Positions 1 through 64,000 of a DNA stretch of 64,000 nucleotides are shown here, piece after piece. Each line of letters opens with the position of its first letter. The stretch's first letter is position 1. A program made the translations under genes and the position numbers. Origin of the DNA: a virus; IMG/VR virus record IMGVR_UViG_3300047166_000016, positions 1 to 64,000 of that record. One strand, written 5' to 3'. The notes under the pieces were generated by a model. It saw only the letters and a program-made list of their open reading frames with translations, ran no database searches and was not told the DNA's origin.

Positions 1-11
1 ATACGAAAGAC

Positions 12-59
12 TTACAACCTCATGGGCAACTCACGGTAGCGGCGGTATCGTGCATCCAT
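12..59 (-). CDS. possible 15-residue micro-ORF
   Basis: A 15-codon frame, MDARYRRYRELPMRL, starts inside a TGATG junction with the stop of the LamG-like gene upstream. Many genes in this operon are coupled in the same way, and that is the only support. It is basic and has no recognisable domain. It could be the leader of a gene beyond the window edge or chance. Confidence 0.25.
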   Translation of the reverse strand: MDARYRRYRELPMRL

Positions 60-817
60 CACAACCCATCCGCCGGAAAACTCAGTATCCGCGTCGGATC
101 GTTCCCGAGGATGTTGCATTCGCCCGGAGATAGGGCGCGGTTCCACATCGCGCCGATGGACATCCCGCCGTTGGCGAAACTCGTGATATTGCCGGGGTAA
201 ATTCCAATCCCTATCGTCGCTGTCGCACCGTAAGTGATCGCCCCCGACGCTGCCGCCCCGGACTGCGCCAAAATGCCGTTTTTATAGATATAGGCGTTGT
301 TTCCTGGGCTAACTGTCCCGATAATGCAATAGGGCGCGGATGCCGCAGCATTGAAAAACGGCGTTGCGTTTATGTTCTGCGCAGTGCCGTTGTTCCAATA
401 TAAATATAAATTGTTGGTGGCTCGGTGAACCAAGCTCCAACAATAAGTAGGATTGCCAGATACGTTGTTAAAGTAACACGCTATGAAAGCGGGGTAATAC
501 GTCGCATTGACACCCGCGCCATATATTTGCCCCATCCACATGATGGAAACCGCCGTCGTGGGACGCTGCGATGCCGCCGCGGTCAGCGTCCATCCGTTAC
601 TCGCGGTGTCCTTGGCTTGCATCCCGGTCGCTGCCGCCACAATCGACGGGGTGCCGGTCGGAGCAAGCACGGTGCCCGTGACAAGATCGCGGATACCGTT
701 TTCTCCGGTCGCCACCCAGCACCCCTGCAAGCCCCCCGTCATCGGCTCGTTGGTATTGATCGACGGCTTACCGCCAGGAAGCCATAACCCGCGAGGCCGG
801 CGCAGAATTTTAGCCAT
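59..817 (-). CDS. LamG/concanavalin-like tail fibre or appendage protein
   Basis: 252-residue protein. It resembles the jelly-roll (LamG, concanavalin A-like) proteins found at the end of phage tail modules: a short basic start, a long beta-rich body, and a late segment reading SIGAMWNRALSPGECN just before the C-terminus, a signature often seen in these lectin folds. The likely role is binding a host surface sugar as part of the fibre or baseplate periphery. It is the last large gene of the late operon and follows its neighbour with TGATG-type spacing. Family assignment rests on pattern recognition, and no ligand can be inferred. Confidence 0.65.
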   Translation of the reverse strand: MAKILRRPRGLWLPGGKPSINTNEPMTGGLQGCWVATGENGIRDLVTGTVLAPTGTPSIVAAATGMQAKDTASNGWTLTAAASQRPTTAVSIMWMGQIYGAGVNATYYPAFIACYFNNVSGNPTYCWSLVHRATNNLYLYWNNGTAQNINATPFFNAAASAPYCIIGTVSPGNNAYIYKNGILAQSGAAASGAITYGATATIGIGIYPGNITSFANGGMSIGAMWNRALSPGECNILGNDPTRILSFPADGL

Positions 818-1548
818 CAGGTCGCCGGAGTGATCGGAATGGCGATGAGAGCGCAGTTGGCCGGCAATGCGACCGTCCCTTGGTTTTGGACAATCGTCTT
901 GAACGGAACGGAAGGCAAGCGAACGCCCGGCGCGAACCGGAGGTTGCCCGTGGCATAGGCCGCGTTATCGAACGGCACGATGAAATCCGGTGCCCGGCTT
1001 ACCGCCGCGACCACGGTGCTCGCCGTGGCGATTGCACTCTCGAACGTCGTGCCGCCATCGTAGCTTTCGAGAAACCACCCATTGAGGCTTTGCCCCAACG
1101 CGGGCGTGACCGCGCCCCCGGCCAGGAACGCCAGATCGGCGTAGAGGGCTTGATTGGTATCGACCGAGGGCCGGATCGTGCCCGTTCCGTTCCAATAACT
1201 GCTGGTAAGAGCACCCCCGGCCGCAATGGTCGTGCTCCACTCGCCGCCGATCAGCACGGGCAAATTCTGCACGGTGATCGTTTGCGCCGAACTGGTCGTG
1301 GTCGCGGTGATGACTGCAAAGGCTGTCGCGGAGGCCGTGGTCGCCGAAACGAAGTCCGGCGTCGGAACACCCGTGCCCGTAACCAACTGCCCTTTCACGA
1401 CGGAAATCGCCGTCCCGAGACCGGTGATCGTCGTATTGCTCGCCAGCGTGCCGGTTTGCGTGGATAAGGTGTTGCCCGCGACATTGCCGTTGTTGATGCT
1501 GTCCCAGACCTGGCCGAAGCCGGGACCGCCAAGTGGAGAGACTGCCAT
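817..1548 (-). CDS. hypothetical virion appendage protein
   Basis: 243-residue protein. The start was set at the ATG that shares its A with the TAA of the upstream gene (TAATG); an in-frame start 66 bases earlier would overlap that gene. The N-terminal third is a Thr/Ala/Ser-rich beta repeat-like stretch. The C-terminal two thirds (tryptophans in EWSTT and NGWFLESYDGG, then APDFIVPF) looks like a compact beta-sandwich. There is no signal peptide. Position between fibre-like genes suggests a virion or fibre-associated role; the family was not recognised. Confidence 0.6.
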   Translation of the reverse strand: MAVSPLGGPGFGQVWDSINNGNVAGNTLSTQTGTLASNTTITGLGTAISVVKGQLVTGTGVPTPDFVSATTASATAFAVITATTTSSAQTITVQNLPVLIGGEWSTTIAAGGALTSSYWNGTGTIRPSVDTNQALYADLAFLAGGAVTPALGQSLNGWFLESYDGGTTFESAIATASTVVAAVSRAPDFIVPFDNAAYATGNLRFAPGVRLPSVPFKTIVQNQGTVALPANCALIAIPITPAT

Positions 1549-1967
1549 TAGCTTAGCCCCGCTGCTGCGATGTCGTTTGCGTTTATCGGCCCAAGGAAGC
1601 CGTTGGCCTGCCACCAGGGCTGCGGCGTGGCGGTGGCCAGCGCGGCCAGCGCGGCAATGGTCGGACCCGTCGGCGGAAAGATAGAGGGAAAAAAACCTCC
1701 CGCCGCGAGATTGCTGGCTGAGCCGGATGTTATTGTCGGCATCTGACAGATCGCCAGGATGATATTCTGGTTCTGCGCGGTTAATGCGGCGAACTCGGTG
1801 TAATTTATGCAGGCGAAGATCGACTGCCCGGTTTGGGTAAACAGCGTCGGAATGCTGCCGGTGACAGTCACGCCGGCCAGCACGTTAAGCCGGAACGCGA
1901 TGCTGGTCGCGGGATTGCCGGACGTGATCGTGGCCCATTCGGTGACAAGAGGTGCGTAATTTGTCAT
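1548..1967 (-). CDS. hypothetical tail-region protein
   Basis: 139 residues without a signal peptide. The mid-region has hydrophobic helices, and a distinctive C-terminal block contains QPWWQANGFLGPINANDI. The gene is separated by only a few bases from its upstream neighbour and joined by TAATG to the next gene. No family was recognised; the setting implies a minor structural or assembly protein of the fibre cluster. Confidence 0.55.
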   Translation of the reverse strand: MTNYAPLVTEWATITSGNPATSIAFRLNVLAGVTVTGSIPTLFTQTGQSIFACINYTEFAALTAQNQNIILAICQMPTITSGSASNLAAGGFFPSIFPPTGPTIAALAALATATPQPWWQANGFLGPINANDIAAAGLS

Positions 1968-1971
1968 GGCG

Positions 1972-3006
1972 TTATTTCCAATGCACGTTGACGAGGTATG
2001 TCGATGCGGCGGGAGCGGTCGCGTCGTTATCCGCGATCCCCGCCGTGATGCAGTATGTTATGCCAGTGCCGTAAGCATCGCCTATCGCGTTGTCGTATGT
2101 ATCCTTGTGGCCCGGACTACCGGCCCCGGCGATCACGTATCGCGCCACGGGCGTTCCCGATCCGCACGTTGCCGACGTGGCGTTATAGATTTTAAGGAAC
2201 ACCGGAACCTGACTGATCGAGGTCACATCGATAGGCCCGACCTGGCCCGCCGATGCTTTGACGACGACGGCCGTTGTGTTGGCCGGCACGATGGCGCTGG
2301 CGATGGACCATCCGCCCGAGGTCGCGGCCTGCGGGTTGGTAAGGAGCGGCGTTCCCGGCGCCGATCCCGCGATTGTCGTTGTGTCCTGCGCCACCGTGAC
2401 ACGCTGCGAGCCGGTGCCTGTCGCGCCCGCGCCGGTCGATGTCGTTACGCCGTTAACCTGCTTGATGTTATTTTGCATCACCCCGCCGCTAACCGCCCCG
2501 GCGATGGTCCCGGTGTTCGTCGCGGTGGTGCCTGTATTGGTTGCCGTGGTTCCGGTGTTCGTCGCGGTGGTGCCTGTATTCGTGGCAATCGTCGCGAGGT
2601 TGCCGCCCGTTTCCTGGGAGGCGTTCGTGGGGAGCGGCACCGTCGTCCCGGCCAGTGTTGCCGGGAGTGCCACGCCTCCCGTAACGCCCTGGACGGCCTG
2701 AGCGGACAATGCCGACGTCCCCGCCGTCGTGACCTCTTGGTTCGCCGCCGTGGCGGCCCCGGTTGGCAGCGGCAGCGACGGAGGCGGCTGGATCGCGATC
2801 TGACCGCTGCTATTGATGTTCTGACATTGCGATACCGTGGTGCGGTCGCACATGATTTGATGCAGCACCACATTCGAACCATCGGGCGAATTTGTGATGG
2901 TTTGCGTGCCGGCGCTACCGCCTTCGGTAATCGTGGTCGTGCCGTCCGCGGCCCACGCCCCGGCCGGTGCCGCGAACAAAACCGCCGCGAGGAGGAGTTT
3001 TTTCAT
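1972..3006 (-). CDS. secreted-type fibre protein with Asn-Thr-Gly repeats
   Basis: 344 residues from the ATG in the TAATG junction with the upstream gene; the longer upstream reading would overlap that gene completely. The protein opens with a textbook Sec signal peptide (MKKLLLAAVLFAAPAGAWA). Small-residue-rich beta sequence follows, then a run of heptapeptides NTGTTAT about residues 145-175, and a C-terminal beta domain with two cysteines (TCGSGT, YCITAG). The LPTGAATAANQ type segment is common in phage tail proteins. A role as a fibre or secreted adhesin is inferred; the signal peptide is unusual for a virion protein. Confidence 0.6.
   Translation of the reverse strand: MKKLLLAAVLFAAPAGAWAADGTTTITEGGSAGTQTITNSPDGSNVVLHQIMCDRTTVSQCQNINSSGQIAIQPPPSLPLPTGAATAANQEVTTAGTSALSAQAVQGVTGGVALPATLAGTTVPLPTNASQETGGNLATIATNTGTTATNTGTTATNTGTTATNTGTIAGAVSGGVMQNNIKQVNGVTTSTGAGATGTGSQRVTVAQDTTTIAGSAPGTPLLTNPQAATSGGWSIASAIVPANTTAVVVKASAGQVGPIDVTSISQVPVFLKIYNATSATCGSGTPVARYVIAGAGSPGHKDTYDNAIGDAYGTGITYCITAGIADNDATAPAASTYLVNVHWK
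2506..2590. repeat. two 42-base tandem units inside a fibre gene
   Basis: Two nearly identical 42-base units (starting near 2506 and 2548) encode successive NTGTTAT heptapeptides. Each unit is two 21-base subunits, so gain or loss of units would keep the reading frame and only change fibre length. Confidence 0.75.
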
Positions 3007-3227
3007 TACATTACCGCCGGGATATATTGCGAGTTGCACGCCACGGAAAAGTCCAGTTGGTTCGAGCACGTCGGCGGCGGGGGAGGCCCGGACCCGCCAG
3101 AGCCGGTAAACACCTGGTTGCAGAACGCGAAAAAGTTCTGGCCGCGATAGCAGTAGGATTGCGCCTCGACCTTTAGGCCAAGCGCCATCAGCGCCACGAT
3201 GGCGACAATCGCGATCTTCAATACCAT
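3006..3227 (-). CDS. small exported cysteine-containing protein
   Basis: 73 residues. A hydrophobic N-terminus (VLKIAIVAIVALMALGLKVEA followed by QS) looks like a cleavable signal peptide. The short mature part has four cysteines (SYCYRG, FCNQ, TCSNQ, VACNS) and a Gly/Pro-rich linker, suggesting two disulphides after export. It is coupled by TAATG to the next gene and overlaps the preceding gene by ten bases. No family was recognised. Confidence 0.55.
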   Translation of the reverse strand: MVLKIAIVAIVALMALGLKVEAQSYCYRGQNFFAFCNQVFTGSGGSGPPPPPTCSNQLDFSVACNSQYIPAVM

Positions 3228-3595
3228 GAGAACTGCAACTTAACCGTGCTGGAGCACGCGACAACTGTCGGGTTCGCGGAACCGACCGATCCGAGATTGA
3301 GCACGTATCCGCCGAACCCTGTCGGGAGCGTCAATCCGTTCGTGTTCGCCACGCCATTTTCGGGGCATGTGCATGTCGCGCCGGCCGTTACCGGATTGGG
3401 GCATATCGCGGCATCGACCGATCCAAGGTTGACGATGACAAGCGTATTCAGTTTCGACGGCAGCGCATTTCCCGCCGCGTTGACCGTCATGGTGTTGATG
3501 AGCGCGCTGGTCGTGGTGGCCGTCACGGTTCCGTTGCCTCCGGCCCAAGCCGAGGCCGAAACGCACAGAAACAGGCAGAACGTCAGATAGCGCAT
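3218..3595 (-). CDS. small exported beta protein of the fibre cluster
   Basis: 125 residues. The start is the ATG inside a TAATG junction at 3595, five codons after another in-frame start that would overlap the upstream gene. The Sec signal peptide is clear (MRYLTFCLFLCVSASAWA). The mature part is beta-rich with four cysteines (ICPNP, CTCPENG, VACSS). Role unknown; it belongs to the run of signal-peptide genes. Confidence 0.55.
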   Translation of the reverse strand: MRYLTFCLFLCVSASAWAGGNGTVTATTTSALINTMTVNAAGNALPSKLNTLVIVNLGSVDAAICPNPVTAGATCTCPENGVANTNGLTLPTGFGGYVLNLGSVGSANPTVVACSSTVKLQFSWY

Positions 3596-3857
3596 TATCG
3601 CACCCGCCATTGGTTCGGAGACAAAACATATTGCAATTTAACCGGCGAGTTCGCCACGAGGCCGCCCATGTAACCGGCCGGTGTGTTGATCGTTACCCCC
3701 GAATCTGTCGGCGTCATCGTCAGGCTCGTGATGTTCTGAGACAACACAATCTCCAATGGCCACAGCGTGAACGTGGCGAGCTGCGCGTCGGGGTTTGCGC
3801 CACGGCCGATGCGGCTGTCGCCAGCCAAAGGATCGCTGCCTTAAACTTCATCGTCAT
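3595..3857 (-). pseudogene. frameshifted paralogue of the neighbouring exported protein
   Basis: A signal peptide (MTMKFKAAILWLATAASAVA) starts at 3857, but the frame then runs into unrelated sequence. The adjacent minus-1 frame carries the expected mature part, which matches the C-terminus of the 3982-4551 protein (LQYVLSPNQWRVR here, WQYVLTTGPNG...NQWRPR there). The two frames join at a run of four C (plus-strand GGGG at 3790-3793); one extra base would restore a protein of about 87 residues. It is either a broken gene, a sequencing indel, or a frameshift. The shorter frame from 3828 alone would lack a signal peptide. Confidence 0.55.
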
Positions 3858-3975
3858 GGTCCCACCGTGATAACATGGTTGCGCCAGAACCGACGCCTGC
3901 TCTTGCTTATGTCCGACGATCTGCACGAACGCGCCATTGTTGATGACGTGCGTGCGGTTGCTCTCGCTGTCCACT
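3858..3975 (-). pseudogene. remnant duplicate of the pectate-lyase-like gene
   Basis: The translated gap reads THVINNGAFVQIVGHKQEQ, clearly related to THVINNGSFVQIVSQKNEQ inside the 4554-6743 protein, with similarity also at DNA level to about 4915-5035. There is no start of its own. It is a leftover of a partial duplication that also produced the frameshifted gene next to it. Confidence 0.6.
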
Positions 3976-3981
3976 CCCCGA

Positions 3982-4551
3982 TTACCTCGGACGCCACTGA
4001 TTGACGGAGCTACCGGAGCCATTTGGTCCCGTGGTCAAAACATACTGCCACTTCATCGGCGTAAACGGAGCGAGAGAGGCCGGTGGATTGACCACAGTTG
4101 TCCCACTCCCGACCGGTGTCAGCGCGAAAGAATTTATCTGCACGTCGGACACGACCTCGATTTCCCATCGGTCGAGAATGGCCGGTAATACGACGGTATA
4201 AGAGAGTATCGTGGAGGTTGCGTGCAGATCGATATATTTCGATCCGGTCGGGACCGTGTAGCTGCCCCCGCTCGTCATGGTGACGTAGTTATAGGGCATG
4301 AATGCCCGCCAGATGTCGGAGCAGTTGACGCGCTCCCCATACGACCCTGGGGTCAGGTTGTTGGCGTCGATCAGGAATGCCTCGTCCTGCCCGAGCGGGC
4401 TGTTGGCGAAATTGCAGTTCATAAAATTGGTGCCGCTGAGTTCGGGCGGTAGCGTGTTCAGCCGTTGCGGTGTCACCGTTTGCGCGCGACTGGCGAGCGG
4501 GGTCAGCAAGGCGATCCCAAGGGCCAGAGCCAGAGAAGCACAGAGTTTCAT
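3982..4551 (-). CDS. exported fibre-cluster protein
   Basis: 189 residues from ATG at 4551, two bases after the stop of the upstream gene; the much longer frame reading back to 5037 is the shadow of that gene. It has a Sec signal peptide (MKLCASLALALGIALLTPLA, then SRAQ). The mature part is beta-rich with a C-terminal block (DRWEIEVVSD...NQWRPR) shared with the frameshifted neighbour at 3595-3857. It is probably a small exported partner or head-binding domain for the adjacent large fibre. No named family was recognised. Confidence 0.6.
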   Translation of the reverse strand: MKLCASLALALGIALLTPLASRAQTVTPQRLNTLPPELSGTNFMNCNFANSPLGQDEAFLIDANNLTPGSYGERVNCSDIWRAFMPYNYVTMTSGGSYTVPTGSKYIDLHATSTILSYTVVLPAILDRWEIEVVSDVQINSFALTPVGSGTTVVNPPASLAPFTPMKWQYVLTTGPNGSGSSVNQWRPR

Positions 4552-4553
4552 CT

Positions 4554-6743
4554 TTATGGTCCTACCGCTATGACTGAGTTTAGGTCTCCGGCTGCCACCC
4601 CATAGCCTCCACCCAGGTCGATGTATGTCAGCGACGATGGCAAGGCGACGGTCGCTATCGCACCGTAGATGGTCGGACCCCCAGGCAACAGTGTCGCGGA
4701 TGGGTTGCTGCCGAAAGGCACAAGCACCGCGCCCGTGAACGTATTCGATGCCGCCGTAGCCGGGATCGGCGTGCCTCCACGGTTCGCCGGATAATTCGAA
4801 GCGAAAACATAATCGAAATAGACTGTCCCGTAGGACAACCCGAACATCGGCAACGAGCCGACCCATTGTTGGTTTTGGATTGTGAACCCGCCGAAATTTA
4901 TCGTCGTGCCGCCCTTGTTGGTCTGGGCGATCTCCGCGCCCTGTTCGTTCTTCTGGCTGACGATCTGAACGAAGGAGCCGTTGTTGATAACGTGCGTGTT
5001 GTTGTTGTATCCTTGGCTCTCGGAGTCGAAGCCCCACATATAGACGGTCTGTCCGTTGGCGATGACCACGCCATTGCAGATATCGATTGCATAGACGGGC
5101 GGACTACCGGCCGTCCCGGTCGCGACGATATCGGTGCCCCAGGTATCGATGCTCATGTCGCGAAGCAGCAGCGAGTTACCGTTGGTGCAGAAGTACGGGA
5201 TACCAGTCTTGGTCGCACCAAGGCCAGGAACCTGGAAGTCCTCGACTACCAGCAGCGAAGTTCGATTGGCGATGCTGAAGAAGCACGACGGGGACGTGAA
5301 CGAGACGTCCGGTAGGACGTTGGCCCCGAACCCGATGATGCGATTGACACACGCTGGAATGGTGAGCGTTGTCGGGACATCGTAGGAGACGTCGTTACCG
5401 GCGTTGGTCCAGTAGACCGTGGTTCCTGTCCCTGGCGATCCGACGCACGTATTGAGCGTCGTCTGCATTTGCGCCCCGGTGTAGGTGGCCCCGGTCGTCA
5501 CCCATTGGCCTATCGGATCGTCGGGCGGAACTGTCTCGCGGACGTTCTGGATCGGGACGGGGGTGCAGGACTGGTTGACCGTCGTGGTGCCGGTCGGCGA
5601 TGTCTGAACAATCGTGCACCCAATCTGACTGGCCCCCAACGAGACAGATCCGAAAACACCGTTCGTTGTCGTCTCAACGGATTGGGTCGATGCCGGGAAA
5701 TTCGCGCCGATTGTTCCATGATTTAAGTGGACGTTCCCGCCGTAGCAGCCTCCATGCCCGGAGTTTAAGGCCGCGCAAGTAGCCATAGGCTGGTTGTAAA
5801 TCGAATTGATGAAGATGGCCGGACTATTCGTTGGATCTGGCGAAACAATGCTAAAATTGTTGATAACGACAGAGGCGGACTCGTTTATGCAAACGGTCGG
5901 CACGGAGTTGACAGAGTATAAGCCGTCCACCACGAATGGGTATCCAGCGGGAGGCCCCTGGGGCAGCAGCCCGCATCCAGTTTGGCCGACAAGTGTCAAA
6001 TCTCGAAAAGTCGTTGTATATTGATTGAACGTCATGCAGACGCCAGTGCCGAACCCGACGATCCGCACGTTGTCGTAGGTAGTCGGCCCCTGATAGGATG
6101 GGGTCAAATCGAGACCGCATCCGGTGCCGCAGTTTCCTGGGCATATGAGATCGATGTTGCTCCCTCCGCCGTAGTTATTTGTTAGCATCTGCGCGGCTGT
6201 CGCGCCTGGGTTATTATAGCCCGTGTTAATCGTTAAATCGCGAATGGCCGTGGTAAACGCCTGAGCGTCGCCGCCGCATTTTACTTCTGTTAGTATGCAC
6301 GAAGAGAAAACCGGACGCGGAGCATAGTAGGCATTCTGGAACAGCGGATTGCTGTCGGTTAGCTTTATTTGAGTGACTCCGCGCCCCATTCCCCGGACCA
6401 CGAACCGTTTCGATAAGTTCTCGTTTCCGCCGGGGGTGATCGTGTTGGAAACCAGGCAGACGCCCACGGGAAGAAACACTTCTGCCCAGGCAGATCGGGG
6501 GCTGTTAGCCGCCGCGGCCAGGACATTGTTTAGTGCTGCCGTATCGTCGGTCGCGCCGTCGCACTTCGCACCGTAAGCGGGGTCGGTGGCACAGAAAGCC
6601 GCCGCGCCGATTTGCGGGCACGTCGGATAAACAAGCGGCGTCGGCGTAAATACGGTCTGCGCGTGCGCTCTGGGCGACAGGCATGCCAGAACGACAATCG
6701 TTGACAAGGCAAAGAGAAGCGGAAACAGGAAGCGATTTTTCAC
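4554..6743 (-). CDS. pectate-lyase-like (right-handed beta-helix) tail protein with signal peptide
   Basis: 729 residues. The start is GTG at 6743, which overlaps the TGA of the upstream gene (GTGA); it places a strong signal peptide (VKNRFLFPLLFALSTIVVLA, cleavage near AHAQ) at the N-terminus. Residues about 30-110 carry a pattern typical of pectate-lyase-3 tailspikes: GAKCDGATDDTAALNN, then FLPVGVCLVSNT. Beta-helix-like rungs follow. Such proteins usually bind or cleave host polysaccharide. A duplicated fragment of it lies at 3858-3975. Catalytic residues cannot be assigned. Confidence 0.75.
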   Translation of the reverse strand: MKNRFLFPLLFALSTIVVLACLSPRAHAQTVFTPTPLVYPTCPQIGAAAFCATDPAYGAKCDGATDDTAALNNVLAAAANSPRSAWAEVFLPVGVCLVSNTITPGGNENLSKRFVVRGMGRGVTQIKLTDSNPLFQNAYYAPRPVFSSCILTEVKCGGDAQAFTTAIRDLTINTGYNNPGATAAQMLTNNYGGGSNIDLICPGNCGTGCGLDLTPSYQGPTTYDNVRIVGFGTGVCMTFNQYTTTFRDLTLVGQTGCGLLPQGPPAGYPFVVDGLYSVNSVPTVCINESASVVINNFSIVSPDPTNSPAIFINSIYNQPMATCAALNSGHGGCYGGNVHLNHGTIGANFPASTQSVETTTNGVFGSVSLGASQIGCTIVQTSPTGTTTVNQSCTPVPIQNVRETVPPDDPIGQWVTTGATYTGAQMQTTLNTCVGSPGTGTTVYWTNAGNDVSYDVPTTLTIPACVNRIIGFGANVLPDVSFTSPSCFFSIANRTSLLVVEDFQVPGLGATKTGIPYFCTNGNSLLLRDMSIDTWGTDIVATGTAGSPPVYAIDICNGVVIANGQTVYMWGFDSESQGYNNNTHVINNGSFVQIVSQKNEQGAEIAQTNKGGTTINFGGFTIQNQQWVGSLPMFGLSYGTVYFDYVFASNYPANRGGTPIPATAASNTFTGAVLVPFGSNPSATLLPGGPTIYGAIATVALPSSLTYIDLGGGYGVAAGDLNSVIAVGP

Positions 6744-6943
6744 TGAAAATCTTCCGTCATGCTGGCCCAAGGTGTGGGAGACGTGTTCTTCCATGAGCCG
6801 ACCAACTTCAGTTTGGGGTATTTTCGGTGGAGCGGTTCTTCGAGATAAACCGGCGCATTCGCATCCCCCGCGTTCCACACTGGATCTATAACAGGTCGAG
6901 CATCTGCGCTCAGCCAAAACAGGGTCAGCAAAAGGAGGCTCAC
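6740..6943 (-). CDS. small exported protein
   Basis: 67 residues with an N-terminal hydrophobic stretch (MSLLLLTLFWLSADA) compatible with a short signal peptide. The mature part, about 50 residues, contains PVWNAGDANAPVYLEEP and LVGSWKNTSPTPWAS. It is coupled on both sides: ATGA with the polyglycine fibre gene and GTGA with the pectate-lyase-like gene. Function unknown. Confidence 0.5.
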   Translation of the reverse strand: MSLLLLTLFWLSADARPVIDPVWNAGDANAPVYLEEPLHRKYPKLKLVGSWKNTSPTPWASMTEDFQ

Positions 6944-8946
6944 GAGAAGGATTCCGTTATCGTCATTTCACCGTTTCCGCCGTTTCCGCCGTTCCCGCAA
7001 GTGGAGCCGTTCCGGCAGGCTCCGCCACCGCCGCCGCCACCACCGGCATTCGCGCCGTTACCGCCGTTTCCGCCCGCACCAGATGGATTTCCATAACCGC
7101 CGCCACCCCCGTTGCCTGGGAAGGAGGCCAACACGGTCGTTCCGTTTTGACCATTCGGCGATGAGGACGTGCCGCCCGTCGCGGGTGTTTGGGTGGTGGG
7201 ACCGCGAGCGCCGCCACCAGGACCGCCGTTGCTACCGGCGTTGAGAGACGTGATGCCGCCACCGGCTCCGCCGCCGGACGATCCGAACCACGATACCCCG
7301 CCTGTCGAACCGATCCCGCCGTTCGTCGGCGAACCACCGGCACCGCTGCCGCACCAAACCTGACCGCCAGCGCCACCAGCGGCACCCGTGCTTCCGCCCG
7401 ATCCGCTGCACGGAGATCCAGCGGCACCGCCGCCCGTTCCCGATGCGTTTCCGCCAGCCGACGTACTACCGCCCGCTCCGCCCGCCGATGCGGTGCCGCT
7501 CGGATTTCCTGGCGATCCAAACCCGCCTGCTCCGAAAACAGCGAGAGAGCCGAACACGGTATTCAGACCGGCGACGCCTGGGCTCCCGGCCGTGTTGTTC
7601 GCGACAGCCCCCAATCCGCCCAGTCCGGTCGCGCTGGTGCCCATCGTGATCGCGACGCTACCGCCGACCGCGGCAATATCGGCGGCGGTGTATTGGAGGC
7701 CCTGATAATTCGCGAAAGCTCCGCCGCCACCCCCGCCGCCTGTCGCCGCGACGCCTGCCGCGGATTCCCCGCCGCCCGCGCCCCCGCCACCTTGCCCGGC
7801 CCCCTGAACCAAGATGCGCACCATGCCAGCGGAGGGCGTGTAGGTGCAGTTGCTGGTGGAAGCCGTGCACACGACCTGGGTGCAAACCCCAAGCCCGCCC
7901 TGGCATGCCACATCGATGCACGACCCGCTGGTTCCGGTGCCGCACGTGACCTGGGTCAGCGTAATGATATTGATCGGCGTGATGCCGGTCGGGGTGGACC
8001 AGTGGCACGTGCTGTCGAGATAAGTGTGCGGCGAAGGCGAAGTGCCGCTGCACATTTGTCCGACCTGGACATAACCGGAGATCGAAGCGAAGTTAGTGAC
8101 GGTCGCGAAAGAGTCCTGATAAATGCCGACCCCTTCGGACCAGAATATACCGCTTTGGCCCTGTCCGGCGACGGGCGGCGACATCTGCCCGGCCGTCGTC
8201 GGAGAGACGGTGTAAGGACCGGTCGTATTATTGACGATATCCCATCGTCCACCCGCTAAGCCCGCGGGAAAAAACAGCGTCGCGTTGCCGCTCAATGTGC
8301 CGGTTAAGACGATGGTCTGGTTTTCGTATTGCGCCAGAGTGAGTGTATTCGTTCCGGCCACGACGGGCACGGTGACATAACCATACCCGAGAAATTTAGC
8401 GAATTTAGGATTATTCAGACCGATGGAAACGCCATCCATCCGCCCTCCCGTGAGCCATAAATAATTCGGACTTTGGAATGCCATCCCTCCCAGACCGGCG
8501 ATCTGTTTCGCTTTATAGTCCGCGTATTGTCCGACGACGTTACCCATACGCCCGAACACGGACGGCACATTCCCGGACCCGCCGCCGCCACCGGTCGAGT
8601 TGATCGTTATCCCGCCTGGGGAATTGTTAATCGTAACGTTCGTGCCCGCTGTCAGCGTTCCGAGCGTAAAACCGGACCCATTGCCGATAAGCAACTGACC
8701 GCTCGCCCCGCCCAGCCATGACGTCGCCGATCCGGTTCCCGTCGCGGCCGGGAGTTGAAGCGATGCGCCGGGCGCGTATGTCGGAGGCGTGAAAACCGAT
8801 GCCCCCGATTGATTGAGGATCGACCCTCCGAGCAGGAGATTGTTGACGGGCGCGGATGGGCAGGCGGTAAGGATCGAGGGGCAGTTCTGCGCGGAGGCTG
8901 TCGCGGCCCATAGGACCGCGAACAGAATTAACCCGAGGATACGCAC
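6940..8946 (-). CDS. large tail fibre/adhesin with polyglycine tip domain and signal peptide
   Basis: 668 residues from a GTG start at 8946 that overlaps the previous gene by 19 bases. It begins with a signal peptide (VRILGLILFAVLWAATASA). Residues about 40-330 resemble a collagen-like or trimeric fibre shaft with a short poly-Gly hinge. The last 280 residues are a dense array of GGxGG motifs (GGGGGGGAFANYQG, AGGGGGGGGACRNG), like the polyglycine-sandwich receptor-binding tips of phage adhesins and glycine-rich fibre domains. The expected role is receptor binding. The signal peptide is not expected for a virion protein. Confidence 0.75.
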   Translation of the reverse strand: MRILGLILFAVLWAATASAQNCPSILTACPSAPVNNLLLGGSILNQSGASVFTPPTYAPGASLQLPAATGTGSATSWLGGASGQLLIGNGSGFTLGTLTAGTNVTINNSPGGITINSTGGGGGSGNVPSVFGRMGNVVGQYADYKAKQIAGLGGMAFQSPNYLWLTGGRMDGVSIGLNNPKFAKFLGYGYVTVPVVAGTNTLTLAQYENQTIVLTGTLSGNATLFFPAGLAGGRWDIVNNTTGPYTVSPTTAGQMSPPVAGQGQSGIFWSEGVGIYQDSFATVTNFASISGYVQVGQMCSGTSPSPHTYLDSTCHWSTPTGITPINIITLTQVTCGTGTSGSCIDVACQGGLGVCTQVVCTASTSNCTYTPSAGMVRILVQGAGQGGGGAGGGESAAGVAATGGGGGGGAFANYQGLQYTAADIAAVGGSVAITMGTSATGLGGLGAVANNTAGSPGVAGLNTVFGSLAVFGAGGFGSPGNPSGTASAGGAGGSTSAGGNASGTGGGAAGSPCSGSGGSTGAAGGAGGQVWCGSGAGGSPTNGGIGSTGGVSWFGSSGGGAGGGITSLNAGSNGGPGGGARGPTTQTPATGGTSSSPNGQNGTTVLASFPGNGGGGGYGNPSGAGGNGGNGANAGGGGGGGGACRNGSTCGNGGNGGNGEMTITESFS

Positions 8947-9917
8947 AGAATATTCCCGTTATTCCAGATTTGGTTCGGCGTGTGAGGATCGGATTGCGGC
9001 AACCCGATGCCGCCGAGCGCGAGCAACGCGCCGGACGTTATCCCGCCGAAATAGACCGCCGCCGCCGGAACGTAGGTAAAGCCCGGATTGACATAGATAA
9101 ACGACGGCCCGACCGTTGGCGCGAACAACGTGCCGGCCGTGCCGCCGCCCGCCGTGGGCCAGCCGGTCGTAACCGGAAGCGCCAGGAAGCCGCCATAGTT
9201 TTCCAGGCCGGTCGAAGTCGGACCCGCCGATATGTAAACGACGGCGCCATTCAGCCAGAGTTGATTGACGACCTGCGGATCGTAAAGCGGAAAATTCCCC
9301 GCGCCGATCAAGAGCAATTCGTTTGCCGAGATCGAGCCGAAAAACACGCCGGGAAGAAACGGGTTCGGCACCGCGCCCGCCACCGCCGAAACGGTATAGC
9401 CGTTGGCCCACACATTGCCCGGCTGCAACCCCGTCGCCGCCTTGGGCCAGCCGTAGGGGTTCGTCAAGGATAGTATGGGGCCATTGGCGAACAGATTGGT
9501 CGGAGCGGTCCAGACCAGCGCCGCGCCGTATCCGGGATTTGCCGGAACCGGAACGGGATAGCCGCACAGACCTGGCGCGATGCCCTGATAGATAACCCAC
9601 TCGATTGTCTCGCCGTCCTGTAGCGCGGCGATAAACAAAATCGAGTAAATGCGAGTGGACTGTCCACCAGATACTTCCAGCGTCAATGTATTAGCGAACA
9701 GATCGACGGTCAGCGTGTTCAGCGTCAGTTCGCCCGACCCGGACGGCGCGACCTCCGCGCTGAGCGTGGCGATATTCGCCGCCTGTAGCGCGGTCAAAAC
9801 CGTTAACAGGCTGAAGGTCTGATTAACCTCTGTCGCCGCCGCCTTAAACGGAAACCAGTTCTGAGCGATCGGCGATGGCGCGAACGCCGGCGGAACGCAG
9901 CACAGCGAAGCGGACAT
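8928..9917 (-). CDS. tail/baseplate periphery protein with repeated W-NG modules
   Basis: 329 residues with a good ribosome site (GGAGG) before ATG 9917. The N-terminal 110 residues are alpha/beta. The rest is built of repeats of the form PNPF...FFG.ISANELLLIG..NFP...NQLWLNG and VYFGGITSGALLALGG...NQIWNNG. The same module recurs at the C-terminus of the 11313-12263 protein. The protein has no signal peptide, unlike the genes that follow it. It is probably a fibre-attachment or fibre protein; family unknown. Confidence 0.55.
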   Translation of the reverse strand: MSASLCCVPPAFAPSPIAQNWFPFKAAATEVNQTFSLLTVLTALQAANIATLSAEVAPSGSGELTLNTLTVDLFANTLTLEVSGGQSTRIYSILFIAALQDGETIEWVIYQGIAPGLCGYPVPVPANPGYGAALVWTAPTNLFANGPILSLTNPYGWPKAATGLQPGNVWANGYTVSAVAGAVPNPFLPGVFFGSISANELLLIGAGNFPLYDPQVVNQLWLNGAVVYISAGPTSTGLENYGGFLALPVTTGWPTAGGGTAGTLFAPTVGPSFIYVNPGFTYVPAAAVYFGGITSGALLALGGIGLPQSDPHTPNQIWNNGNILCVSSG

Positions 9918-9926
9918 GCGAACCTC

Positions 9927-9986
9927 CTACCACCAGGTCATTTTGTCTCGCGGCGACGAGTCCGTCATCGACGCGCGCCGGTCCAT
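9927..9986 (-). CDS. possible 19-residue micro-ORF
   Basis: ATG at 9986 follows a GAGG and opens a frame reading MDRRASMTDSSPRDKMTWW, ending just before the ribosome site of the next gene. It fills the only gap in this stretch of the operon. Support is positional only. Confidence 0.3.
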   Translation of the reverse strand: MDRRASMTDSSPRDKMTWW

Positions 9987-9990
9987 TACC

Positions 9991-10914
9991 TCACCATCTC
10001 ACGATCACGAGGCCGGGATTGCCAGCGCCGCCGGTAAAGAACAATCCGGCGGCGGCACCCGTTCCGCCGCCTCCAGCTCCGGGACCGCATCCGACTGGCC
10101 CCGTAGCACCTTGACCCGTGGAAAATCCGCCGGGTGAGCAAAAAGCATGGCCTCCCGATCCGCCGCTCAGGCCAACCCCCCCGGCCTGCGTTACAGACCC
10201 CCCGCCCCCGGTGCCAGGCTGGTTGTTATAGCCTCCGGTTCCAATTCCATAAGAGCCGCCGCCCGCAGTGCCGGAGTTGTTGCCGAATGCGCCCCCACCG
10301 CCCCCGGTCGCGCTACAGAACGACCCAAACGATGAACTTGTCCCGGCGCTTCCGGCGACGGCACCAATGCCGCCGGCGCCGCCCGAGCCAACGGTAATGG
10401 CGATCGTTGCGCCCGGCGAGACAGTGAAAACCCCGCGGGTGTAACCCGCGCCCCCGCCACCGGCGCTGCCTCCATTATTGGCCGCCCCGCCCGCGCCGCC
10501 ACCACCGCCCCAGACTTCGACATCGGCGCGGATGACACCAAGCGGGACTGTCCAAGTGCCGGAAGAGGCGAAAACCATTACGCCGAGGTAGTTGGATAGC
10601 GATAAAAGACTCGCCATCGTTCCGGCGGTGTTAAGGTTTTGGACCAGATCGCCCGCGTTCCAAGCCAACGCCGTCGTGCCTTCCTGCGCGCGAACGATGG
10701 TGAAAGTATCGGTGGACCGTGCCGTGCAATAAACGATCTCGCGTATCAGAATATTCGTCGCGGAAATCAGCGTGACCGCGAATTGCTGCCCCGCCGCCGG
10801 GCTTGGAAACAACGCGCCCTGCCCAGGACTGACCGCAAGCGTCGTCGCGCCGCTCGATATGCCGCCCGCGAGCGTTGAACCGGCGTTGTTCGCGAAAAGG
10901 AACTGGCTGCTCAT
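9991..10914 (-). CDS. glycine-rich tail fibre protein
   Basis: 307 residues. The N-terminal 110 residues form the conserved fibre base seen in many phages (SSQFLFANNAGSTLAGGISS..., then IVRAQEGTTALAWNAGDLV). A central strand VEVWGGGGGAGG opens a polyglycine domain of about 170 residues ending LVIVRW. This architecture is typical of short fibres whose Gly-rich tip binds the receptor. No signal peptide. It is coupled by TAATG to the small gene upstream. Confidence 0.75.
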   Translation of the reverse strand: MSSQFLFANNAGSTLAGGISSGATTLAVSPGQGALFPSPAAGQQFAVTLISATNILIREIVYCTARSTDTFTIVRAQEGTTALAWNAGDLVQNLNTAGTMASLLSLSNYLGVMVFASSGTWTVPLGVIRADVEVWGGGGGAGGAANNGGSAGGGGAGYTRGVFTVSPGATIAITVGSGGAGGIGAVAGSAGTSSSFGSFCSATGGGGGAFGNNSGTAGGGSYGIGTGGYNNQPGTGGGGSVTQAGGVGLSGGSGGHAFCSPGGFSTGQGATGPVGCGPGAGGGGTGAAAGLFFTGGAGNPGLVIVRW

Positions 10915-11312
10915 TACTGAATGACCCAGACGTTGTAGACCACGCCGACCGGCGTCGTGGCGACAATGGCCCCCACGTTAACCGTCACCGTGCCCGTCGA
11001 TGACACGTATCCCCAGATCGAGAGAGCATGACTGGCATCGACCTGCGGATTTGTCGCCGGCGAGACGACAACCGCCATGCCTGTCGTCGCTCCGGCCACC
11101 GCCACGGTGCCGCTGGCCGATGCCCCGGCGGCCAGCGCGCCGCCGCCTATCGTTCCGGTTGTCCCGATCAATTCGACCGCCACGGTGCCGGTCTGGGCGG
11201 GCAGCGTGACGGTATGCGTGCCGACCGTCGCGATGGCTTGCACCGTGATGGTGCCGCTGGTCGATCCGAGGAAGAGTCCTTGATTGAGCGACGGTGTAAT
11301 AGTGCCAGACAT
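10914..11312 (-). CDS. small fibre-like virion protein
   Basis: 132 residues, very rich in Thr, Val, Gly and Ala with alternating beta pattern (TVTLPAQTGTVAVELIG, GYVSSTGTVTVNVG). Such proteins occur among fibre and baseplate decoration genes. It starts one base before the stop region of the baseplate gene and is joined by TAATG to the glycine-rich fibre gene. Function beyond a structural role cannot be inferred. Confidence 0.55.
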   Translation of the reverse strand: MSGTITPSLNQGLFLGSTSGTITVQAIATVGTHTVTLPAQTGTVAVELIGTTGTIGGGALAAGASASGTVAVAGATTGMAVVVSPATNPQVDASHALSIWGYVSSTGTVTVNVGAIVATTPVGVVYNVWVIQ

Positions 11313-12263
11313 TCACGCTATCCCTACCACGCCGCCGTTGTTCCAAAGTTGCCCGCTGCCCGCCGCCGGAGCCGTCAAAGGCAGGTTCCCGCCGCCCAAC
11401 ATGAGCAACGATCCCGACGTGACCAGTCCGAAATAAAGCGGTGCGGCGAACGGGTTAGGCGTAACGCCTGGAACCACCGTCACAATCCCGCCGTTATCCC
11501 ATACCGCGCCCGCGACAAGCCCGGACGGCGAGGTGGGCCAACCCGTCGCGAGCGTGAGATTGAGCCACCCGCCGTCGTTCAGGAAATTGGTGGGTCCGAT
11601 ATTGTTGACAATCGCGACCGAAAACGAAAACTGAAACGGCAATGGGATAATCGCCGATTGCACCGCCGCCTGGAATATCTGCGCGTTCTGTAGCGTGATC
11701 GACCCAGAGGACGTGAGCGTGATCGTTATCGTGACGGCGTAGTTATTCCCGAATGCGACGCCAATTTGATAGGTGTTATCGATGTTCGGCGCGGTGCCGT
11801 TCGTGCCGATCAGAAACCGGACGATGCGGCGCTTCAGCCACTGAATGGTAAACTGCTGCCCATCGCCCTTGAAAAACGACCACGTTATGACCCTGCGAAA
11901 GATATCGTCCGTTACGATATATGAATTGATCGCGCCCGATATCTGGATCGCGTTGTATTCGAGCGTGTTAAATTCGATCGTATCGAACAGACCGAAGGCG
12001 ACAATCGTCCCGTCTGGGATAGAGGGGCGACCGATCCCGTATAGCCCTTCCGCGACCCAATCGAGCAACGGTCCCGACACGTTCGAGTTGGTGTAGTCGC
12101 CGAGCGGTGTCGCGTTGAACCAGTTCAGGTAATTCTGCGAGACCTGATTATACGCGGTAAAAAAAGCCGCGATGTTATCGTCATCGTTGTATTGTTGATA
12201 GGGATACGAAGGAACAATCATCCGCGTCGATGTTGTCGAAGATGGAGGCCACGTGCCGCTCAT
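11313..12263 (-). CDS. baseplate or tail-tip protein with C-terminal W-NG repeat module
   Basis: 316 residues. The position directly after the J-like baseplate gene is that of the P2 gpI/Mu gp48-type protein. The N-terminal part is tyrosine- and asparagine-rich (YQQYNDDDNIAAFFTAYNQ), followed by a domain with FFKGDGQQFTIQWLKRRI. The C-terminal 80 residues carry the repeat module (PNPFAAPLYFGLVTSG...QLWNNGG) shared with the 8928-9917 protein, so the two probably meet or bind the same partner. Its start overlaps the J-like stop as ATGA. Confidence 0.55.
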   Translation of the reverse strand: MSGTWPPSSTTSTRMIVPSYPYQQYNDDDNIAAFFTAYNQVSQNYLNWFNATPLGDYTNSNVSGPLLDWVAEGLYGIGRPSIPDGTIVAFGLFDTIEFNTLEYNAIQISGAINSYIVTDDIFRRVITWSFFKGDGQQFTIQWLKRRIVRFLIGTNGTAPNIDNTYQIGVAFGNNYAVTITITLTSSGSITLQNAQIFQAAVQSAIIPLPFQFSFSVAIVNNIGPTNFLNDGGWLNLTLATGWPTSPSGLVAGAVWDNGGIVTVVPGVTPNPFAAPLYFGLVTSGSLLMLGGGNLPLTAPAAGSGQLWNNGGVVGIA

Positions 12264-13693
12264 CCTTGGACAATCGTAACGGCGGACGCGGTGCAGGAGA
12301 AGTAGCTTTCCGGATCGCCGTAGATCGCCTCCGAACCGGCGCCTGGATTTGTCAGAATGCTATTGATGTAAACAGCGAACACAATCCGCGTTATCAGCAC
12401 CGTCGAGATGATCGAAACAATCGACGCCACGAATACATCCTGCAACTCGAACACGTTGATCGGTGCCCCGACCGGTATCGAATTGATGTAAGCGGCGATG
12501 GCCGGTTGCGCCAACGCGGAAACCGCCGTCGGAGATACGTAGTTAGGCGATGGCGTGTTCCATGTCAGATTGACCGTCACGGTCTGAACTGGCGGGACCA
12601 CGAACGGAACGGTGTAGGTATCCGGGTAATTATTCAGATTGATACTCTGGTTTCTGAAGTTCGGCGTGACAACGCCTCCGCTCGTCCAGGCCCCTGAGCT
12701 TGTCGTGTCGATGCCGATGCTGAATGTTTTGTTCGTTATGACGGTAATGGTCAACGGCGTTCCGTTGATACCCGAGATGCCGACCGCCCCGGCGATGTTG
12801 ACGATCTGGCCGCTTGTGTAACCATGATTGAGGCCGGTCGTGACCACGCCTGGATTGGCGTTCGTAATGCCGGTCACGTTCAGGATCGACCCGACCAGCG
12901 TCGAGACATCGAACAACGAATCGAGGATCGCCGCCGCGATGGCATAGGGATCGGCTGTTCCGCCGACGATAACTTCCCATCCGCCGCCGACCTGTTGCCG
13001 AACCGATACGAGGTTCGGCTGCACCCCGGAGACCTGACCCAGATACGCTTTGAGATAGGCTGTCATGCCGGTGGAAGCCACCAGACCGGCTTGCAGCACG
13101 CGGGCGGCGAATTGTGCCTGCGTTTCCGCCGCGCCGCCCGGAGTGCCCGCGAGCGGGTTCGTGGCGGTAAGCGTGACACCGCTCGGAGCCGACGTGACCA
13201 GCGTCGTGACGGTGTTCGCCGGCACGGCCCACGACCCGCTGAGCGTGGCCTGACAGAACAGCGGAACCGATGCCCCGCCCGAGGCGATAACGCCGCCGTC
13301 GATCACCGCATACTGGTAGGTGCCGTCGCTGACCAGAAATCCGGGATTGACCAGAAACCCGACCGTGCCGCTGAACACGACATAAACTGCCGTATTGGTG
13401 GCGGGGAGATTGGTCGATCCCTGTCCGAGATAAATCTGCCCGAGCGCCAAAAGCGTGAACGGATTAGCGCCATATGGCGTTAACGAGTTTATCGCATCGA
13501 CCTGAGCCTGATCGATTTGCAGCGCGGCACCGGTCGCGGTGCTGCTCATATCCTCGATCAGCCCGGCCGGGAGAATGGTCAGACCGGGCGATTGCGCCGT
13601 CGCGGCGGCGACGATGGCGGCATTGATCGCTTCCGGCGTCTGCGGAACCGCGCCGATACTCGTTACGGTCGGCGTGCCTATCGAACCGCTCAT
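12260..13693 (-). CDS. baseplate protein J-like with FCCH-like insertion
   Basis: 477 residues. The baseplate J pattern is clear: an N-terminal helical segment, ...TVYVVFSGTVGFLVNPGFLVSDGTYQY..., ETQAQFAARVL, and a C-terminal IAAYINSIPVGAPINVFELQ block. These proteins form the wedge ring of contractile tails. Between them, about residues 270-345, sits an extra beta domain (HGYTSGQIVNIAGAVGISGING...TFSIGIDTT) that looks like the FCCH fold reused in phage structural proteins. It is coupled by ATGA to both neighbours. Confidence 0.8.
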   Translation of the reverse strand: MSGSIGTPTVTSIGAVPQTPEAINAAIVAAATAQSPGLTILPAGLIEDMSSTATGAALQIDQAQVDAINSLTPYGANPFTLLALGQIYLGQGSTNLPATNTAVYVVFSGTVGFLVNPGFLVSDGTYQYAVIDGGVIASGGASVPLFCQATLSGSWAVPANTVTTLVTSAPSGVTLTATNPLAGTPGGAAETQAQFAARVLQAGLVASTGMTAYLKAYLGQVSGVQPNLVSVRQQVGGGWEVIVGGTADPYAIAAAILDSLFDVSTLVGSILNVTGITNANPGVVTTGLNHGYTSGQIVNIAGAVGISGINGTPLTITVITNKTFSIGIDTTSSGAWTSGGVVTPNFRNQSINLNNYPDTYTVPFVVPPVQTVTVNLTWNTPSPNYVSPTAVSALAQPAIAAYINSIPVGAPINVFELQDVFVASIVSIISTVLITRIVFAVYINSILTNPGAGSEAIYGDPESYFSCTASAVTIVQG

Positions 13694-14028
13694 GACGGGA
13701 TCGGCACCGTATCGAACAGCGCGGCCCCGGTTTGCGCCAGGGCGCGCACGTTATAGACCGGGTTGCGTCCCGGCTCCCGCGCCACGCTGAGATTGGCGAA
13801 ATACGGCGCGAATTGCTGCTGCGTCATCGCGACATAGAAATCCGGGTAAATTTGCTGCATCACCGATTGCTGAGCAGGAATGCCGTAATTGGCGAAAAAT
13901 GGAGATTCTCCGAGATTGAGCAACAACGTCTGGCAAAGCGTAACGAACCAAACGAGGTCGTTATAGCCTTTCGCGTCGGTCGTGACCTCGTGCCATGTGC
14001 CATCCGGTGTGCGCCCCCACGTCCTCAC
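13690..14028 (-). CDS. candidate baseplate wedge protein (gpW/gp25 position)
   Basis: 112 residues located between the spike gene and the J-like gene, where contractile-tailed phages place the gp25/gpW wedge protein. Helical, with LVWFVTLCQTLLLNLGESPFFANYGIP, a pattern fitting the gp25-like lysozyme-fold family (LGExPFxxxYGI). It probably links baseplate hub and wedge. Assignment is by position and this short motif. Confidence 0.65.
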   Translation of the reverse strand: MRTWGRTPDGTWHEVTTDAKGYNDLVWFVTLCQTLLLNLGESPFFANYGIPAQQSVMQQIYPDFYVAMTQQQFAPYFANLSVAREPGRNPVYNVRALAQTGAALFDTVPIPS

Positions 14029-14627
14029 GGGACCACCGGCCCGGTATCGCCGCTGCCCGTCGAAACGCCACTATGGACGTGCGGCAGGAACGCCACCCCA
14101 TCGATCGTCACGCCCGATCCGTTTATGACCACGCTATGCCCCCCGACCGCGAGCGTAATCGCGGTGGACGTGATCGTGAGGGACGACGATCCGGCCGCGG
14201 CTTTCGCGAGAATGCCGTTCGGGCCGCCCGTAAGCGTGAGTTGGTTCGGATCGACCGAATCCCATCCCGTGTTGCCGATCGGTGACCACACCAGCGGCGT
14301 AAGATTGCCCCGGATCGTCCCATCCGCCACACCGCCCCCGAGGCCCGACATGCCGCCCAGGTATGTGTCGGCGGCGATTGTGACGCCCTTTTCGCCGGGC
14401 TGGATCGGCACCCGGACATACTGCGAGCCGAGAGTCGGAACCGTGGCCTGCGGAATTGTCTGAGTGCCGGTCAACTCGAAATTGATTTGCACGATGGCCC
14501 CCACGATTTTGACCACCGAAGCTGGAAGCGATCGCCCCAAAACCTGTATCGCATCTTGAGCCGCGCCGCGCACGAACCGATTGATCGAGCGGCCGAACGG
14601 AATGGTCTGCGGGTTTATTATGGTCAT
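14025..14627 (-). CDS. baseplate spike protein (gpV/gp138-like)
   Basis: 200 residues from the ATG overlapping the upstream TGA (ATGA at 14627). An N-terminal helix (SINRFVRGAAQDAIQVLG) precedes an OB-like domain. A repetitive beta-prism follows, with hydrophobic alternation and a tip reading GVTIDGVAFLPHVHSGVSTGSGDTGP. The HVH before the end is the metal-coordinating apex motif of central spikes. It sits at the tail tip and pierces the outer membrane. Confidence 0.75.
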   Translation of the reverse strand: MTIINPQTIPFGRSINRFVRGAAQDAIQVLGRSLPASVVKIVGAIVQINFELTGTQTIPQATVPTLGSQYVRVPIQPGEKGVTIAADTYLGGMSGLGGGVADGTIRGNLTPLVWSPIGNTGWDSVDPNQLTLTGGPNGILAKAAAGSSSLTITSTAITLAVGGHSVVINGSGVTIDGVAFLPHVHSGVSTGSGDTGPVVP

Positions 14628-15631
14628 GCGTTCGGCGCCGTCCCCGCTTCGACCGTCGTGTTCCACGACGCCGCGTCGGATTGGCGAAAATTACCGAAGT
14701 GCTGCACGGTCTGAACCACGAAGTTGCCCGTCTGCGCCGATTTGTCGCGAAAACTGAGTTGCGAGTTGGCTGACGTCGTCGCGAACGATGGCGGAATGTT
14801 GATCGTGTCGTTTACCGCCAGGTCGCCGCGCAACACGAACTTCACCTGTATCCGCCCTTGCCCGATCCAGATCGGTTGCCCGATCATATCCTGAAACGCG
14901 ATCTTCTTGATCGCCGATTTCTGTGGCGCGACGGTGCCGTCGTATGCCGTGACGGTATCGCCGATGGTGGCGATTTTGACGCCCTGGTATGTCCCGCCGA
15001 TGATCGTCTTCGAGATGCTGTTGACGTAATCGGTCAGTTGCGTGAGCGAGTCGTAATGACCGATCTCATCGTTCCCTAGCACCAGATTTGGGCTTATCGC
15101 TATGTTCTGCTTGATGCCAGGATAAGCCGTCGAAAGGGTCTGCGCCAAGGCGTCTTTGAGTTGCGTTCCTTTCAACCAGACAAACGGGAAATTGTCTACC
15201 CCGTCGTTTATTCCTGCTCCTACGCCGTTCGCGGTAAACCAAAAATTGAGCGTCTGTTCGGTCCCGATCCAGTTGCCCCATGCCTGGAATATCCGGCCCG
15301 ACATGATAAGGCCCTGTTGCGACGGATTGGCGAGCGGCAACCCCTTCGACATGCCCGCGCTAATTTTGACATTGACCGTGTTATTCGGCGGCGAAAGATC
15401 GATTGCGCTGGTGATCGCCTGAAGCCCGAGGCCGTAGATGCACAGCATCGCCGCCTGGTTTTGATTTCCTGGCGTCGTATTCACGACCGGGATATCGAAC
15501 TCGATGTTGAGCGCGGCGGGATTCGGCTTGCCATTCGGCAACAGGCTCGTGATGCCAACCCCGCCGAGACTGGCCGGAAGAACGGGTTTCCCGGTTGTGC
15601 CATCCGTCAGCGCGATATTGTAATACCGCAT
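14624..15631 (-). CDS. baseplate hub-like protein
   Basis: 335 residues from ATG 15631, which shares a base with the stop of the upstream gene; an in-frame start 174 bases earlier would overlap it. The first half has a hub-like beta pattern (ALNIEFDIPVVNTTPGNQNQ, VNVKISAGMSKGLP), and the second contains a linker KGTQLKDALAQTLSTAYPG and a C-terminal DTVTAYDG...IQVKFVLRGDLAVND. Order next to plug and spike genes supports a gpD/gp27-type hub that carries the spike. Confidence 0.6.
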   Translation of the reverse strand: MRYYNIALTDGTTGKPVLPASLGGVGITSLLPNGKPNPAALNIEFDIPVVNTTPGNQNQAAMLCIYGLGLQAITSAIDLSPPNNTVNVKISAGMSKGLPLANPSQQGLIMSGRIFQAWGNWIGTEQTLNFWFTANGVGAGINDGVDNFPFVWLKGTQLKDALAQTLSTAYPGIKQNIAISPNLVLGNDEIGHYDSLTQLTDYVNSISKTIIGGTYQGVKIATIGDTVTAYDGTVAPQKSAIKKIAFQDMIGQPIWIGQGRIQVKFVLRGDLAVNDTINIPPSFATTSANSQLSFRDKSAQTGNFVVQTVQHFGNFRQSDAASWNTTVEAGTAPNA

Positions 15632-15900
15632 CAGCCGACCTCGAACGTCTGTGTCGTGTCGCGATAGATTATCGCCGTCGTGAAATAGCCCCCGGTCAAA
15701 GAGATATCGTAATCCGGCGGCGAGGCGATCAACGCGCGGCAGAATATCTGCACGAAGTTCTGAGTATAGACGTTCAGATACCAGCGCTGCCCGTAAATGT
15801 TCCACGTTACGGTGCAGTTATACGTTTCGCCCGCGTCCAGCGTGGCCGAAAACTGAAACGGCCCCTCTGGCGTTGGTGCGAATTGAACGTAGACCGTCAC
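15631..15900 (-). CDS. baseplate plug-like small protein
   Basis: 89 residues with a single compact beta domain. The pattern (ETYNCTVTWNIYGQRWYLNVYTQ, ...GYFTTAIIYRDT) resembles small phage baseplate plug proteins encoded just before the hub. It is tightly coupled to the hub gene. The name rests on pattern and position only. Confidence 0.55.
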   Translation of the reverse strand: MTVYVQFAPTPEGPFQFSATLDAGETYNCTVTWNIYGQRWYLNVYTQNFVQIFCRALIASPPDYDISLTGGYFTTAIIYRDTTQTFEVG

Positions 15901-15944
15901 AGGATCCTCTTGAAGCTGTCGGCTTTAGCGGGTCTGGCGGTCCA

Positions 15945-16685
15945 TTACATATTGCCTATCGTGTAAGGCGAATTGACCGAGGCCGCGCCCGCCGATGGGA
16001 TCAGGTTCGGCGTTTGCGCGCTGTTCGGACTGCCGAGGCCGCTCGATAGCCCGGACCAGAACGGCGGATCGCCATTGAGTTGTGTTCCGTTGGCGATGCT
16101 GCTCATCAGGTTATTGAGCAAGCCGCCCTGCGACTGTTCGAGCGTGAGAAGCGGCTGCTCGAAATCCCATTGCCACGCCGACTGGCGCTGCTTGCTTGCC
16201 CCGCTGGTCACGTCGCGGATCGCCTTGAGTATGGCATACCGCCAGAATGCCATCGGTGTTATGACGATATAAGTCCCGCCTAGCGCGGCGTGCTGCGCCA
16301 CGGCGGCCTGTAACGCCATCATGACCGCCAGGTTGCCGGCGAACCCGCCCGATACGGGACGCGAGGGACACCGCATCAGCATGGAAACCGTCAACGGTTG
16401 CGCGATGATGGCGTTGGCCGCGATTTTTTGATTTGCGAACGGATACTTGCCCAACTCGTAATCCGCGATTGTCGCACCGGGCAATGGCTCGAACGCGGCG
16501 AAAAAGTCGTCCAGTCCTGGCGTGATCGCACCCCCGAGCAAACCGGCCACGAAGCTGATTGTTTGCGTAATCGAGATAATCGGCAGCATCCCGAACGGCA
16601 TATTCGTCGCGATCCCGTTCACGAACACGATAGGGCTGCACTGGAACGCCAGCTCGAACGCTTGCTGACCCGCCGTCCCGCTCAT
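15945..16685 (-). CDS. tail hub-associated (Dit-like N-terminal) protein
   Basis: 246 residues encoded directly after the tape measure (ATGA overlap). Features are an N-terminal beta stretch (ELAFQCSPIVFVNGIATNM) and a conserved-looking segment YELGKYPFANQKIAANAIIAQP followed by VSMLMRCPSRP, reminiscent of the Dit-like N-terminal domain of phage hub proteins. The C-terminal 60 residues are Ser/Asn/Gly-rich and probably flexible. It likely joins tube and baseplate. Confidence 0.5.
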   Translation of the reverse strand: MSGTAGQQAFELAFQCSPIVFVNGIATNMPFGMLPIISITQTISFVAGLLGGAITPGLDDFFAAFEPLPGATIADYELGKYPFANQKIAANAIIAQPLTVSMLMRCPSRPVSGGFAGNLAVMMALQAAVAQHAALGGTYIVITPMAFWRYAILKAIRDVTSGASKQRQSAWQWDFEQPLLTLEQSQGGLLNNLMSSIANGTQLNGDPPFWSGLSSGLGSPNSAQTPNLIPSAGAASVNSPYTIGNM

Positions 16686-18523
16686 CCTGGCAAAGCCGCC
16701 GCCGAAGCAATCGCGGAGCCGCCCGTGTTGTTATAGATTTCCACGCGCACCCCGCCGAACCGCCCGTTGAACTGCCGCGCCAGTCCGCCGCGTTCGGCGG
16801 CGATGGTATCGATCCGGTTCGGGTCTGGCCGTTCGTAATCGCGCGCCACGGATACCCCCGCCGCATAGTCGGTTGTGGTGGCCCTCAGACGGTTGCCCGC
16901 AGCCCGCTCGCCGCCCTCGGTCAGTTCCCATTGCGCGAACCATAACTGCTCGCCTAGCGTGCCCTGGTCCGGCGTGTGGCCAAAAAAAGCGGCGAACTGT
17001 CGCGCCCGCGCGCCGCGCCATTGGAACAGTCCGGCATCGCCGCCGACTTTGTTGACGCGGTGCGGATCGAAGCCGCTCTCGGCCTGCGCGTTGGCGAGAA
17101 GTCCGGCGGTTTGCGCCTCGGTCCAGTCGTGGCCTCGGAAGAAATCGTGCGCGATGCGGGCGTTGCTGCCGGTGTCGGCATTGTCGGGCGGCGAATAAGA
17201 GGTCGGAACCACAAGGCCGGAATAACCGCCGCCGCGATAGGACGTTGGATTCGGCCCGAGAAGCGAACCTTGCGCGTTATCCTTTAACCACTTGAAAAAC
17301 CTTCCCAGAGGGGTTTGACCCAAATAATCGCCTAAATCGGTATCGTCCTGTTTGCTGCGATTGAAACTACGAAACCGAGGATCGAGTTCTTCAGACGATT
17401 TATCGCCAAATAGGAATTGTATCGCTTTGTGAACACTTTCGGCAAGAAGGACGATATCGTCCACGAACGTATGAACGGCTTTCTGAAAAGTCCCGTCATT
17501 GATTGATTCGGCGAGAGAATTTATGCCAGAGGCAAGGCCGCCCACGACATTCTCTCCGGTCTTACTGCCCAGAACCGTTTCGACCAGTTTTACAAACGCT
17601 TTCGACAAGTTCTCCAATGGCTTTTCTAAAGGTTTGAGTTGTTCGACCAATACCTTTTCGATCGTTTCACCAGCCAGCGTTAGTTGGTTCGTGAACCTCT
17701 GCCATGCCGTGGCATCGAAATCGAGCGACTTACGATTGGCCTCGAACCCGCGCCCCGCACCGGCGACATCCCCACTTCGCGCACGTCGCGCCGCGTCCAG
17801 GTCTAATCCGAGTGTGCCGAACCCTTCATTTTGAACCAGGTTCCCGAGGAAACGGGGATCTGTCTGTTGCGCGCGGAGTTTAAGCCGCTCTTCCAACATG
17901 ACCGCGACTTCTGCCGCGTTTTTGCCTTGGAGTTGTTGCGGAGAAAGCCCGGCCTGTAGCAGCGCGCCGTATTCCGGCGATCCGGCATTGCCAAGGCCGG
18001 TGCTGACCGCGCCCAACACCCGATCCGGGTCGAGAAGATACCGATAATTCAGCTCGAACGCCCGCTGATCTCCGACCGAAACGCCAAGGCCAGATGCGCT
18101 CCGTTGCGCCCCGGCCGCGTTCTGCGCCAGCCGCGAAAGGCCGAACAGGCCGCCCGCCCCCAATAATCCCGTGAATACCGATGTCAGTTCGGCCCACCGC
18201 AACAACTGCCGCGTGGCGCTGACGATGTTCCCGGCGACATCCTTCGTGCTGCGTGCCATGTCGCGCCAGGACCGCGATTGCCGGTCCACTGCCTTCTGCG
18301 CCACGTCCTCTGCTTCCGCGATGGTCTTTTCGTATCCGAGGCGCGCGATTTGCGCCGCGACCAACGCATCGAAAGACTTCCGCGAGGCGTCGATGCCCTT
18401 CGTTACCTTGTCCCACGCGGCGGGCGTTTTGGAGAGCATGTCCTGATAGGATTTGAAAGCCGACTGATACCGCTTGAACGCGGCATCGTTGACCTCGATA
18501 TCCAACACGGATTTCAATGCCAA
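16682..18523 (-). CDS. tape measure protein with tail lysozyme domain
   Basis: 613 residues. The preferred start is TTG at 18523: an AGCGGAGG ribosome site lies eight bases upstream and the start follows the stop of the frameshifted chaperone by one base. An upstream TTG at 18544 lacks such a site. The first 350 residues are helical with Gly/Ala-rich hydrophobic segments (tape measure). The C-terminal region from about residue 450 (AGLLANAQAESGFDPHRVN...DAGLFQWRGARARQF) matches phage tail lysozymes that open peptidoglycan during DNA entry. It is short for a myovirus tape measure. Confidence 0.8.
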   Translation of the reverse strand: MALKSVLDIEVNDAAFKRYQSAFKSYQDMLSKTPAAWDKVTKGIDASRKSFDALVAAQIARLGYEKTIAEAEDVAQKAVDRQSRSWRDMARSTKDVAGNIVSATRQLLRWAELTSVFTGLLGAGGLFGLSRLAQNAAGAQRSASGLGVSVGDQRAFELNYRYLLDPDRVLGAVSTGLGNAGSPEYGALLQAGLSPQQLQGKNAAEVAVMLEERLKLRAQQTDPRFLGNLVQNEGFGTLGLDLDAARRARSGDVAGAGRGFEANRKSLDFDATAWQRFTNQLTLAGETIEKVLVEQLKPLEKPLENLSKAFVKLVETVLGSKTGENVVGGLASGINSLAESINDGTFQKAVHTFVDDIVLLAESVHKAIQFLFGDKSSEELDPRFRSFNRSKQDDTDLGDYLGQTPLGRFFKWLKDNAQGSLLGPNPTSYRGGGYSGLVVPTSYSPPDNADTGSNARIAHDFFRGHDWTEAQTAGLLANAQAESGFDPHRVNKVGGDAGLFQWRGARARQFAAFFGHTPDQGTLGEQLWFAQWELTEGGERAAGNRLRATTTDYAAGVSVARDYERPDPNRIDTIAAERGGLARQFNGRFGGVRVEIYNNTGGSAIASAAALPG

Positions 18524-18524
18524 G

Positions 18525-19216
18525 TCAGAACCTCCGCTCGGCAATAACCTTCATGAACGCCATCTCGAACCGCTTGCGATACGCCGCCGCGCTGTTCCAC
18601 TCGAAATTGTAAGGCTCGCGACCGAAGAACTCCTCGAAACCCGCGCCCGCTATCCAGTCCAGAACCGTCGCGACTACGCCGCCGCCCTCGCGCCAAAACT
18701 GACGATCTCGGTCGATGTCTTCAACGATGCGGAAAAGTCCGTAAGACTGAGCGACGTAATCTCCGCATTCCAGGCCGGGGCCGCTCCATCGAGCAACGCG
18801 AGCCGTAGGTTGAGCGGATACATCAACCAACCCACAGTAAAAAACACGATGGCGGAATCGACCTCCCGCGCATCGTCCATGTCGATCATCTTCCGGTCCA
18901 CCGCCGCCTGATACGGCGCCGTGGTCCAACCGTCGTCGGTCGCCACGATGGCATTGGAAAGCCGCGTGATTTCCGCCAGAAACGCGGTGCAACTTTCTTC
19001 GGCCCGTTCTTTTTTGGCAACGTCCTTCAGGACGAAAACCGCGACTTTCGTTCCGGCGATCCGGTCCAGTTCCACCAGCTTATTGTGCGTCTTCGCAATC
19101 AGCCAGTAATGCGCCTCGAAAACCTCGCGCGAAACCGGCGTCGAATAGACATAGGCGTAAATCTTCTCGTCCCTATAGAGCGGGACTACCAAATTCATGC
19201 GCTCGTCGATACGCAT
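18525..19216 (-). CDS. tail assembly chaperone, long form made by -1 frameshift (gpGT-like)
   Basis: The 180-residue chaperone frame (18674-19216, MRIDERMNLVVPLYRD...SFGARAAA) ends where the minus-1 frame continues as FWREGGGVVATVLDW and runs to a stop at 18525, giving about 230 residues. The switch lies at AGT TTT GGC (around 18685-18695), where a TTT tRNA can slip back on TTTT. Two overlapping frames ahead of the tape measure gene are the hallmark of tail chaperones (lambda G/GT). Both products guide tube assembly around the tape measure. Confidence 0.7.
18674..19216 (-). CDS. tail assembly chaperone, short form (gpG-like)
   Basis: Zero-frame product of 180 residues, mostly helical (FEAHYWLIAKTHNKLVELDRIAG, KDVAKKERAEESCTAFLAEI). 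It lies between the tube gene (TGATG coupling) and the tape measure gene. No homologous family name can be given from sequence alone; identity rests on position and on the overlapping extension frame. Confidence 0.65.
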   Translation of the reverse strand: MRIDERMNLVVPLYRDEKIYAYVYSTPVSREVFEAHYWLIAKTHNKLVELDRIAGTKVAVFVLKDVAKKERAEESCTAFLAEITRLSNAIVATDDGWTTAPYQAAVDRKMIDMDDAREVDSAIVFFTVGWLMYPLNLRLALLDGAAPAWNAEITSLSLTDFSASLKTSTEIVSFGARAAA

Positions 19217-19659
19217 CAGTTCGGATACAGGTTGGCGTTGATGAGGTAATAACCTCGGATCGTCACGGCAACCAATGGGTCCGAACCGTCGAACGGAAGA
19301 TCGCGAACGTTGTAGATCGCGCAGTTCGTAAGCGCGAACGGAGATAGCGTGGTGCTATCTGGCCAGACCGTGCCATTGCCGAGTTGGGTCGCGTCCGCCT
19401 CCCATTGGAGTTTCCAGGTATTGGCGAACGGTTGCGATTTGATAAGAGACGCCACCAGCGTGAACATCACGTAAGGCTCCGGCGATGTCACCGCGCCGGT
19501 CAGCGTCTCCAAATACTCGACCATGTTCCCGTCGAGCGTGAAACGAATACCGGGCTTGCCGAGATAGGACGCGGAGATATTGAGCGAGGGGTTCGCCGGC
19601 CAGTTTACCGATGCGACAAGGCGGTTAATCGTGCCTTGCGGCACCAAGGGGAACGCCAT
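19216..19659 (-). CDS. tail tube protein
   Basis: 147 residues, beta-rich, directly after the sheath gene and before the chaperones, which is the standard slot for the tube of contractile tails. Sequence features fitting a tube fold are NRLVASVNWPANPSLNISASYLGKPGIRFTLD, then long strands and AVTIRGYYLINANLYPN at the end. It would polymerise into the inner tube surrounded by the sheath. Confidence 0.7.
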   Translation of the reverse strand: MAFPLVPQGTINRLVASVNWPANPSLNISASYLGKPGIRFTLDGNMVEYLETLTGAVTSPEPYVMFTLVASLIKSQPFANTWKLQWEADATQLGNGTVWPDSTTLSPFALTNCAIYNVRDLPFDGSDPLVAVTIRGYYLINANLYPN

Positions 19660-19674
19660 TTAACCCGACCTCCT

Positions 19675-21306
19675 TTATATCGCGAAGCTGCTGATCGTGA
19701 TGTTGAACTGGATCGAGTTGAAGCCCTGCAACGGCGTGAAGATCACGGAGTAACCGTTGTAAGTCCCGGTTTTATACTGTCCCGGATTGGCGGTGTAGTA
19801 TGGCGCGAACGGTATCGCGTTGATGGCGCACTGGCCGGCGAATGTGCCGTTTCCGAGCGCCGTCGCATACGCCGCGCCGGTCAATCCGGTCTGCACCACC
19901 GATCCGAGCGCCAGGCCGAACGTGATCATGTTCTGCAACACGCCGGCCGCCACGCCCTGGCCCGCCGTGATGCCGGCCTGATTGAGATAGACCGGATTGC
20001 CGGGAAGGTTCGCGCCGTTGATGACGAAATTCGTCACGCTGAGCGCGATATTGATTTGCGCGTAATCGGCGGAATACCAGTAGTTCGCCGAGTTACCGTC
20101 CAGCATCTTGCCGAATTGCAGAATGGTGTTGCTGATCCCGCCCTGATAGCCGGTGCCGATCAGCGAGATATTCGCGGTGTTCAGCGTGACGATTAAGGCC
20201 GCGTTGCCGCGCACCGGGAACGGTGTCACGCCGTAGACGAAACGGTTCGCCATCGGCGCGACTTTGTTCGCCGACGACGGGTTGTTGCTTATCCACTGCC
20301 ACATAGAAGCGGCTTGCGAAAACTCGGTCGATGGCAGGCCGCTCGCCGCGGCGGCGTTCAGCGTGCCGAGCACGCTTTCCGCCCCGAGCGTGGCCGCCGA
20401 TGTCGCGCCGATCAGCGTCGATGCCTGCGTGCCGGGTTGCGCCACGAACGTTCCGTTGTAACCGGATGGCGTCATGCCGGTGACGACAAAGGTTTGCCCA
20501 ACGGCGACCCCGTGCGCCGTCGTCGTCGTGAACGTGATGTTCGGCGCGGAAAATGTCGCCGCCGTCATAACGTTCGCGGACCACGTTCCGAACGTCGGAC
20601 ACTCGATCAGTGCGTTTACGCACTTCATCAGGACCGTATAAAATCCGTATGTGGCCTGGCTTGTCGTGACCCAGAAATAGGTCTGCGCCGTCGTCCCTTC
20701 CTTCGTGGCGATGAGCGCGAGGAAGGTCGAATTGCCGTCCCAGAGCCGGGGCACGAGATAGGTATAGACAATGCCTGGATTGGCCGTGATCCAGGTGCCG
20801 AGATACGTCGCGCCGTCGGTCGCGTTGCCCGCCCCAAGCTCCAATACATAAGCCGACGTGATCGACCCCTGCGCGAACCATGTCGTTGCCATCGCGACAA
20901 GCTCGCCAACATCCTCGGGAGTATAGGTGCCCTGCACGCTGGCGCTGGCCGGCGAGCCGGATACGGAATAGGTAAACGTCGAGGCCCCGGTTATGGTGCA
21001 GGTAAACGTGCCGTTATAGGCGGCAGGCGTAAACCCGGCCATCGTCAGCACGATCGTATCGGATACAGTAAAGCCGTGCGCCACGGTGGTCGTAATCGTC
21101 GCGGTCCCGGCGCTCTGGGTGGCGCTGGTAACGGCCTTCCCGCCCGTCAGGAGCGGCGTCAAGTCGGACAGTTGGGTAAGCAGGGACAGAGTGCCTTGCG
21201 CCGTGTTGGTGGCGCCCTGGCTTAGCAGCGCTCCGGTCCCTTGGAGGGTGGACGGGGTAGGACCGACCTGTTGGGTGACGTTCTCGGTGACAATCGAATA
21301 GGCCAT
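19675..21306 (-). CDS. tail sheath protein (DUF3383-type) with two FCCH-like insertions
   Basis: 543 residues. The overall layout (MAYSIVTENVTQQVG start, central STFLALIATKEGTTAQTYFW, late MLDGNSANYWYSADYAQINIALS) fits the DUF3383 phage sheath family. Two inserted beta domains are visible: residues about 55-130 (TTTVAHGFTVSDTIVLTMAGFTPAAYNGTFTC) and about 245-300 (TTTTAHGVAVGQTFVVTGMTPSGYNGTF). Both look like FCCH-type modules that probably face outward. The sheath contracts to drive the tube. Confidence 0.75.
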   Translation of the reverse strand: MAYSIVTENVTQQVGPTPSTLQGTGALLSQGATNTAQGTLSLLTQLSDLTPLLTGGKAVTSATQSAGTATITTTVAHGFTVSDTIVLTMAGFTPAAYNGTFTCTITGASTFTYSVSGSPASASVQGTYTPEDVGELVAMATTWFAQGSITSAYVLELGAGNATDGATYLGTWITANPGIVYTYLVPRLWDGNSTFLALIATKEGTTAQTYFWVTTSQATYGFYTVLMKCVNALIECPTFGTWSANVMTAATFSAPNITFTTTTAHGVAVGQTFVVTGMTPSGYNGTFVAQPGTQASTLIGATSAATLGAESVLGTLNAAAASGLPSTEFSQAASMWQWISNNPSSANKVAPMANRFVYGVTPFPVRGNAALIVTLNTANISLIGTGYQGGISNTILQFGKMLDGNSANYWYSADYAQINIALSVTNFVINGANLPGNPVYLNQAGITAGQGVAAGVLQNMITFGLALGSVVQTGLTGAAYATALGNGTFAGQCAINAIPFAPYYTANPGQYKTGTYNGYSVIFTPLQGFNSIQFNITISSFAI

Positions 21307-22232
21307 TACAGGGGCACCCCATTGGGATTGACGGTCGCCGTCGCCGCTTTAATCAGTTGCAATGCCAAATCGTTTATCCGGGTTTGGTTGTATGACACGT
21401 TGAACTCGACGGTCTTTTTCATCGCGAGAATGTCCAATCCGACCTGGCCGCGCTTTTCGTCGCGCAACGTCGGAGAGTTCATTAAGCCGATAACGTTTTG
21501 ATCCCGCATATAAGCCAAAGCCGTATCGAACCAATCGGACGCCTGCGAGTTGGTAAGGCCGTAGAGCGTGACCCGGACCCGATCCGTCGCGGCCTGCTGA
21601 TGCGAGGCCGTGCCTTGGTCCAGGATCGGCACTGCCTGCAACGCCTCGGTGCCCTCTGGAAAGATATGCACGCTGCCATAGGGCGGACGGAGGTTCGCCG
21701 ACACCGCCATCGATGGGTAGAGCGTCACGGCGGGATTGGCCGGCACGAGCCAGACCGGATCGTATGTCGCGATAGTCAGCCATGCCGGGAGGCTATTCGA
21801 CACAACCAGCGTCGATGGCGATAGCTGCGATCCGACATCCACCAGTTGCGATTGCATGGCGGGATAAACCGCCTCGCCGCCGTAGTGATAGATGCCGGCG
21901 TTTTCGTAATACGAGCCGCGCTGCGAAAACGCGAATTTCAGGTTGGAATATTCCGCGACCCATATTGCGTTCGGCGCGATATCGTTCAAAACATCGACTT
22001 GCTGAGAAGTCGAAAACGTCACCCGGTTGATCGCGAGGTTTTCGTCCTCGTTCTGCGCCTCGTAAGCCGCGACGTGCAGCGAACCGAATACCGTTGTCGA
22101 TGCGGTCGCAAGCCAAAATACATATCCGTCGAGAGGCAGCACGTAGCGAACGTATTGCCGGAACTGGATTTGCTGCTGGCCGGAGAGTTGCCGAAGCCCG
22201 TCGTCGAGCGCGGGATTGAGTTCGCCCGACAA
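21306..22232 (-). CDS. neck/tail terminator-type protein
   Basis: 308 residues from a TTG start preceded by GGTGG. Encoded directly upstream of the sheath and coupled by TAATG. The second half contains RVRVTLYGLTNSQASDWFDTALAYM, a pattern found in gp12-like neck terminators of DUF3383-sheath phages. The first half is beta-rich with aromatic residues. A role at the head-tail joint is inferred from position. Confidence 0.5.
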   Translation of the reverse strand: MSGELNPALDDGLRQLSGQQQIQFRQYVRYVLPLDGYVFWLATASTTVFGSLHVAAYEAQNEDENLAINRVTFSTSQQVDVLNDIAPNAIWVAEYSNLKFAFSQRGSYYENAGIYHYGGEAVYPAMQSQLVDVGSQLSPSTLVVSNSLPAWLTIATYDPVWLVPANPAVTLYPSMAVSANLRPPYGSVHIFPEGTEALQAVPILDQGTASHQQAATDRVRVTLYGLTNSQASDWFDTALAYMRDQNVIGLMNSPTLRDEKRGQVGLDILAMKKTVEFNVSYNQTRINDLALQLIKAATATVNPNGVPL

Positions 22233-22739
22233 TCAATCCACCCAGGCGCGGAAACTGGTCTGATACAAGCCCGTATCGCGAAACGACGGACGAGCCGGGT
22301 TTCCCTTGGCGTAAGGATGAAGGAACCGATGGTTGACGCCGCGTTGCGCCGCTTGTGTCGGAACGCCAGGGACGATGCCGTTCATGAGTTCCTGGTCGAT
22401 GAACTGGCGAAACGCGGCCTCGATCTTTTGTTCCGCATCGTGCGTCGGGGATATCGAGGCAGGCGCGCCAGCCGCGATGTCCTTTAGCGCGTTCTCCATC
22501 GAGGTTCCGATCATGCCGAAAATCGATTCAAGGCCGGTTTCCTCCGCGAACACTTCCATAACGTGATATTTCGCTTCGAGAATATCCGCGACGTCGCCGG
22601 TTGTCTCGAAGCCCGATGGCGCGATGCTGCGCCGAACCGATTTACCGCCGCGCGAGGTTTTGACGGAAACGCGGCGTTGCGCGGCTGGCACGGGTTTCCG
22701 ATACGGCACGTCCAGCACGCCAAGGTGGAGCGTGGTCAC
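22233..22739 (-). CDS. hypothetical head-tail joining protein
   Basis: 168 residues from the GTG at 22739 that overlaps the upstream TGA (GTGA). It has a basic N-terminal arm (KTSRGGKSVRRSIAP), a helical core (TGDVADILEAKYHVMEVFAEETG), and a C-terminal TQAAQRGVNHRFLHPYAKGNPARPSFRDTGLYQTSFRAWVD. It lies among connector genes. It may be a tail completion protein (gp10/gpS-like); no firm family. Confidence 0.5.
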   Translation of the reverse strand: MTTLHLGVLDVPYRKPVPAAQRRVSVKTSRGGKSVRRSIAPSGFETTGDVADILEAKYHVMEVFAEETGLESIFGMIGTSMENALKDIAAGAPASISPTHDAEQKIEAAFRQFIDQELMNGIVPGVPTQAAQRGVNHRFLHPYAKGNPARPSFRDTGLYQTSFRAWVD

Positions 22740-23524
22740 GACAACCCCCAGACCGACTGGCCGTAATCCTGAGCATACGCCAGATAAGCCCGGCCCCACT
22801 TGCTCTTAAAGAAACCCAAATCCCCAATCGTGAGTTGCGATATCGCATCGGTCACGGCCAGCGTCGAAGCTGTTCCGGTATCCGAGGCGGACGCCACAAC
22901 CCCCGCCGACGGAGCGTCCAGTTTGAGCGCGGCGCGTTGCGTCTCGAAATAGGTGTATCCCGGATTGTCCGGCGTGATCGCGAGTTGGGTGTGGCCCGCG
23001 CAGTTGTAGACCGCGAGCACGTAATCGGTCGTGCCGCCCGCCACGTTCAGCACGAGGTTCATCGCACGGTTGAACGCCCACGACAACCAAGGGGAATTGG
23101 CCGTGTTTACTGTTGGAGGCACCACACCGCTTAGCAACAGACCGATAACGACGTTTGTCCCGATAGCGACCGGAGAGAAGGTTTGCAACTGCTCGGCGCC
23201 TGCCGAGTTGCTCGCATAGACGTTGTATCCGACGATCCCCGTCGCCGCTGGCGGCGACGTTACCGTCACCTGGCTGTTCGGCACCGTAATCGTAACGGAT
23301 GCCTCCACGGAGGCCGTCGTCTCACCATTGGCCGAGATATACGTGGTTCGCACGTAAACCGTTTCGAGCGGCAATATGCCGCCGGTCGATGCCGCCAACA
23401 CCGGCATCGGCGGGGGCGCCGTATTCGACAAGAGGTAAAGCGGATCGATCCCCATGGCCTGCTGCACGAACAAGCAATAATCGGGCAAGTTCGGCGTCGT
23501 GGGGTTCGACCATGCCTGGACCAC
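22736..23524 (-). CDS. head completion protein with inserted Ig/FN3-like domain
   Basis: 262 residues. The outer parts form one domain (WSNPTTPNLPDYCLFVQQAMGID at the start; LSWAFNRAMNLVLN... and LGFFKSKWGRAYLAYAQDYGQ at the end), as in small head-tail connectors. In between, residues about 40-125 form a beta-sandwich with VYVRTTYISANGETTAS and GIVGYNVYASNSAGAEQL, typical of FN3 or Ig-like decorations on phage capsids. The insertion probably displays a carbohydrate-binding module on the neck. Confidence 0.55.
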   Translation of the reverse strand: MVQAWSNPTTPNLPDYCLFVQQAMGIDPLYLLSNTAPPPMPVLAASTGGILPLETVYVRTTYISANGETTASVEASVTITVPNSQVTVTSPPAATGIVGYNVYASNSAGAEQLQTFSPVAIGTNVVIGLLLSGVVPPTVNTANSPWLSWAFNRAMNLVLNVAGGTTDYVLAVYNCAGHTQLAITPDNPGYTYFETQRAALKLDAPSAGVVASASDTGTASTLAVTDAISQLTIGDLGFFKSKWGRAYLAYAQDYGQSVWGLS

Positions 23525-23530
23525 GATAGA

Positions 23531-23854
23531 TCAGCGAAACGAAACCGTCGTGTCGATGGTGCCGGTCACGACCGCGACAAGCCCCGTCTTAAAGTTGAGG
23601 CCGGCATAGCTTGGCCCGATATCGAGTTTGGACGGCAACACGTTCGCCGTGCCGAAGTTCATCACGGCAATACCGACGGTGCCGGTCGCCGTCGTGGCCT
23701 GATCGAAAAAACTGACCGAAGCGACTGTCCCGGTCAAAGCATTCGAGTTGATCGAGAACAACTGCCCCGGTGCGGCCTTTACCACGAACGTTCCGGGTGC
23801 CGTGATATGGTAATAAGTGACCGCGACGGGCGCGTTGTAAGGTGTCTGAGGCAT
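23531..23854 (-). CDS. small beta-rich virion protein
   Basis: 107 residues with regular strands (VTYYHITAPGTFVVKAAPGQLFSINSN, ASVSFFDQATTATGTVGIAVMN). Small proteins of this shape next to capsid genes are often capsid or neck decoration proteins. No family was recognised. Confidence 0.5.
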   Translation of the reverse strand: MPQTPYNAPVAVTYYHITAPGTFVVKAAPGQLFSINSNALTGTVASVSFFDQATTATGTVGIAVMNFGTANVLPSKLDIGPSYAGLNFKTGLVAVVTGTIDTTVSFR

Positions 23855-23866
23855 CGTTTCGGTCCC

Positions 23867-24373
23867 TTACGTCGGAAGTTGAATGTCGGAGCGGCCGTTC
23901 GGATCGATCGACATGCTGAAATCGACCATCCCGTTCGGGGCCTTGATGCCGGGCGCGGTTTCCTGCCTCACCGTCGTTTCGGTAACACGCGCGGGCGGCC
24001 GGTCCCGTGTTTTGGCCCGCGCCGTGCGATCGAACGCCAGCGCACCGATGGTGGCGGCCTTCACGCTGCGTTCCTCGCGGGTTTGCAATTCGGCCTCGTG
24101 CGCCATTTCGATTTCCGCGGCCTCGATTTGGCCCATGTCGCGATAGATCAACCCGGAAAATTTCCGCATCGAGCCGTGCGCCTCGGCCGCATCGCGCGCG
24201 CCGAACCGTTCGAGCTGCTTGATGACCAGGGCCTGCTGCGCGGGCGTCCAGCCGTGGCCGATCTCGACCTGTCCGCCTTGCGCGATCTCGATCATATTGA
24301 CCAGATTGTTGACCGGCTCGCGGAAGTGGAAGTGATGGTTCTGGAACGATGGATTGGCGAGATGAAGTGTCAT
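23867..24373 (-). CDS. hypothetical head-region protein
   Basis: 168 residues, highly charged. It has an N-terminal segment FHFREPVNNLVNMIEIAQGGQVEIGHGWTPAQQALVIKQLERFG, a helical middle and a proline/basic linker. Located between the major capsid and connector genes. It may be a neck or assembly protein; the sequence gives no more. Confidence 0.5.
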   Translation of the reverse strand: MTLHLANPSFQNHHFHFREPVNNLVNMIEIAQGGQVEIGHGWTPAQQALVIKQLERFGARDAAEAHGSMRKFSGLIYRDMGQIEAAEIEMAHEAELQTREERSVKAATIGALAFDRTARAKTRDRPPARVTETTVRQETAPGIKAPNGMVDFSMSIDPNGRSDIQLPT

Positions 24374-24380
24374 GCGCGCC

Positions 24381-25412
24381 TCAATAAGTCATCGTCAAAA
24401 TGTAGATGCCCGCCGAACGAATGCCCCATCCCGACGTGATACGCAGTTCGTGAACTTCGGTGATCGCGCCATCGGGGATCGGCGTCGGGATTTTTAACGG
24501 GGCGGCCATGTCGGCATACATCAGATTGACCGCCTTCAACTGCGGGCGAATGTCGGACCCGAAGATGTTGGTATTAATGACGCCAGGGAGATCGGGAGCC
24601 TCGATTTCCGGCATGGTAAGCAATACAACGTCCGTGCCGCCCGCGCCCTGTCCGATCAGCGTATCGTCGAAATGCCATTCGAACGTATCGCCGTTCTCCC
24701 GCATCGTGACCTTGACCACATCGGCGGTTGTCGATGTGCCGGCGCCGGGCCGCTGATACGATGTGACCTGGACAATGTTCGCAATCGCGAACTGCAAGAA
24801 AATCCGCTGCGGAGAAATGACCACGATCTTGTTATGGATGTTGCCGCCGGACTGATACATGCCGGATTTAAGCGCGACGATCTCGCCAAGCAGCCAAAGC
24901 GCCATCTGGCCATTGTCGTAGGTGCGAACAGTCGTGTTGCCGTAGCTGTCCGGCGGAAGCGAAACGGTCGTCGCGCCAACGGTATTGAGCAAGCCCTCGC
25001 CGTTCGCCGCGTTGTAGCCATAGAGCAGCGCGGTTCGCATCTGCTGAAAAATGCCCTGGCGCGCGCCAAGATCGAGCGCGGCCGGAACGGACAGGCCGAA
25101 ATCGCCGCCGCGTGCCGTGTCGTGATGATCCCAGATGGCGCGGGTGCGCGCCAGATAGGTCGGCGTGCCGGCGAACGAAACAACCAACGATGCCGATGGC
25201 AACAGGTTCATCGGCGATTGGCCCGATTGAACCTCGGTGCGGATATCGAGTTGGTTGATGTAAACCGCCATGTCCTCGGAGCCGAGCTTCACCCGTGGTT
25301 TCCCTTCGGGGAGCACGGCGAACGCACCGGAAGCCTGAGCGTAAGTGACGACAAACTCCGGCTCGGAGAAGCTCGGAGTGATCTTCGCCTCGGAAGGGAA
25401 AAGAACGGGCAT
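24381..25412 (-). CDS. major capsid protein (DUF2184-like)
   Basis: 343 residues. Position after protease-scaffold and decoration genes, and features of the HK97-fold DUF2184 group: an N-terminal arm, MAVYINQLDIRTEVQSGQSPMNLLPSAS, a central helix GIFQQMRTALLYGYNAANGEGLLN, and VVISPQRIFLQFAIANIVQ. It would form the icosahedral shell. This is the best candidate in the window for the main coat protein. Confidence 0.75.
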   Translation of the reverse strand: MPVLFPSEAKITPSFSEPEFVVTYAQASGAFAVLPEGKPRVKLGSEDMAVYINQLDIRTEVQSGQSPMNLLPSASLVVSFAGTPTYLARTRAIWDHHDTARGGDFGLSVPAALDLGARQGIFQQMRTALLYGYNAANGEGLLNTVGATTVSLPPDSYGNTTVRTYDNGQMALWLLGEIVALKSGMYQSGGNIHNKIVVISPQRIFLQFAIANIVQVTSYQRPGAGTSTTADVVKVTMRENGDTFEWHFDDTLIGQGAGGTDVVLLTMPEIEAPDLPGVINTNIFGSDIRPQLKAVNLMYADMAAPLKIPTPIPDGAITEVHELRITSGWGIRSAGIYILTMTY

Positions 25413-25424
25413 CTGCTTGTGTCC

Positions 25425-26048
25425 TTAAATCTGGATGATGGCGGTGTCGCCAGTCGTCCAAGTCACGGAACTGGCAGAGGCGTAGTTGACGATTTTCGAG
25501 TTGCTGTTGACCGAACGAAGCACGGTCGTGGTCGGAAGCGCGAAGTTGGAACCGGTAGTAACCAGCGTCACCCAGTAGAGCGTTACGCTCCAATACAATG
25601 CCGCCGCGTTGATAAATTCGCCCGCCGTCAGCGCGGCAACCAGAGCCGGATCGCAGTTGACCGGAATACGCGCGTTCGATCCGTTGCGGTAGAACGAAAC
25701 GTAGTTTCCGGTCGCGGCCTGCGGCACGTTGTTGCCCGGCGCGATAACCATCGACGATGCCTGATTGAACACGGACCAGCCGAGCGTGTTGCCCTGCGAC
25801 GTGGACCGCTTCACCGTTGGCCCGAGACCTTCGGAAAAGCCGGTCGCGGGCTGATTGATCGCGACGGAAAGCGGCACGCCACCCCACATCGTAACGGTTT
25901 CGGTTGTGGCGAGCGTCGCGCCCTCCAACCACATACGCGACGACGGATCGTCAAGCGCCAAACCTTGAGTATAACCCTGGGTCGGATTGACGAACGTGCC
26001 GGTCGGAGTTTGCGTGGCATAAGGATTGAAAGATAGCGTCCCGGACAT
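25425..26048 (-). CDS. capsid decoration/cement-type protein
   Basis: 207 residues, beta-rich, ending TWTTGDTAIIQI, encoded between the protease-scaffold and major capsid genes. That slot usually holds a head stabilising or decoration protein. The sequence has the Ser/Thr/Asn-rich composition of outer capsid proteins and no transmembrane segment. Confidence 0.55.
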   Translation of the reverse strand: MSGTLSFNPYATQTPTGTFVNPTQGYTQGLALDDPSSRMWLEGATLATTETVTMWGGVPLSVAINQPATGFSEGLGPTVKRSTSQGNTLGWSVFNQASSMVIAPGNNVPQAATGNYVSFYRNGSNARIPVNCDPALVAALTAGEFINAAALYWSVTLYWVTLVTTGSNFALPTTTVLRSVNSNSKIVNYASASSVTWTTGDTAIIQI

Positions 26049-26052
26049 TTAC

Positions 26053-27600
26053 TTAAATCCCTTCGTTCGAGTTCGGGTTGCGACGGATGCGCCCCGATGC
26101 GCCCTGCGACATAAAGGGAGCCATCCATGCCATCGGATCGCCCACGTATTCCGTGATCCGGCGCCCGGCGCGGTCGGTTCGCACCATCTCCATGAGCAGA
26201 CCGGGCCGTGCCAGCGCGGGCGTTTTCGCCGCCTCGACCGCATCGTTGTAGACAATGGCCTCGATCGGTTCGAGCATCGCGGCGTCCGCGCTGTCGAAGC
26301 GAGTGTCGCGAAACTTCGCCGAATGCTTCTTGAAGTGCTCCATCAGGCGGCGGCGGTATGGCAGCGACACTTCGCCGGCGATAGGCCGTGGCGCTTCGTT
26401 GCCGAACATCGCGGCCACCCCGTCGGCACGGGCCTGAGCACGCGCCAGGGCATCACGCTCACTCTGCGGCACTTCGGTCGTCAGGGTGCGGAGCGTGGCT
26501 TGCATGGCATCCAGTTGCCTGCGGAGATCGGCGTTTTCGCGCGCGTGTGCCGCATCGTGCCGAGCCGCGTCTTTGCGGTCCTTTTCCTCGCGCTCCATCT
26601 TTTCCTTTTCCTCGGCGTCCTTTTTGGCCTTGTCCTCTTTGTGCTCAGGCTCCTCGGCCTCCTCGGATGCCCACTTCTCGAAGGACTCGTCGTCCTTCTT
26701 TTCGGATTCCTCCGCGTCCATGCGGCAATCCTTGGCGTCCTTGCGGGCCTTGTCCTTCTCGACGCCACCCTTTTCGAGCGCATCGCACATCGCCGCTTCG
26801 TCCGCATCGTGGCGCGACTTCCAATCCTTGTAAGCCTCGCCATCCTTGCGCTTGCCAAAACGGTCCTTACGCGCCGCGTCGTGGCGGGCGCGATCCTTTT
26901 CGGCGGCCTTCTCGGCTTCCATCGCATCCATCCGCGCATCCATGCGCTTCAGGCCGTCCATGATCGCATCCAGTCTTTCGCTGTCCTTACGGGCCTGCTC
27001 TTCGCTGGCCTTTTTTTCGTCTGCCTCATCGGCCATGTTTGCAAGCCCTTCGTTAAGTGTATCGTTTTGCACGCCGGTCGGATCGCCGCCTTTATCCCAA
27101 ACGCCGCCATCCCCAACGTCGAGGACTGCGATGTGATCGAGTAAGGACGGATTGCCTTCGATCAGAAAGGTTTCGCCATTTAACTCGACCGTTTCGTTCC
27201 CATCGGTCGGAAGAAATACAACACCGGGCGATGTAGAGAGTTTGCCTTTGCTCATCTTTTCGATGGCTTCGGCGTCGTAGATGCGCGCGATCCCCCACGT
27301 CTCGTCGCCCTTTAGGTAGGGCAACATGATCGTTCCGATTGCGCGTTTATTAAATTCTTTGGAATCCAGTCCCGGCTTGTTTTCCGGGTGAACCCAGATC
27401 ACCGGCAATCCGTTACACCGCGCCAGAAACTCGGGAGACTGGAATATCGAACTATCGCGCCAGACATATTCGTCGTGTCCGGCTCTGTAACTAAGCCCGG
27501 TCCCGGTGATGCGAATGGCGAAAAGCGTCATTCCGCCAAGTTGCCACGGCGACGGCAACAGACCGGCGACGATCTGGCGTGCCGCGTCTAACTCCGTCAT
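26053..27600 (-). CDS. prohead protease fused to scaffold (DUF2213-like)
   Basis: 515 residues. Residues 1-190 resemble the DUF2213 protease domain (FQSPEFLARCNGLPVIWVHPENKPGLDSKEFNKRAIGTI, then KLSTSPGVVF and LLDHIAVLDVG); a histidine in WVHPE and serine in STSPG are the likely active residues. Residues about 195-370 are an extremely charged coiled coil (runs of K/E/D/R/A), a classic scaffold. The C-terminal 130 residues are a separate domain. It cleaves itself and capsid proteins during head maturation. Confidence 0.8.
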   Translation of the reverse strand: MTELDAARQIVAGLLPSPWQLGGMTLFAIRITGTGLSYRAGHDEYVWRDSSIFQSPEFLARCNGLPVIWVHPENKPGLDSKEFNKRAIGTIMLPYLKGDETWGIARIYDAEAIEKMSKGKLSTSPGVVFLPTDGNETVELNGETFLIEGNPSLLDHIAVLDVGDGGVWDKGGDPTGVQNDTLNEGLANMADEADEKKASEEQARKDSERLDAIMDGLKRMDARMDAMEAEKAAEKDRARHDAARKDRFGKRKDGEAYKDWKSRHDADEAAMCDALEKGGVEKDKARKDAKDCRMDAEESEKKDDESFEKWASEEAEEPEHKEDKAKKDAEEKEKMEREEKDRKDAARHDAAHARENADLRRQLDAMQATLRTLTTEVPQSERDALARAQARADGVAAMFGNEAPRPIAGEVSLPYRRRLMEHFKKHSAKFRDTRFDSADAAMLEPIEAIVYNDAVEAAKTPALARPGLLMEMVRTDRAGRRITEYVGDPMAWMAPFMSQGASGRIRRNPNSNEGI

Positions 27601-27612
27601 CGCGGCATTTTC

Positions 27613-28233
27613 CTATGGCTTATAGAGCCGACATTTCGCGTTCTCAGCCTCGAACCCGATATGCGGCGTTCGCATCCGAAAATGATCGACGACCCGCGTG
27701 ACTTCCGGCCACGCATTCGATCCGTAATCGTCCGCGATCAGAACGCCGCCCTTGGCGAGCAATCCCCACCAGCGGATCAGGTCGCTCATAACAGACAGGT
27801 AATCGTGCGCCGCGTCGATATGCACCGCGCCAGGATGCACACCAGCCCGCGCCAGAACTTCGCACGCGGAGGCGGAATCGAGCGGAACCGGCACGATCCA
27901 GCCCCGCAGTTGCAATACCGCGACGTTGTTCGCGAACGTGCCGTAAAGCCCTTCGACCGGCCAATGTTCCGCCGATCCGCACCATGTATCGATCGCGACA
28001 ATCACGCCGTCGCATCCATTGTCTCGCATCCGTTCGGCCATGGTGACGGTCGATCCGCCCTTCCATACCCCAACATCCACCGCGACGGCCGAACGCGCGT
28101 CTATGGCCTCGGTCAGATAACGGTGCCCAGAGTTCCATCCCTGCGTATCGAGAGGTTGCGACGGTTCTATGGCGGCGAAAGGATCGTGTCCTCGCCAGAT
28201 TGTGGCGATGATTTCGTCTCGGGCCAATGTCAT
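27613..28233 (-). CDS. class I SAM-dependent methyltransferase
   Basis: 206 residues. The methyltransferase fold shows [19 protein letters not shown] (motif I, glycine-rich SAM loop), [10 protein letters not shown] (acidic end of strand 2), and [35 protein letters not shown] (motifs IV-V). This resembles small-molecule or sugar O-methyltransferases (Methyltransf_24 type) rather than DNA methylases. Together with the neighbouring glycosyltransferase it forms a sugar-modification pair inside the head operon. Confidence 0.8.
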
Positions 28234-28448
28234 CGGCGCGGAGACGTTGCCTTCTCTTGCGGATCGCTTGTCAAAGCATCGAACCGCTCGATCATCCGGT
28301 CGAACGCCGTCGCGATCTCGCCGATCCGGTCCTGCCGTGCCATGCGTTCCGCCGCCGCTTCGGCCTGCTTGGGCGGATGCCCGGCGCGGATCATTTCGGC
28401 GATGTTGGCGCTTATCGTTTCCTGCGACGATCCGCGTTCAAGCGGCAT
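28230..28448 (-). CDS. small conserved-type phage protein
   Basis: 72 residues from ATG 28448, overlapping the glycosyltransferase stop. The helix [29 protein letters not shown] matches a motif common in small phage proteins near portal genes. It is probably regulatory or assembly-related. Coupled by ATGA to the methyltransferase gene. Confidence 0.55.
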
Positions 28449-29379
28449 CGATCGTCGCCATCCCGATCCGCCCCACATTCAGATCGAGCGCACCCATATA
28501 GGCCGCCGCATCGCTCAGAGCCGCGTCCTGCGCCGCCCGCGTTCCGGCCTCTTGCTCTGCCTTGCGCTGGCGATACGCCGCCACGCGCGCCGTGAAGGCC
28601 GCCGCATAGTCGCTATCGGTCATCTCTGCCTCCGCGTAGTTTCGGTCGCACCAGATCAGCCGTTGGGCGTGCATCGGATCGGTTTCGCGCATCGCGTAAT
28701 AGGCTGTCGCCTCGCCCGTGCCGCGCCAGGTGTGCATCTCGGTCAGAAACGACGATACGGTGCAATCCGCGCTCATCGGATCGTTTTCGAGGAACGGAAA
28801 TGTCCAGCATTGCGGCACGGATCGGCACAACGCCTTGTCGATCATCAAACAGGACGTATCGACAAAACCGGTCGCCGGCCAGGCACGGATGCCATGATGC
28901 GGTCCGCAGCTCTCCCATTCGTCGATTGCGACCGGGAGCGACGTCTCGGGATGCACGAACCACCGTTGCGAAAATGCCCAATCGACACCGGCAATCGCGG
29001 CCTTGAGCGTCGAAAGGTGATGCGGTGCCCACCAGTTATCGTCGTCGAGATAGGCCACGTGCGCCGAATTGGCGAGATACGTGAGGATGGTCCTCAGCGC
29101 CCCGCCGTCGCCCGATGGCGTAGTGCCGCCATGTCGCGTCGATGTCGAATAGCCCGGCCAGAACGTTTGCACCGTTACGTTCTCAGGCCGATCCGCGAAG
29201 CTAGGCCAATCGCGGCCCGGCACGTCCATGCCAACCAAGACATGTATCCGGCCCGGCAAGTCCTGCGCGAATACGCTCTCGATGGCGCGGCGCAATGTCG
29301 GACGCAGCACGGTCGGGATGACAACGGCGGCATCGTATGGCGTTTGGAGATTATCGCCGAACGTGGTCAGGTAACTCAT
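28438..29379 (-). CDS. GT2-type glycosyltransferase
   Basis: 313 residues; the start chosen is the ATG overlapping the previous stop (ATGA at 29379). The glycosyltransferase A fold is visible: [22 protein letters not shown] (nucleotide-binding strand and helix), [15 protein letters not shown] (DxD-type metal site) and [20 protein letters not shown] (acceptor-side acidic motif). The C-terminal 70 residues are helical. It would transfer a sugar to an unknown acceptor: capsid protein, DNA or host envelope. Confidence 0.75.
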
Positions 29380-29570
29380 GCGTTCCACGCCTTGGCGCGG
29401 ATGATGGTTCGCACCGTGTCCATCACGGACTTTCGCGCCTCGCGGATGGTGCCGGTTTGCGTCACACGGGCCAATTCGATGTCCAGGTCGAGTGCCTGCG
29501 CCATGAGGCGATCCGAGATTATTTTGTCCGCGTAGGTCGGATCGGATTGCTTCGGTTTGCGAAACGTCAT
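29376..29570 (-). CDS. small hypothetical protein
   Basis: 64 residues from ATG 29570 (ATGA with the head protein). Mostly helical (TYADKIISDRLMAQALDLDIELARV, REARKSVMDTVRTIIRAKAWN). It may assist the adjacent head or glycosyltransferase gene; no family. Confidence 0.5.
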   Translation of the reverse strand: MTFRKPKQSDPTYADKIISDRLMAQALDLDIELARVTQTGTIREARKSVMDTVRTIIRAKAWNA

Positions 29571-30391
29571 GCCGCTAACCTCCCCGCGACAAACTCCTGG
29601 CCCTTGGCCGTGAGAAACTGGTCCGATAGCGCGCGTGGCGAAGTCACATATTCCAACCAGCAGCGGCAATTCACCGGTTGTCCTGGCCTGTCGATCTCAT
29701 CGGTATAGCCATGCACCGGCTGCACCAAACCCATCTTATCGGCCCACGATCCGCGAATGATAAAAGTCTTTTTCGCCCATGCCATGTGCTGCTTGCGCGC
29801 GGCGTAATTCTTATCGTGCTCGCCGTGATCGTGCCACGTGCCAGCGATGGCCCCGGCATCGGTCGCGACGATATCCGCGATATTGGCGATCAGCTTGTGG
29901 CCCTGATCGTTCAATACCAAACGGCGGCGGTAGCTTTGGTGCGCGACGGACTTCGCGATATCGGTTTTGGTCGCGCGCTTGTCTATCGCGCCGTCGCCGC
30001 CGGGCGGAATCGAGGTCGACCATCCCCTGAACCGCGATAGCGTCGTTTCGATTGCCTCGCGGCGGTTAAGTTTGATCAGATCGGCGCTGGCGATAATCCG
30101 CCGATCCAGTTCGGCCCGTAACTGGGGCTTGATCTGAGCGATGGTGTATCGCGACACGCCCGGCACGTAATCGGCGACCTTCCCTCGAGCCGCGAGCCGT
30201 TCGTAAATCGCGCCCAATCGCCGCGCCGTGTCCTGGTCGATGACCTGTTCCGAGCCGATATCGCGTTCGGCGGCGTTGCGGAGCGCCATTGCCCAATAAT
30301 CGACCCGATCCGGGCTGACGTAGCCGGTGCGCGCCAGTTCCGCGATGGCATCGGCCAGGACTTCGCGAAAGGTCGGTTGCGCTACGCTCAC
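29567..30391 (-). CDS. head morphogenesis protein (Mu gpF-like)
   Basis: 274 residues encoded directly after the portal (ATGA). Helical N-terminal two thirds, then the Mu F-like C-terminal signature with HDHGEHDKNYAARKQHMAW, a PVHG-type turn and PGQPVNCRCWLEYV. These minor head proteins associate with the portal. The conserved CRCW is seen in most members. Confidence 0.8.
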   Translation of the reverse strand: MSVAQPTFREVLADAIAELARTGYVSPDRVDYWAMALRNAAERDIGSEQVIDQDTARRLGAIYERLAARGKVADYVPGVSRYTIAQIKPQLRAELDRRIIASADLIKLNRREAIETTLSRFRGWSTSIPPGGDGAIDKRATKTDIAKSVAHQSYRRRLVLNDQGHKLIANIADIVATDAGAIAGTWHDHGEHDKNYAARKQHMAWAKKTFIIRGSWADKMGLVQPVHGYTDEIDRPGQPVNCRCWLEYVTSPRALSDQFLTAKGQEFVAGRLAA

Positions 30392-31869
30392 GTTTCGGCC
30401 GAGAACGGCGCCGGTTCGTGTTCCTTTTCCTCGCCGCCGCCCATCGTCGGGGCCGGCGGAACGTAATTTGCCAGCGCATCCTCGTCGATTTCCAGCGGCG
30501 CGGAAAACAGTTTCCGGCGCGAATTAATTTCATCGGCGGCCCATGCGATGACGCGCGCCTTGTTTACCGGATCGATCCCGGCATTGATAAGGCTCTCGAC
30601 CAGCGCGGTGACGGCCTCGAAACGGGTTTTTTCGACCTGAATCGCATCGCTTTCCGGTTCGGCCAGTAGGTTCGGCCACGTCGCGGAGAACGAATTGGAC
30701 CAGGTATAAAACGCCGTCTCGTAAGGTATCTTGCGATACTCTGGAACGTCCTGCTTCAACGCCTCATAGAACTGCGGCGACCACGCCCGGCGCATCACGA
30801 TCTTGTCGAACCACTTATAGAGCGGGTCCATGCCGATGCGCTCCGTCGCGATATAATCCGCGATCTGCTTGGCGTCCTCGGACCCTTCGGCCATTCCGCC
30901 GACCATTTCCTCTTGTTCGAGGAGCTTCGATGGCATCCCCACGCCCATCGCCACATCCTTTAGTGCGTTCTCGCGGCAAAGCCGGGCTGGGCCTTCCAGG
31001 TTTTGGAAATTGAGGCTCTCGATGCTGTCCTTCTCGCCGATGGTCAGCACGTTGCCTGTCACGCCGGCTTTCAGCGCGGAACGCTTGATCCCGAAAAAGT
31101 TCAGGATGCGATTGTTGATTACCGGACCAGGCGCGGCCATTTTCGCCACGAGCAAGCCGACCTTGAACGTAACCAACTGGTCCGTTATCATGGCCTGGAT
31201 CAGCGTTTTCAACGGATACAACGCACGCTGATAAACCGAGCGGCCCACGAAACCGAATGCCGAATTGGTCCATTCGATGTAGATCGGCTGTTCGTTCATC
31301 GTAATGACGGTGCGCGACGGGTGGTAAATCCGATTGCCGACACGGACTTCGCGAGCCTTTTGAAACTCAGGACTGTTCGGGTCCTGGTCGAGCACAAGCG
31401 AGCCGGCTGTATTGAGCGGATCGAGCACGTTGAAATACGGCTCGATCTCGTGCAGTTTCAGCACGTCCAGCGGTTGATCGCTTCGCATCGGATAGCGTCG
31501 ATCCCCGACGACGATGCTGGAAATACCGTAGATGCGCGCCGTGACTTTCGCGGACTTGATCCATCCGTCCGCACCTATTCCACTCCATTCGCGCCGAAAC
31601 GCTTCGACAAGCCGCTCCTCGGGACCGGCGGGAATCGTGATGATGCGCTCTTGCGACTGCGCCAGAACGATCGGCTTTTCGGCGATCTTCGCACCCAACT
31701 GATGATACGCAAAAATCGTTTTGCATAACTGGTATCCGACCGGCGAACCCGGAACGATATCCTCTGCGTTCAGCAGTTGCGTCAGTTGGCTACCGCACCC
31801 GCCCTGAACGCCAAGCCCGGCGAACCCAATTCCGCCTTCGACCGTGTTCGCGCTATTCGATCCGCTCAC
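30388..31869 (-). CDS. portal protein (DUF1073-like)
   Basis: 493 residues. Upstream of the Mu F-like gene and downstream of terminase, as expected for a portal. The DUF1073 type is suggested by LLNAEDIVPGSPVGYQLCKTIFAYHQLGAKI at the N-terminus, KLHEIEPYFNVLDPLNTAGS, and the later LGEKDSIESLNFQNLEG and PSKLLEQEEMVGGMAEGSEDAKQIADYI. It forms the dodecameric DNA channel and head-tail joint. Confidence 0.8.
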   Translation of the reverse strand: MSGSNSANTVEGGIGFAGLGVQGGCGSQLTQLLNAEDIVPGSPVGYQLCKTIFAYHQLGAKIAEKPIVLAQSQERIITIPAGPEERLVEAFRREWSGIGADGWIKSAKVTARIYGISSIVVGDRRYPMRSDQPLDVLKLHEIEPYFNVLDPLNTAGSLVLDQDPNSPEFQKAREVRVGNRIYHPSRTVITMNEQPIYIEWTNSAFGFVGRSVYQRALYPLKTLIQAMITDQLVTFKVGLLVAKMAAPGPVINNRILNFFGIKRSALKAGVTGNVLTIGEKDSIESLNFQNLEGPARLCRENALKDVAMGVGMPSKLLEQEEMVGGMAEGSEDAKQIADYIATERIGMDPLYKWFDKIVMRRAWSPQFYEALKQDVPEYRKIPYETAFYTWSNSFSATWPNLLAEPESDAIQVEKTRFEAVTALVESLINAGIDPVNKARVIAWAADEINSRRKLFSAPLEIDEDALANYVPPAPTMGGGEEKEHEPAPFSAET

Positions 31870-32060
31870 GTTTTAACGATCCGCTCCGATAGCGTTCCGT
31901 TGCGGAGCCGCAACTCCCAATCGCGGTGCGCCGCATCGTGCGCGGGATCGGTCAGCACGAGGCCGCATTTCGCCACGGCGGCCTCGATCTCCCCCGGACT
32001 GGCGACGGACGTGCCACGGTCGGACAGTTCGGCGGCGAGACGTTCGGCGGGCGTTGGCAT
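31866..32060 (-). CDS. small protein preceding the portal
   Basis: 64 residues if the start is MPTPAERL at 32060; an upstream ATG at 32081 would add seven residues and overlap the previous gene by 17 bases. Helical, with AAHRDWELRLRNG. It is coupled to the portal by ATGA. Function unknown. Confidence 0.5.
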   Translation of the reverse strand: MPTPAERLAAELSDRGTSVASPGEIEAAVAKCGLVLTDPAHDAAHRDWELRLRNGTLSERIVKT

Positions 32061-32064
32061 GGCG

Positions 32065-32271
32065 TTACGGCTTTGCGACATGCGGCGCGGTTGGCACCGC
32101 GGGAATAGCCGGCACGGGCGGTGTGACCGGCGTCGACGGAAATACCGTCATCAGGCCGCCCGGCAAGACCGGAAGCGCGATAACCAACGATGCGAGGACG
32201 GACCCGGACGGTGCCAGGACCGTGACGGTCAGCGTTTCGCCGACTGTTATAGTTGACGTGGCACCCGGCAT
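32065..32271 (-). CDS. small hydrophobic beta protein
   Basis: 68 residues from ATG 32271, which has a GAGGAT nine bases upstream; an ATG at 32298 would run into the divergent plus-strand gene. The middle is hydrophobic (GSVLASLVIALPVLPGGLMTVF) and the C-terminus is a proline/valine run (TPVTPPVPAIPAVPTAP). It may be membrane associated. Confidence 0.45.
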   Translation of the reverse strand: MPGATSTITVGETLTVTVLAPSGSVLASLVIALPVLPGGLMTVFPSTPVTPPVPAIPAVPTAPHVAKP

Positions 32272-32290
32272 GTCCGTATGATCCTCGGTT

Positions 32291-32551
32291 ATGAGCAAGG
32301 TTTACGCCAACATCCCGGACGCCAAGATCGCGCCCGCACCCAAGCCACGACTGCGGTTCCATCGCGGTCGATGGTGGGCTTATCACGCTGGCATATGTCT
32401 ATTCGCGAGCGGCGAAACGGCTGGAACAGCATATGCCGCATTGGAAGCCAAGATTAACGCATCCCTATGCGCCGCACGGGCAAGGGATGCCCGCTACAAC
32501 GATAGCGACGATCTGGAAAGCGAAGACTTCGATTGGATCGACGAATATTGA
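32291..32551 (+). CDS. small hypothetical protein, first of a plus-strand islet
   Basis: 86 residues. RFHRGRWWAYHAGICLFASGETAGTAYAAL followed by a very acidic tail (DSDDLESEDFDWIDEY). The W-W-A and AGTAYAA pattern recurs in small phage early proteins. It begins a six-gene islet inverted within the head module, divergent from the 32065-32271 gene with only 19 bases between the two starts. Confidence 0.5.
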   Translation: MSKVYANIPDAKIAPAPKPRLRFHRGRWWAYHAGICLFASGETAGTAYAALEAKINASLCAARARDARYNDSDDLESEDFDWIDEY

Positions 32552-32567
32552 ACCGGACGATGAACCG

Positions 32568-32744
32568 ATGAGCGAGCGTTTCGAGATGCGGGTCACGCCG
32601 AAATGGATGGCCATGCTGGACGCCTGGCGGGCCAAGCAACGGCCGATCCCGTCCAGGACCGCCGTGCTGAGGCAAGCTGCGGTCGATTTCTGCGAAAAGC
32701 AACCGATGCCTTCCGACTTGCCAGAAAAGGACGAACCGCGATGA
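32568..32744 (+). CDS. possible small DNA-binding (RHH-like) protein
   Basis: 58 residues. SERFEMRVTPKWMAMLDAWRAKQ followed by PSRTAVLRQAAVDFCEK looks like a beta strand plus two helices as in Arc/MetJ-type proteins, where the strand FEMRV contacts DNA. It ends in an ATGA junction with the next gene. The assignment is tentative. Confidence 0.5.
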   Translation: MSERFEMRVTPKWMAMLDAWRAKQRPIPSRTAVLRQAAVDFCEKQPMPSDLPEKDEPR

Positions 32745-32926
32745 TCGAAGACTGGACCGTTACGTTTACCGAACAGACAGGAAAAACAACTGTATTGCCT
32801 GGCGTATCGGTCGAACCATTCGATAGCGAGATCGATGAGATCGTGCGATTGCGCGCCCGGATCGCGAAACTCGAAACGAAACTCGCGGAAGCCGAGGCGA
32901 AACTCGAACAAGGAAGCTTCTATTGA
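32741..32926 (+). CDS. small coiled-coil protein
   Basis: 61 residues. A beta N-terminus (DWTVTFTEQTGKTTVLPG) is followed by a clear coiled coil (EIVRLRARIAKLETKLAEAEAKLEQ). ATGA with the previous gene and a TTGA overlap with the next. Probably an oligomerising accessory protein. Confidence 0.5.
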   Translation: MIEDWTVTFTEQTGKTTVLPGVSVEPFDSEIDEIVRLRARIAKLETKLAEAEAKLEQGSFY

Positions 32927-33096
32927 CCAAACCCGCCGCACCTGTTCCGCACATGCGCCGCGCCTTCACCGTCGTATTGCTTGGCCCTGTATCCGAGCTT
33001 CGCGCCGCTTCGGTAACGGAGATCGTCGAGGCCGTAACAAAACAATTTAACTTTTCGCGGCACGTCACCGTCGCGTGCCAGGACGAAATGCCATGA
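32923..33096 (+). CDS. small hypothetical protein (TTG start)
   Basis: 57 residues starting from TTG in the TTGA overlap. It contains TVVLLGPVSELRAASVTEIVEAVTKQF and ends CQDEMP. Coupled by ATGA to a membrane peptide gene. It is too short for confident family calling; the junctions at both ends are the main support. Confidence 0.45.
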   Translation: MTKPAAPVPHMRRAFTVVLLGPVSELRAASVTEIVEAVTKQFNFSRHVTVACQDEMP

Positions 33097-33224
33097 TAAT
33101 CGTCGCAATCGCCGGAACGCTCGCCGCCCTCGTGCTGTTTCGCTGGGTGCGTGCCGTATTCGGCCTTACCCTCATGGTCGCGGCGGCGTGGTTCGCGATG
33201 ATCTGCGCGGGATGGGTAACTTGA
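33093..33224 (+). CDS. small membrane protein
   Basis: 43 residues, two hydrophobic segments (IIVAIAGTLAALVLF and VFGLTLMVAAAWFAMICAGWV) separated by a short basic loop (RWVR). Likely an inner-membrane hairpin peptide. A holin-like role is conceivable from shape only. Confidence 0.45.
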   Translation: MIIVAIAGTLAALVLFRWVRAVFGLTLMVAAAWFAMICAGWVT

Positions 33225-33454
33225 GCATCGAACCGGTAGACTACCTTCCTTCTTATCGAAAGTGTCAAACATGCGATGCTGACTGCGGATTGCAATGGAC
33301 AGACGGCGAACCCTGTTGGGGATCGGTCGAAGTCATCGATGAAATCGGATCGGTAGACTTAGACGGCAATCGCGAATACGAGTGGGTTCACGCTTGCAAA
33401 GGTCATCGCGAAGGCTACGGATCGTATAAGCCAGAAACGCTGCCAATAACCTAA
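33212..33454 (+). CDS. small zinc-ribbon-type protein
   Basis: 80 residues from ATG 33212 (TTG 33221 in the overlap with the previous stop is an alternative). The N-terminal CQTCDADCGLQW with later cysteines (EPCWG, HACKGH) suggests a zinc site. It contains acidic WGSVEVIDEIGSVD. It ends the plus-strand islet and converges with the terminase gene. Confidence 0.5.
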   Translation: MGNLSIEPVDYLPSYRKCQTCDADCGLQWTDGEPCWGSVEVIDEIGSVDLDGNREYEWVHACKGHREGYGSYKPETLPIT

Positions 33455-33530
33455 CGGGATGGGTGATATGAGCATAGTGCCGGATGGCGAGCCTTGTTCC
33501 GGCGCAAAGCAAAGACGATTGGAGAATGGA

Positions 33531-34817
33531 TTAAGCGATACCCTCCGAGTTGCCGAGCGTGATCGCTATCGCATAGCAAAATGTGTCGAGCAGATCGTCG
33601 GCCCGTGTCGCCGCCGCCTTATCCCCAACCCGAAACCCCGTAATCTGCGATACGAGGTGATTGCGGCGCGACCCCTTAAACATTACGTCGTTTTTATCGT
33701 AAGCATATTCGGAAAACTTAACCTCGCCGCGATAGACCGGCCCGCTGGCGTTTATCGCCCGAATGTCCTTTCCCGCCGATGTCAACGCCGCCGGTAGCGG
33801 CTGAGCCGGCAAACCGCGCAACGCGCATTGCTGCAACAGGATAGACCCGCTCTGAGCATCTTCTATCCATGCCCCGCCAGAACCGGAACGAGCGTTGCAC
33901 ATCGCGGCCAGTTCGGCGCACCTATCGAACACCTGCGGTATCCAGGTCTCCAACAACGCACCGTCGATGCTGACGATATCGTAATCGAGGATGACCAGCG
34001 GATGACCGGCACGCGGCGAAAACGAACAATACAAAACCGCCGTGCCATCGTGTTCCCGGCCGCCCTTAACCGCGCTGTCGATGACGGCGAACACCGTCTC
34101 GCACATAGTCGGACGCGGCACCGGCTTGCCGTCGACCAGCAGTTTGTCCGGCGAAAAGAACGCCTCGCCGCTGAAATCGACAAATTCGGCGAGAAACTCC
34201 TGCCGAAACACAAGCGGGTGATTGCGCTCGCGTTCCCGCGCCAACTCATCGGGCGGAACATACGGGCTGCTACTGGTCGGAGCGTAATGCTCCTTAAACC
34301 CGAAACTCGGATCGTTGCACAACTGCCAGAAAAAGTTCTCTGGGTCGTTGCCGTTCGGCGTGGAAAACGCCCATGCACGCGAACCAGGACGGGTGATCAT
34401 CGTCGGCTTGATCGAGCGTTCCCATATGCCCATCATCTGCTTGGGCTTGGTAAACGCCGCCTCGTCGATCAGGACGAGATCGTATTCGCGCCCGCGTCCG
34501 GCCAGTTCGTTATCGTTAAGCGTCCAAAAGTCTATCTGACCGCCATTGTTAGTGCGGATCGTGCCTTCGTTCTTATTCGCGCTCAGCCGGATCGGCGATA
34601 GAATGTGCAGAATTTCGGCATACGGTTCGTGGAGTTGCTTATGCTCCGGCGTGAACAATCCGACCTTCTGCCGCCTCGCTGCTCCGTTGGAGGCGAGCGT
34701 GACAAGCTGCTTGGTCTTCCCCCACCTCCGTCCGCACCGAACCGCGTTCAGGCGGGTGCGGGCATGGAATATCTCGATCTGTTTTTCGTGAAAGAGCGGG
34801 AGGGATATGGTCGGCAT
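33531..34817 (-). CDS. terminase large subunit
   Basis: 428 residues. The ATPase part has Walker A CGRRWGKT at 28-35 and Walker B LVLIDEAAF at 114-122, followed by the coupling motif AFSTPNGND. The nuclease part has FAVIDSAVKGGREHDGTA from about residue 242 and a C-terminal DDLLDTFCYAI. It cuts and pumps DNA into the prohead. It lies next to the small subunit gene with a 0-base gap. Confidence 0.9.
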   Translation of the reverse strand: MPTISLPLFHEKQIEIFHARTRLNAVRCGRRWGKTKQLVTLASNGAARRQKVGLFTPEHKQLHEPYAEILHILSPIRLSANKNEGTIRTNNGGQIDFWTLNDNELAGRGREYDLVLIDEAAFTKPKQMMGIWERSIKPTMITRPGSRAWAFSTPNGNDPENFFWQLCNDPSFGFKEHYAPTSSSPYVPPDELARERERNHPLVFRQEFLAEFVDFSGEAFFSPDKLLVDGKPVPRPTMCETVFAVIDSAVKGGREHDGTAVLYCSFSPRAGHPLVILDYDIVSIDGALLETWIPQVFDRCAELAAMCNARSGSGGAWIEDAQSGSILLQQCALRGLPAQPLPAALTSAGKDIRAINASGPVYRGEVKFSEYAYDKNDVMFKGSRRNHLVSQITGFRVGDKAAATRADDLLDTFCYAIAITLGNSEGIA

Positions 34818-35267
34818 TTAATCGGGGAGGCCGCCGGTAATCTTTGTTTCGTCTCCATCGTCGTCACCCGGCATGTTATCGCGCGACTTACGCCACTTCC
34901 CAGGCTGACGGTTCCAAAGCCACATCGCGGCGGCGTGGGTATCCGGCGGGTAATGTTCGACATAATCAACGATAACCGGTTCTCTCGACCCGGCCGGCAT
35001 AAAGATTTTCACGGCCGGATGCGAATATCCGAGTGCCCGTTGCCTCAGACTGACCGCGACTTCGGCATCGGCGGGTGTGCCGCCGCGCGCGATGGCTTCC
35101 GAAAATTTCGGATGTTCCACCTTCCAAAGACTGACCGTGGAGACGGAAACCTCGAAAAACGTCGCCATTTCTTCGAGTGTTAGACCCAAAAGGGCTAACT
35201 TATAGACCTGATCCGCGTATTCTTCCCGGTATTTGGTCGGCCTGCCAACGGGGTTGGATTCCTCCAT
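34818..35267 (-). CDS. terminase small subunit
   Basis: 149 residues. N-terminal GRPTKYREEYADQVYKLALLGLTLEEMATFFEVSVSTVSLWKVEHPKF is the HTH domain typical of these subunits (GRPTK start, then HTH). The middle binds DNA or oligomerises (HAAAMWLWNRQPGKWRKS). It recognises the packaging site and directs the large subunit. Confidence 0.85.
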   Translation of the reverse strand: MEESNPVGRPTKYREEYADQVYKLALLGLTLEEMATFFEVSVSTVSLWKVEHPKFSEAIARGGTPADAEVAVSLRQRALGYSHPAVKIFMPAGSREPVIVDYVEHYPPDTHAAAMWLWNRQPGKWRKSRDNMPGDDDGDETKITGGLPD

Positions 35268-35386
35268 AGAACCTGTCCCTACGGTCGGCTCCGGTCTCCA
35301 AAAGCCACGATTTCAGGGGATTTTATCGGCGCCGCCCGCAACCTTGGGCAAGCGTAGCAAAAAAAGCCCACATCCCGCCGCCGATG

Positions 35387-36037
35387 TCAAGCGGAAACTT
35401 TCTCCCGTTTCCATCGTCCGCTGCGTTCGGCGGGCAGGCCGGTGTCCGGGGGTTCCGGTGCTGGAGGAGCGGCGATTGGAACGAAGGTGCGGCGCGGCCT
35501 CATATCGTCGTAATGCTCGCGGAGCCGTTCCAGGCCGGCGGCGAGGTGACCGTGGACCTTATCGCGGCGCGTCTCGGCTTTGATTGCGAGGTCTGTGACG
35601 GTCCAATTAAGCACACACGCGCGAAAAACATACCAATAGGCGGATTGGCCGATGGCGGCGCGTGCCGCCTCGCAGTTTATCGCGGCGGCGACCCGCACGT
35701 CTTCCGGCCCCATGTCCGATCCGCCATTGCCCCGAGACACGATCGCGCCCTCGCGTCGCTGGTGGTCGTCAACGAAGCGAGACGCGGCGGCGACGTGGTG
35801 CTCCGTGATTTCCGAGGGGCAGATGCGGTGGAGGCTGTCGATGGTCCAGACGCGGCGCCAACCCTGGACGCGGCGGACGGCTTTTCGGCGGATGGTGGCG
35901 TTGGGATCGTCGAGGTCTGGACGGTCGTCGCGGGCGACGGTCGGTTCCCGGATGACTGCACCTAGCGCATCGACGATTTGTTGGCGCTGGATCGAGGGCG
36001 GGCCGTCCATTGGATCGTCGCAGCAGTCGCGTGGCAC
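35387..36037 (-). CDS. DUF6456-like HTH regulator, candidate late-gene activator
   Basis: 216 residues from GTG 36037, preceded by AGGAG nine bases upstream; an internal ATG at 36010 is possible. The region RICPSEITEHHVAAASRFVDDHQRREGA and the later AARAAIGQSAYWYVFRACVLNWTVTDLAIKAETRRDKVHGHLAAGLERLREHYD follow the DUF6456 pattern (alphaproteobacterial, sigma-region-4-like). It is the first gene of the late operon, behind a strong -35. It probably controls packaging and structural transcription. Confidence 0.55.
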   Translation of the reverse strand: MPRDCCDDPMDGPPSIQRQQIVDALGAVIREPTVARDDRPDLDDPNATIRRKAVRRVQGWRRVWTIDSLHRICPSEITEHHVAAASRFVDDHQRREGAIVSRGNGGSDMGPEDVRVAAAINCEAARAAIGQSAYWYVFRACVLNWTVTDLAIKAETRRDKVHGHLAAGLERLREHYDDMRPRRTFVPIAAPPAPEPPDTGLPAERSGRWKREKVSA

Positions 36038-36069
36038 CGTGTGGAACTCCTGCAGGGGTTTCGCTTGAT

Positions 36070-36099
36070 TAAATAACAGGCAGATTCGCGCTGTGTCAA
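36070..36099 (-). promoter_or_regulatory. candidate late-operon promoter
   Basis: Minus strand has TTGACA at 36094-36099 and a TATTTA at 36070-36075 with an 18-base spacer. The -35 overlaps the stop of the RHH gene. It lies upstream of the DUF6456-like gene and the whole terminase-to-fibre operon. Confidence 0.55.
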
Positions 36100-36311
36100 C
36101 GGCCAGAATCCAGCTGCGCCCGCGCATCGACGATCCGATCCGCGATGGCAGTTTCGGCTGCGTTAGGCTCCGGCATATCCCATGCCTTTCGCAAGGCGGC
36201 GACGATGGCCTGGGTGCGTGGCATACCGGCGGCGTCGATGGCATCGACCAGCTCGCGCGGGACGCGGGCACCGATGAAGATCGTGCGCGATGTTTTATGG
36301 GCGTTGCTCAT
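36096..36311 (-). CDS. ribbon-helix-helix repressor-like protein
   Basis: 71 residues from ATG 36311. HKTSRTIFIGARVPRELVDAIDAAGMPRTQAIVAALRKAWD shows the RHH layout: a strand (RTIFIGARVP), then two helices with a turn at AAGMPRTQAI. Such proteins are small dimers that bind palindromic operators. It faces three GCGTTAAACG palindromes and an inverted repeat over its own start codon, so auto-repression and control of the plus-strand early operon are likely. Confidence 0.7.
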   Translation of the reverse strand: MSNAHKTSRTIFIGARVPRELVDAIDAAGMPRTQAIVAALRKAWDMPEPNAAETAIADRIVDARAQLDSGR

Positions 36312-36347
36312 GCGGAACCCTACCACGGCACCCATACGGTTCCGCAT
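36310..36347. promoter_or_regulatory. 10-base inverted repeat over the RHH start codon
   Basis: ATGCGGAACC at 36310-36319 and GGTTCCGCAT at 36338-36347 are perfect inverses with an 18-base spacer. The left arm covers the RHH start codon. It can act as an operator or as an mRNA hairpin closing the start. Confidence 0.65.
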
Positions 36348-36402
36348 AGCGTTAAACGCTACTCTGCCATGCGTTAAACGCTCTGGCGTGGCGTTAAACG
36401 CC
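36348..36402. promoter_or_regulatory. three GCGTTAAACG palindromic operators
   Basis: GCGTTAAACG cores lie at 36349, 36371 and 36391 (spacings 22 and 20, about two helical turns). The first and third are embedded in 13-base palindromes (AGCGTTAAACGCT, GGCGTTAAACGCC); the middle one extends to GCGTTAAACGCT. They sit between the RHH gene and the plus-strand operon starting at 36,544, and are the obvious binding sites of the RHH protein. An iteron role is less likely. Confidence 0.75.
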
Positions 36403-36543
36403 AGGATAGTCTCTACCTTGTCGAACGGACACACGCAAACGGAGGCGGCGCATACGAGATTTCCTGAAGCTACCCCATCGGGCGATCCGTCGCCCGATAG
36501 AGCGGCATCAGGGCCGGACATGCAACGGATGGAGGACGAAACG

Positions 36544-36852
36544 ATGCCACGCATAATTCTGCGACAAGCAGACTACGAGATACTAGCCCGCACGGTGCTG
36601 GACTTCATGCCGCAGTCCAACTCGGACGATGCGGAATGGGAACCGCTCGACCGCGAGAGCGCGGAGGTTGTGCGGATGGCGTTGCAAACGGACCATCCGC
36701 CCGTGTTCGGGACGATCGATTTGAACCTGCAGAACGGCGCGATGCAAACCCTGCATATGCTTTGGGATGTCGCGAGCGAGACAGAAGCGAACTGCTTGGC
36801 TTTCGACGATGAAACATGGAAGCGCATCAACGATGCGTTCCCCGCATTTTGA
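36544..36852 (+). CDS. early protein of unknown function
   Basis: 102 residues; ATG 36544 has GGAGGA eight bases upstream, better than the earlier ATG at 36520. Acidic, with RQADYEILARTVLDFMPQSNSDDAEWEPLDRESAEVV and AMQTLHMLWDVASETEANCLAFDDETW. First gene behind the triple operator. TGATG coupling to the next gene. Confidence 0.6.
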   Translation: MPRIILRQADYEILARTVLDFMPQSNSDDAEWEPLDRESAEVVRMALQTDHPPVFGTIDLNLQNGAMQTLHMLWDVASETEANCLAFDDETWKRINDAFPAF

Positions 36853-37079
36853 TGGCGATAGTCTACACATTCGACAAAGACGGTGCGTTCGTCGCGGGCG
36901 ATACCGAGACGCGGATCACTGTCTACGCCTATCCGACCTCGATCCATGCCCTGGGTGCGAAGCGCCATGCGAAAGCGGTCGCGCGTATCATGATCGAGGA
37001 AGAGACGCGGCACGGATTGGCGCACGAGATGGAATACGATGCGCGGAACTGGGAACGGCTTGCGAACAATGGAGGATAA
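36852..37079 (+). CDS. small early protein
   Basis: 75 residues starting MAIVYTFDKDGAFVAGDTETRITVYAYPTSIHA; helical C-terminus with KAVARIMIEEETRHG. Starts in TGATG and is followed by a GGAGG-led gene. No family recognised. Confidence 0.55.
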   Translation: MAIVYTFDKDGAFVAGDTETRITVYAYPTSIHALGAKRHAKAVARIMIEEETRHGLAHEMEYDARNWERLANNGG

Positions 37080-37083
37080 ACCG

Positions 37084-37413
37084 ATGGCACAACACAAGGA
37101 ACAACTGGCGAAAGCGATTTCCCAGGCACGCCGCGACCCGGACATGAAAGCCGGGCTGCTTGCCCAGAGGCGTCAGTTAAGTCCGCGCCAGTGGCAATGG
37201 TTCGTTGCTTTCGACGATAGCGCGGATAGATTTATGACCGTTATCGCGACGGACGACGTTCGCGGCATGACGAACAAAACTATCATGGATTTGATACTCG
37301 GATGTTGGGACCCGGAATGGGACGACATTCTGAACGATAATCCGGTCGGCGACTTTCGCATCGGCTCAAGCGATTTCACTCAGCGAGACAAGAAAAAAGC
37401 CTCCCATCTCTGA
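37084..37413 (+). CDS. early protein of unknown function
   Basis: 109 residues from ATG 37084 with GGAGG in front. QLAKAISQARRDPDMKAGLLAQRRQL, then QWQWFVAFDDSADRFMTVIATDDVRGMTNKTIMDLILGCWDPEWDDIL. Its last nine codons lie within a 27-base direct repeat found again after the next gene. Confidence 0.55.
   Translation: MAQHKEQLAKAISQARRDPDMKAGLLAQRRQLSPRQWQWFVAFDDSADRFMTVIATDDVRGMTNKTIMDLILGCWDPEWDDILNDNPVGDFRIGSSDFTQRDKKKASHL
37387..37413 (+). repeat. 27-base direct repeat, copy 1
   Basis: GACAAGAAAAAAGCC followed by CCCATC and CTGA, at the 3' end of the 37084 gene. Two mismatches relative to copy 2. Confidence 0.65.
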
Positions 37414-37435
37414 ATAACAAAAGGACACACAACCA

Positions 37436-38086
37436 ATGCACCACCATCTGGAAATCGTCATGCCGCCCACCGACGGCATCGAGGCGGCGATAACGGAAAT
37501 TCTCGCGCCGTTCGACGAAAACTGCGAGAACCAGGACATCGCGAGCAAGCATGCATTCTGGGATTGGTATCGGATCGGCGGTCGATGGAGCGGTGCGAAG
37601 TTGGAGGCACTACTCGGGGAACAGCGGATCGCGGACTTTCGCGCCGCGTTGCAGGAAGCGAATATCACCGTGAGCGGCGTGCAGGCCGGGAAACCCACGC
37701 TCTCGCCGGCGGATCAACGCGATAAGGTCGATGCGATGTGGAATGCCATGTTTCCCGATTCTCCGGTTAAGACATGCCCGCTGTTCAACCATTACAAAGG
37801 GGACTTCGGGGATGCGATGCCGCTCGGAGAATGCCCGGAAGGTTTGGCCTGTAGCCATTTGATCGTGGCCGCCTCCGATTGGCGGGATGAAAAGATCGAG
37901 GCCGTGTTCATGATCCAGGAATCGGTCTGGAACGGTGTGAACTACGTCGAAACGAAATGGGATGGCACACTCGCATCCGGGGTAGCGATGTGTGCCGAGA
38001 AGTTTAAGCCCTACAAAGCCGTATATGCCGAAAACCGCACACCGCGCCCGGATTGGCTGGTTGTCACGGTGGACTATCATTCGTGA
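37436..38086 (+). CDS. hypothetical early protein
   Basis: 216 residues, ribosome site AGGACACACAACCA upstream. Starts with a basic HHHLEIVMPP segment. Middle: HAFWDWYRIGGRWSGAKLEALLGEQRIADFRAAL, a motif seen in other phage unknowns (YRIGGRWSG). Two cysteine-containing blocks (TCPLFNHYKG, ECPEGLACSHLI) may bind a metal. No function can be named. Confidence 0.6.
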   Translation: MHHHLEIVMPPTDGIEAAITEILAPFDENCENQDIASKHAFWDWYRIGGRWSGAKLEALLGEQRIADFRAALQEANITVSGVQAGKPTLSPADQRDKVDAMWNAMFPDSPVKTCPLFNHYKGDFGDAMPLGECPEGLACSHLIVAASDWRDEKIEAVFMIQESVWNGVNYVETKWDGTLASGVAMCAEKFKPYKAVYAENRTPRPDWLVVTVDYHS

Positions 38087-38111
38087 CAAGAAAAAAGCCG
38101 CCCATCGCTGA
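38085..38111 (+). repeat. 27-base direct repeat, copy 2
   Basis: Overlaps the stop of the 37436 gene. Read on the minus strand, with the next few bases, it forms a GCCGC/GCGGC stem followed by TTTTTT, so it may double as a minus-strand terminator. Confidence 0.6.
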
Positions 38112-38122
38112 GCGGCCAAGTC

Positions 38123-38182
38123 TAAGGGAGGTTAGGAAACGTGTCGCGGCGCGAATGACCGGGGCAGCCGCGACACCTCCCT
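38123..38182. promoter_or_regulatory. long intergenic hairpin
   Basis: GTGTCGCGGC (38141-38150) and GCCGCGACAC (38167-38176) are perfect inverses; outer AGGGAG and CTCCCT extend the stem across a bulge. The 173-base gap 38087-38259 holds this element and no convincing gene; the next gene has its own GGAGGG ribosome site. Confidence 0.6.
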
Positions 38183-38259
38183 GTATGCCAAGCCGGGAAA
38201 ATACGCAAGAGTAGACAACGCGGGACGGCAGCGAGCGGTTCCCGGTGGAGGGAAAGAAG

Positions 38260-38514
38260 ATGCCAGAGTTAACCGAGGCGGAAATGGCGTATCTGGCCGA
38301 TGTGCGCCGACGGCTCGATCCGGTGCGGCGATATGCTGAGACCCAACGCCTTGCAGCCACCGAACGCCGCACCGCCGCCGTGGCCCGCGTCCGGGCTTAC
38401 ATCGCGGCGCGGGAGGCTTCGGCCTGGGAGCCGCGCGACTTCGTGGACCGGGAAGGCGATGCGGAACTTACGCTCGCGGACCTGATCGAGATCGTGGGGA
38501 GGGACGCGCCGTGA
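38260..38514 (+). CDS. small helical early protein
   Basis: 84 residues from ATG 38260 with GGAGGGAAAGAAG in front. Charged helix LTEAEMAYLADVRRRLDPVRRYAETQRLAATERRTAAVARVRAYIAAREASAW, then AELTLADLIEIVGRDAP. Coupled by GTGA to the next gene. Unknown role. Confidence 0.5.
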   Translation: MPELTEAEMAYLADVRRRLDPVRRYAETQRLAATERRTAAVARVRAYIAAREASAWEPRDFVDREGDAELTLADLIEIVGRDAP

Positions 38515-38873
38515 CATATCGGTTCGTTATCTCGTCCGATCCGAAAACCGGCGCGGACGTGGCCCGATGCGGTGAGCATACCGCCCGCAGTTCGCGCGCC
38601 TCGGCCGCGCACGATCTGGCCCGCGCCATTATCGGCACCGGACTCCCGGATGCACCAATCGAGGCGCGCGGCGAGGACGGTCGGTTGCGATACACCGTCC
38701 GGTCGCTGGCCGCGTTCGCGCGGTGGACCATAACCGAAACGCCGAAGCTGCGCCGCACGCGCTGGACGGCTTTCGACGTGTCCCGCTTCCGTCAGGCGCC
38801 GGATGCGGAGGAACCGCCTCCCGGCGAACACCTATCGGCGGAAACGGGCGATTGCGCCGAGAGCGCCCCGTGA
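38511..38873 (+). CDS. early protein of unknown function
   Basis: 120 residues from GTG 38511. TYRFVISSDPKTGADVARCGEHTARSSRASAAHDLARAIIG suggests a small beta-alpha domain; FARWTITETPKLRRTRWTAF follows. The C-terminus is acidic and proline-rich. GTGA coupling on both sides. Confidence 0.5.
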   Translation: MTYRFVISSDPKTGADVARCGEHTARSSRASAAHDLARAIIGTGLPDAPIEARGEDGRLRYTVRSLAAFARWTITETPKLRRTRWTAFDVSRFRQAPDAEEPPPGEHLSAETGDCAESAP

Positions 38874-39049
38874 CCGCCGCACCCAGCTCGCGTCCGATCG
38901 CCGACGACCTTACGCCGCTGATCGCATACCGCTGGGACCTGGCCGAACTGCGCCGGATGCAACGAACACCGGAGCAGTCGCGGCGGCTGCGCCTGCGGTG
39001 CTGGGTGCGGCGGTGTTTGTGGTGGAGCGCCGCGGTGGCGCGGCGATAG
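38870..39049 (+). CDS. small basic protein
   Basis: 59 residues from GTG 38870 (GTGA). Arginine-rich C-terminal half (RLRLRCWVRRCLWWSAAVARR). It may be membrane-seeking or nucleic-acid binding; support is the overlap. Confidence 0.4.
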   Translation: MTAAPSSRPIADDLTPLIAYRWDLAELRRMQRTPEQSRRLRLRCWVRRCLWWSAAVARR

Positions 39050-39063
39050 GGATGGAGAGATCG

Positions 39064-40278
39064 ATGGCCGAAAAAACGGAGCGCAACGCCGAACTGCGGC
39101 GCATGGCCGAGGCGAATATGTCCCGCGCCGATCTATGCCGCCATTTCGGGCTGACCCCGAAGCGCGTCTCCAAAATTCTGACACGCGACGGCAGGGGCGA
39201 GAAACTGGAGGCGGAACGCGCGGCCAGGAATGCGGCGATCGTCGCGGCGGCCAGGGCGGGCAACGAGACGATGAGCGCCATCGGCGAGCGGTTCGGGGTA
39301 TCCGGCACGCGCGTCGCGGAAATACTTGCCGCCGCCGGCGTGCCTCCCCCGCGGGGTAAAAAACGCTACTCGCCGCTTTACAACCGCGACGAGACGCCGT
39401 GGACCGACCAGGAAATCGCCATTTTGAGGCGCGAGTGGGATGCCGGGACAACGACCGCCGCGATCGCGAAATCGATCGGACGAAACAAAAACATGGTGAT
39501 TTCGAAGGTGCATCGCCTCGCATTGCCGAGCCGCCCGTCGCCGATCCGGCGGTCCGAGGGGCTGCCCGAACGCAACGCGGCGATACGGGCGGCATACGCG
39601 ACCGGCGAGACGAAGGCGGCTCTGGCGCGGCGGTTCGCGCTGCACCAGGTGACGGTGTGCAACCTCGTCGGCGGATCGGATCGGCCCGCGCCACCGCCGG
39701 CCGGCTTTTCAACGCTGCCCCCGCTGCCATCGATCGCGGCGATCCCTCGTCCCGCGCCGCTCGTGGCCTCTCTGCCGCCCTCGCCCGTGCCGCCACGGGC
39801 CACGACACCCCCCGCGCCGTTACCCGCTCCACGCCAGCTTGCAACGCCCTACGTGGCACGTCCGCGCCCCATCGCCCCCGCCAGGCCAGCCGCGCCGCCC
39901 ATGACGCCTCCCGCGCCCGCCCGGCATATCGCCGCCCCCGCCGAGGTCGAGGTGATGGACTGGCGTGCGAAGGGCTGGCCCGAGCCGGGTTCGCCGGAGA
40001 CGCTAGGCGGCGTCGTCGCGGCGCAGGGCATCGCGGAGCATCCGTTGGCCGGTCGGGATGCGCGGTGCTGCCAGTGGCCGCTCGGGGAGCCTGGGCGGCC
40101 TGGGTTTCGGTATTGCGACGACCCCCAGACGACGGTGCGCCGGCTCGGTCCGCTCGGATTGCCGGTGTTCGTGGCGTCGCCATACTGCGAGGCGCATAGG
40201 GCCGCGTCCGTGACGCGCTACGTGGCGCCGGGCCGAGCCGTGGCGGGATCGGCAGAAGGGGATCGCGCGGCGGTGTGA
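39064..40278 (+). CDS. GcrA-like transcription regulator fused to extra HTH units
   Basis: 404 residues. Residues about 8-45 and 55-92 are two resolvase-like HTH units (MSRADLCRHFGLTPKRVSKIL; MSAIGERFGVSGTRVAEIL). Residues 112-161 match the GcrA DNA-binding domain (PWTDQEIAILRREWDAGTT...NMVISKVHRLALPSRPSP). Another HTH follows near 170-203. A long Pro/Ala linker leads to residues 334-380, a GcrA C-terminal sigma-binding-like domain (RCCQWPLGEP...FRYCDDP...PYCEAH). Host GcrA works with CcrM-methylated GANTC promoters, so this protein may redirect RNA polymerase. Confidence 0.8.
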   Translation: MAEKTERNAELRRMAEANMSRADLCRHFGLTPKRVSKILTRDGRGEKLEAERAARNAAIVAAARAGNETMSAIGERFGVSGTRVAEILAAAGVPPPRGKKRYSPLYNRDETPWTDQEIAILRREWDAGTTTAAIAKSIGRNKNMVISKVHRLALPSRPSPIRRSEGLPERNAAIRAAYATGETKAALARRFALHQVTVCNLVGGSDRPAPPPAGFSTLPPLPSIAAIPRPAPLVASLPPSPVPPRATTPPAPLPAPRQLATPYVARPRPIAPARPAAPPMTPPAPARHIAAPAEVEVMDWRAKGWPEPGSPETLGGVVAAQGIAEHPLAGRDARCCQWPLGEPGRPGFRYCDDPQTTVRRLGPLGLPVFVASPYCEAHRAASVTRYVAPGRAVAGSAEGDRAAV

Positions 40279-40306
40279 CACGGGCGGGACATGGCGGGGC
40301 GGAGAT

Positions 40307-40328
40307 CGGCACCGGGGGGTGCCGTTTT
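40307..40328 (+). terminator. intrinsic terminator after the GcrA-like gene
   Basis: Plus-strand stem CGGCACC/GGTGCCG with a GGGG loop followed by TTTT. Lies between the convergent plus operon and the minus gene ending at 40,333. Confidence 0.75.
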
Positions 40329-40332
40329 CGCG

Positions 40333-41007
40333 TCAAAACCCGAGATCGCCGGTTAGCGGCTTATCGAGCGGGTAGCCTTGCCTGACGATATCGGCGGCCG
40401 CGCCTTCCTCCATCTGCACCGCCTTCTCGACCGGTTCGCCCTCCCACTTCAACCGGTCCACCACGGAGCCGTGTTTCTCGACCAGCCGCGCCAGCTGCGT
40501 CATGGTCCACACGTCGAGCCGGCGCCCCTCGTGCTGATCGCGGATCGTCGTGGCGACATCGACCGGGAGCTTGTCGTCGATGTGCCCCGCGGCCGCGACG
40601 TTGCCGTTCGGCGAAAAGCCGGTGAATTGCGAGGCGTGGGAGGCACGCAGGACGGCGGCCTGTTCTGCCTCGGTCCTCACCACCACCAGGACGGTCCCAT
40701 CGCCCAGGCGCGTCTCCCACGTCTCGGGCGCGAGGGGTTTGTTCCCGGCCGCCGATGCCTCGCCGTCCATGAACGCGAGCGCCGCGATCATCTTCGGGCC
40801 GATGGCTTGCACCGCGTCGGGATCGCAATCGTCGAGGGCGACGCGATAGGCGTCCCACCCGCGGCGGTATGACGCCAGGACCTCGGGGCTTTGCAGCCGT
40901 TCGAGGCGTCCAACCCCCCATTTCTGTTCCGAGGCCCAGAACGCGGTGTCGATCGGGACGAGAGCCGCCCGGAGACGGTCGTAGCGTTCGGCGGTCAAAG
41001 CGATCAT
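40333..41007 (-). CDS. hypothetical early protein
   Basis: 224 residues, helical and Ala-rich. AERYDRLRAALVPIDTAFWASEQKWGVGRLERLQSPEVLASYRRGW; GPKMIAALAFMDGEASAAG; TVLVVVRTEAEQAAVLRASHA; DVWTMTQLARLVEKHGSVV. It may belong to a phage replication accessory group; ATGA with the zinc-site gene. Confidence 0.55.
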   Translation of the reverse strand: MIALTAERYDRLRAALVPIDTAFWASEQKWGVGRLERLQSPEVLASYRRGWDAYRVALDDCDPDAVQAIGPKMIAALAFMDGEASAAGNKPLAPETWETRLGDGTVLVVVRTEAEQAAVLRASHASQFTGFSPNGNVAAAGHIDDKLPVDVATTIRDQHEGRRLDVWTMTQLARLVEKHGSVVDRLKWEGEPVEKAVQMEEGAAADIVRQGYPLDKPLTGDLGF

Positions 41008-41255
41008 TTCCGCCTCCCCTTATGATCCGGGCAATTTTTCACCATGCGATCCACGTCCGTAACCCACACAACGGATATGGCGCGGATCGGTGTTCCGCAA
41101 ACCCGGCACTGAGAGGTCCACACTGAAAGTGTGATATCGTTCCCATCCTGCCGTCGAAAGTTTTCGAAGCCCGTGCATTCGTAGATCATGCCGCTTTTCC
41201 CCTTCACCCGAAGGCCGATAGGCGGTGCGACATCGTAGGGTTCGTTCATCAACAT
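41004..41255 (-). CDS. small zinc-binding protein
   Basis: 83 residues from ATG 41255 (GGAG seven bases upstream); MNEPYD at 41249 is an alternative. VWTSQCRVCGTPIRAISV and CPDHKGRR form a C-x2-C...C zinc site. It is encoded next to the iteron-like cluster. Confidence 0.5.
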   Translation of the reverse strand: MLMNEPYDVAPPIGLRVKGKSGMIYECTGFENFRRQDGNDITLSVWTSQCRVCGTPIRAISVVWVTDVDRMVKNCPDHKGRRK

Positions 41256-41277
41256 TTCCTGTCTCCATTTTCCAAAA

Positions 41278-41405
41278 TGTCTGGGCTGGACATCAGACCG
41301 GACATGTGGTAAGCGACACGTCGCTTTACCACTTATGTCCGGCCCTTCTGTCCGGCTTAGCCCGGACAAATGTCCGGGTAATGTCCGGTATGTCCGGGTG
41401 TCCGG
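41278..41405. repeat. iteron-like TGTCCGG cluster with hairpin (possible origin)
   Basis: Eight perfect copies of TGTCCGG or its inverse CCGGACA occur in 128 bases (41298, 41336, 41349, 41362, 41371, 41382, 41391, 41399), plus TGTCTGG at 41278 and CTGGACA at 41286. A hairpin lies inside (GTGGTAAGCG 41306 / CGCTTTACCAC 41322-41332). It sits just downstream of the primase-helicase gene. Spacing of 8-13 bases resembles replication iterons. Confidence 0.65.
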
Positions 41406-41415
41406 TTTCATTCTC

Positions 41416-43512
41416 TTATACCAACCAAATCCAGGGATCGCGCACCCCGACCAGTTCCCGGCCCATGAGTATCTGAACCGAGCGGACGAATGCCTTTTGC
41501 CGTGCCTCTTGCGACACGCTAGGCATTCTTTCATAGACTTTCCGCCGCAGCACATCCACCGCCACGCCCCGGGCATCTCCGGACGGGAGGCCAGACATGG
41601 GGGGAAGAATGGCCGATTCCGGGCTTGCCAGGACATCGCGCAGCGCCTGCAACACCAGGCCGGCGTGGCCGCCGATGTCGCGGCGCGGCCCCGGCTCATC
41701 CGCGCCCCCGCCGGCCGCCGCGTCTTCCAGCACCGGCACGAGGCTGGTCCGCGCCAGTCCGACCTGGACCTCCTCCATCGCGAAATTCAGCACCTGACCG
41801 CCTTCCGCGTCTTTCTGGTCCACCACGGACAGCCGCACCTGTTTGCCGTGCGCCGTTATGCGGTAGGCCGCGTCCCATGCGCCGCGCAGCGCCGACGTGC
41901 CCCGCGCGCCGCGTTCCCCGTCTTTGCCCTCGTGATGGATCAGCGCGACGCTGCAGCGCATCGCGTCTTTGAGATAATCGCCGGCCGCGATGACGGACCC
42001 GACTTCTTGCGCGCTGTTTTCGTCGGCGCCGGGCATGGCACGCGCCAGGGTATCCACGAACAGGAGCCGCATCGGAACGGCGCCGATCGTCTCGCGGATC
42101 GTGGCTTCGAGGGCGTTGACTTCGGCCGGAACGCGGAAATTGACGGCGCGCGGCACGATCCAGAACGGCACTTCGACGCCGATTCCGTATCTCGCGCGCA
42201 TGGCACGGAGCCTGAGCGACAATCCGCCCGTGCCCTCGCCCGCGATGTAGACCACCGCGCCGGCCTGCACGGCATGGCCGAACCAGTCTCGCCCCGCCGC
42301 GACATGCAAACCGAGCGACAACATGATGAACGTCTTGCCTGCCTTGGGTGGCCCGTATGGCACCACGAGCGAGCGTTCCGGAACCAGTTTGTCCACCAGC
42401 CAAACGGGCGCCGGTAGCGCGTCCAGTTCGGCCAGGGACAGGATTTCGGCGCGCTTCGGCGCGGCTTCCAGGACCAGATCGACCTCTGGCATGTGCCACT
42501 TGGCACGCGCGCCTTCTATCGCCTTGGCGACCTCTCGGCGGGTCTGCTCATGAGTATAGCCGGGCATGGTCCAATCGGGCGCGTGCCCCAATATCTCGGC
42601 ACTCGACCATCCCCGGCCCACCCAATGCGCCACGAGACGCACCACGTTGTTATGCCACTCGCGACCGGCCTTGATCGCGGCGAGGTAACTCGAAACGGTG
42701 GTGAGGCCGCTTGCCATGCCGAACGGCCCGGACATTGCCCCGGACATGCCGGACATCGGGCCGGGCGCATGTCCGTTAAGTCCGGCTCCGTGTCCGTTCA
42801 GGTGCCCGTTCGGCTTCGGGGTGGCTGCGTCATCGAGTTGTGGAAGTTGGCTTGTCAGCGCCGCGATGGGGTAATTCGCCGGCCTGGGATCGTCGGGAGA
42901 CGGACGGACGAATTGCGTCACTTCCGGCTCGCGCCCCGGCTTCCAGGGCCACGCGATGGTGCCCGGGAGCCGCATGAGGCGGGTTGGGTTCACCACGGCC
43001 GGATCGCCGCCGTAGAGCCGGTGCAGCCGGACATTGAGTTGTCTGGTCAGGTCCGGGCTGGCGATAGGCTCGCTGCACCGGAACCAGTTCTGCACCCGGA
43101 CATGCGGAACCGTGCCGGTGATGACCGAGGCGTTCGGCCGGACGATGGATTGCACCGTCCTGGCATGTTCCAGGTCTTCGATCTTGTCGATGTCCGACCA
43201 GATGCCGGGCGATTGCTCGAAGTCCAGATCGGTCGTGTATCCCGACGATGTGCCTCGCGGATGCACCGTGGCGGCCCGGACGTAGCAGGCCTGGCCCGGC
43301 ACCAGATTGGCCTGCACCGCGACGGCGGCGAGGGACGAAAGATCGTCGCGCTCGAATTGTTCGAAGTGGACCAGACCTCGGCCGCCCGCATCTAGCCACC
43401 CTATCTCGATTACGCCGCGGTTGGTGTTGCCGAACCACCATTGGCAGAACGCCACGATGGCGCCGGCATCGGGCGATAAGTCGCTATCCGGGCCGGCGTA
43501 TGGACCCGGCAC
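41416..43512 (-). CDS. primase-helicase fusion (RepB-like primase plus RepA-like AAA ATPase)
   Basis: 698 residues. Residues about 20-225 resemble a RepB/AEP-type primase domain (WSDIDKIEDLEHARTVQS; LHRLYGGDPAVVNPTRLMRLPGTI). A linker at 232-270 is made of NGH and MSG repeats. Residues 350-600 are a RecA-fold hexameric helicase with Walker A GPPKAGKT (387-394), FVDTLARAMPGADEN and LIHHEGKDG. It is the main replication protein candidate. An RHH gene precedes it and the iteron cluster follows. Confidence 0.75.
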   Translation of the reverse strand: MPGPYAGPDSDLSPDAGAIVAFCQWWFGNTNRGVIEIGWLDAGGRGLVHFEQFERDDLSSLAAVAVQANLVPGQACYVRAATVHPRGTSSGYTTDLDFEQSPGIWSDIDKIEDLEHARTVQSIVRPNASVITGTVPHVRVQNWFRCSEPIASPDLTRQLNVRLHRLYGGDPAVVNPTRLMRLPGTIAWPWKPGREPEVTQFVRPSPDDPRPANYPIAALTSQLPQLDDAATPKPNGHLNGHGAGLNGHAPGPMSGMSGAMSGPFGMASGLTTVSSYLAAIKAGREWHNNVVRLVAHWVGRGWSSAEILGHAPDWTMPGYTHEQTRREVAKAIEGARAKWHMPEVDLVLEAAPKRAEILSLAELDALPAPVWLVDKLVPERSLVVPYGPPKAGKTFIMLSLGLHVAAGRDWFGHAVQAGAVVYIAGEGTGGLSLRLRAMRARYGIGVEVPFWIVPRAVNFRVPAEVNALEATIRETIGAVPMRLLFVDTLARAMPGADENSAQEVGSVIAAGDYLKDAMRCSVALIHHEGKDGERGARGTSALRGAWDAAYRITAHGKQVRLSVVDQKDAEGGQVLNFAMEEVQVGLARTSLVPVLEDAAAGGGADEPGPRRDIGGHAGLVLQALRDVLASPESAILPPMSGLPSGDARGVAVDVLRRKVYERMPSVSQEARQKAFVRSVQILMGRELVGVRDPWIWLV
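42728..42755. repeat. second CCGGACA cluster inside the primase-helicase gene
   Basis: Three perfect CCGGACA copies at 42728, 42740 and 42749, followed by degenerate TGTCCGT copies, encode the MSG repeats of the linker. The same heptamer forms the intergenic iteron-like cluster. Confidence 0.55.
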
Positions 43513-43515
43513 CTG

Positions 43516-43677
43516 TCAGGACGCGGAACGGTCGAGTTGCGCCAGCGCGGCCCGCTCCAGCCATTCGACCAGCTTCTGGCCCTTGGCTTGCCGGTCTTCC
43601 TCGATCGCGGCGCGAATCGATGGCCGGAACCGGATGTTGACAGCCTCGGTGCGCCTTTCTTCCGATCCTTCCCCCAC
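43516..43677 (-). CDS. small RHH-type DNA-binding protein
   Basis: 53 residues from GTG 43677, GGGG about 4-11 bases upstream. EAVNIRFRPSIRAAIEEDRQAKGQKLVEWLERAALAQL shows the Arc-like strand-helix-helix pattern. It ends three bases before the primase-helicase start. Copy-number or replication control is a reasonable guess for an RHH gene in front of a replication gene with iterons. Not among the longer open frames. Confidence 0.55.
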   Translation of the reverse strand: MGEGSEERRTEAVNIRFRPSIRAAIEEDRQAKGQKLVEWLERAALAQLDRSAS

Positions 43678-43785
43678 GATTCCCCACCCCACTACAATCG
43701 TAGGTTATCTACCGTCATCTACCATTTTCTGTCAAATTCATGGAACCGCCCGGTATGCCGCGGCGTTATGGCGCGTTTTCGTGGC

Positions 43786-44901
43786 CTAGAACGGCAACGG
43801 ATCGGGTTTCGGCGGTTCGCGGTAGCCTAGCGGGTAGGGAGTAATGGCGATCTTGTCGGCGGCTCTACTGATCGCGGTGTAGAGCCACGCCGAACGCTCC
43901 TCGCGTCGGAAGTATTCGTCGATCAGGACCACATTGCTCCATTCCGATCCTTGGGCTTTATGCACCGTCATGGCATAGCCGAAGTCGAACGAAGTCGTCG
44001 GTTCCACGTGATCCGGGACGGCGCTTTTCAGACCTCGGAACACGACGAACGGCACCGCGACCGATTTGCCGTCCAAATCGATGTGGATGGTATGATCGCC
44101 TTCCAGGAACGGCTGTTCCAGCGTGTAGACCGCGCCGTTGAAAATCCCGAATTGCGGCGCGTTCCGCGTACACATAACGGGTTCGCCCTCGCGCGGCGCG
44201 GGATGGATGTATCCCCGGATCGTCCTGGCGTGCCAGTTCGCCGCGTCCTTGGTCGCGTTGGTAAAGCAAAGGATGACGTCGACCAGGACAACTTCCTCGT
44301 CTGTGAGGGGCCGCTTAAGCACCCGGAACGCATCGCCGTCGTCCAGGTAGTGTTCGCCCCGCCTGACGCGGTGCGCCTGCCGGATAATCGAGCTTTCCAA
44401 CGCCTGCCGGTGGATCGTCTTCAGTTCGATATCGGCATCCAGGAAAAATCGTTTGCCCGTCACGGGCGGGAGTTGCCCCGGATCGCCGCACGCCACGATC
44501 TTCGCCCCGGTGTTGATTATGTCCAGCGCCAGTTCGCGGTTGAGCATCGAGGATTCGTCGAGCAGCACGATCTTGTCCGCGAGCTGACCCCGTTCGTGCT
44601 GCACCTTGAATCGCAGCACGTTGCGCCCGCGCTGGTCTTTTCTGGCTTCTTCGAGTTGGTAGAACGCGGAATGCACGGTGCATGCCGGAAGGCCGGTCTT
44701 GCGCCGCAATACCGACGCCGCTTTGCCGGTAAGGGTGCATAAGATCGCGGTCGGAACATCGGCGGCGATCTCGGCCAGAACAGTGGTCTTGCCCGTTCCG
44801 GCCAAGCCCTGCATCGATATGGTTTGGGTGTCGCGCTCGCCCAAAAAGTCGAAAATGCGTGCCGTCGCGGCTTCCTGTTCGTCGCTCAAGATAACAGACA
44901 T
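43786..44901 (-). CDS. SF1 helicase, Dda/RecD-like
   Basis: 371 residues. Motifs in order: Walker A GLAGTGKTT (32-40), KAASVLRRKTG, VHSAFYQL, Walker B VLLDESSM, GDPGQLPPV, and near the end TVHKAQGSEW with YTAISRA (motif VI). This is the typical SF1B phage helicase (T4 Dda, RecD2), 5'-3' polarity by family. It acts in replication or recombination alongside the primase-helicase. Confidence 0.85.
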   Translation of the reverse strand: MSVILSDEQEAATARIFDFLGERDTQTISMQGLAGTGKTTVLAEIAADVPTAILCTLTGKAASVLRRKTGLPACTVHSAFYQLEEARKDQRGRNVLRFKVQHERGQLADKIVLLDESSMLNRELALDIINTGAKIVACGDPGQLPPVTGKRFFLDADIELKTIHRQALESSIIRQAHRVRRGEHYLDDGDAFRVLKRPLTDEEVVLVDVILCFTNATKDAANWHARTIRGYIHPAPREGEPVMCTRNAPQFGIFNGAVYTLEQPFLEGDHTIHIDLDGKSVAVPFVVFRGLKSAVPDHVEPTTSFDFGYAMTVHKAQGSEWSNVVLIDEYFRREERSAWLYTAISRAADKIAITPYPLGYREPPKPDPLPF

Positions 44902-44913
44902 GGCTCCCCCTTC

Positions 44914-44938
44914 CGGCCCCGCTTGTGGCAGGGCCGGT
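44914..44938. promoter_or_regulatory. GC hairpin ahead of the Dda-like gene
   Basis: CCGGCCC (44914-44920) and GGGCCGG (44932-44938) form a 7-base stem just upstream of the GGAAGGGGGAG ribosome site of the helicase gene. No T run follows. Confidence 0.5.
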
Positions 44939-44958
44939 TCTGGCGGTTAACGATGGTG

Positions 44959-45675
44959 TTAGAAGGGCATCGCCGCGGGCCTGGCGGCCTGCGGTGCGGC
45001 GTTGGAAGCCGCCACGGGTGCGGCGGCGGGTGCCGCAAGCGTCGGCTGCTGCACCGGAACCACGACAGGAGCGGCGTGGCCGTTCCCCGCGCCCGGCACG
45101 GGCACGGTGCGAGGCCCGAGAACGTCGGGACGATCGACCCACGCCACGACCTGAAATACGGGTTGGAAGTTGGTCGATTGTCCGGCTTTGACGCCGATCA
45201 CATTGACCATCTTCACCACCGGTATCTTGCCGGTTCGTGCCTCGGCGGACGCCTCGTAAACGGTATGAAGCTCGTTCATTCCGGTAATCATCGCACCGCT
45301 GTTGCCGGCCAGTTCGCGCACGCCGCCGATGGCATTGCCGGCCACCGGAACGCGGAAGCCCTGCCGGAAAGCGAGCGGTTTGCCTTTTTCGTCGTTGCCG
45401 GGCGATGGAGGTTGCGCCGGAACCTGCTGGCCGTAAGGCACCATGACCCATTGCGGAGCCGCGCCCTTGGTAAAGTGCGTCCAGCCGATTTCCAGCCGAC
45501 CGAAATCCACCGCGAAGGCGGGCTGAGACATGGTGACGTCTTCTTCGCTCGCTTCCCAATCGCCGTTGGGCGTTTGGGTGCGGTTTCGCACGAACAGGCG
45601 CCCGGCCTTGGCATTGTATGCCAGGATCGGGGTAAAGTCGCCGCTCGCGCTCGGGGGAGGGTTCATAAAAGCCAT
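44959..45675 (-). CDS. candidate single-strand DNA-binding protein
   Basis: 238 residues, AGGAA ribosome site before ATG 45675. The first 180 residues look like an OB-type beta domain (ILAYNAKAGRLFVRNRTQTPNGDWEA; HTVYEASAEARTGKIPVVKMVNVIGVK; FQPVFQVVAWVDRPDVLG). The C-terminal 55 residues are an Ala/Pro tail ending AAMPF, which recalls the conserved MPF end of SSB tails but lacks acidic residues. It sits in the replication block. Confidence 0.5.
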   Translation of the reverse strand: MAFMNPPPSASGDFTPILAYNAKAGRLFVRNRTQTPNGDWEASEEDVTMSQPAFAVDFGRLEIGWTHFTKGAAPQWVMVPYGQQVPAQPPSPGNDEKGKPLAFRQGFRVPVAGNAIGGVRELAGNSGAMITGMNELHTVYEASAEARTGKIPVVKMVNVIGVKAGQSTNFQPVFQVVAWVDRPDVLGPRTVPVPGAGNGHAAPVVVPVQQPTLAAPAAAPVAASNAAPQAARPAAMPF

Positions 45676-45704
45676 TGTCGTTCGTTCCTTGGTTCGGTTA
45701 ACGG

Positions 45705-46238
45705 TTAAGTGCGATCGCTCGGAGCGGATCGCCCGTGCTCATGCGGAAAGTTCAACACAGCGAACTCTCCGTATTTCTTGACGGCGGCGGCATCGTAAGC
45801 GCGCGCCGCATCCTCGGGGGAAGAAAAACAATCGATGTAACCGCCGCGCCCGCATTTCGCGATCCATCTATTGGGCGACGATTGCGACACGCCTCGAAAC
45901 GGGCTTTTGTTTCTTACTCTCGGAGAATTGGACAGGTTTTGTCCGCGTGTGGCGAGACGCAGGTTCTCGCGCCGATTATCCAGGGTATCGTCTATGCGGA
46001 TATGATCCACGTCGATGCCTGGGGGCGCATCCAAGATAACGCGGTGCATGTAAAGCATGACATGCCTGCGCGCGCCGTCTATGATTTGGTGAGTTGCGGC
46101 CGTAGCGTAGACTTTCTTTTTCTTCTTGCCCACCACGCAACGTCGCCAGGATCGGCCGCAGACTTTCAGGTAATCGCGGCAATCGACCAGTGCGACACCG
46201 CCGTTCGTCAGTTCGACTTCTAGTGGGGGAAATGGCAT
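45705..46238 (-). CDS. HNH endonuclease with AP2-like domain
   Basis: 177 residues. MLYMHRVILDAPPGIDVDHIRIDDTLDNRRENLRLATRGQNLSN is the HNH core (H...DH...N...N). The C-terminal FRGVSQSSPNRWIAKCGRGGYIDCFSSPEDAARAYDAAAVKKYGEFAVLNFP is an AP2 DNA-binding fold. Such free-standing nucleases are mobile within phages; it lies between replication genes and is probably an insertion. Confidence 0.85.
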   Translation of the reverse strand: MPFPPLEVELTNGGVALVDCRDYLKVCGRSWRRCVVGKKKKKVYATAATHQIIDGARRHVMLYMHRVILDAPPGIDVDHIRIDDTLDNRRENLRLATRGQNLSNSPRVRNKSPFRGVSQSSPNRWIAKCGRGGYIDCFSSPEDAARAYDAAAVKKYGEFAVLNFPHEHGRSAPSDRT

Positions 46239-46423
46239 TCGTTCGGTCTTTCAGTTGAGCATTCGTTTGGGTGTTGGCCCACGGGATTTATACTTGTTTC
46301 GTTCGATTCTGTCTACTGCCTCCCTGTCCGAGCCGGGCGGCATCGCTCATGCGGTCCCGTGGGACCGTATCTTGTTAGCGGGCGTCGTCCACCGCGACCT
46401 TCCGAGCCGCGCCGACCGGGCGT

Positions 46424-46615
46424 TTAAGAACCGTGTTCGGCCGGTTCTTTCCCGCGCTCATCGCAGACCGATTGCGCGGCATCTATCCAGGAGTGACGGC
46501 ATCCATCCGCTTCAAGTCGTTCGCGGCACGCTCGCAAAGTGTGGCCCACCATGCGCCATTCGGCGCATGTTATTTCTTCGGGCGTCATCGAGGCGATCCT
46601 TTGTGCGAAAGTCAT
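46424..46615 (-). CDS. small hypothetical protein
   Basis: 63 residues, ATGA overlap with the upstream gene. FAQRIASMTPEEITCAEWRMVGHTLRACRERLEADGCRHSW, with several cysteines. The 185-base stretch 46239-46423 after it holds only a CGGTCCCGTGGGACCG palindrome near 46351. Confidence 0.5.
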   Translation of the reverse strand: MTFAQRIASMTPEEITCAEWRMVGHTLRACRERLEADGCRHSWIDAAQSVCDERGKEPAEHGS

Positions 46616-47370
46616 CTGTTCGACACCTTCGGCGCGTTGTAAACTCTAAGACCGTCGATCTGCCGCGCGCCTTGTTTGATCGCGAGCTTCACCGCCGCAT
46701 CGTTGATTTGCAACAGATGACGGGCAACTTTCGAGAGATCGACAACCTCGTATTGCCAGTTGTCGCGCTGGCTTATCAACGTGCCGGACATCGATCTGGT
46801 GCGACTCAGTTCGAGCGTGGAGGCCGTCGCGACCTGCGCCGCCTGTTCCGCCTCGGCGTAGACCTGAACCGCCGCCTCGATGGTCTCCGGCTCGGCATTC
46901 AGCGCCGCTTCGGCCATGAGGCGTTGCGCTTCCAGTTCTTTCGCCGCCGCTTCCGCTTCCGCCTGTTTCCTGATCCGCTCGGCACGCAGCGTTAGGTATG
47001 CGTTCTGACGTGCCGCGATGGAGTTGACCACACCGTTCAGAGAATCGACGATAGATTTCTTGCCGCCGTCGATCATGCGTTGCGCGGCCAGGACCGGCTT
47101 CTTGATCTTCTCGTGCGTCTTATCGAGCGCCTTCAGTTCGTCCGCGACCTGTTTGACCGCATCGCCAGCACGGGTCAGCACATCGTCGGACTGTATCCCG
47201 TCCGGCGTGGCGGCGAGAAAGCGCGCGTGCATCGCCAGGAAACCGGCTTCCTGCGACTTGTGCTCGGCATACTCGTAATCGAGATAAGCCTGTAGCTTGT
47301 CCGGCGCGAGTGCGGTGTCGAGATCGAGTTGCGGTGTGTTGCCTCCCGGCACGGCGATAATTTCGGACAT
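46612..47370 (-). CDS. coiled-coil protein
   Basis: 252 residues, mostly long helices with Ala/Glu/Gln runs (RIRKQAEAEAAAKELEAQRLMAEAAL). Starts PGGNTPQLDLDTALAPDKLQAYLDYEYAEHKSQEAGF; the globular end contains DNWQYEVVDLSKVARHLLQINDAAVKLAIKQG. Resembles phage nuclease-inhibitor or Gp157-like accessory proteins only in shape. ATGA to the next gene. Confidence 0.6.
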   Translation of the reverse strand: MSEIIAVPGGNTPQLDLDTALAPDKLQAYLDYEYAEHKSQEAGFLAMHARFLAATPDGIQSDDVLTRAGDAVKQVADELKALDKTHEKIKKPVLAAQRMIDGGKKSIVDSLNGVVNSIAARQNAYLTLRAERIRKQAEAEAAAKELEAQRLMAEAALNAEPETIEAAVQVYAEAEQAAQVATASTLELSRTRSMSGTLISQRDNWQYEVVDLSKVARHLLQINDAAVKLAIKQGARQIDGLRVYNAPKVSNR

Positions 47371-47379
47371 TGTTCGCTC

Positions 47380-47652
47380 CTAAAACGGTTTCGCGGCATG
47401 ACGCCAATCGATCGCGACTTCGGGCGCGGCCGGCGCGTTGGCGAGAAGATCGTTGTATCGTGCCTCGTCGATCCGTTCGCCCGATTGCCAGATGCGTTCC
47501 ACGTCGCCGGGCGCCCCGTTGATTTCTCCGATCAGCATTCCCATGCGCCGCACGATCCGGGCCGCGACTATCGGGCCGCCTTTGACCAGCCGCATCGCGA
47601 CGTGGCACGGTTCGGGCGCGTCGATGCGCCGCGGCGGTTGTTTACGGTTCAT
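47380..47652 (-). CDS. small hypothetical protein
   Basis: 90 residues. EPCHVAMRLVKGGPIVAARIVRRMGMLIGEINGAPGDVERIWQSGERIDEARYNDLL reads as a beta-alpha early phage protein. It starts 11 bases inside the membrane-peptide frame, and ends near the coiled-coil gene. No family. Confidence 0.5.
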   Translation of the reverse strand: MNRKQPPRRIDAPEPCHVAMRLVKGGPIVAARIVRRMGMLIGEINGAPGDVERIWQSGERIDEARYNDLLANAPAAPEVAIDWRHAAKPF

Positions 47653-47737
47653 CGAAATAACGCCCCACCGCCCCGATCCCGGCGCACGCGGCGACCGCGA
47701 GCGCGACGATGGCCCAGCCGAGGATAAGGTGTGTCAT
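47642..47737 (-). CDS. 31-residue membrane peptide
   Basis: THLILGWAIVALAVAACAGIGAVGRYFDEP has one clear transmembrane helix. It starts in ATGA with the SLOG-type gene and overlaps the next start. Confidence 0.45.
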   Translation of the reverse strand: MTHLILGWAIVALAVAACAGIGAVGRYFDEP

Positions 47738-48093
47738 GCCACGTAACCCCGCAAATCGAGCCTCGGCACGCCAATCCTCACGGCCTGGTCGAAGCAATCG
47801 TCGGTCCCGACATTGCCGGGAAACGCGACAAGCAAATCGGGCATTCCCTCGGTCAGCATCCGGCGATTGCGGATCGGCCCGGCCGCTTTGCCTTGCGCGA
47901 TCCACAACGCCTGATACCGCAGCGTCGGAATGCCGCGTTCCCTGGCCCATTCCCTGGCGTGCCAGTCCGCGCCTCGCGCGCCTCCCTGGATGACGCACGC
48001 GATCTTTTGTTCGGCGTGCAGGTCGTCCAGGACACGGTAGACATGCGCCTTGTCGGCATAGTCCCGGCCTCCGGTGACGGCGACACGGATCAT
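47734..48093 (-). CDS. SLOG/YspA-type nucleotide-binding protein (DUF2493)
   Basis: 119 residues. RVAVTGGRDYADKAHVYRVLDDL, then VIQGGARGADWHAREWARERGIPTLRY, PIRNRRMLTEGMPDLLVAFPG. The GGRxY, GGARGAD and RN motifs define the YspA-like SLOG family, which binds nucleotide-like ligands and is frequent in phages. Cellular role is not established. Confidence 0.8.
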   Translation of the reverse strand: MIRVAVTGGRDYADKAHVYRVLDDLHAEQKIACVIQGGARGADWHAREWARERGIPTLRYQALWIAQGKAAGPIRNRRMLTEGMPDLLVAFPGNVGTDDCFDQAVRIGVPRLDLRGYVA

Positions 48094-48305
48094 GGCTTAT
48101 TTCTTAACTTCTTCGCCGCATCGCGGAGCAGATGTATTTCGCGCTGCAACAGCGCTATCGCGACCTCCGCCGCAGCCTCCCCGGCATCGACCGCCATCGC
48201 CGCCGTCAGCATCTCCGCGACCATTTGGCCGCATCGACCGTCTTCCACGCGCCGGTCCAGGTGCCGCATCGCTGCGGTGACGCGCGGGTCGTCGGGTCCG
48301 ATCAT
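48090..48305 (-). CDS. small helical protein
   Basis: 71 residues: DPRVTAAMRHLDRRVEDGRCGQMVAEMLTAAMAVDAGEAAAEVAIALLQREIHLLRDAAKKL. ATGA junctions on both sides. Unknown role. Confidence 0.5.
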   Translation of the reverse strand: MIGPDDPRVTAAMRHLDRRVEDGRCGQMVAEMLTAAMAVDAGEAAAEVAIALLQREIHLLRDAAKKLRNKP

Positions 48306-48349
48306 GGCTGGCCGATCCGGGCCAGGAGTTCATCGATTGTCTCGCTCAT
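48302..48349 (-). CDS. 15-residue coupled micro-ORF
   Basis: MSETIDELLARIGQP. ATG 48349 is preceded by GGAGGGTGAAACA and overlaps the stop of the HTH gene as ATGA; its own stop overlaps the next ATG as ATGA. Three perfect junctions in a chain make a real micro-gene plausible. Confidence 0.5.
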   Translation of the reverse strand: MSETIDELLARIGQP

Positions 48350-48537
48350 TGTTTCACCCTCCGATATGACTTCTCGATGCCGAGCGCGGCGAGCAACAAC
48401 GGCCCCGGCGGCTTATCGATCCGCAGGACTTCGTTGACGTAAGCAAGCGATATACCGTGTGCCTTTGCCCACGCCGCCTGCGAACCGGCCTTGCGGCATT
48501 CGTCGCGAAGCAGTTGTTTGACTTGTTCCTCGGTCAT
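48346..48537 (-). CDS. Cro-like HTH protein
   Basis: 63 residues. TEEQVKQLLRDECRKAGSQAAWAKAHGISLAYVNEVLRIDKPPGPLLLAALGI is a HTH (XRE/Cro) with QAAWAKAHGIS turn and recognition helix AYVNEVL. It is encoded divergently from the ParB-like gene, across direct repeats and back-to-back promoters. Likely repressor of both. Confidence 0.7.
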   Translation of the reverse strand: MTEEQVKQLLRDECRKAGSQAAWAKAHGISLAYVNEVLRIDKPPGPLLLAALGIEKSYRRVKQ

Positions 48538-48538
48538 G

Positions 48539-48590
48539 TTCGCTATATCGCTTATTCGCTATTGCGCGTCAACCCCCACGGTGTTATATT
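48539..48590. promoter_or_regulatory. back-to-back promoters with TTCGCTAT repeats
   Basis: Minus strand TTGACG (48567-48572) with 17 bases to GATATA (48544-48549); plus strand TTGCGC (48562-48567), 17 bases, TATATT (48585-48590). TTCGCTAT occurs at 48539 and 48555, covering the minus -10. These repeats are likely operators for the HTH protein. Confidence 0.6.
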
Positions 48591-48613
48591 TTTTCGGAAC
48601 GCAGGAGGACGCC

Positions 48614-49390
48614 ATGCCAAACCGCCATAGCGCAGACATTTTCGACATCGCGCCGGAAGATATCCGCGTGATTCCCGGTTTCAATTACCGCGACATTTCG
48701 ACGCCTGCCGTCCAGGCGAAAATTCGCGAGGGCGCGAACACGATGCTTAATCCGGCGGTGCGGTTCATCCGCTCCAAGCCGCTGACCTTGAAAAAGATCG
48801 ACGGCGAGATGTGTCTGATAGACGGGCATTGCCGCCTGGAGATGGTGAAACTGGCGAATAGCGAAGGGGCCGGTATCGTCTCGGTGCCTTACTTGTTGGA
48901 GCCGCGCGGCACCGATGAGATCGACCGTGCCTATACCATGTTTAGCACCGGAACGCCTTTATCCGTGCTGGATAAGGTTCGCGGCGTCAAAGACCTACTT
49001 GGTCGCGGCCAGACCATCGAAGATATCGCGGCACGTCTCGGCGTGTCGGCGACGACGGTCAATTCCTGGCTCGATCTGGCCGAAGCGCCCGCCGAGATCG
49101 TCCAGGCCGTCACGGGCGGCGAAATCAGTGCGACCGAGGCGAACCGGATCGTCAAGGTTAACGGCAGTCACGCCGGCGAAGTCTTGGCCGCCGCGCGCGA
49201 CGTGGCCCGCGCCGATGGCAGGGAGCGCGTCAGGCCGCGCGACGTGGCGAAGGTATCTCAAGGTAGGGCAGAGCCAGTGAGCGTCCATACACTTGCCCTG
49301 GCCGTGGCAGCGGCGTGGCGCGAGGCGAATAACGGGATGACAACCGAATTGCGGTATGCGTTGTGCGCGTTGGCGGATCGGATCGGGTAA
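48614..49390 (+). CDS. ParB-like protein
   Basis: 258 residues, start ATG 48614 with GGAGGA in front. N-terminal ParB-like nuclease/binding domain (LKKIDGEMCLIDGHCRLEMVKLANSEGAGIVSVPYLL), then an HTH (GQTIEDIAARLGVSATTVNSWLDLAEAP) and a helical C-terminus. It may segregate a plasmid-like prophage or act as a ParB-type regulator. No ParA gene is visible nearby. Confidence 0.7.
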   Translation: MPNRHSADIFDIAPEDIRVIPGFNYRDISTPAVQAKIREGANTMLNPAVRFIRSKPLTLKKIDGEMCLIDGHCRLEMVKLANSEGAGIVSVPYLLEPRGTDEIDRAYTMFSTGTPLSVLDKVRGVKDLLGRGQTIEDIAARLGVSATTVNSWLDLAEAPAEIVQAVTGGEISATEANRIVKVNGSHAGEVLAAARDVARADGRERVRPRDVAKVSQGRAEPVSVHTLALAVAAAWREANNGMTTELRYALCALADRIG

Positions 49391-49411
49391 GGTCAACCCC
49401 CGCCGCGCGCG

Positions 49412-50212
49412 TCATGGGCGATAGGTGCGGGCGATCCAGCGCGACAGCGGGAGCGGGATTTTCGCGATCTGCGCAGAGGCGGCTTTGCGGGCCGTGGATT
49501 TGCTTGTGTGCTGGCGCATGAGCGACGGGTTATCCGAACCGAACCAGCCGCCGCCGCATTTCGTGCCCTCCACGCTCGCCGTTTGAAACGAGCGCCCGCT
49601 GCCGTCGAAGCGGAAGCCAGGAACCTTCGCGCCGTCCTCCCCTCGATTGGTCCATCTTGGCGGAGAATTTCCGTTACGGATTGCTTCGTTCACTTCGGGT
49701 GGTATCTTGGTCCATTGCCCGCGCCGCCTGATCGGCATGAGCGCGGGCACGTCGCCCCACAAAGCGAAACTGCCCCACAGCCAGCGTGCCCGTCCGACCC
49801 ACGGCTGCGCGCCCCTTACATTCTCCACCACCATCGGAATATGCCGCCCCGCCGCCTCGCACGCCTCGCGCTGAATGCGGAAGCAGGCATCGAACAGGCG
49901 TGTCAGATCGGCCATCGCCTGGCCCGTCGTATCGGCGCGGATCGCGGCGGCTTTGGCTTTGGCGCGGGACCAGGGCATCGCCATGTAGCTGTATTCTTGG
50001 CAAGGCGGGCTTGCGACGATCAGCGCGGCCTCGCGGAACTGCGAGCCGTGCAACGTCAGCACATCCTGGACCACAAGTTGCGCGGGGTAGCATTGATCGC
50101 CGTAAACGTGCCGCTCTATGTCGAACCCTATCACGACGTATCCCTCGGCAAGAAATCCTTCCGTCCAACCGCCAAGCCCAGCATAGAGGTCGATAGCGAG
50201 CGGCTTACGCAT
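49412..50212 (-). CDS. DNA (cytosine-5) methyltransferase
   Basis: 266 residues from ATG 50212. Motif I DLYAGLGGWTEGFLAEGYVVIG, motif IV ASPPCQEYS with catalytic Cys, motif VI VVENVRG. The target domain is short; the C-terminus has SGRSFQTAS. Such solitary phage Dcm-type enzymes protect phage DNA from restriction. Sits directly downstream of a zinc protein gene and the helicase-methyltransferase. Confidence 0.85.
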   Translation of the reverse strand: MRKPLAIDLYAGLGGWTEGFLAEGYVVIGFDIERHVYGDQCYPAQLVVQDVLTLHGSQFREAALIVASPPCQEYSYMAMPWSRAKAKAAAIRADTTGQAMADLTRLFDACFRIQREACEAAGRHIPMVVENVRGAQPWVGRARWLWGSFALWGDVPALMPIRRRGQWTKIPPEVNEAIRNGNSPPRWTNRGEDGAKVPGFRFDGSGRSFQTASVEGTKCGGGWFGSDNPSLMRQHTSKSTARKAASAQIAKIPLPLSRWIARTYRP

Positions 50213-50405
50213 CCCCCGCCACCCGCTCCACCCGCACCGTCGCGGGCTGATTCGTGGACCACGCCGCGTAGCAGGCGGCGAAATCGTCGCACCACCATCG
50301 GAACACTTCGGTCGATGCGTCGGGCGGGTTGTGCTCCCATCGCACCGTCGCGGGCCGGCCGCATCGGGTGCATGGGCGGTAAGGCAACGGATCAATCGGC
50401 GGCAT
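50205..50405 (-). CDS. small zinc-ribbon protein
   Basis: 66 residues. PCTRCGRPATVRWEHNPP with later WWCDDFAACY suggest a C-x2-C...C-x5-C zinc site. It overlaps both methyltransferase genes by a few bases, so it is translated with them. Confidence 0.5.
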   Translation of the reverse strand: MPPIDPLPYRPCTRCGRPATVRWEHNPPDASTEVFRWWCDDFAACYAAWSTNQPATVRVERVAGDA

Positions 50406-53016
50406 CGTCCAACGCCGCCAGATATCCGAACAACGTCGGCAGCGATGCTTCCGCTTCCAATGCTCGGCAATACCTCACCCCGTCGCGCCAATACGTCGCA
50501 CTCAGTTCCACGCCCTTGCCGATCCGACCGAGTTTCAGTGCGCGCAACGGCACGGTTCCAATTCCCGCGAACGGATCGAACACGACTTCGCCTGGCATGG
50601 AAAATTGGGTGATAAGTCGATCCGCGATATCGAATTGCATCGGACATAAATGCGTTTCCCGACCTGCCGCCGATTGCTGGCTGTTGAGGCTCAGCATCCG
50701 TGTGATATCGGTCCAGACATCGCCATGCACAGAATGCGGCGGCCACAGCATGAACGTTGCCGGAAGGCGCCGTAACTGGTCCATCGTCTCGCATAGCTGC
50801 TTATGCTCGGCATAATCGTAGACGCCTTCGAGAGATAATTTCTCCCACCATTTGTAAAGATCGGCATGGTCCGTGAACGCCAGTTCTTCGGCGGACAACA
50901 GCCTATCGCCGGACGAACGCGCGTAACCGTGGGCATCGAGCTGCCACGCGGAACGCGAGTAGCCGGTTCCCGGCACGGGTGTTTTCCAGTTGTTTTTCTT
51001 ATCCCATGGCGAGGCGTTACCATCGTTATCGATGGCGAGCGGTTTGCTTTTCACGACCGGCTTGTCCGCATAGCCGCTCGATAGATCGCTCGGCGGCTTG
51101 CGGAAGATGAGCACGTATTCCGGCACGCCGCACCCCATGCGCGACCCGTCCTTGCATTGCTCGGTCCACCCCAGGCGATAAGTTTGGTTGTTCTCCCGCA
51201 CAACGTCCGTGGTGACAGTTTTCATACCGAGAAACGCGAAGCCGTGCTTTTGGTAGTGGTAGATTGCTTCGGCATGGAATGGGTGCAGCGTTTGAAACCC
51301 GAGGCCGTTGATACCACCCGGCACGATCCGATCCTTGACGTGGATGCAGGCATTGCGCCCCGGAGATAGCATTCGGAACAGCGATGGCGTCAGAAAATCC
51401 ATTTGCGCCCAAAAATGGTCGTTATCGTCGGTATGCCCGAAATCGTTAAAGGTTGGCGTATACTCGTATTGCGTGGCGAACGGGATCGAAGTTACGATCA
51501 GATCGACGCTATTTTCTTCCGCCGCAGCGCATTCCGGCACGGTATCGTTGTTGACGATGGACCATCCCTGACCCGAAGCCTCGCGCCGCTCCGTTCCCAT
51601 GGACCGGCTCAGAACGCTGGCGAACGCGATTTCCGACAGCCCGAACTCTTTGACGATCTGACGCATCCGCTCGACCATTTCGTTGTGACGCTTCCACTTC
51701 TGTTCGAGGTTGCGCCGCACGTTTTGTTCCGCGTCGGTGTATATGATATCGATCCGCACCTTGCGCGTCTGGCCGAACCGCTGGATACGGTGAACCGCCT
51801 GGATGAACTGGAAAAACTTGAACCCAATGCCGAGGAACACGGCGCGGGCACAATGCCTTTGAAGATTGGTGCCGGCGCCGAGCATCTGAGGCTTGGCCGC
51901 GACTTCCTTGATCTCGCCATCCGAAAACGCGACGATTGCCGCTTCCCGATCCGGGATCGTCTGGCTTCCGTAGATCGCGACCGCGTCAGGAATGGCGCCG
52001 CAAATGGCGTGACGTTCCGCTTCCAGGTCGTGCCAGATAATGCGATGCTCGTCCGGTTCCTCCGCGCGGATTTCCTTTAGTTTCGCTATGCGTGTATCGA
52101 GGCTATCGCGCTTTTCGCGGGCGCTTTCCGACACGCCGATAGACGGGTTCGGCAGCAGCATACCCTGGCCGTCGCGTTCCTGACCGGCCTTGGAGTAATC
52201 GCTCGGCACGCTATGCCAGCGGACTTCCAGTTCCGGCATGACATACCCGGTATCGTCGAAACCGAGATCGCTCGGTAGCAACATGAAAATTGCCCATGAC
52301 GATACCCATAACCAAAACTCTTTTTCCTTATGAGCGTGCAGCGTCAGCTTGTCCGCATTGGAACTGTCTCGCTTGAAGAAGCGGGTTTTCCCGGCCCCGA
52401 CATCCATAACTCCAAGGAATGCGGCGTATGACAGGATCTCGATGTATTCGTTCGGGCTTGGCGTTGCCGTCGCGACAAAGCGGTATTTCGTGCCCTCGAA
52501 CTGGTTCATCAGCGCCCGGAACGTCGCGGTGCCGCCGAAGCCGCGCAACACCGCCGCCTCGTCCAGCCACACGGTATCGAACAACCCCATGTCGATCTTT
52601 TCGCCGCGCACGCTCTCGTAATTCGTCACATAGACGCCCGGACCATCGACCTCGGATGCGGACCTGATGAATTCGAGCGGGATGGCGAGGCTCCCGGCAT
52701 CGCGCCGAAACTCTTGTCGCACACCGAGCGGGGCCACGATCAGTGCGCGCGATGTCGCGGTTCCGCGCACGGCGATATCCGGGTTCCACGCCATACCGGT
52801 CAACACAGCGCACGTTTCCAGGCCGACGCTCGTCTTGTGCAGACCGAAACTCGCGAACGTCGCGGCGCGTCCTTTTTTCAGGTTCCATTGCACAAGCGCG
52901 GCGGCATGCGGCCGAAGCCACGGGTGCAAGTCCGGGACAGCTTCTGTTATGCCGAGGTTCTTGGAAAACTGGACTTTGGCCGCGAGAAACTTGTTGTAGG
53001 CGTCAAGATCGATCAT
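50392..53016 (-). CDS. SF2 helicase fused to N6/N4 DNA methyltransferase
   Basis: 874 residues. Helicase part: FASFGLHKT at 54-62 in place of the usual GxGKT, LDEAAVL (151-157), ATATPSPN (182-189), and QAVHRIQRFGQTRKVRI (motif VI). Methyltransferase part: DLIVTSIPFATQYEY (motif IV variant of D/S-PP-Y), later DPFAGIGTVPLRALKLGR (motif I, 814-831), the beta-class order. It may methylate DNA while translocating, or be an anti-restriction or defence enzyme. Confidence 0.8.
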   Translation of the reverse strand: MIDLDAYNKFLAAKVQFSKNLGITEAVPDLHPWLRPHAAALVQWNLKKGRAATFASFGLHKTSVGLETCAVLTGMAWNPDIAVRGTATSRALIVAPLGVRQEFRRDAGSLAIPLEFIRSASEVDGPGVYVTNYESVRGEKIDMGLFDTVWLDEAAVLRGFGGTATFRALMNQFEGTKYRFVATATPSPNEYIEILSYAAFLGVMDVGAGKTRFFKRDSSNADKLTLHAHKEKEFWLWVSSWAIFMLLPSDLGFDDTGYVMPELEVRWHSVPSDYSKAGQERDGQGMLLPNPSIGVSESAREKRDSLDTRIAKLKEIRAEEPDEHRIIWHDLEAERHAICGAIPDAVAIYGSQTIPDREAAIVAFSDGEIKEVAAKPQMLGAGTNLQRHCARAVFLGIGFKFFQFIQAVHRIQRFGQTRKVRIDIIYTDAEQNVRRNLEQKWKRHNEMVERMRQIVKEFGLSEIAFASVLSRSMGTERREASGQGWSIVNNDTVPECAAAEENSVDLIVTSIPFATQYEYTPTFNDFGHTDDNDHFWAQMDFLTPSLFRMLSPGRNACIHVKDRIVPGGINGLGFQTLHPFHAEAIYHYQKHGFAFLGMKTVTTDVVRENNQTYRLGWTEQCKDGSRMGCGVPEYVLIFRKPPSDLSSGYADKPVVKSKPLAIDNDGNASPWDKKNNWKTPVPGTGYSRSAWQLDAHGYARSSGDRLLSAEELAFTDHADLYKWWEKLSLEGVYDYAEHKQLCETMDQLRRLPATFMLWPPHSVHGDVWTDITRMLSLNSQQSAAGRETHLCPMQFDIADRLITQFSMPGEVVFDPFAGIGTVPLRALKLGRIGKGVELSATYWRDGVRYCRALEAEASLPTLFGYLAALDDAAD

Positions 53017-53032
53017 TTGGATTTCCCCTCAT

Positions 53033-53308
53033 TCAGTCTCGTAAGTTCGGCCATTCCCACCCCCTCGCTATCACGCCCCACGACACCGGATGCCCGGCCG
53101 GCAGCGGCGCGCGCCACGGGTCTGGCGCTGCTTCGACCGGCTCCGGCACCGCGACGATCCGCCGTGCGCTTATGTGGCGCGCCCGCTCCACGGCGGTCCA
53201 TCGCGCCACGCCGATAATCTCCGCTACGTCGTCGAAACTACGACCCGCCGCGAGCATGTCGCGGATCGTGGCGTCCTCGGCTTCGGTCCATATGCGGGCG
53301 ATTGGCAT
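53033..53308 (-). CDS. SANT/GcrA-like HTH protein
   Basis: 91 residues. IWTEAEDATIRDMLAAGRSFDDVAEIIGVARWTAVERARHI is a Myb/GcrA-like HTH; the C-terminal PWRAPLPAGHPVSWGVIARG is a motif seen in a set of proteobacterial phage regulators. Likely DNA binding. Confidence 0.65.
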   Translation of the reverse strand: MPIARIWTEAEDATIRDMLAAGRSFDDVAEIIGVARWTAVERARHISARRIVAVPEPVEAAPDPWRAPLPAGHPVSWGVIARGWEWPNLRD

Positions 53309-53311
53309 GGT

Positions 53312-53587
53312 TCACCACTCCACTACGTCTTGTTCCGCTTCGACGCTCGCACGCGGCATATCTGCCACCGCCCCGCCCGCCGCGACCCCGACGACATGAC
53401 CCCACATGCGCTGGTTTTCCCTCACGATCTGCTCGTATTCCGTCAGATACAGGTTTCCGTGGTACGCGATGTTGGGCTTGCCGATGTCGGCAAATTCCAC
53501 GGTCGAAATATCGACATATCGCTTGCCGCACGACCGGCACGCGCGCCCATGGATCGTCTCGATAAAGTCGTGGCCCGCGATTATCAT
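53312..53587 (-). CDS. small zinc-site protein
   Basis: 91 residues: HDFIETIHGRACRSCGKRYVDISTVEFADIGKPNIAYHGNLYLTEYEQIV. One C-x2-C pair plus His residues. Coupled by spacing to the neighbouring genes. Unknown role. Confidence 0.5.
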   Translation of the reverse strand: MIIAGHDFIETIHGRACRSCGKRYVDISTVEFADIGKPNIAYHGNLYLTEYEQIVRENQRMWGHVVGVAAGGAVADMPRASVEAEQDVVEW

Positions 53588-53605
53588 CCCCCTGCTCCCC
53601 CTCGA

Positions 53606-53935
53606 TTAACGCCCCATCCGAAACCCGCCCACCGGCACCGGAAACGTCCTCGTCTCAGCGGCGCGCGGATTGTCGTCGCCGTTGATGCGCCTGTCGCGCG
53701 CCAGCGAAGCGGTCAGTAGCCGATCCTCCGCGACAGTCGGCGGCACGAATTTAACAACGGTCTTGCGCGTCCAGCATCGCCGCCGCGCCAGCCATCGGAC
53801 GTAATCGGCCGTCATGTCGTAACGCGCGCCGATCTCGACTGTTGACAGCGATGTTTCGCGATAGAGCCGCTCGACCTCGGCTTCGTCGGCGGCGGATAGT
53901 TTGCGATGGCCGGGTTCGATGCGGTGGCCTGTCAT
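53606..53935 (-). CDS. small HTH protein
   Basis: 109 residues from ATG 53935 (ATGA). RKLSAADEAEVERLYRETSLSTVEIGARYDMTADYVRWLARRRCW is a HTH of resolvase type; the rest is basic. May be a regulator. Confidence 0.55.
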   Translation of the reverse strand: MTGHRIEPGHRKLSAADEAEVERLYRETSLSTVEIGARYDMTADYVRWLARRRCWTRKTVVKFVPPTVAEDRLLTASLARDRRINGDDNPRAAETRTFPVPVGGFRMGR

Positions 53936-54210
53936 ATCCACGTCTCCACGATCACCGGATCGTCATCATCGTTTCGCGGCATACGATCGACACCGTGCGG
54001 CAACTGGCCCCGGAGTTCCTGCAGATCGTCAGCGGCGAGATGCACGTTCATCGGCCCCGCGCCGCTCCCCCACGGCCTCCACGGACGGCAGATGAACTTG
54101 CCTGGGTAATCCCATGGCGATTTGTAAACCACCCAGATCAACATTCCGCCTTCGTTGGCGATCTCGACGTGCAGTTTGTTGGCGGCGGCGCGGTCTATTT
54201 GGTATCTCAT
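53932..54210 (-). CDS. small hypothetical protein
   Basis: 92 residues from ATG 54210, the ATGA partner of the upstream micro-ORF. MRYQIDRAAANKLHVEIANEG, MLIWVVYKSPWDYPGKFICRPW, then an acidic DDDDPVIVETWI end. Unknown role. Confidence 0.5.
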   Translation of the reverse strand: MRYQIDRAAANKLHVEIANEGGMLIWVVYKSPWDYPGKFICRPWRPWGSGAGPMNVHLAADDLQELRGQLPHGVDRMPRNDDDDPVIVETWI

Positions 54211-54275
54211 CTTGGCGTCCACGCGCCCATACGGTGCGCCCGCGCCACCGCGCCCTTCGCGGCACGGACGCTCAC
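54207..54275 (-). CDS. 22-residue basic micro-ORF
   Basis: GTG 54275 overlaps the VRR-NUC stop as GTGA, and its stop overlaps the next ATG as ATGA. The product starts VSVRAAKGAVARAHRMG. Exact coupling at both ends is the only evidence. Confidence 0.4.
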   Translation of the reverse strand: MSVRAAKGAVARAHRMGAWTPR

Positions 54276-54883
54276 AACGGTATCCCCCGTTTCGTTGTCC
54301 GCTCAAGCGCCCGCTTACCCACGGTGAAACGCGGCGGCGCTTTCTTTGGCGCGGCCTTCTTTTTCTTCGAGACTGGCGCGGAACCGGCTTGCTTTAGTTC
54401 TTCTTTGGCGATCCGGCTGTCCACCATCCCGTCGTAGTGCAACGCCTGGTAATGTGCATTGTTCGCGAGTCGCACACCGGACTTCGCATAAAAGCGATAC
54501 AAGTCCTCGATGGTAACGCCCCATCCGGCGAACACGTTCAGCGAGCGGAGTTTTTCGATCATTTGATGTTGGCCGTCACCGTCTTTGACTTTGGTTCCGT
54601 GGGTTTTGAACTCAAACCGTAGGCTGGCGAACGATGTAAGAAGCTCCGTATCGAGCGTATCGGCCCGCACGCCTCTGCGCCATTGGAACAGGTGCGACTT
54701 GTCGCCACGAGGTTGTGCGCGATCGTAGGCAAAGAAAATATGCGGCTCCATCACGGCGTTGCGAACCCAAACGACCGCCTTTTCCTGCCGCCACGTCTCG
54801 CGCGGTATCCATTTGCGCGGCTTCTTTTCCTCCGGCTCGTCCAGCCAAACGGCGGGGATATTGATTTCGTCGGTGTCGCTCAA
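54272..54883 (-). CDS. VRR-NUC nuclease
   Basis: 203 residues; start TTG 54883 overlaps the previous TGA (TTGA). RFEFKTHGTKVKDGDGQHQMIEKLRSLNVFAGWGVTIEDLYRFY matches the VRR-NUC core (E/D-x-K, then Q, then GWGV...E). Preceded by a basic region and followed by a lysine-rich tail. Such phage nucleases act on branched DNA or recombination intermediates. Confidence 0.7.
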   Translation of the reverse strand: MSDTDEINIPAVWLDEPEEKKPRKWIPRETWRQEKAVVWVRNAVMEPHIFFAYDRAQPRGDKSHLFQWRRGVRADTLDTELLTSFASLRFEFKTHGTKVKDGDGQHQMIEKLRSLNVFAGWGVTIEDLYRFYAKSGVRLANNAHYQALHYDGMVDSRIAKEELKQAGSAPVSKKKKAAPKKAPPRFTVGKRALERTTKRGIPL

Positions 54884-55020
54884 CGCACGACCTCGAACCG
54901 CACATGGCGCACCGCCGCCGCATCGATCCGCATCTGCGCGTCGATCCCCTCCGCGAGCGACCAAGCCAGGAACAGCAGCGAGGCGGTAAGCGCGGCGACG
55001 GCGATGAGGGGATGGTTCAT
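54880..55020 (-). CDS. 46-residue membrane protein
   Basis: NHPLIAVAALTASLLFLAWSLAEG is one transmembrane helix, then an amphipathic Ala/Arg/Val C-terminus. TTGA junction with the VRR-NUC start. Not among the longer open frames. Confidence 0.45.
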   Translation of the reverse strand: MNHPLIAVAALTASLLFLAWSLAEGIDAQMRIDAAAVRHVRFEVVR

Positions 55021-55053
55021 AACGATAAGTCTCCGTGGCGCGGTCGTTTGTAT

Positions 55054-55377
55054 CTAAACGCCCACCACTGTTTGCGGACCCAATACGGTTTCAACCCCAG
55101 CCTCACCGGATGCCGTTTCGGGTGCGGTTTCCACCGGAACTCGCGCTGGCGCAGTGTCAATCGCATGTTGCTCCTCCTGTTCCATGTGGCTTTCCAGCCA
55201 ATGAATAATCTCCGCTTCCAGGTCGAGCACGTCGCTATACTGGAACAGCGTGCGTTCTTTCTTAATCGCCAGACCGCTTCGGTTCGCGAGCCTTATCGTG
55301 TGTTGTGCGGCATCGCGCGCGATGTTCTCGATGGATCGCGGCGGGAACGGCCTGCCGAGTGCGTCCTGCGATGCCAT
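55054..55377 (-). CDS. small helical protein
   Basis: 107 residues from ATG 55377 (TGATG). RSIENIARDAAQHTIRLANRSGLAIKKERTLFQYSDVLDLEAEIIHWLESHMEQEEQHAI, then an Ala/Pro/Thr-rich tail. Unknown role. Confidence 0.5.
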   Translation of the reverse strand: MASQDALGRPFPPRSIENIARDAAQHTIRLANRSGLAIKKERTLFQYSDVLDLEAEIIHWLESHMEQEEQHAIDTAPARVPVETAPETASGEAGVETVLGPQTVVGV

Positions 55378-55586
55378 CACACTCCTCCACCAGCCAACGC
55401 CTCGACATAATCCCGCATCCAGGCGCTGCTCGCGTAGCACCATGCCGCCGGTATCCGGTCGAATGGCACGTTGTTGAACGCCGCGATCCACCGCGCCCCT
55501 GCTTCCGAGTGCGGAAACGCCCGAGCGGCGGCGGTAAACCCCGCGGCGCGGAATTGTGCGTCGGTCGCGGGCGGAGCGGTCCACAT
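55377..55586 (-). CDS. small hypothetical protein
   Basis: 69 residues from ATG 55586 (TGATG). ATDAQFRAAGFTAAARAFPHSEAGARWIAAFNNVPFDRIPAAWCYASSAWMRDYVEAL. Aromatic-rich helices. Confidence 0.5.
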   Translation of the reverse strand: MWTAPPATDAQFRAAGFTAAARAFPHSEAGARWIAAFNNVPFDRIPAAWCYASSAWMRDYVEALAGGGV

Positions 55587-55843
55587 CACGCGGTGTCCTT
55601 CGCGAAACATTTCGCGCACTCGAAAGCCGATTCCTCAATGGATCGCCCGCGCCGATCTTTTACGGTCCACCGTTTCTCGCGCGTAGATAGTTCCTGCGGT
55701 GTTTTCCAAAGCCCGCAAACTGGACACTGCACTGGCTTGATCCCCGCCTTGCGCTGGACTTCGGCCCACTCGTGCCATTGCAAATAGCCCTTCGGCGGCA
55801 GATCGCCCGGCTTATAGGTTGGCATAACCAAACGCCGCGCCAT
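55586..55843 (-). CDS. small zinc-ribbon protein
   Basis: 85 residues from ATG 55843 in a TGATG junction. PVQCPVCGLWKTPQELSTREKRW and ESAFECAKCFAKD give two C-x2-C pairs, a classic zinc ribbon. Likely nucleic-acid or protein binding. Confidence 0.6.
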   Translation of the reverse strand: MARRLVMPTYKPGDLPPKGYLQWHEWAEVQRKAGIKPVQCPVCGLWKTPQELSTREKRWTVKDRRGRSIEESAFECAKCFAKDTA

Positions 55844-56022
55844 CACCCGAACGCCTGCAATGCGGCAACTACGACTTCAACACGATGATCTCGGATCGTG
55901 ACATATTCGCCAGCGCGCCACTCATTAAGTTCGATTTCCTGATAAGCGACCTCCCGCGCCAGGTCGCGCGCCTCCGTGGCGCTGAAATCGGCGCGGTGGC
56001 AGGATGTTAGGTGGAGCGTCAT
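55843..56022 (-). CDS. small hypothetical protein
   Basis: 59 residues from ATG 56022, four bases after the upstream stop. TLHLTSCHRADFSATEARDLAREVAYQEIELNEWRAGEYVTIRDHRVEVVVAALQAFG. Unknown role. Confidence 0.5.
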   Translation of the reverse strand: MTLHLTSCHRADFSATEARDLAREVAYQEIELNEWRAGEYVTIRDHRVEVVVAALQAFG

Positions 56023-56026
56023 GCTG

Positions 56027-56269
56027 CTATCCCGCGACCTTGGTAAGCCTTCCACGCGCCACCACGACCGGTGCCGTATCGGCCTTCGCCTTCCTGCCGC
56101 GCCGCTCCTGGACGCCTTCCTCGGCCCGATACTCGACCTTATGACCTTTCGTATCCATTGCCATCTGAAACGCCTCGGCGGCGTCCAGAGCGGCACTCAA
56201 CAGAGGCCCGCGTTCCAATACGCCGTCGGGCAACTCAACTGTAAACGTGATTTTCAGCGGCGTCGGCAT
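56027..56269 (-). CDS. small beta-alpha protein
   Basis: 80 residues. PLKITFTVELPDGVLERGPLLSAALDAAEAFQMAMDTKGHKVEYRAEEGVQERRGRKAKAD. Lysine/arginine-rich end. Unknown role. Confidence 0.5.
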   Translation of the reverse strand: MPTPLKITFTVELPDGVLERGPLLSAALDAAEAFQMAMDTKGHKVEYRAEEGVQERRGRKAKADTAPVVVARGRLTKVAG

Positions 56270-56564
56270 GGTTTGTCCCCTTTGTTTGTTGGCCGTCTCT
56301 CCGGCCTGTCGCGTCCATTATCTCAGACGTTGCAGCCCGTATGCGCCTCGGGCGAGCCTACTGAGAGGGTGGCGTTAGCGCACGCCGCATCGGAAACAAC
56401 CTTTCGGTCTCCGTGTTTCCGGCGATGTCCACGTCTGGACCCCTCTGTTCGCGTGGCATCCAATCCCCCCCCGCCGCGCCCGCACCCCGAGGGCAACCTG
56501 ACGCGGCGGTGGGGTAGCGCGACCGGTGCCGAGGCGCGCGACCGCCCGGTTCCGGCCGCGTTTG
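56270..56564. other. gene-poor gap with inverted repeat
   Basis: 295 bases without a convincing gene; a 69-codon minus frame is compositionally poor and rejected. An inverted repeat CGGAAACA (56391) / TGTTTCCG (56414) with a 15-base spacer may be an operator or hairpin. Confidence 0.4.
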
Positions 56565-57059
56565 TCATTCGGCCAACACCGCATCCTCGAAACGCACGAT
56601 CAGCCAACTCTTGGGCGATTGCTGCACGCAATAGGAATGCGGCGCGTAATCCGAAACCGACGTAATCGGCAACGTGCCCTTCGGGGTTTTCACCAAAGCA
56701 CCGATTGGCAACGGCGGCTCCATCGGATTTTCCGCCGCCCATTGCTTTTCCGCGAACCGTAATTTCCCATCCACCGCAGCCCAATAATCCGCCAGGATTT
56801 CAACCATATCGTCGGCGATCTCCCAATGACACGACCGTTTCAATTCGTATGCCAGTGAGAAGCCGTCCCCTTTTCCGTAGGACCGAGATGCGGCTTTCAA
56901 AATATCGTCGGCAATATCGCCTATATCCTTCGAATCGAAACCGCCGTTTTCGATCAATTCTTCGGCGGTCTCCAATGCCGCTTCCATCCGCATTGCATTG
57001 GTCGCCTCGATCGGGCGTTTGTTCGGCGTCGGACACGTCAGCGGGAGTTGGTCGCTCAT
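56565..57059 (-). CDS. hypothetical early protein
   Basis: 164 residues. RMEAALETAEELIENGGFDSKDIGDIADDILKAASRSYGKGDGFSLAYELKRSCHWEIADDMVEILADYW, then a beta part. Moderately acidic. No family recognised. Confidence 0.55.
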   Translation of the reverse strand: MSDQLPLTCPTPNKRPIEATNAMRMEAALETAEELIENGGFDSKDIGDIADDILKAASRSYGKGDGFSLAYELKRSCHWEIADDMVEILADYWAAVDGKLRFAEKQWAAENPMEPPLPIGALVKTPKGTLPITSVSDYAPHSYCVQQSPKSWLIVRFEDAVLAE

Positions 57060-57087
57060 CTACTGTCCTTTCGGTTACGCAATTCCG

Positions 57088-57113
57088 GACCGGCGGCTTG
57101 GCGTCCGCCGGTC
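57088..57113. promoter_or_regulatory. intergenic 9-base hairpin
   Basis: GACCGGCGG (57088-57096), eight-base loop, CCGCCGGTC (57105-57113), upstream of the 56,565-57,059 gene. No T run on either side. Confidence 0.5.
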
Positions 57114-57183
57114 TGCCGCGCGGAGGATCGCGGGCACTTTCGCTGGCCGGGGGCAAGCCGCGCCGGTTCGCGAGTTACGGGGT

Positions 57184-57555
57184 TCATCCCATATCCCCAG
57201 GATACGACGGGATCGGCAGCAATTTTGCGGTGTCGGCGAATGAGGCCCATTTGCGCCGCGCGCCGACCACGATCCGAAGCATGGGCTGGCACGCTTCGGC
57301 ATGTTCCGCGAAATCCTCCATTTGGTCGCCGTAGATATACCCATTGCAATTTGCAGACAGCCAATCCGAGACAACGTGGCAATGGTCGCATGTTTTCGCG
57401 CTGAAGCCGCGCCGATCCGATACGCCAGACGCATACCAATAGGTCTCTTTAGCCAGAATATCGCGACCGCATTCGCCGCAAGTATGCGACTTTCTGGCTG
57501 TTCTGTGCCGCTCATGCCACCCGACCGTGCTATCGCAGTCATCTATTCGGCACAT
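57184..57555 (-). CDS. zinc-finger-like protein
   Basis: 123 residues from ATG 57555. CRIDDCDSTVGW, HTCGECGRDI, KTCDHCHVVS, CNGYIYG, ACQPM: many cysteines with C-x2-C pairs, suggesting one or two zinc ribbons. Unknown role. Confidence 0.6.
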   Translation of the reverse strand: MCRIDDCDSTVGWHERHRTARKSHTCGECGRDILAKETYWYASGVSDRRGFSAKTCDHCHVVSDWLSANCNGYIYGDQMEDFAEHAEACQPMLRIVVGARRKWASFADTAKLLPIPSYPGDMG

Positions 57556-57653
57556 GACGCGCCTCCGTTGTGTTCGCCGCCACCCGGCGCATAATGCCGG
57601 TTCGGGCACGGCGCGGGCGGCGGCACGGGCGAGGGGATGCGCCCGATGGTCAT
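57543..57653 (-). CDS. 36-residue proline-rich protein
   Basis: ATG 57653 overlaps the repressor-type stop as ATGA. IPSPVPPPAPCPNRHYAPGGG has a Cys/His pair that may belong to a small metal site. Overlaps the next gene by 13 bases. Confidence 0.4.
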   Translation of the reverse strand: MTIGRIPSPVPPPAPCPNRHYAPGGGEHNGGASCAE

Positions 57654-57871
57654 GGCTTATGCCTCTCCAATAGTTCGGCCGTCACGTGGCGCGTCTCTGG
57701 CTCGATTGTCGCCAGCCGCTCGATCGGAAGCCACCACCTCGCTGGGATGCCATTCGATCGCCACATATTGACGGCGGACGGTTTGATGCCGAGCGCCGAC
57801 GCGAGCTGAGTAGGGCCGCCGAACAGGTCGATGATCTGGACAGCGGTAGGTGTTGGCTCATGTGCATCCAT
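57650..57871 (-). CDS. YdaS/Cro-like repressor
   Basis: 73 residues from ATG 57871; the longer start at 57907 would put an operator inside the coding region. TPTAVQIIDLFGGPTQLASALGIKPSAVNMWRSNGIPARWWLPIERL matches Cro/YdaS antirepressor-type HTH proteins (GGxTxLAxxLGxxxxAVxxWxxxGIPxRWxxxI). It faces an operator pair and a plus-strand operon. Confidence 0.75.
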   Translation of the reverse strand: MDAHEPTPTAVQIIDLFGGPTQLASALGIKPSAVNMWRSNGIPARWWLPIERLATIEPETRHVTAELLERHKP

Positions 57872-57887
57872 AGCCTCGAACATGCCG

Positions 57888-57942
57888 CAGAAAAATTTCT
57901 GGCGCAAGCCTATTCCGCCATTGATCCGCAGAAATTTTTATG
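57888..57942. promoter_or_regulatory. paired inverted operators
   Basis: CAGAAAAATTTCTG (57888-57901, palindrome) and CAGAAATTTTTATG (57929-57942) are one-mismatch inverse copies, 41 bases apart, about four helical turns. They lie between the repressor gene and the plus-strand operon. Confidence 0.7.
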
Positions 57943-57991
57943 CGAACCTTCTCCTGTCGCCGCAACCCGGCGCCCCGATCAGGAGGCTCGC

Positions 57992-58384
57992 ATGTCCCCG
58001 AACCAACTCGCCGCCATCACCGATTACGAAATGCGCCTGCAACGCCCGATGACGCCGGTTGAGACCGCCGCCATCGCGGAGGAGCGGGCGACAATCGACA
58101 AGCGTGCCGCGCGTCACCAGGCGTGGCTGGCGGATCGGGCGCGGCACGCCGCCAACAAAGCGGCGGAACGGACTCTTATAGAGGCGTTCCGCGCGCTCAG
58201 CCCCCGGATGCGGCGCACCTCGTTGCGGTGGGCCAGGGAGTGGGCTGAGTCGGTTAGCGGATCGCAAGAGATGTTCGAGTTGGGGCGGGAGTTGCTGGCG
58301 CTCGGTCTCCCGATCTGGACGGTGCCGGTCGAATGGCGCGGCACGCTGTTCGCGCAATTTGCTGTTCTGGCCGCCGCGCCGTGA
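57992..58384 (+). CDS. small hypothetical protein, first of plus operon
   Basis: 130 residues, AGGAGG before ATG 57992. PNQLAAITDYEMRLQRPMTPVETAAIAEERATIDKRAARHQAWLADRARHAANKAAERTLIEAF. Helical; Ala/Arg-rich. Unknown role, likely under the repressor facing it. Confidence 0.5.
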   Translation: MSPNQLAAITDYEMRLQRPMTPVETAAIAEERATIDKRAARHQAWLADRARHAANKAAERTLIEAFRALSPRMRRTSLRWAREWAESVSGSQEMFELGRELLALGLPIWTVPVEWRGTLFAQFAVLAAAP

Positions 58385-58593
58385 GCAAGATCGCGGCCAC
58401 GCAGATGAAGTCGATCCTGACCGATTCGGCCTACATCGCGCATTTGCTCGGCTGTATCCGCCGCGCGCACGGGCCGATCATGGACCCGTATATCAACGAG
58501 GCAATAGACACCAATCGCCGCATGTTCGAGGCGCTGTTGGACGCCTCGCTTGTCGAGGTCGTCGTCGAAACAAAAAAGGAGAAAGTGCGGTGA
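58381..58593 (+). CDS. small hypothetical protein
   Basis: 70 residues from GTG 58381 (GTGA). SKIAATQMKSILTDSAYIAHLLGCIRRAHGPIMDPYINEAIDTNRRMFEALLDASLVEVVVE. Related in style to the next gene (same ILL...LVEV ending). Confidence 0.5.
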   Translation: MSKIAATQMKSILTDSAYIAHLLGCIRRAHGPIMDPYINEAIDTNRRMFEALLDASLVEVVVETKKEKVR

Positions 58594-58799
58594 ACAAACT
58601 CAGACCGAACGACGTCAAGACGATCCTCGACCGTCTATCGATCGTAGATCGGATGGCGATTTTCGCGACCGAACAGTATCCGGCTCTCAAAGCCACCGCC
58701 GATCTGCAAATGGATAATACGGCGCGGATCAGGTCGATCTTGCTCGGTGCCGCGCTGGTCGAAGTCGAGGTCGAAGCGCCAGCGGAGGCCGCGCCATGA
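58590..58799 (+). CDS. small hypothetical protein, paralogue-like
   Basis: 69 residues from GTG 58590 (GTGA). KTILDRLSIVDRMAIFATEQYPALKATADLQMDNTARIRSILLGAALVEVEVEAP. Similar pattern to its upstream neighbour, suggesting an old duplication. Unknown role. Confidence 0.5.
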   Translation: MNKLRPNDVKTILDRLSIVDRMAIFATEQYPALKATADLQMDNTARIRSILLGAALVEVEVEAPAEAAP

Positions 58800-58996
58800 G
58801 CGACCCGGACGCGCTGGAACTGCTCGCTAACAACCTGTTCCTCACCCCCGCCGAGGCCGCCCTCGTGCGACGCGGTGCGGCGGCGCTGCGGGCGGCGGAA
58901 GCCCGGCTGGACGAACTCGTGGGGGATGCCTGGGAGCGCGCCCTGGCGGCTATTGGAGCGCCGAATGTGATAGATTTGCGGGAGTTCTGGCGATGA
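58796..58996 (+). CDS. small hypothetical protein
   Basis: 66 residues, ATGA at both ends. SDPDALELLANNLFLTPAEAALVRRGAAALRAAEARLDELVGDAWERALAAIG. Helical. Confidence 0.5.
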   Translation: MSDPDALELLANNLFLTPAEAALVRRGAAALRAAEARLDELVGDAWERALAAIGAPNVIDLREFWR

Positions 58997-59175
58997 GTGG
59001 CGCCGAACCGCAGATCCAGTCCACGATTGCCCCGCCACATGAGATATACACGACCTGCGCGGGACAGGGGTGGACCGTAGTGGGTTGGCACCGAACTGGC
59101 ATTGAAACGCTCTATGAGGTTTGCCCCGAGTGCGAAAACGAACGAGGCAGACAATATCCGGGATCGTTGCCATGA
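58993..59175 (+). CDS. small protein with Cys pair
   Basis: 60 residues. STIAPPHEIYTTCAGQGWTVVGWHRTGIETLYEVCPECENER with a C-x2-C near the end; may bind zinc. ATGA junctions. Confidence 0.5.
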   Translation: MSGAEPQIQSTIAPPHEIYTTCAGQGWTVVGWHRTGIETLYEVCPECENERGRQYPGSLP

Positions 59176-59600
59176 CCGCCGCCGAGACCGACCTCCCCGA
59201 ACCGCAGACCATCGCCGACGTGAAGGTGGGCGATACGGTAATGGTGTTTGAGTTCGGGCGATGGCACCGGACTTACAGCATGGATACGGTCGAGCGGCTG
59301 ACCGCGACTCAGATTATCTTGCCGGGAGATCGCCATTTTTATCGTGCGGACAAAGGGTGGCGTCAGAGAGCCGGTTATTGCGTGGGGAAAATGGATTTGC
59401 GAATTATCGTCGGTGCCGACGCCATCGAAAGGCGCAGGCAAATCGAAGACGAGAAGGCCAGAACCCAACACAGCAACGAGTGGTATGCCGACACGGGCCG
59501 CTGCGTGTTCGACCGCGATACCGTTTTGAAAGTCCGCGCCGCGTGCGACCGCGCCGAGGCCGCGCTCCGGCAGTTGGGCGAGTGGAGAGATGAGCCATGA
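59172..59600 (+). CDS. small early protein
   Basis: 142 residues from ATG 59172. TIADVKVGDTVMVFEFGRWHRTYSMDTVERLTATQIILPGDRHFYRADKGWRQ (SH3-like beta barrel pattern) then a long helix. Unknown role. Confidence 0.5.
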   Translation: MTAAETDLPEPQTIADVKVGDTVMVFEFGRWHRTYSMDTVERLTATQIILPGDRHFYRADKGWRQRAGYCVGKMDLRIIVGADAIERRRQIEDEKARTQHSNEWYADTGRCVFDRDTVLKVRAACDRAEAALRQLGEWRDEP

Positions 59601-59746
59601 ACGATAAGATGTGCATATATTGCAAGAGTTACGGCGACGAAACTCTGCAATGCGGCATAACGCTGTGCCGATCGTGCCTGGAACGGTTTAGCGAGCGCGA
59701 TCCTAAGACGGAACAGCTACCGGCTAAACCGGAAAAGCCGAAGTGA
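59597..59746 (+). CDS. small zinc-ribbon protein
   Basis: 49 residues. MCIYCKSYGDETLQCGITLCRSCLERFSERDP has C-x2-C pairs typical of zinc ribbons; lysine/proline-rich tail. ATGA and GTGA overlaps. Too short for long-frame lists. Confidence 0.5.
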   Translation: MNDKMCIYCKSYGDETLQCGITLCRSCLERFSERDPKTEQLPAKPEKPK

Positions 59747-60075
59747 CCGCCCTCGATCAACGCTGCGGCACCTGCGCGCACTGGCCGGCGACCGATGCAC
59801 CGGAATACCCCAGGGGGAGCCGATTTTGTCCGCTCAAGCAAGCCGTCCGAACGCAATACCGTGGCACGATGTGCGACCTGTATGTCGCCGCCCCGGACCC
59901 GCGCGACGTGTTGATCGAGCGGTTGGCGGGGGCATTGCGAGCAGTGGACGATGTTTACCCGTGTTCCGAAGAAGACGACACATCGGCGGAACGTCTGCAC
60001 AAAGGCTCGATATGGGCCGACGTCGCGATCGCGTTAGCCGCATACGAGACGTGGAAGCGGGAACCAAAGCCATGA
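59743..60075 (+). CDS. small cysteine-rich protein
   Basis: 110 residues from GTG 59743. DQRCGTCAHWPATDAPEYPRGSRFCPLKQAVRTQYRGTMCDLY: four cysteines with spacing like a zinc or rubredoxin-type site, then a helical part. Unknown role. Confidence 0.5.
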   Translation: MTALDQRCGTCAHWPATDAPEYPRGSRFCPLKQAVRTQYRGTMCDLYVAAPDPRDVLIERLAGALRAVDDVYPCSEEDDTSAERLHKGSIWADVAIALAAYETWKREPKP

Positions 60076-60131
60076 AACTCGCGACATTCGCCGCGCTCGG
60101 CCGCCGCGAGATCGGCTTGCTGCCGAAATAA
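60072..60131 (+). CDS. 19-residue micro-ORF
   Basis: MKLATFAALGRREIGLLPK, ATGA overlap with the previous gene, ends 34 bases before the next ribosome site. Basic amphipathic. Coupling is the only support. Confidence 0.35.
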   Translation: MKLATFAALGRREIGLLPK

Positions 60132-60165
60132 CTTAACGCCGTGCCTCCTAAAACAGGAGCATCCC

Positions 60166-60465
60166 ATGTCAAATCAAAGGATTAGCCGCGACTTCGCCGA
60201 CGCGAACACGACCCCCGAGGACCGCGCCAGGGGGAAATTCCTGGCCCGGCCGCTCAAGATCGAGCGCAACCGACACTTCGGCGAGCCGATCCCGCTGAGC
60301 GATCCGTCGCTGGACGATACGGACCCGGCCAATGCGGACGATTTGCGAACCGCGACTGGCATCTTCAACGGCATAATCTGGACCGTGGCGATAATCGGCG
60401 GCGGCATCGGATTGTGGTGGCTGGCCGCGCATATGTCGTTGGTGCTGGCGTGGGTTGAGCGATGA
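60166..60465 (+). CDS. membrane protein
   Basis: 99 residues, AGGAG before ATG 60166. A soluble charged N-terminus, then two helices near the end (TATGIFNGIIWTVAIIGGGIGLWWLAAHMSLVLAWV). One or two transmembrane segments. Unknown role. Confidence 0.55.
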   Translation: MSNQRISRDFADANTTPEDRARGKFLARPLKIERNRHFGEPIPLSDPSLDDTDPANADDLRTATGIFNGIIWTVAIIGGGIGLWWLAAHMSLVLAWVER

Positions 60466-60701
60466 AAACCGTCACACTCGCGATGGAATGGCGCGAAGAT
60501 GAAGATGGCTACATGAAGTTGTTTATTGGGGAATTAGATGCTGGGTGGATTTCCGTCAGTCACATGAGATCGCCCGATGGAAAAATAGCGCGCGTTATCG
60601 CTGATTTCACCGACGATTTCGATGGAGAGGAACACGAAACCCGCGAAGCCGCGATGGAAGCCCTCGAAGCGGCGGTGTTGGCGATGGGAGTTAAGGAATG
60701 A
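60462..60701 (+). CDS. small acidic protein
   Basis: 79 residues, ATGA. TVTLAMEWREDEDGYMKLFIGELDAGWISVSHMRSPDGKIARVIADFTDDFDGEEHETREAAMEALEAAVLAMGV. A compact beta-alpha fold; unknown role. Confidence 0.5.
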   Translation: MKTVTLAMEWREDEDGYMKLFIGELDAGWISVSHMRSPDGKIARVIADFTDDFDGEEHETREAAMEALEAAVLAMGVKE

Positions 60702-60802
60702 CTCCCCAGGCGAGCATCGATCTGGCTGCTGTTCTCGAACGGTGGCCAGATCTGATGACATATAACAAGTCCACTAAACGATATGAACGGAACGGTGATT
60801 GA
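60698..60802 (+). CDS. 34-residue small protein
   Basis: TPQASIDLAAVLERWPDLMTYNKSTKRYERNGD, ATGA start in the previous stop; ends where the next gene begins. No family. Confidence 0.4.
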   Translation: MTPQASIDLAAVLERWPDLMTYNKSTKRYERNGD

Positions 60803-61129
60803 ATGCCTGACCGATGGCAGCCGATAGCGACCGCGCCCCGCACCGGAGAACCTATCGACCTGTGGGTTCCCGGCACGCCGGAGGGCCATCGCCATGCCGA
60901 CGCCTGGTGGGAGTGCGTTGGCGACGAAGCGGGCTGGTGGTGTCGTCCAGCGGGCCAGCGCGAGCCGGTGCGCGTCGATGGCGCGACGCACTGGACGCGG
61001 GTTCCGCCGCCGAGGGTGGAAGACAAACCTTGGAGCGTCCCCGAAGTCCGCATGGCATGTCTTATCAGCTTTATTGGCGGCGTATGGGTGTGTTTGTGGG
61101 TATGTTTGATGATCTGGGGGAAGCCATGA
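60803..61129 (+). CDS. DUF551-like protein with C-terminal membrane helix
   Basis: 108 residues. N-terminal WQPIATAPRTGEPIDLWVPG, WWECVGDEAGWW, ATHWTRVPPP matches the short DUF551-type pattern of phages. A C-terminal helix (MACLISFIGGVWVCLWVCLMIWG) anchors it to the membrane. Confidence 0.6.
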   Translation: MPDRWQPIATAPRTGEPIDLWVPGTPEGHRHADAWWECVGDEAGWWCRPAGQREPVRVDGATHWTRVPPPRVEDKPWSVPEVRMACLISFIGGVWVCLWVCLMIWGKP

Positions 61130-61293
61130 CGTCGGCCGCCACCGCTGAAATGTCCCGCCTCGCCGCCGCGTTCGACGCCGCCGACCGGGCAAGCGACGTT
61201 CGGCTTATGGTCGAGGATCATGCGGCATCGTCCTCGGTCGCCGTGCCAGCCGCAACAGCGCCGACGATCGGCAGTTTGGTCGATACACCTTGA
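61126..61293 (+). CDS. small helical protein overlapping the transposase-like gene
   Basis: 55 residues from ATG 61126 (ATGA). TSAATAEMSRLAAAFDAADRASDVRLMVEDHAASSSVAVPAAT. The last 25 codons are antisense to the C-terminal end of the IS1595-like gene, so the C-terminus is probably a fusion created when that module inserted. Confidence 0.45.
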   Translation: MTSAATAEMSRLAAAFDAADRASDVRLMVEDHAASSSVAVPAATAPTIGSLVDTP

Positions 61294-61757
61294 CCTCCCG
61301 GCGGATCGTCAGAGCGACGGTTGGCCTTGCGCGGCTTCCCGCCGACATAGGTTTCGTCCATTTCGACCAGACCAGTCAGCAGCGCACCGTTGTCCGTCAT
61401 GGCCTTCCGAACGCGGTGCATCATGGACCAAACGGTCGGCTGGCGGATTTCGATATCTCGCGCGGCCTGCATGGAGGACAACCCCTTCTTGGCGCTGAGC
61501 ATCAGGGAGACCAGCAGAAACCAGCGTTGCAGGTCGATATGGGTTTTGTGAAAGATCGTGCCGACGGTGACGGAAAACGATTTCTTGCAGTCCTGGCATT
61601 GCCAGCGATCGTCTCGGGTGACTTCCCGATGGCGCGAGACTTTGCTGGACGCGCAATAAACGCACGTGGGGCTTTCGCCCCATCGCACGCTTTCAAGATG
61701 CTGGATGCACGCTTCGCGCGTGGGCCAGCGGCGGTATACTTCGACGATGCCGGTCAT
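61218..61757 (-). mobile_element. IS1595-family transposase-like gene, C-terminally short
   Basis: 179 residues. Zinc-ribbon N-terminus (CVYCASSKVSRHREVTRDDRWQCQDCKKSFSVTVGTIFHKTHIDLQRWFL), then LSSMQAARDIEIRQPTVWSMMHRVRKAM and the start of the ISXO2 catalytic domain GLVEMDETYVGGKPRKAN. It stops at AGTATEDDAA, well before the remaining DDE residues, so it is probably inactive or reused. No terminal inverted repeats were seen. Confidence 0.65.
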
Positions 61758-61760
61758 TGG

Positions 61761-61994
61761 TCAGATCACCGCCCGAAACCAGCGTGTTCCGTCGCCGTTC
61801 GGGTCTCGCCGATGAGAGGCGACCAAGCGCCCCCGTGCGTCAATGATCTCACACCAGTCCGCCGTCTGGCCATAGGATTCGGCATGCTCGCGGCATTCCC
61901 GAACCGTATCAAATTTGACAGGAGCGAATATCGATCTGCTGCCGCCAACGTGAGCAAGGTAGGGACCGCTGCCGCGAGAAGGGTGATTGACCAT
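61761..61994 (-). CDS. module gene of unknown function
   Basis: 77 residues. PSRGSGPYLAHVGGSRSIFAPVKFDTVRECREHAESYGQTADWCEIIDARGRLVASHRRDP. It lies three bases from the transposase-like gene. Likely a compact beta-alpha protein. Confidence 0.5.
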   Translation of the reverse strand: MVNHPSRGSGPYLAHVGGSRSIFAPVKFDTVRECREHAESYGQTADWCEIIDARGRLVASHRRDPNGDGTRWFRAVI

Positions 61995-61997
61995 AGA

Positions 61998-62315
61998 TCA
62001 ACCCTCCCGCCGAAACGCGTGTTGATCGGTCACGATTTCCTGACGGCCAGCGCTTACGACGGTCTGTTTGATGTCCTGATAAGTCCGGTGCTCCAATACG
62101 TCGGCCTCGATCGTCACCAGGACGCCCGGCTTGCTGCCAAGCGCCGAATTCCGCCGCAGCACGAACAGGTTGCCATCGATATCCTCAATGATGTGCATGA
62201 CGGGCTTGTTGCCGACCATCCGGCGAATGACGCCCTCGATTCTGATGCGGTCGCCGATCACGCCGAAGTGGTTGGATGTCTTGCGAGGCTCGGCGGCTTT
62301 AACGATCGTTGCCAT
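61998..62315 (-). CDS. module gene of unknown function
   Basis: 105 residues, GGAG seven bases before ATG 62315. KTSNHFGVIGDRIRIEGVIRRMVGNKPVMHIIEDIDGNLFVLRRNSALGSKPGVLVTIEADVLEHRTYQ looks like an OB-type beta barrel. First gene behind its own promoter. Confidence 0.5.
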   Translation of the reverse strand: MATIVKAAEPRKTSNHFGVIGDRIRIEGVIRRMVGNKPVMHIIEDIDGNLFVLRRNSALGSKPGVLVTIEADVLEHRTYQDIKQTVVSAGRQEIVTDQHAFRREG

Positions 62316-62379
62316 CGTCTGTCTCCGCCCCTGAACCCCGAGGCGCGGGCCGGAAGGGAAGCCCCGTCCGGTAAGCAGG

Positions 62380-62408
62380 AATGTAGCCGATCAGGGGATA
62401 GCCGTCAA
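62380..62408 (-). promoter_or_regulatory. sigma-70-like promoter of the transposase module
   Basis: Minus strand TTGACG (62403-62408), a 17-base spacer, and TACATT (62380-62385), 65 bases upstream of ATG 62315. It makes the three-gene module independent of the surrounding plus-strand chain. Confidence 0.65.
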
Positions 62409-62439
62409 GCCCTAAAGCGTATAGTTCCGGGAAAATCCG

Positions 62440-62562
62440 ATGACCGATGAGCAAGCCAAACAGATCGTCTCTGCGATCAGGTGTCTTGCGGTGTGGCTTG
62501 GTTTAATCATCGCGGTGATAGGTTGCGCTATCGCCCGTGCAATTATGACGAGGGTGCATTGA
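62440..62562 (+). CDS. 40-residue membrane protein
   Basis: TDEQAKQIVSAIRCLAVWLGLIIAVIGCAIARAIMTRVH with one transmembrane helix. Its stop overlaps the next TTG start (TTGA). Confidence 0.45.
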   Translation: MTDEQAKQIVSAIRCLAVWLGLIIAVIGCAIARAIMTRVH

Positions 62563-62615
62563 CCGCCCTCACCGGCTGGTGCGTCGTTCGCCCGGGCGGA
62601 TCGGCGCGACCGTGA
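62559..62615 (+). CDS. 18-residue micro-ORF
   Basis: TTG start in a TTGA overlap, product LTALTGWCVVRPGGSARP (first residue read as Met), stop in a GTGA with the next gene. Support from coupling only. Confidence 0.35.
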   Translation: MTALTGWCVVRPGGSARP

Positions 62616-62734
62616 CCGAGGCCGACGCCTGGCAGATAGCGCTGGCGTGGCCTGATGCTGCGATGATCCGCGATGCCAAACGCGACGGCGCGCGGGCGTT
62701 CCGGTGCCGGGTTGTGGAGATCGAGGATGTTTGA
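62612..62734 (+). CDS. 40-residue small protein
   Basis: GTG start (GTGA). TEADAWQIALAWPDAAMIRDAKRDGARAFRCRVVEIEDV; overlaps the next gene by 8 bases. Unknown role. Confidence 0.4.
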   Translation: MTEADAWQIALAWPDAAMIRDAKRDGARAFRCRVVEIEDV

Positions 62735-62864
62735 CGGTCTCGATGACTGGCCGCACTTCGATCCCGCCCCCGAACGTCGGCGCGAGCCATCGTCGCGCGC
62801 GCCGTGGATCGGAGCGGCGGTGTTTCTGGTGCTCGCCGTCGCGGTTGTCGCGACTTTGTTTTGA
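62727..62864 (+). CDS. 45-residue membrane protein
   Basis: ATG 62727 after GAGATCGAGG. Acidic start FDGLDDWPHFDPAPERRRE and a C-terminal transmembrane helix (WIGAAVFLVLAVAVVATLF). Confidence 0.5.
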   Translation: MFDGLDDWPHFDPAPERRREPSSRAPWIGAAVFLVLAVAVVATLF

Positions 62865-62875
62865 GGGGAAGATAG

Positions 62876-63109
62876 ATGCCTTGCACCGAACTAAAACCGT
62901 CCGACTTCGACCTTCTCGACCAACTCAACATCCGGGATTGGTCGCGCGTAGTCTTTTCATCGGTCGATCCCGATGCGCCGCGACGGCTTGTCGATGCGCG
63001 GATGATCGAGTTGCGGTCGACGGTAAAAGTCGCGGACGGGTATTATCTCATGGCCCGGCTGTTGCCGGATGGACTGTCCGCGCTGGCAGATTGGGAGGGA
63101 TTGAAATGA
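62876..63109 (+). CDS. small early protein
   Basis: 77 residues, GAGGGGAA before ATG 62876. PCTELKPSDFDLLDQLNIRDWSRVVFSSVDPDAPRRLVDARMIELRSTVKVADGYYLMARLLPDGLSALADW. Helix-rich; ATGA to the next. Confidence 0.5.
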   Translation: MPCTELKPSDFDLLDQLNIRDWSRVVFSSVDPDAPRRLVDARMIELRSTVKVADGYYLMARLLPDGLSALADWEGLK

Positions 63110-63411
63110 CGGACACGAAATCTCATAAGGTCTCTATCGCCGATATGCTTGGGACGAATCCCGAGCGTATTCATTCTGATGACAGCGCGTTCCTGCCCTC
63201 TCGGCGGCGTCGTGCGCCAGATGCCGAGCGGGAGATCGCGGCGTTAAAGGCCAAAGTGGGGGCGCTCGAAAAGGACGATTCCGAAGGGGAGGCATTCTAC
63301 AAGAATAAAGCCGAAGATCTGGCGCATGAGATTGCCGCGTTGAAGGCGGATATTTCTCGCATGACGGCCGAAATCGCGCGGCTTAAATTGCGTAAAGGAT
63401 CGTTCTGGTGA
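63106..63411 (+). CDS. coiled-coil protein
   Basis: 101 residues from ATG 63106. A flexible N-terminus (HKVSIADMLGTNPERIHSDDSAF) and a long coiled coil (EREIAALKAKVGALEKDDSE; LAHEIAALKADISRMTAEIARLKLRK). GTGA to the next. Confidence 0.5.
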   Translation: MTDTKSHKVSIADMLGTNPERIHSDDSAFLPSRRRRAPDAEREIAALKAKVGALEKDDSEGEAFYKNKAEDLAHEIAALKADISRMTAEIARLKLRKGSFW

Positions 63412-63491
63412 CATCCCTCGCCATCGCCCTCGCGCTGTTCGGCGCGGCCTGCATCGCGATCAGGTGCCTGATGCGGCCCGAAATCGCCTGA
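63408..63491 (+). CDS. 27-residue membrane peptide
   Basis: GTG 63408 (GTGA). TSLAIALALFGAACIAIRCLMRPEIA, one transmembrane helix. Its end converges with the minus-strand partial gene. Confidence 0.4.
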   Translation: MTSLAIALALFGAACIAIRCLMRPEIA

Positions 63492-64000
63492 GCGTCCGGC
63501 TCTGCGGCCCCTTGATCTGGCGCGAGCCGGAAGTGCGCGCCATGATTTGTTGCCACGGGCCGCCGTTTTTGCGTGCGCCAATGTATCCGCCCGAAGCCAG
63601 CCCAAATGGATAAGTAATCGGTGTGGACGTGCGGAACGTGTAAGGCCCCTTGCCGTCAGGATCGAACCACGACGGGCGCACGAAATCCGACAAGAAATGA
63701 CCCCCGACCGGATAAGCAAACTTGTCGTCCTCGCACGCATCGCAGACTTCCCAACAATACTCCATCGGCCCGACCGTCACGGTGCGCGTAATCTGCGGAT
63801 CGGCCAGCATTTCGAGCGTTTCGTGACTGGCCGTGACGTTCCAGTTCAGTCCGTCCCGCAAACAATCGGCAACATAGACATACCCGTTCGGCTCATTTGG
63901 GTCGTCATGCACGCCAAGCTCGCCATCGACCGGCGCATGGTCGCGAAACCACACAATCCAGCAGTCGAGCGGCAACACGTCGCCGCCTTTGACAAATTCG
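63460..64000 (-). CDS. HExxxE-containing putative metallopeptidase-like protein, partial
   Basis: The frame is open to the right edge and ends at 63460, 180 residues visible. VTASHETLEMLADPQITRTVTVGPMEYCWEVCDACEDDKFAYPVGGHFLSDFVRPSWFDPDG contains HETLE followed by a Pro, Cys pairs and YPVGG; the HExxxE plus ADP pattern resembles a family found in phages and bacteria with a zinc-protease-like signature. An internal GTG (63978) could start it, but reading continues upstream without a stop, so it is treated as partial. Confidence 0.5.
   Translation of the reverse strand, partial: EFVKGGDVLPLDCWIVWFRDHAPVDGELGVHDDPNEPNGYVYVADCLRDGLNWNVTASHETLEMLADPQITRTVTVGPMEYCWEVCDACEDDKFAYPVGGHFLSDFVRPSWFDPDGKGPYTFRTSTPITYPFGLASGGYIGARKNGGPWQQIMARTSGSRQIKGPQSRTLRRFRAASGT

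Follow-up and report, generated by a model that had tools for sequence, protein, structure and literature searches.

GcrA is one of the few activators that act through domain 2 of the primary sigma factor, and it is normally methylation-dependent. The Caulobacter crescentus protein (PF07750; 5yix, 7ye1) is 173 aa long and consists of a single HTH, a sigma-interacting domain (SID) and, between them, a linker of about 60 residues. GcrA binds sigma domain 2, brings RNA polymerase to methylated promoters and helps to open them (PMC7403470), and its stimulation of open complex formation has been reviewed (PMC7403470). Phage phiCbK also encodes a GcrA (PMC3556154), and two pattern scans of IMG/VR returned more than 100 contigs with a phage GcrA. 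The presence of the protein in a phage, which the initial annotation of the locus described here took as part of what was surprising, was therefore already known and is common in IMG/VR.

The window, that is, the whole stretch of 64,000 nucleotides analysed, represents most of a 67,660-base IMG/VR virus record (IMGVR_UViG_3300047166_000016). It contains genes for tail sheath, baseplate, portal, capsid protein and terminase, which identify the virus as a contractile-tail phage. A gene on its + strand, located 3' of small + strand genes and convergent with - strand replication genes, encodes a 404-aa protein in the order HTH, HTH, GcrA-type HTH, HTH, Pro/Ala-rich linker and GcrA SID. Its features, with the evidence for each, are:

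39054..39057, + strand: GGAG ribosome-binding site, 6 nt 5' of the ATG (sequence)
39064..40278, + strand: whole gene of the multi-HTH GcrA-like protein, 404 aa (ORF, Pfam)
39076..39189, + strand: HTH1 (residues 5-42), an HTH_23-type unit and the first of three similar repeats (Pfam, repeat alignment, AlphaFold2)
39214..39336, + strand: HTH2, residues 51-91, second repeat (Pfam, repeat alignment, AlphaFold2)
39397..39543, + strand: GcrA-type DNA-binding HTH, residues 112-160 (Pfam, host-GcrA profile)
39562..39675, + strand: HTH3, residues 167-204, third repeat, C-terminal to the GcrA HTH (PHROGs, repeat alignment, AlphaFold2)
39679..40053, + strand: Pro/Ala-rich linker, residues 206-330, about 125 residues (composition, spacing)
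40054..40215, + strand: SID, residues 331-384, with C336-W-P-G-P-F-C351 ... Y-C375-x2-H378 (profile, conservation, fold)
40120..40176, + strand: SID stretch of about residues 353-371, longer than in ordinary GcrA, predicted beta hairpin (profile, predicted fold)

The gene had been placed at exactly these ORF coordinates; a second in-frame ATG is found 12 nt upstream of the start. It is hardly conceivable that 39064-40278 is no real gene, or that the opposite-strand frame of 514 codons (38792-40336) is the true one. That frame is long, as antisense ORFs commonly are where DNA is GC-rich. The + frame has GcrA matches at both ends, a homology that already refutes the artefact. It is also preceded by a ribosome-binding site and is the frame picked by a codon-usage model, the training set of which included this gene. 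No close relative of the whole 404-aa protein was retrieved from INPHARED phages, IMG/VR or GTDB genomes, so it could be a lineage-specific oddity.

Residues 113-177 of the protein match Pfam GcrA (PF07750) with 41.6 bits (cut-off 26.9). The profile of the host GcrA DNA-binding domain scored 37.1 bits at residues 113-160, about as it does in other phage GcrAs; the host profiles were drawn from a census of GcrA in 385 alphaproteobacterial genomes, the yield of which was mostly ordinary host GcrAs and had no bearing on the extra HTHs. This HTH ends in the motif HRLxLPxRPSPI, common to a phage GcrA subfamily, and the pattern K(V/A)HRLxLPxRPSPI was detected in 23 stretches. HTH_23 (Pfam) has two significant stretches in the protein and phrog_836 (PHROGs) has three. 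AlphaFold2, run on residues 1-211 as a single sequence with no alignment, predicted four three-helix units (helices 2-16/21-28/32-44, 50-64/70-77/81-91, 115-126/131-138/142-151 and 167-179/184-190/195-202), with one continuous helix from 32 to 64. A mean pLDDT of 77.5 against a pTM of 0.32 means that the HTH units are fairly well predicted and their mutual placement is not.

HTH1, HTH2 and HTH3 begin alike, with RNAxx(I/L/R), and their alignments beat shuffles in every pair (p <= 0.0005). The GcrA HTH shows weak similarity to HTH1 (p 0.03) and HTH3 (p 0.0075), and its similarity to HTH2 does not exceed that of shuffles (p 0.15). These alignments indicate three copies of one module around a GcrA unit. 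The initial annotation had reported three extra HTHs flanking the GcrA parts, in agreement with the four modelled units, three of them mutually similar, two N-terminal and one C-terminal of the GcrA HTH. With four HTH units, the protein departs from the single-HTH architecture of Caulobacter GcrA. A donor of the extra module was sought among the other open frames of the window, none of which carries it.

Tandem-HTH DNA binders, such as the bipartite domain of Tc3 transposase, Cbp1, Pax and DUX4, are likewise arrays of three-helix units, but their fold and profile matches to the 404-aa protein are weak (E > 0.02). In Foldseek searches with the array model, the Tc3 transposase bipartite DNA-binding domain ranked first with a weak best E of 0.057, and the DUX4 and Pax tandem domains ranked lower, also weakly. 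No sigma-binding tail is known from any of these four. TAL effectors, retrieved in a PDB sequence search, were rejected, as the score amounts to at most about 4 bits per repeat, summed over near-identical repeats.

The long Pro-rich linker proposed between the GcrA DNA-binding and C-terminal parts was recovered at residues 206-330, with 28% Pro and 20% Ala. The spacing from the GcrA-type HTH to the SID, including HTH3, is 174 residues, the longest seen (18-115 in the others). This linker is probably flexible.

A host SID profile gathered here scored 20.8 bits at residues 334-353, the best of the shuffles listed reaching 5.0, and a second, weak piece of the profile matches 371-379. All the invariant or nearly invariant columns of 71 aligned viral SIDs are kept. 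The viral SID alignment led by the 404-aa protein matched 5yix (E 5e-19) and 7ye1 (E 2e-18). The predicted SID fold (pLDDT 87.5) has as its top PDB match chain B of 5yix, the SID of GcrA in complex with sigma70 domain 2, with a TM of 0.72 on the target, a probability of 1.00 and an E of 0.025 for this small domain. Residues C336, C351, C375 and H378 look like a metal site. The predicted hairpin adds about a dozen residues and could alter sigma binding. Sequence, conserved residues and predicted fold all identify the C-terminus as a GcrA SID. Failure of this domain to match the GcrA sigma-binding domain had been named as grounds for abandoning the idea; the profile matches to 5yix and 7ye1 and the fold match to 5yix give the opposite outcome. 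The proposal of the initial annotation, that the protein may compete with host GcrA for sigma-70 RNA polymerase, or read methylated sites and turn cell-cycle transcription towards phage promoters, is supported in part: the domain itself is borne out in these three respects, and contact with the host sigma70 RNA polymerase can soundly be inferred from it.

The 404-aa protein thus shares with Caulobacter GcrA the GcrA-type HTH, the linker, the SID fold and the same C-W-P-G-P-F-C ... Y-C-H residues. It differs in its length, its four HTHs, its linker of about 125 residues and its extra predicted SID hairpin. Phage phiCbK gp222 and other one-HTH phage GcrAs, such as those of the viral loci L132, L137, L139 and L169 (open frames of about 160-205 aa), are likewise phage-borne and have similar SIDs, but are ordinary single-HTH GcrAs; L132, L137 and L139 also carry HRLxLPxRPSPI after the HTH. 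Brevundimonas phage Bajun encodes a protein annotated as a cell cycle regulator (UTC29682.1) with two GcrA-type HTHs and a SID, and two HTHs also precede the SID in L241, L224, L202 and L271. Both HTHs of Bajun are of GcrA type, whereas three of the four found here are HTH_23-type repeats, one of them C-terminal of the GcrA HTH, unlike in the Bajun group.

The SID pattern was found in at least 119 stretches of IMG/VR. In a set of 130 viral SID frames other than that of the 404-aa protein, one GcrA-type HTH was detected in 99, two in nine, none in 22 and more in 0; these counts are approximate, as the frames extend from one stop codon to the next and include fragments, and HTHs of non-GcrA type would escape the profile used. 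At three viral loci (L242, L223 and L198) the protein has a GcrA SID, but no GcrA-type HTH was detected in it: in L242 the SID lies behind a different N-terminus, and the other two apparently also join it to a different N-terminal part. This suggests that the sigma-binding tail has been swapped among DNA-binding modules. The 404-aa protein is an extreme member of this modular phage GcrA family and the most elaborate phage GcrA within our sample. Streptococcus phage MissC and Phaeobacter phage MD18 encode proteins that match the GcrA HTH and have no SID motif. The MissC protein (L128, 630-1142), annotated as GcrA family, has GcrA-like or Myb-like HTHs alone, and the family name overstates its similarity.

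The D5 protein of phage T5 (phrog_323) is, like the 404-aa protein, a phage transcription regulator with HTH-like units. The best phrog_323 stretch is the GcrA HTH region, residues 111-190, but the SID motif is absent from the D5 sequence. Homology beyond this weak HTH link was rejected, since the pairwise E of 0.02 is marginal and the match does not extend along the protein.

GANTC sites are scarce in the window, with 56 observed against 167 expected (ratio 0.33), and GANTC is the most depleted of the 16 five-base palindromes tested. The ratio is 0.50 to 0.86 at loci from phages whose capsid protein is related to that of the window, 0.95 in Shewanella phage QDWS and 0.63 in the pooled SID-bearing viral loci. 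This depletion fits an alphaproteobacterial CcrM host, although it is no proof of one. A GANTC promoter signature was rejected, as 11 of the 56 sites touch intergenic DNA, which makes up 18% of the window; close GANTC pairs in the window are not above chance (p 0.49), and no GANTC occurs between 38642 and 41614. Given the depletion, the lack of intergenic enrichment and this empty interval, methyl-GANTC-dependent phage promoters receive no support.

We give a probability of roughly 0.6 to the view that the 404-aa protein is a GcrA-like transcription activator, acting as a cofactor of sigma70 and bringing host RNA polymerase to the sites that its HTH array reads. This reading is based on the SID (profile against shuffles, conserved columns, PDB GcrA SIDs and predicted fold), on the four HTH units with their three mutual repeats, and on the constancy of the SID in other phages in which the DNA-binding part varies, as in the nine two-HTH frames, with that of Bajun among them, in L242 and apparently in L223 and L198. 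It also draws on contig L134, where a one-HTH phage GcrA adjoins homologues of the primase of the window (45% identity), p44962 and p46615, a position in keeping with an early regulator. The extra SID hairpin, the low pTM and weak fold matches of the array model, and the search for repeated DNA sites, none of which could be linked to the array, weigh against it. The SID would bind domain 2 of the host primary sigma factor and travel with RNA polymerase, while the array would recognise a DNA site that is longer than that of host GcrA, or composite. The long linker would let the array stay bound nearby as the polymerase opens the promoter. Host RNA polymerase would be moved in this way to promoters chosen by the array, most likely those of the phage, with a lower dependence on methylated GANTC than for host GcrA. 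The likely origin of the 404-aa protein is an ordinary phage GcrA in which HTH_23-type modules were inserted and duplicated on either side of the GcrA HTH. More tentatively, the GcrA SID might be a portable tail for sigma70 RNA polymerase with interchangeable HTHs, in which case the four-HTH array found here, as the extreme example, would read a long composite site and free recruitment from methylation. Phages that keep the SID with a changed, doubled or quadrupled DNA-binding part offer a natural test of whether the reading of methylation can be separated from the recruitment of polymerase. Their proteins would make up a group of phage-encoded sigma70 activators, a counterpart to the phage repressors of sigma70, which are better known.

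Because the SID is conserved, it would be expected to use the site at which host GcrA binds, and repressive phage sigma-binding proteins such as AsiA and gp39 exist (PMC7403470). The protein could then act as a competitor, its SID occupying sigma domain 2 and shutting methylation-dependent host cell-cycle promoters, with the HTHs merely parking it. We regard this as unlikely, because a SID alone would suffice, yet the GcrA HTH is kept and three more were added, and an HTH is retained in most of the viral SID proteins analysed. It is quite unlikely that the protein mimics canonical GcrA, reading methylated GANTC and driving the host S-phase programme for phage replication with extra HTHs that raise affinity. 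Such mimicry has been proposed for phiCbK gp222 (PMC3556154), the GcrA HTH exceeds the Pfam cut-off and the GANTC depletion would suit a CcrM host. However, the recognition-helix region differs at several positions (TRNAVIGKVHRL in host GcrA, NKNMVISKVHRL here), the GcrA equivalog model NF050816 (NCBIfam) scores 45.4 bits against a cut-off of 280, and the GANTC sites of the phage show no intergenic enrichment.

A DNA-binding role in replication, repression or genome organisation, with a SID that no longer binds sigma, appears very unlikely. Replication genes are close by, and T5 D5, the namesake of phrog_323, is annotated for replication and late transcription; nevertheless, the D5 similarity is marginal, the D5 sequence has no SID motif, and retention of every residue conserved across the 71 viral proteins is unlike a decaying domain.

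No repeated DNA site attributable to the HTH array was found in the window. Three near-palindromic GCGTTAAACGC sites, with 22- and 20-base spacing, are located at 36344-36401, directly upstream of a small - strand gene (36096-36311) with a ribbon-helix-helix-like sequence. The trio is likely an operator array; it was rejected as a target of the HTH array, since the neighbouring gene is its simpler owner.

In the search of genome contigs for a host, the sole near-complete match was in a 5.7-Mb genome labelled Martelella alba BGMRC 2031 (L095). No GcrA match was found in that genome, which is odd for Alphaproteobacteria, and the label may be wrong. Elsewhere in the window, a frame that resembles a helicase and includes an N6/N4 methyltransferase domain (50392-53016) adjoins a frame with a weak C5 cytosine methyltransferase match (49412-50794). 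A + strand gene at 48581-49390 has a ParB-type HTH, and a partial IS1595-like transposase, with a zinc ribbon and the start of a DDE domain, is encoded at 61218-61757.
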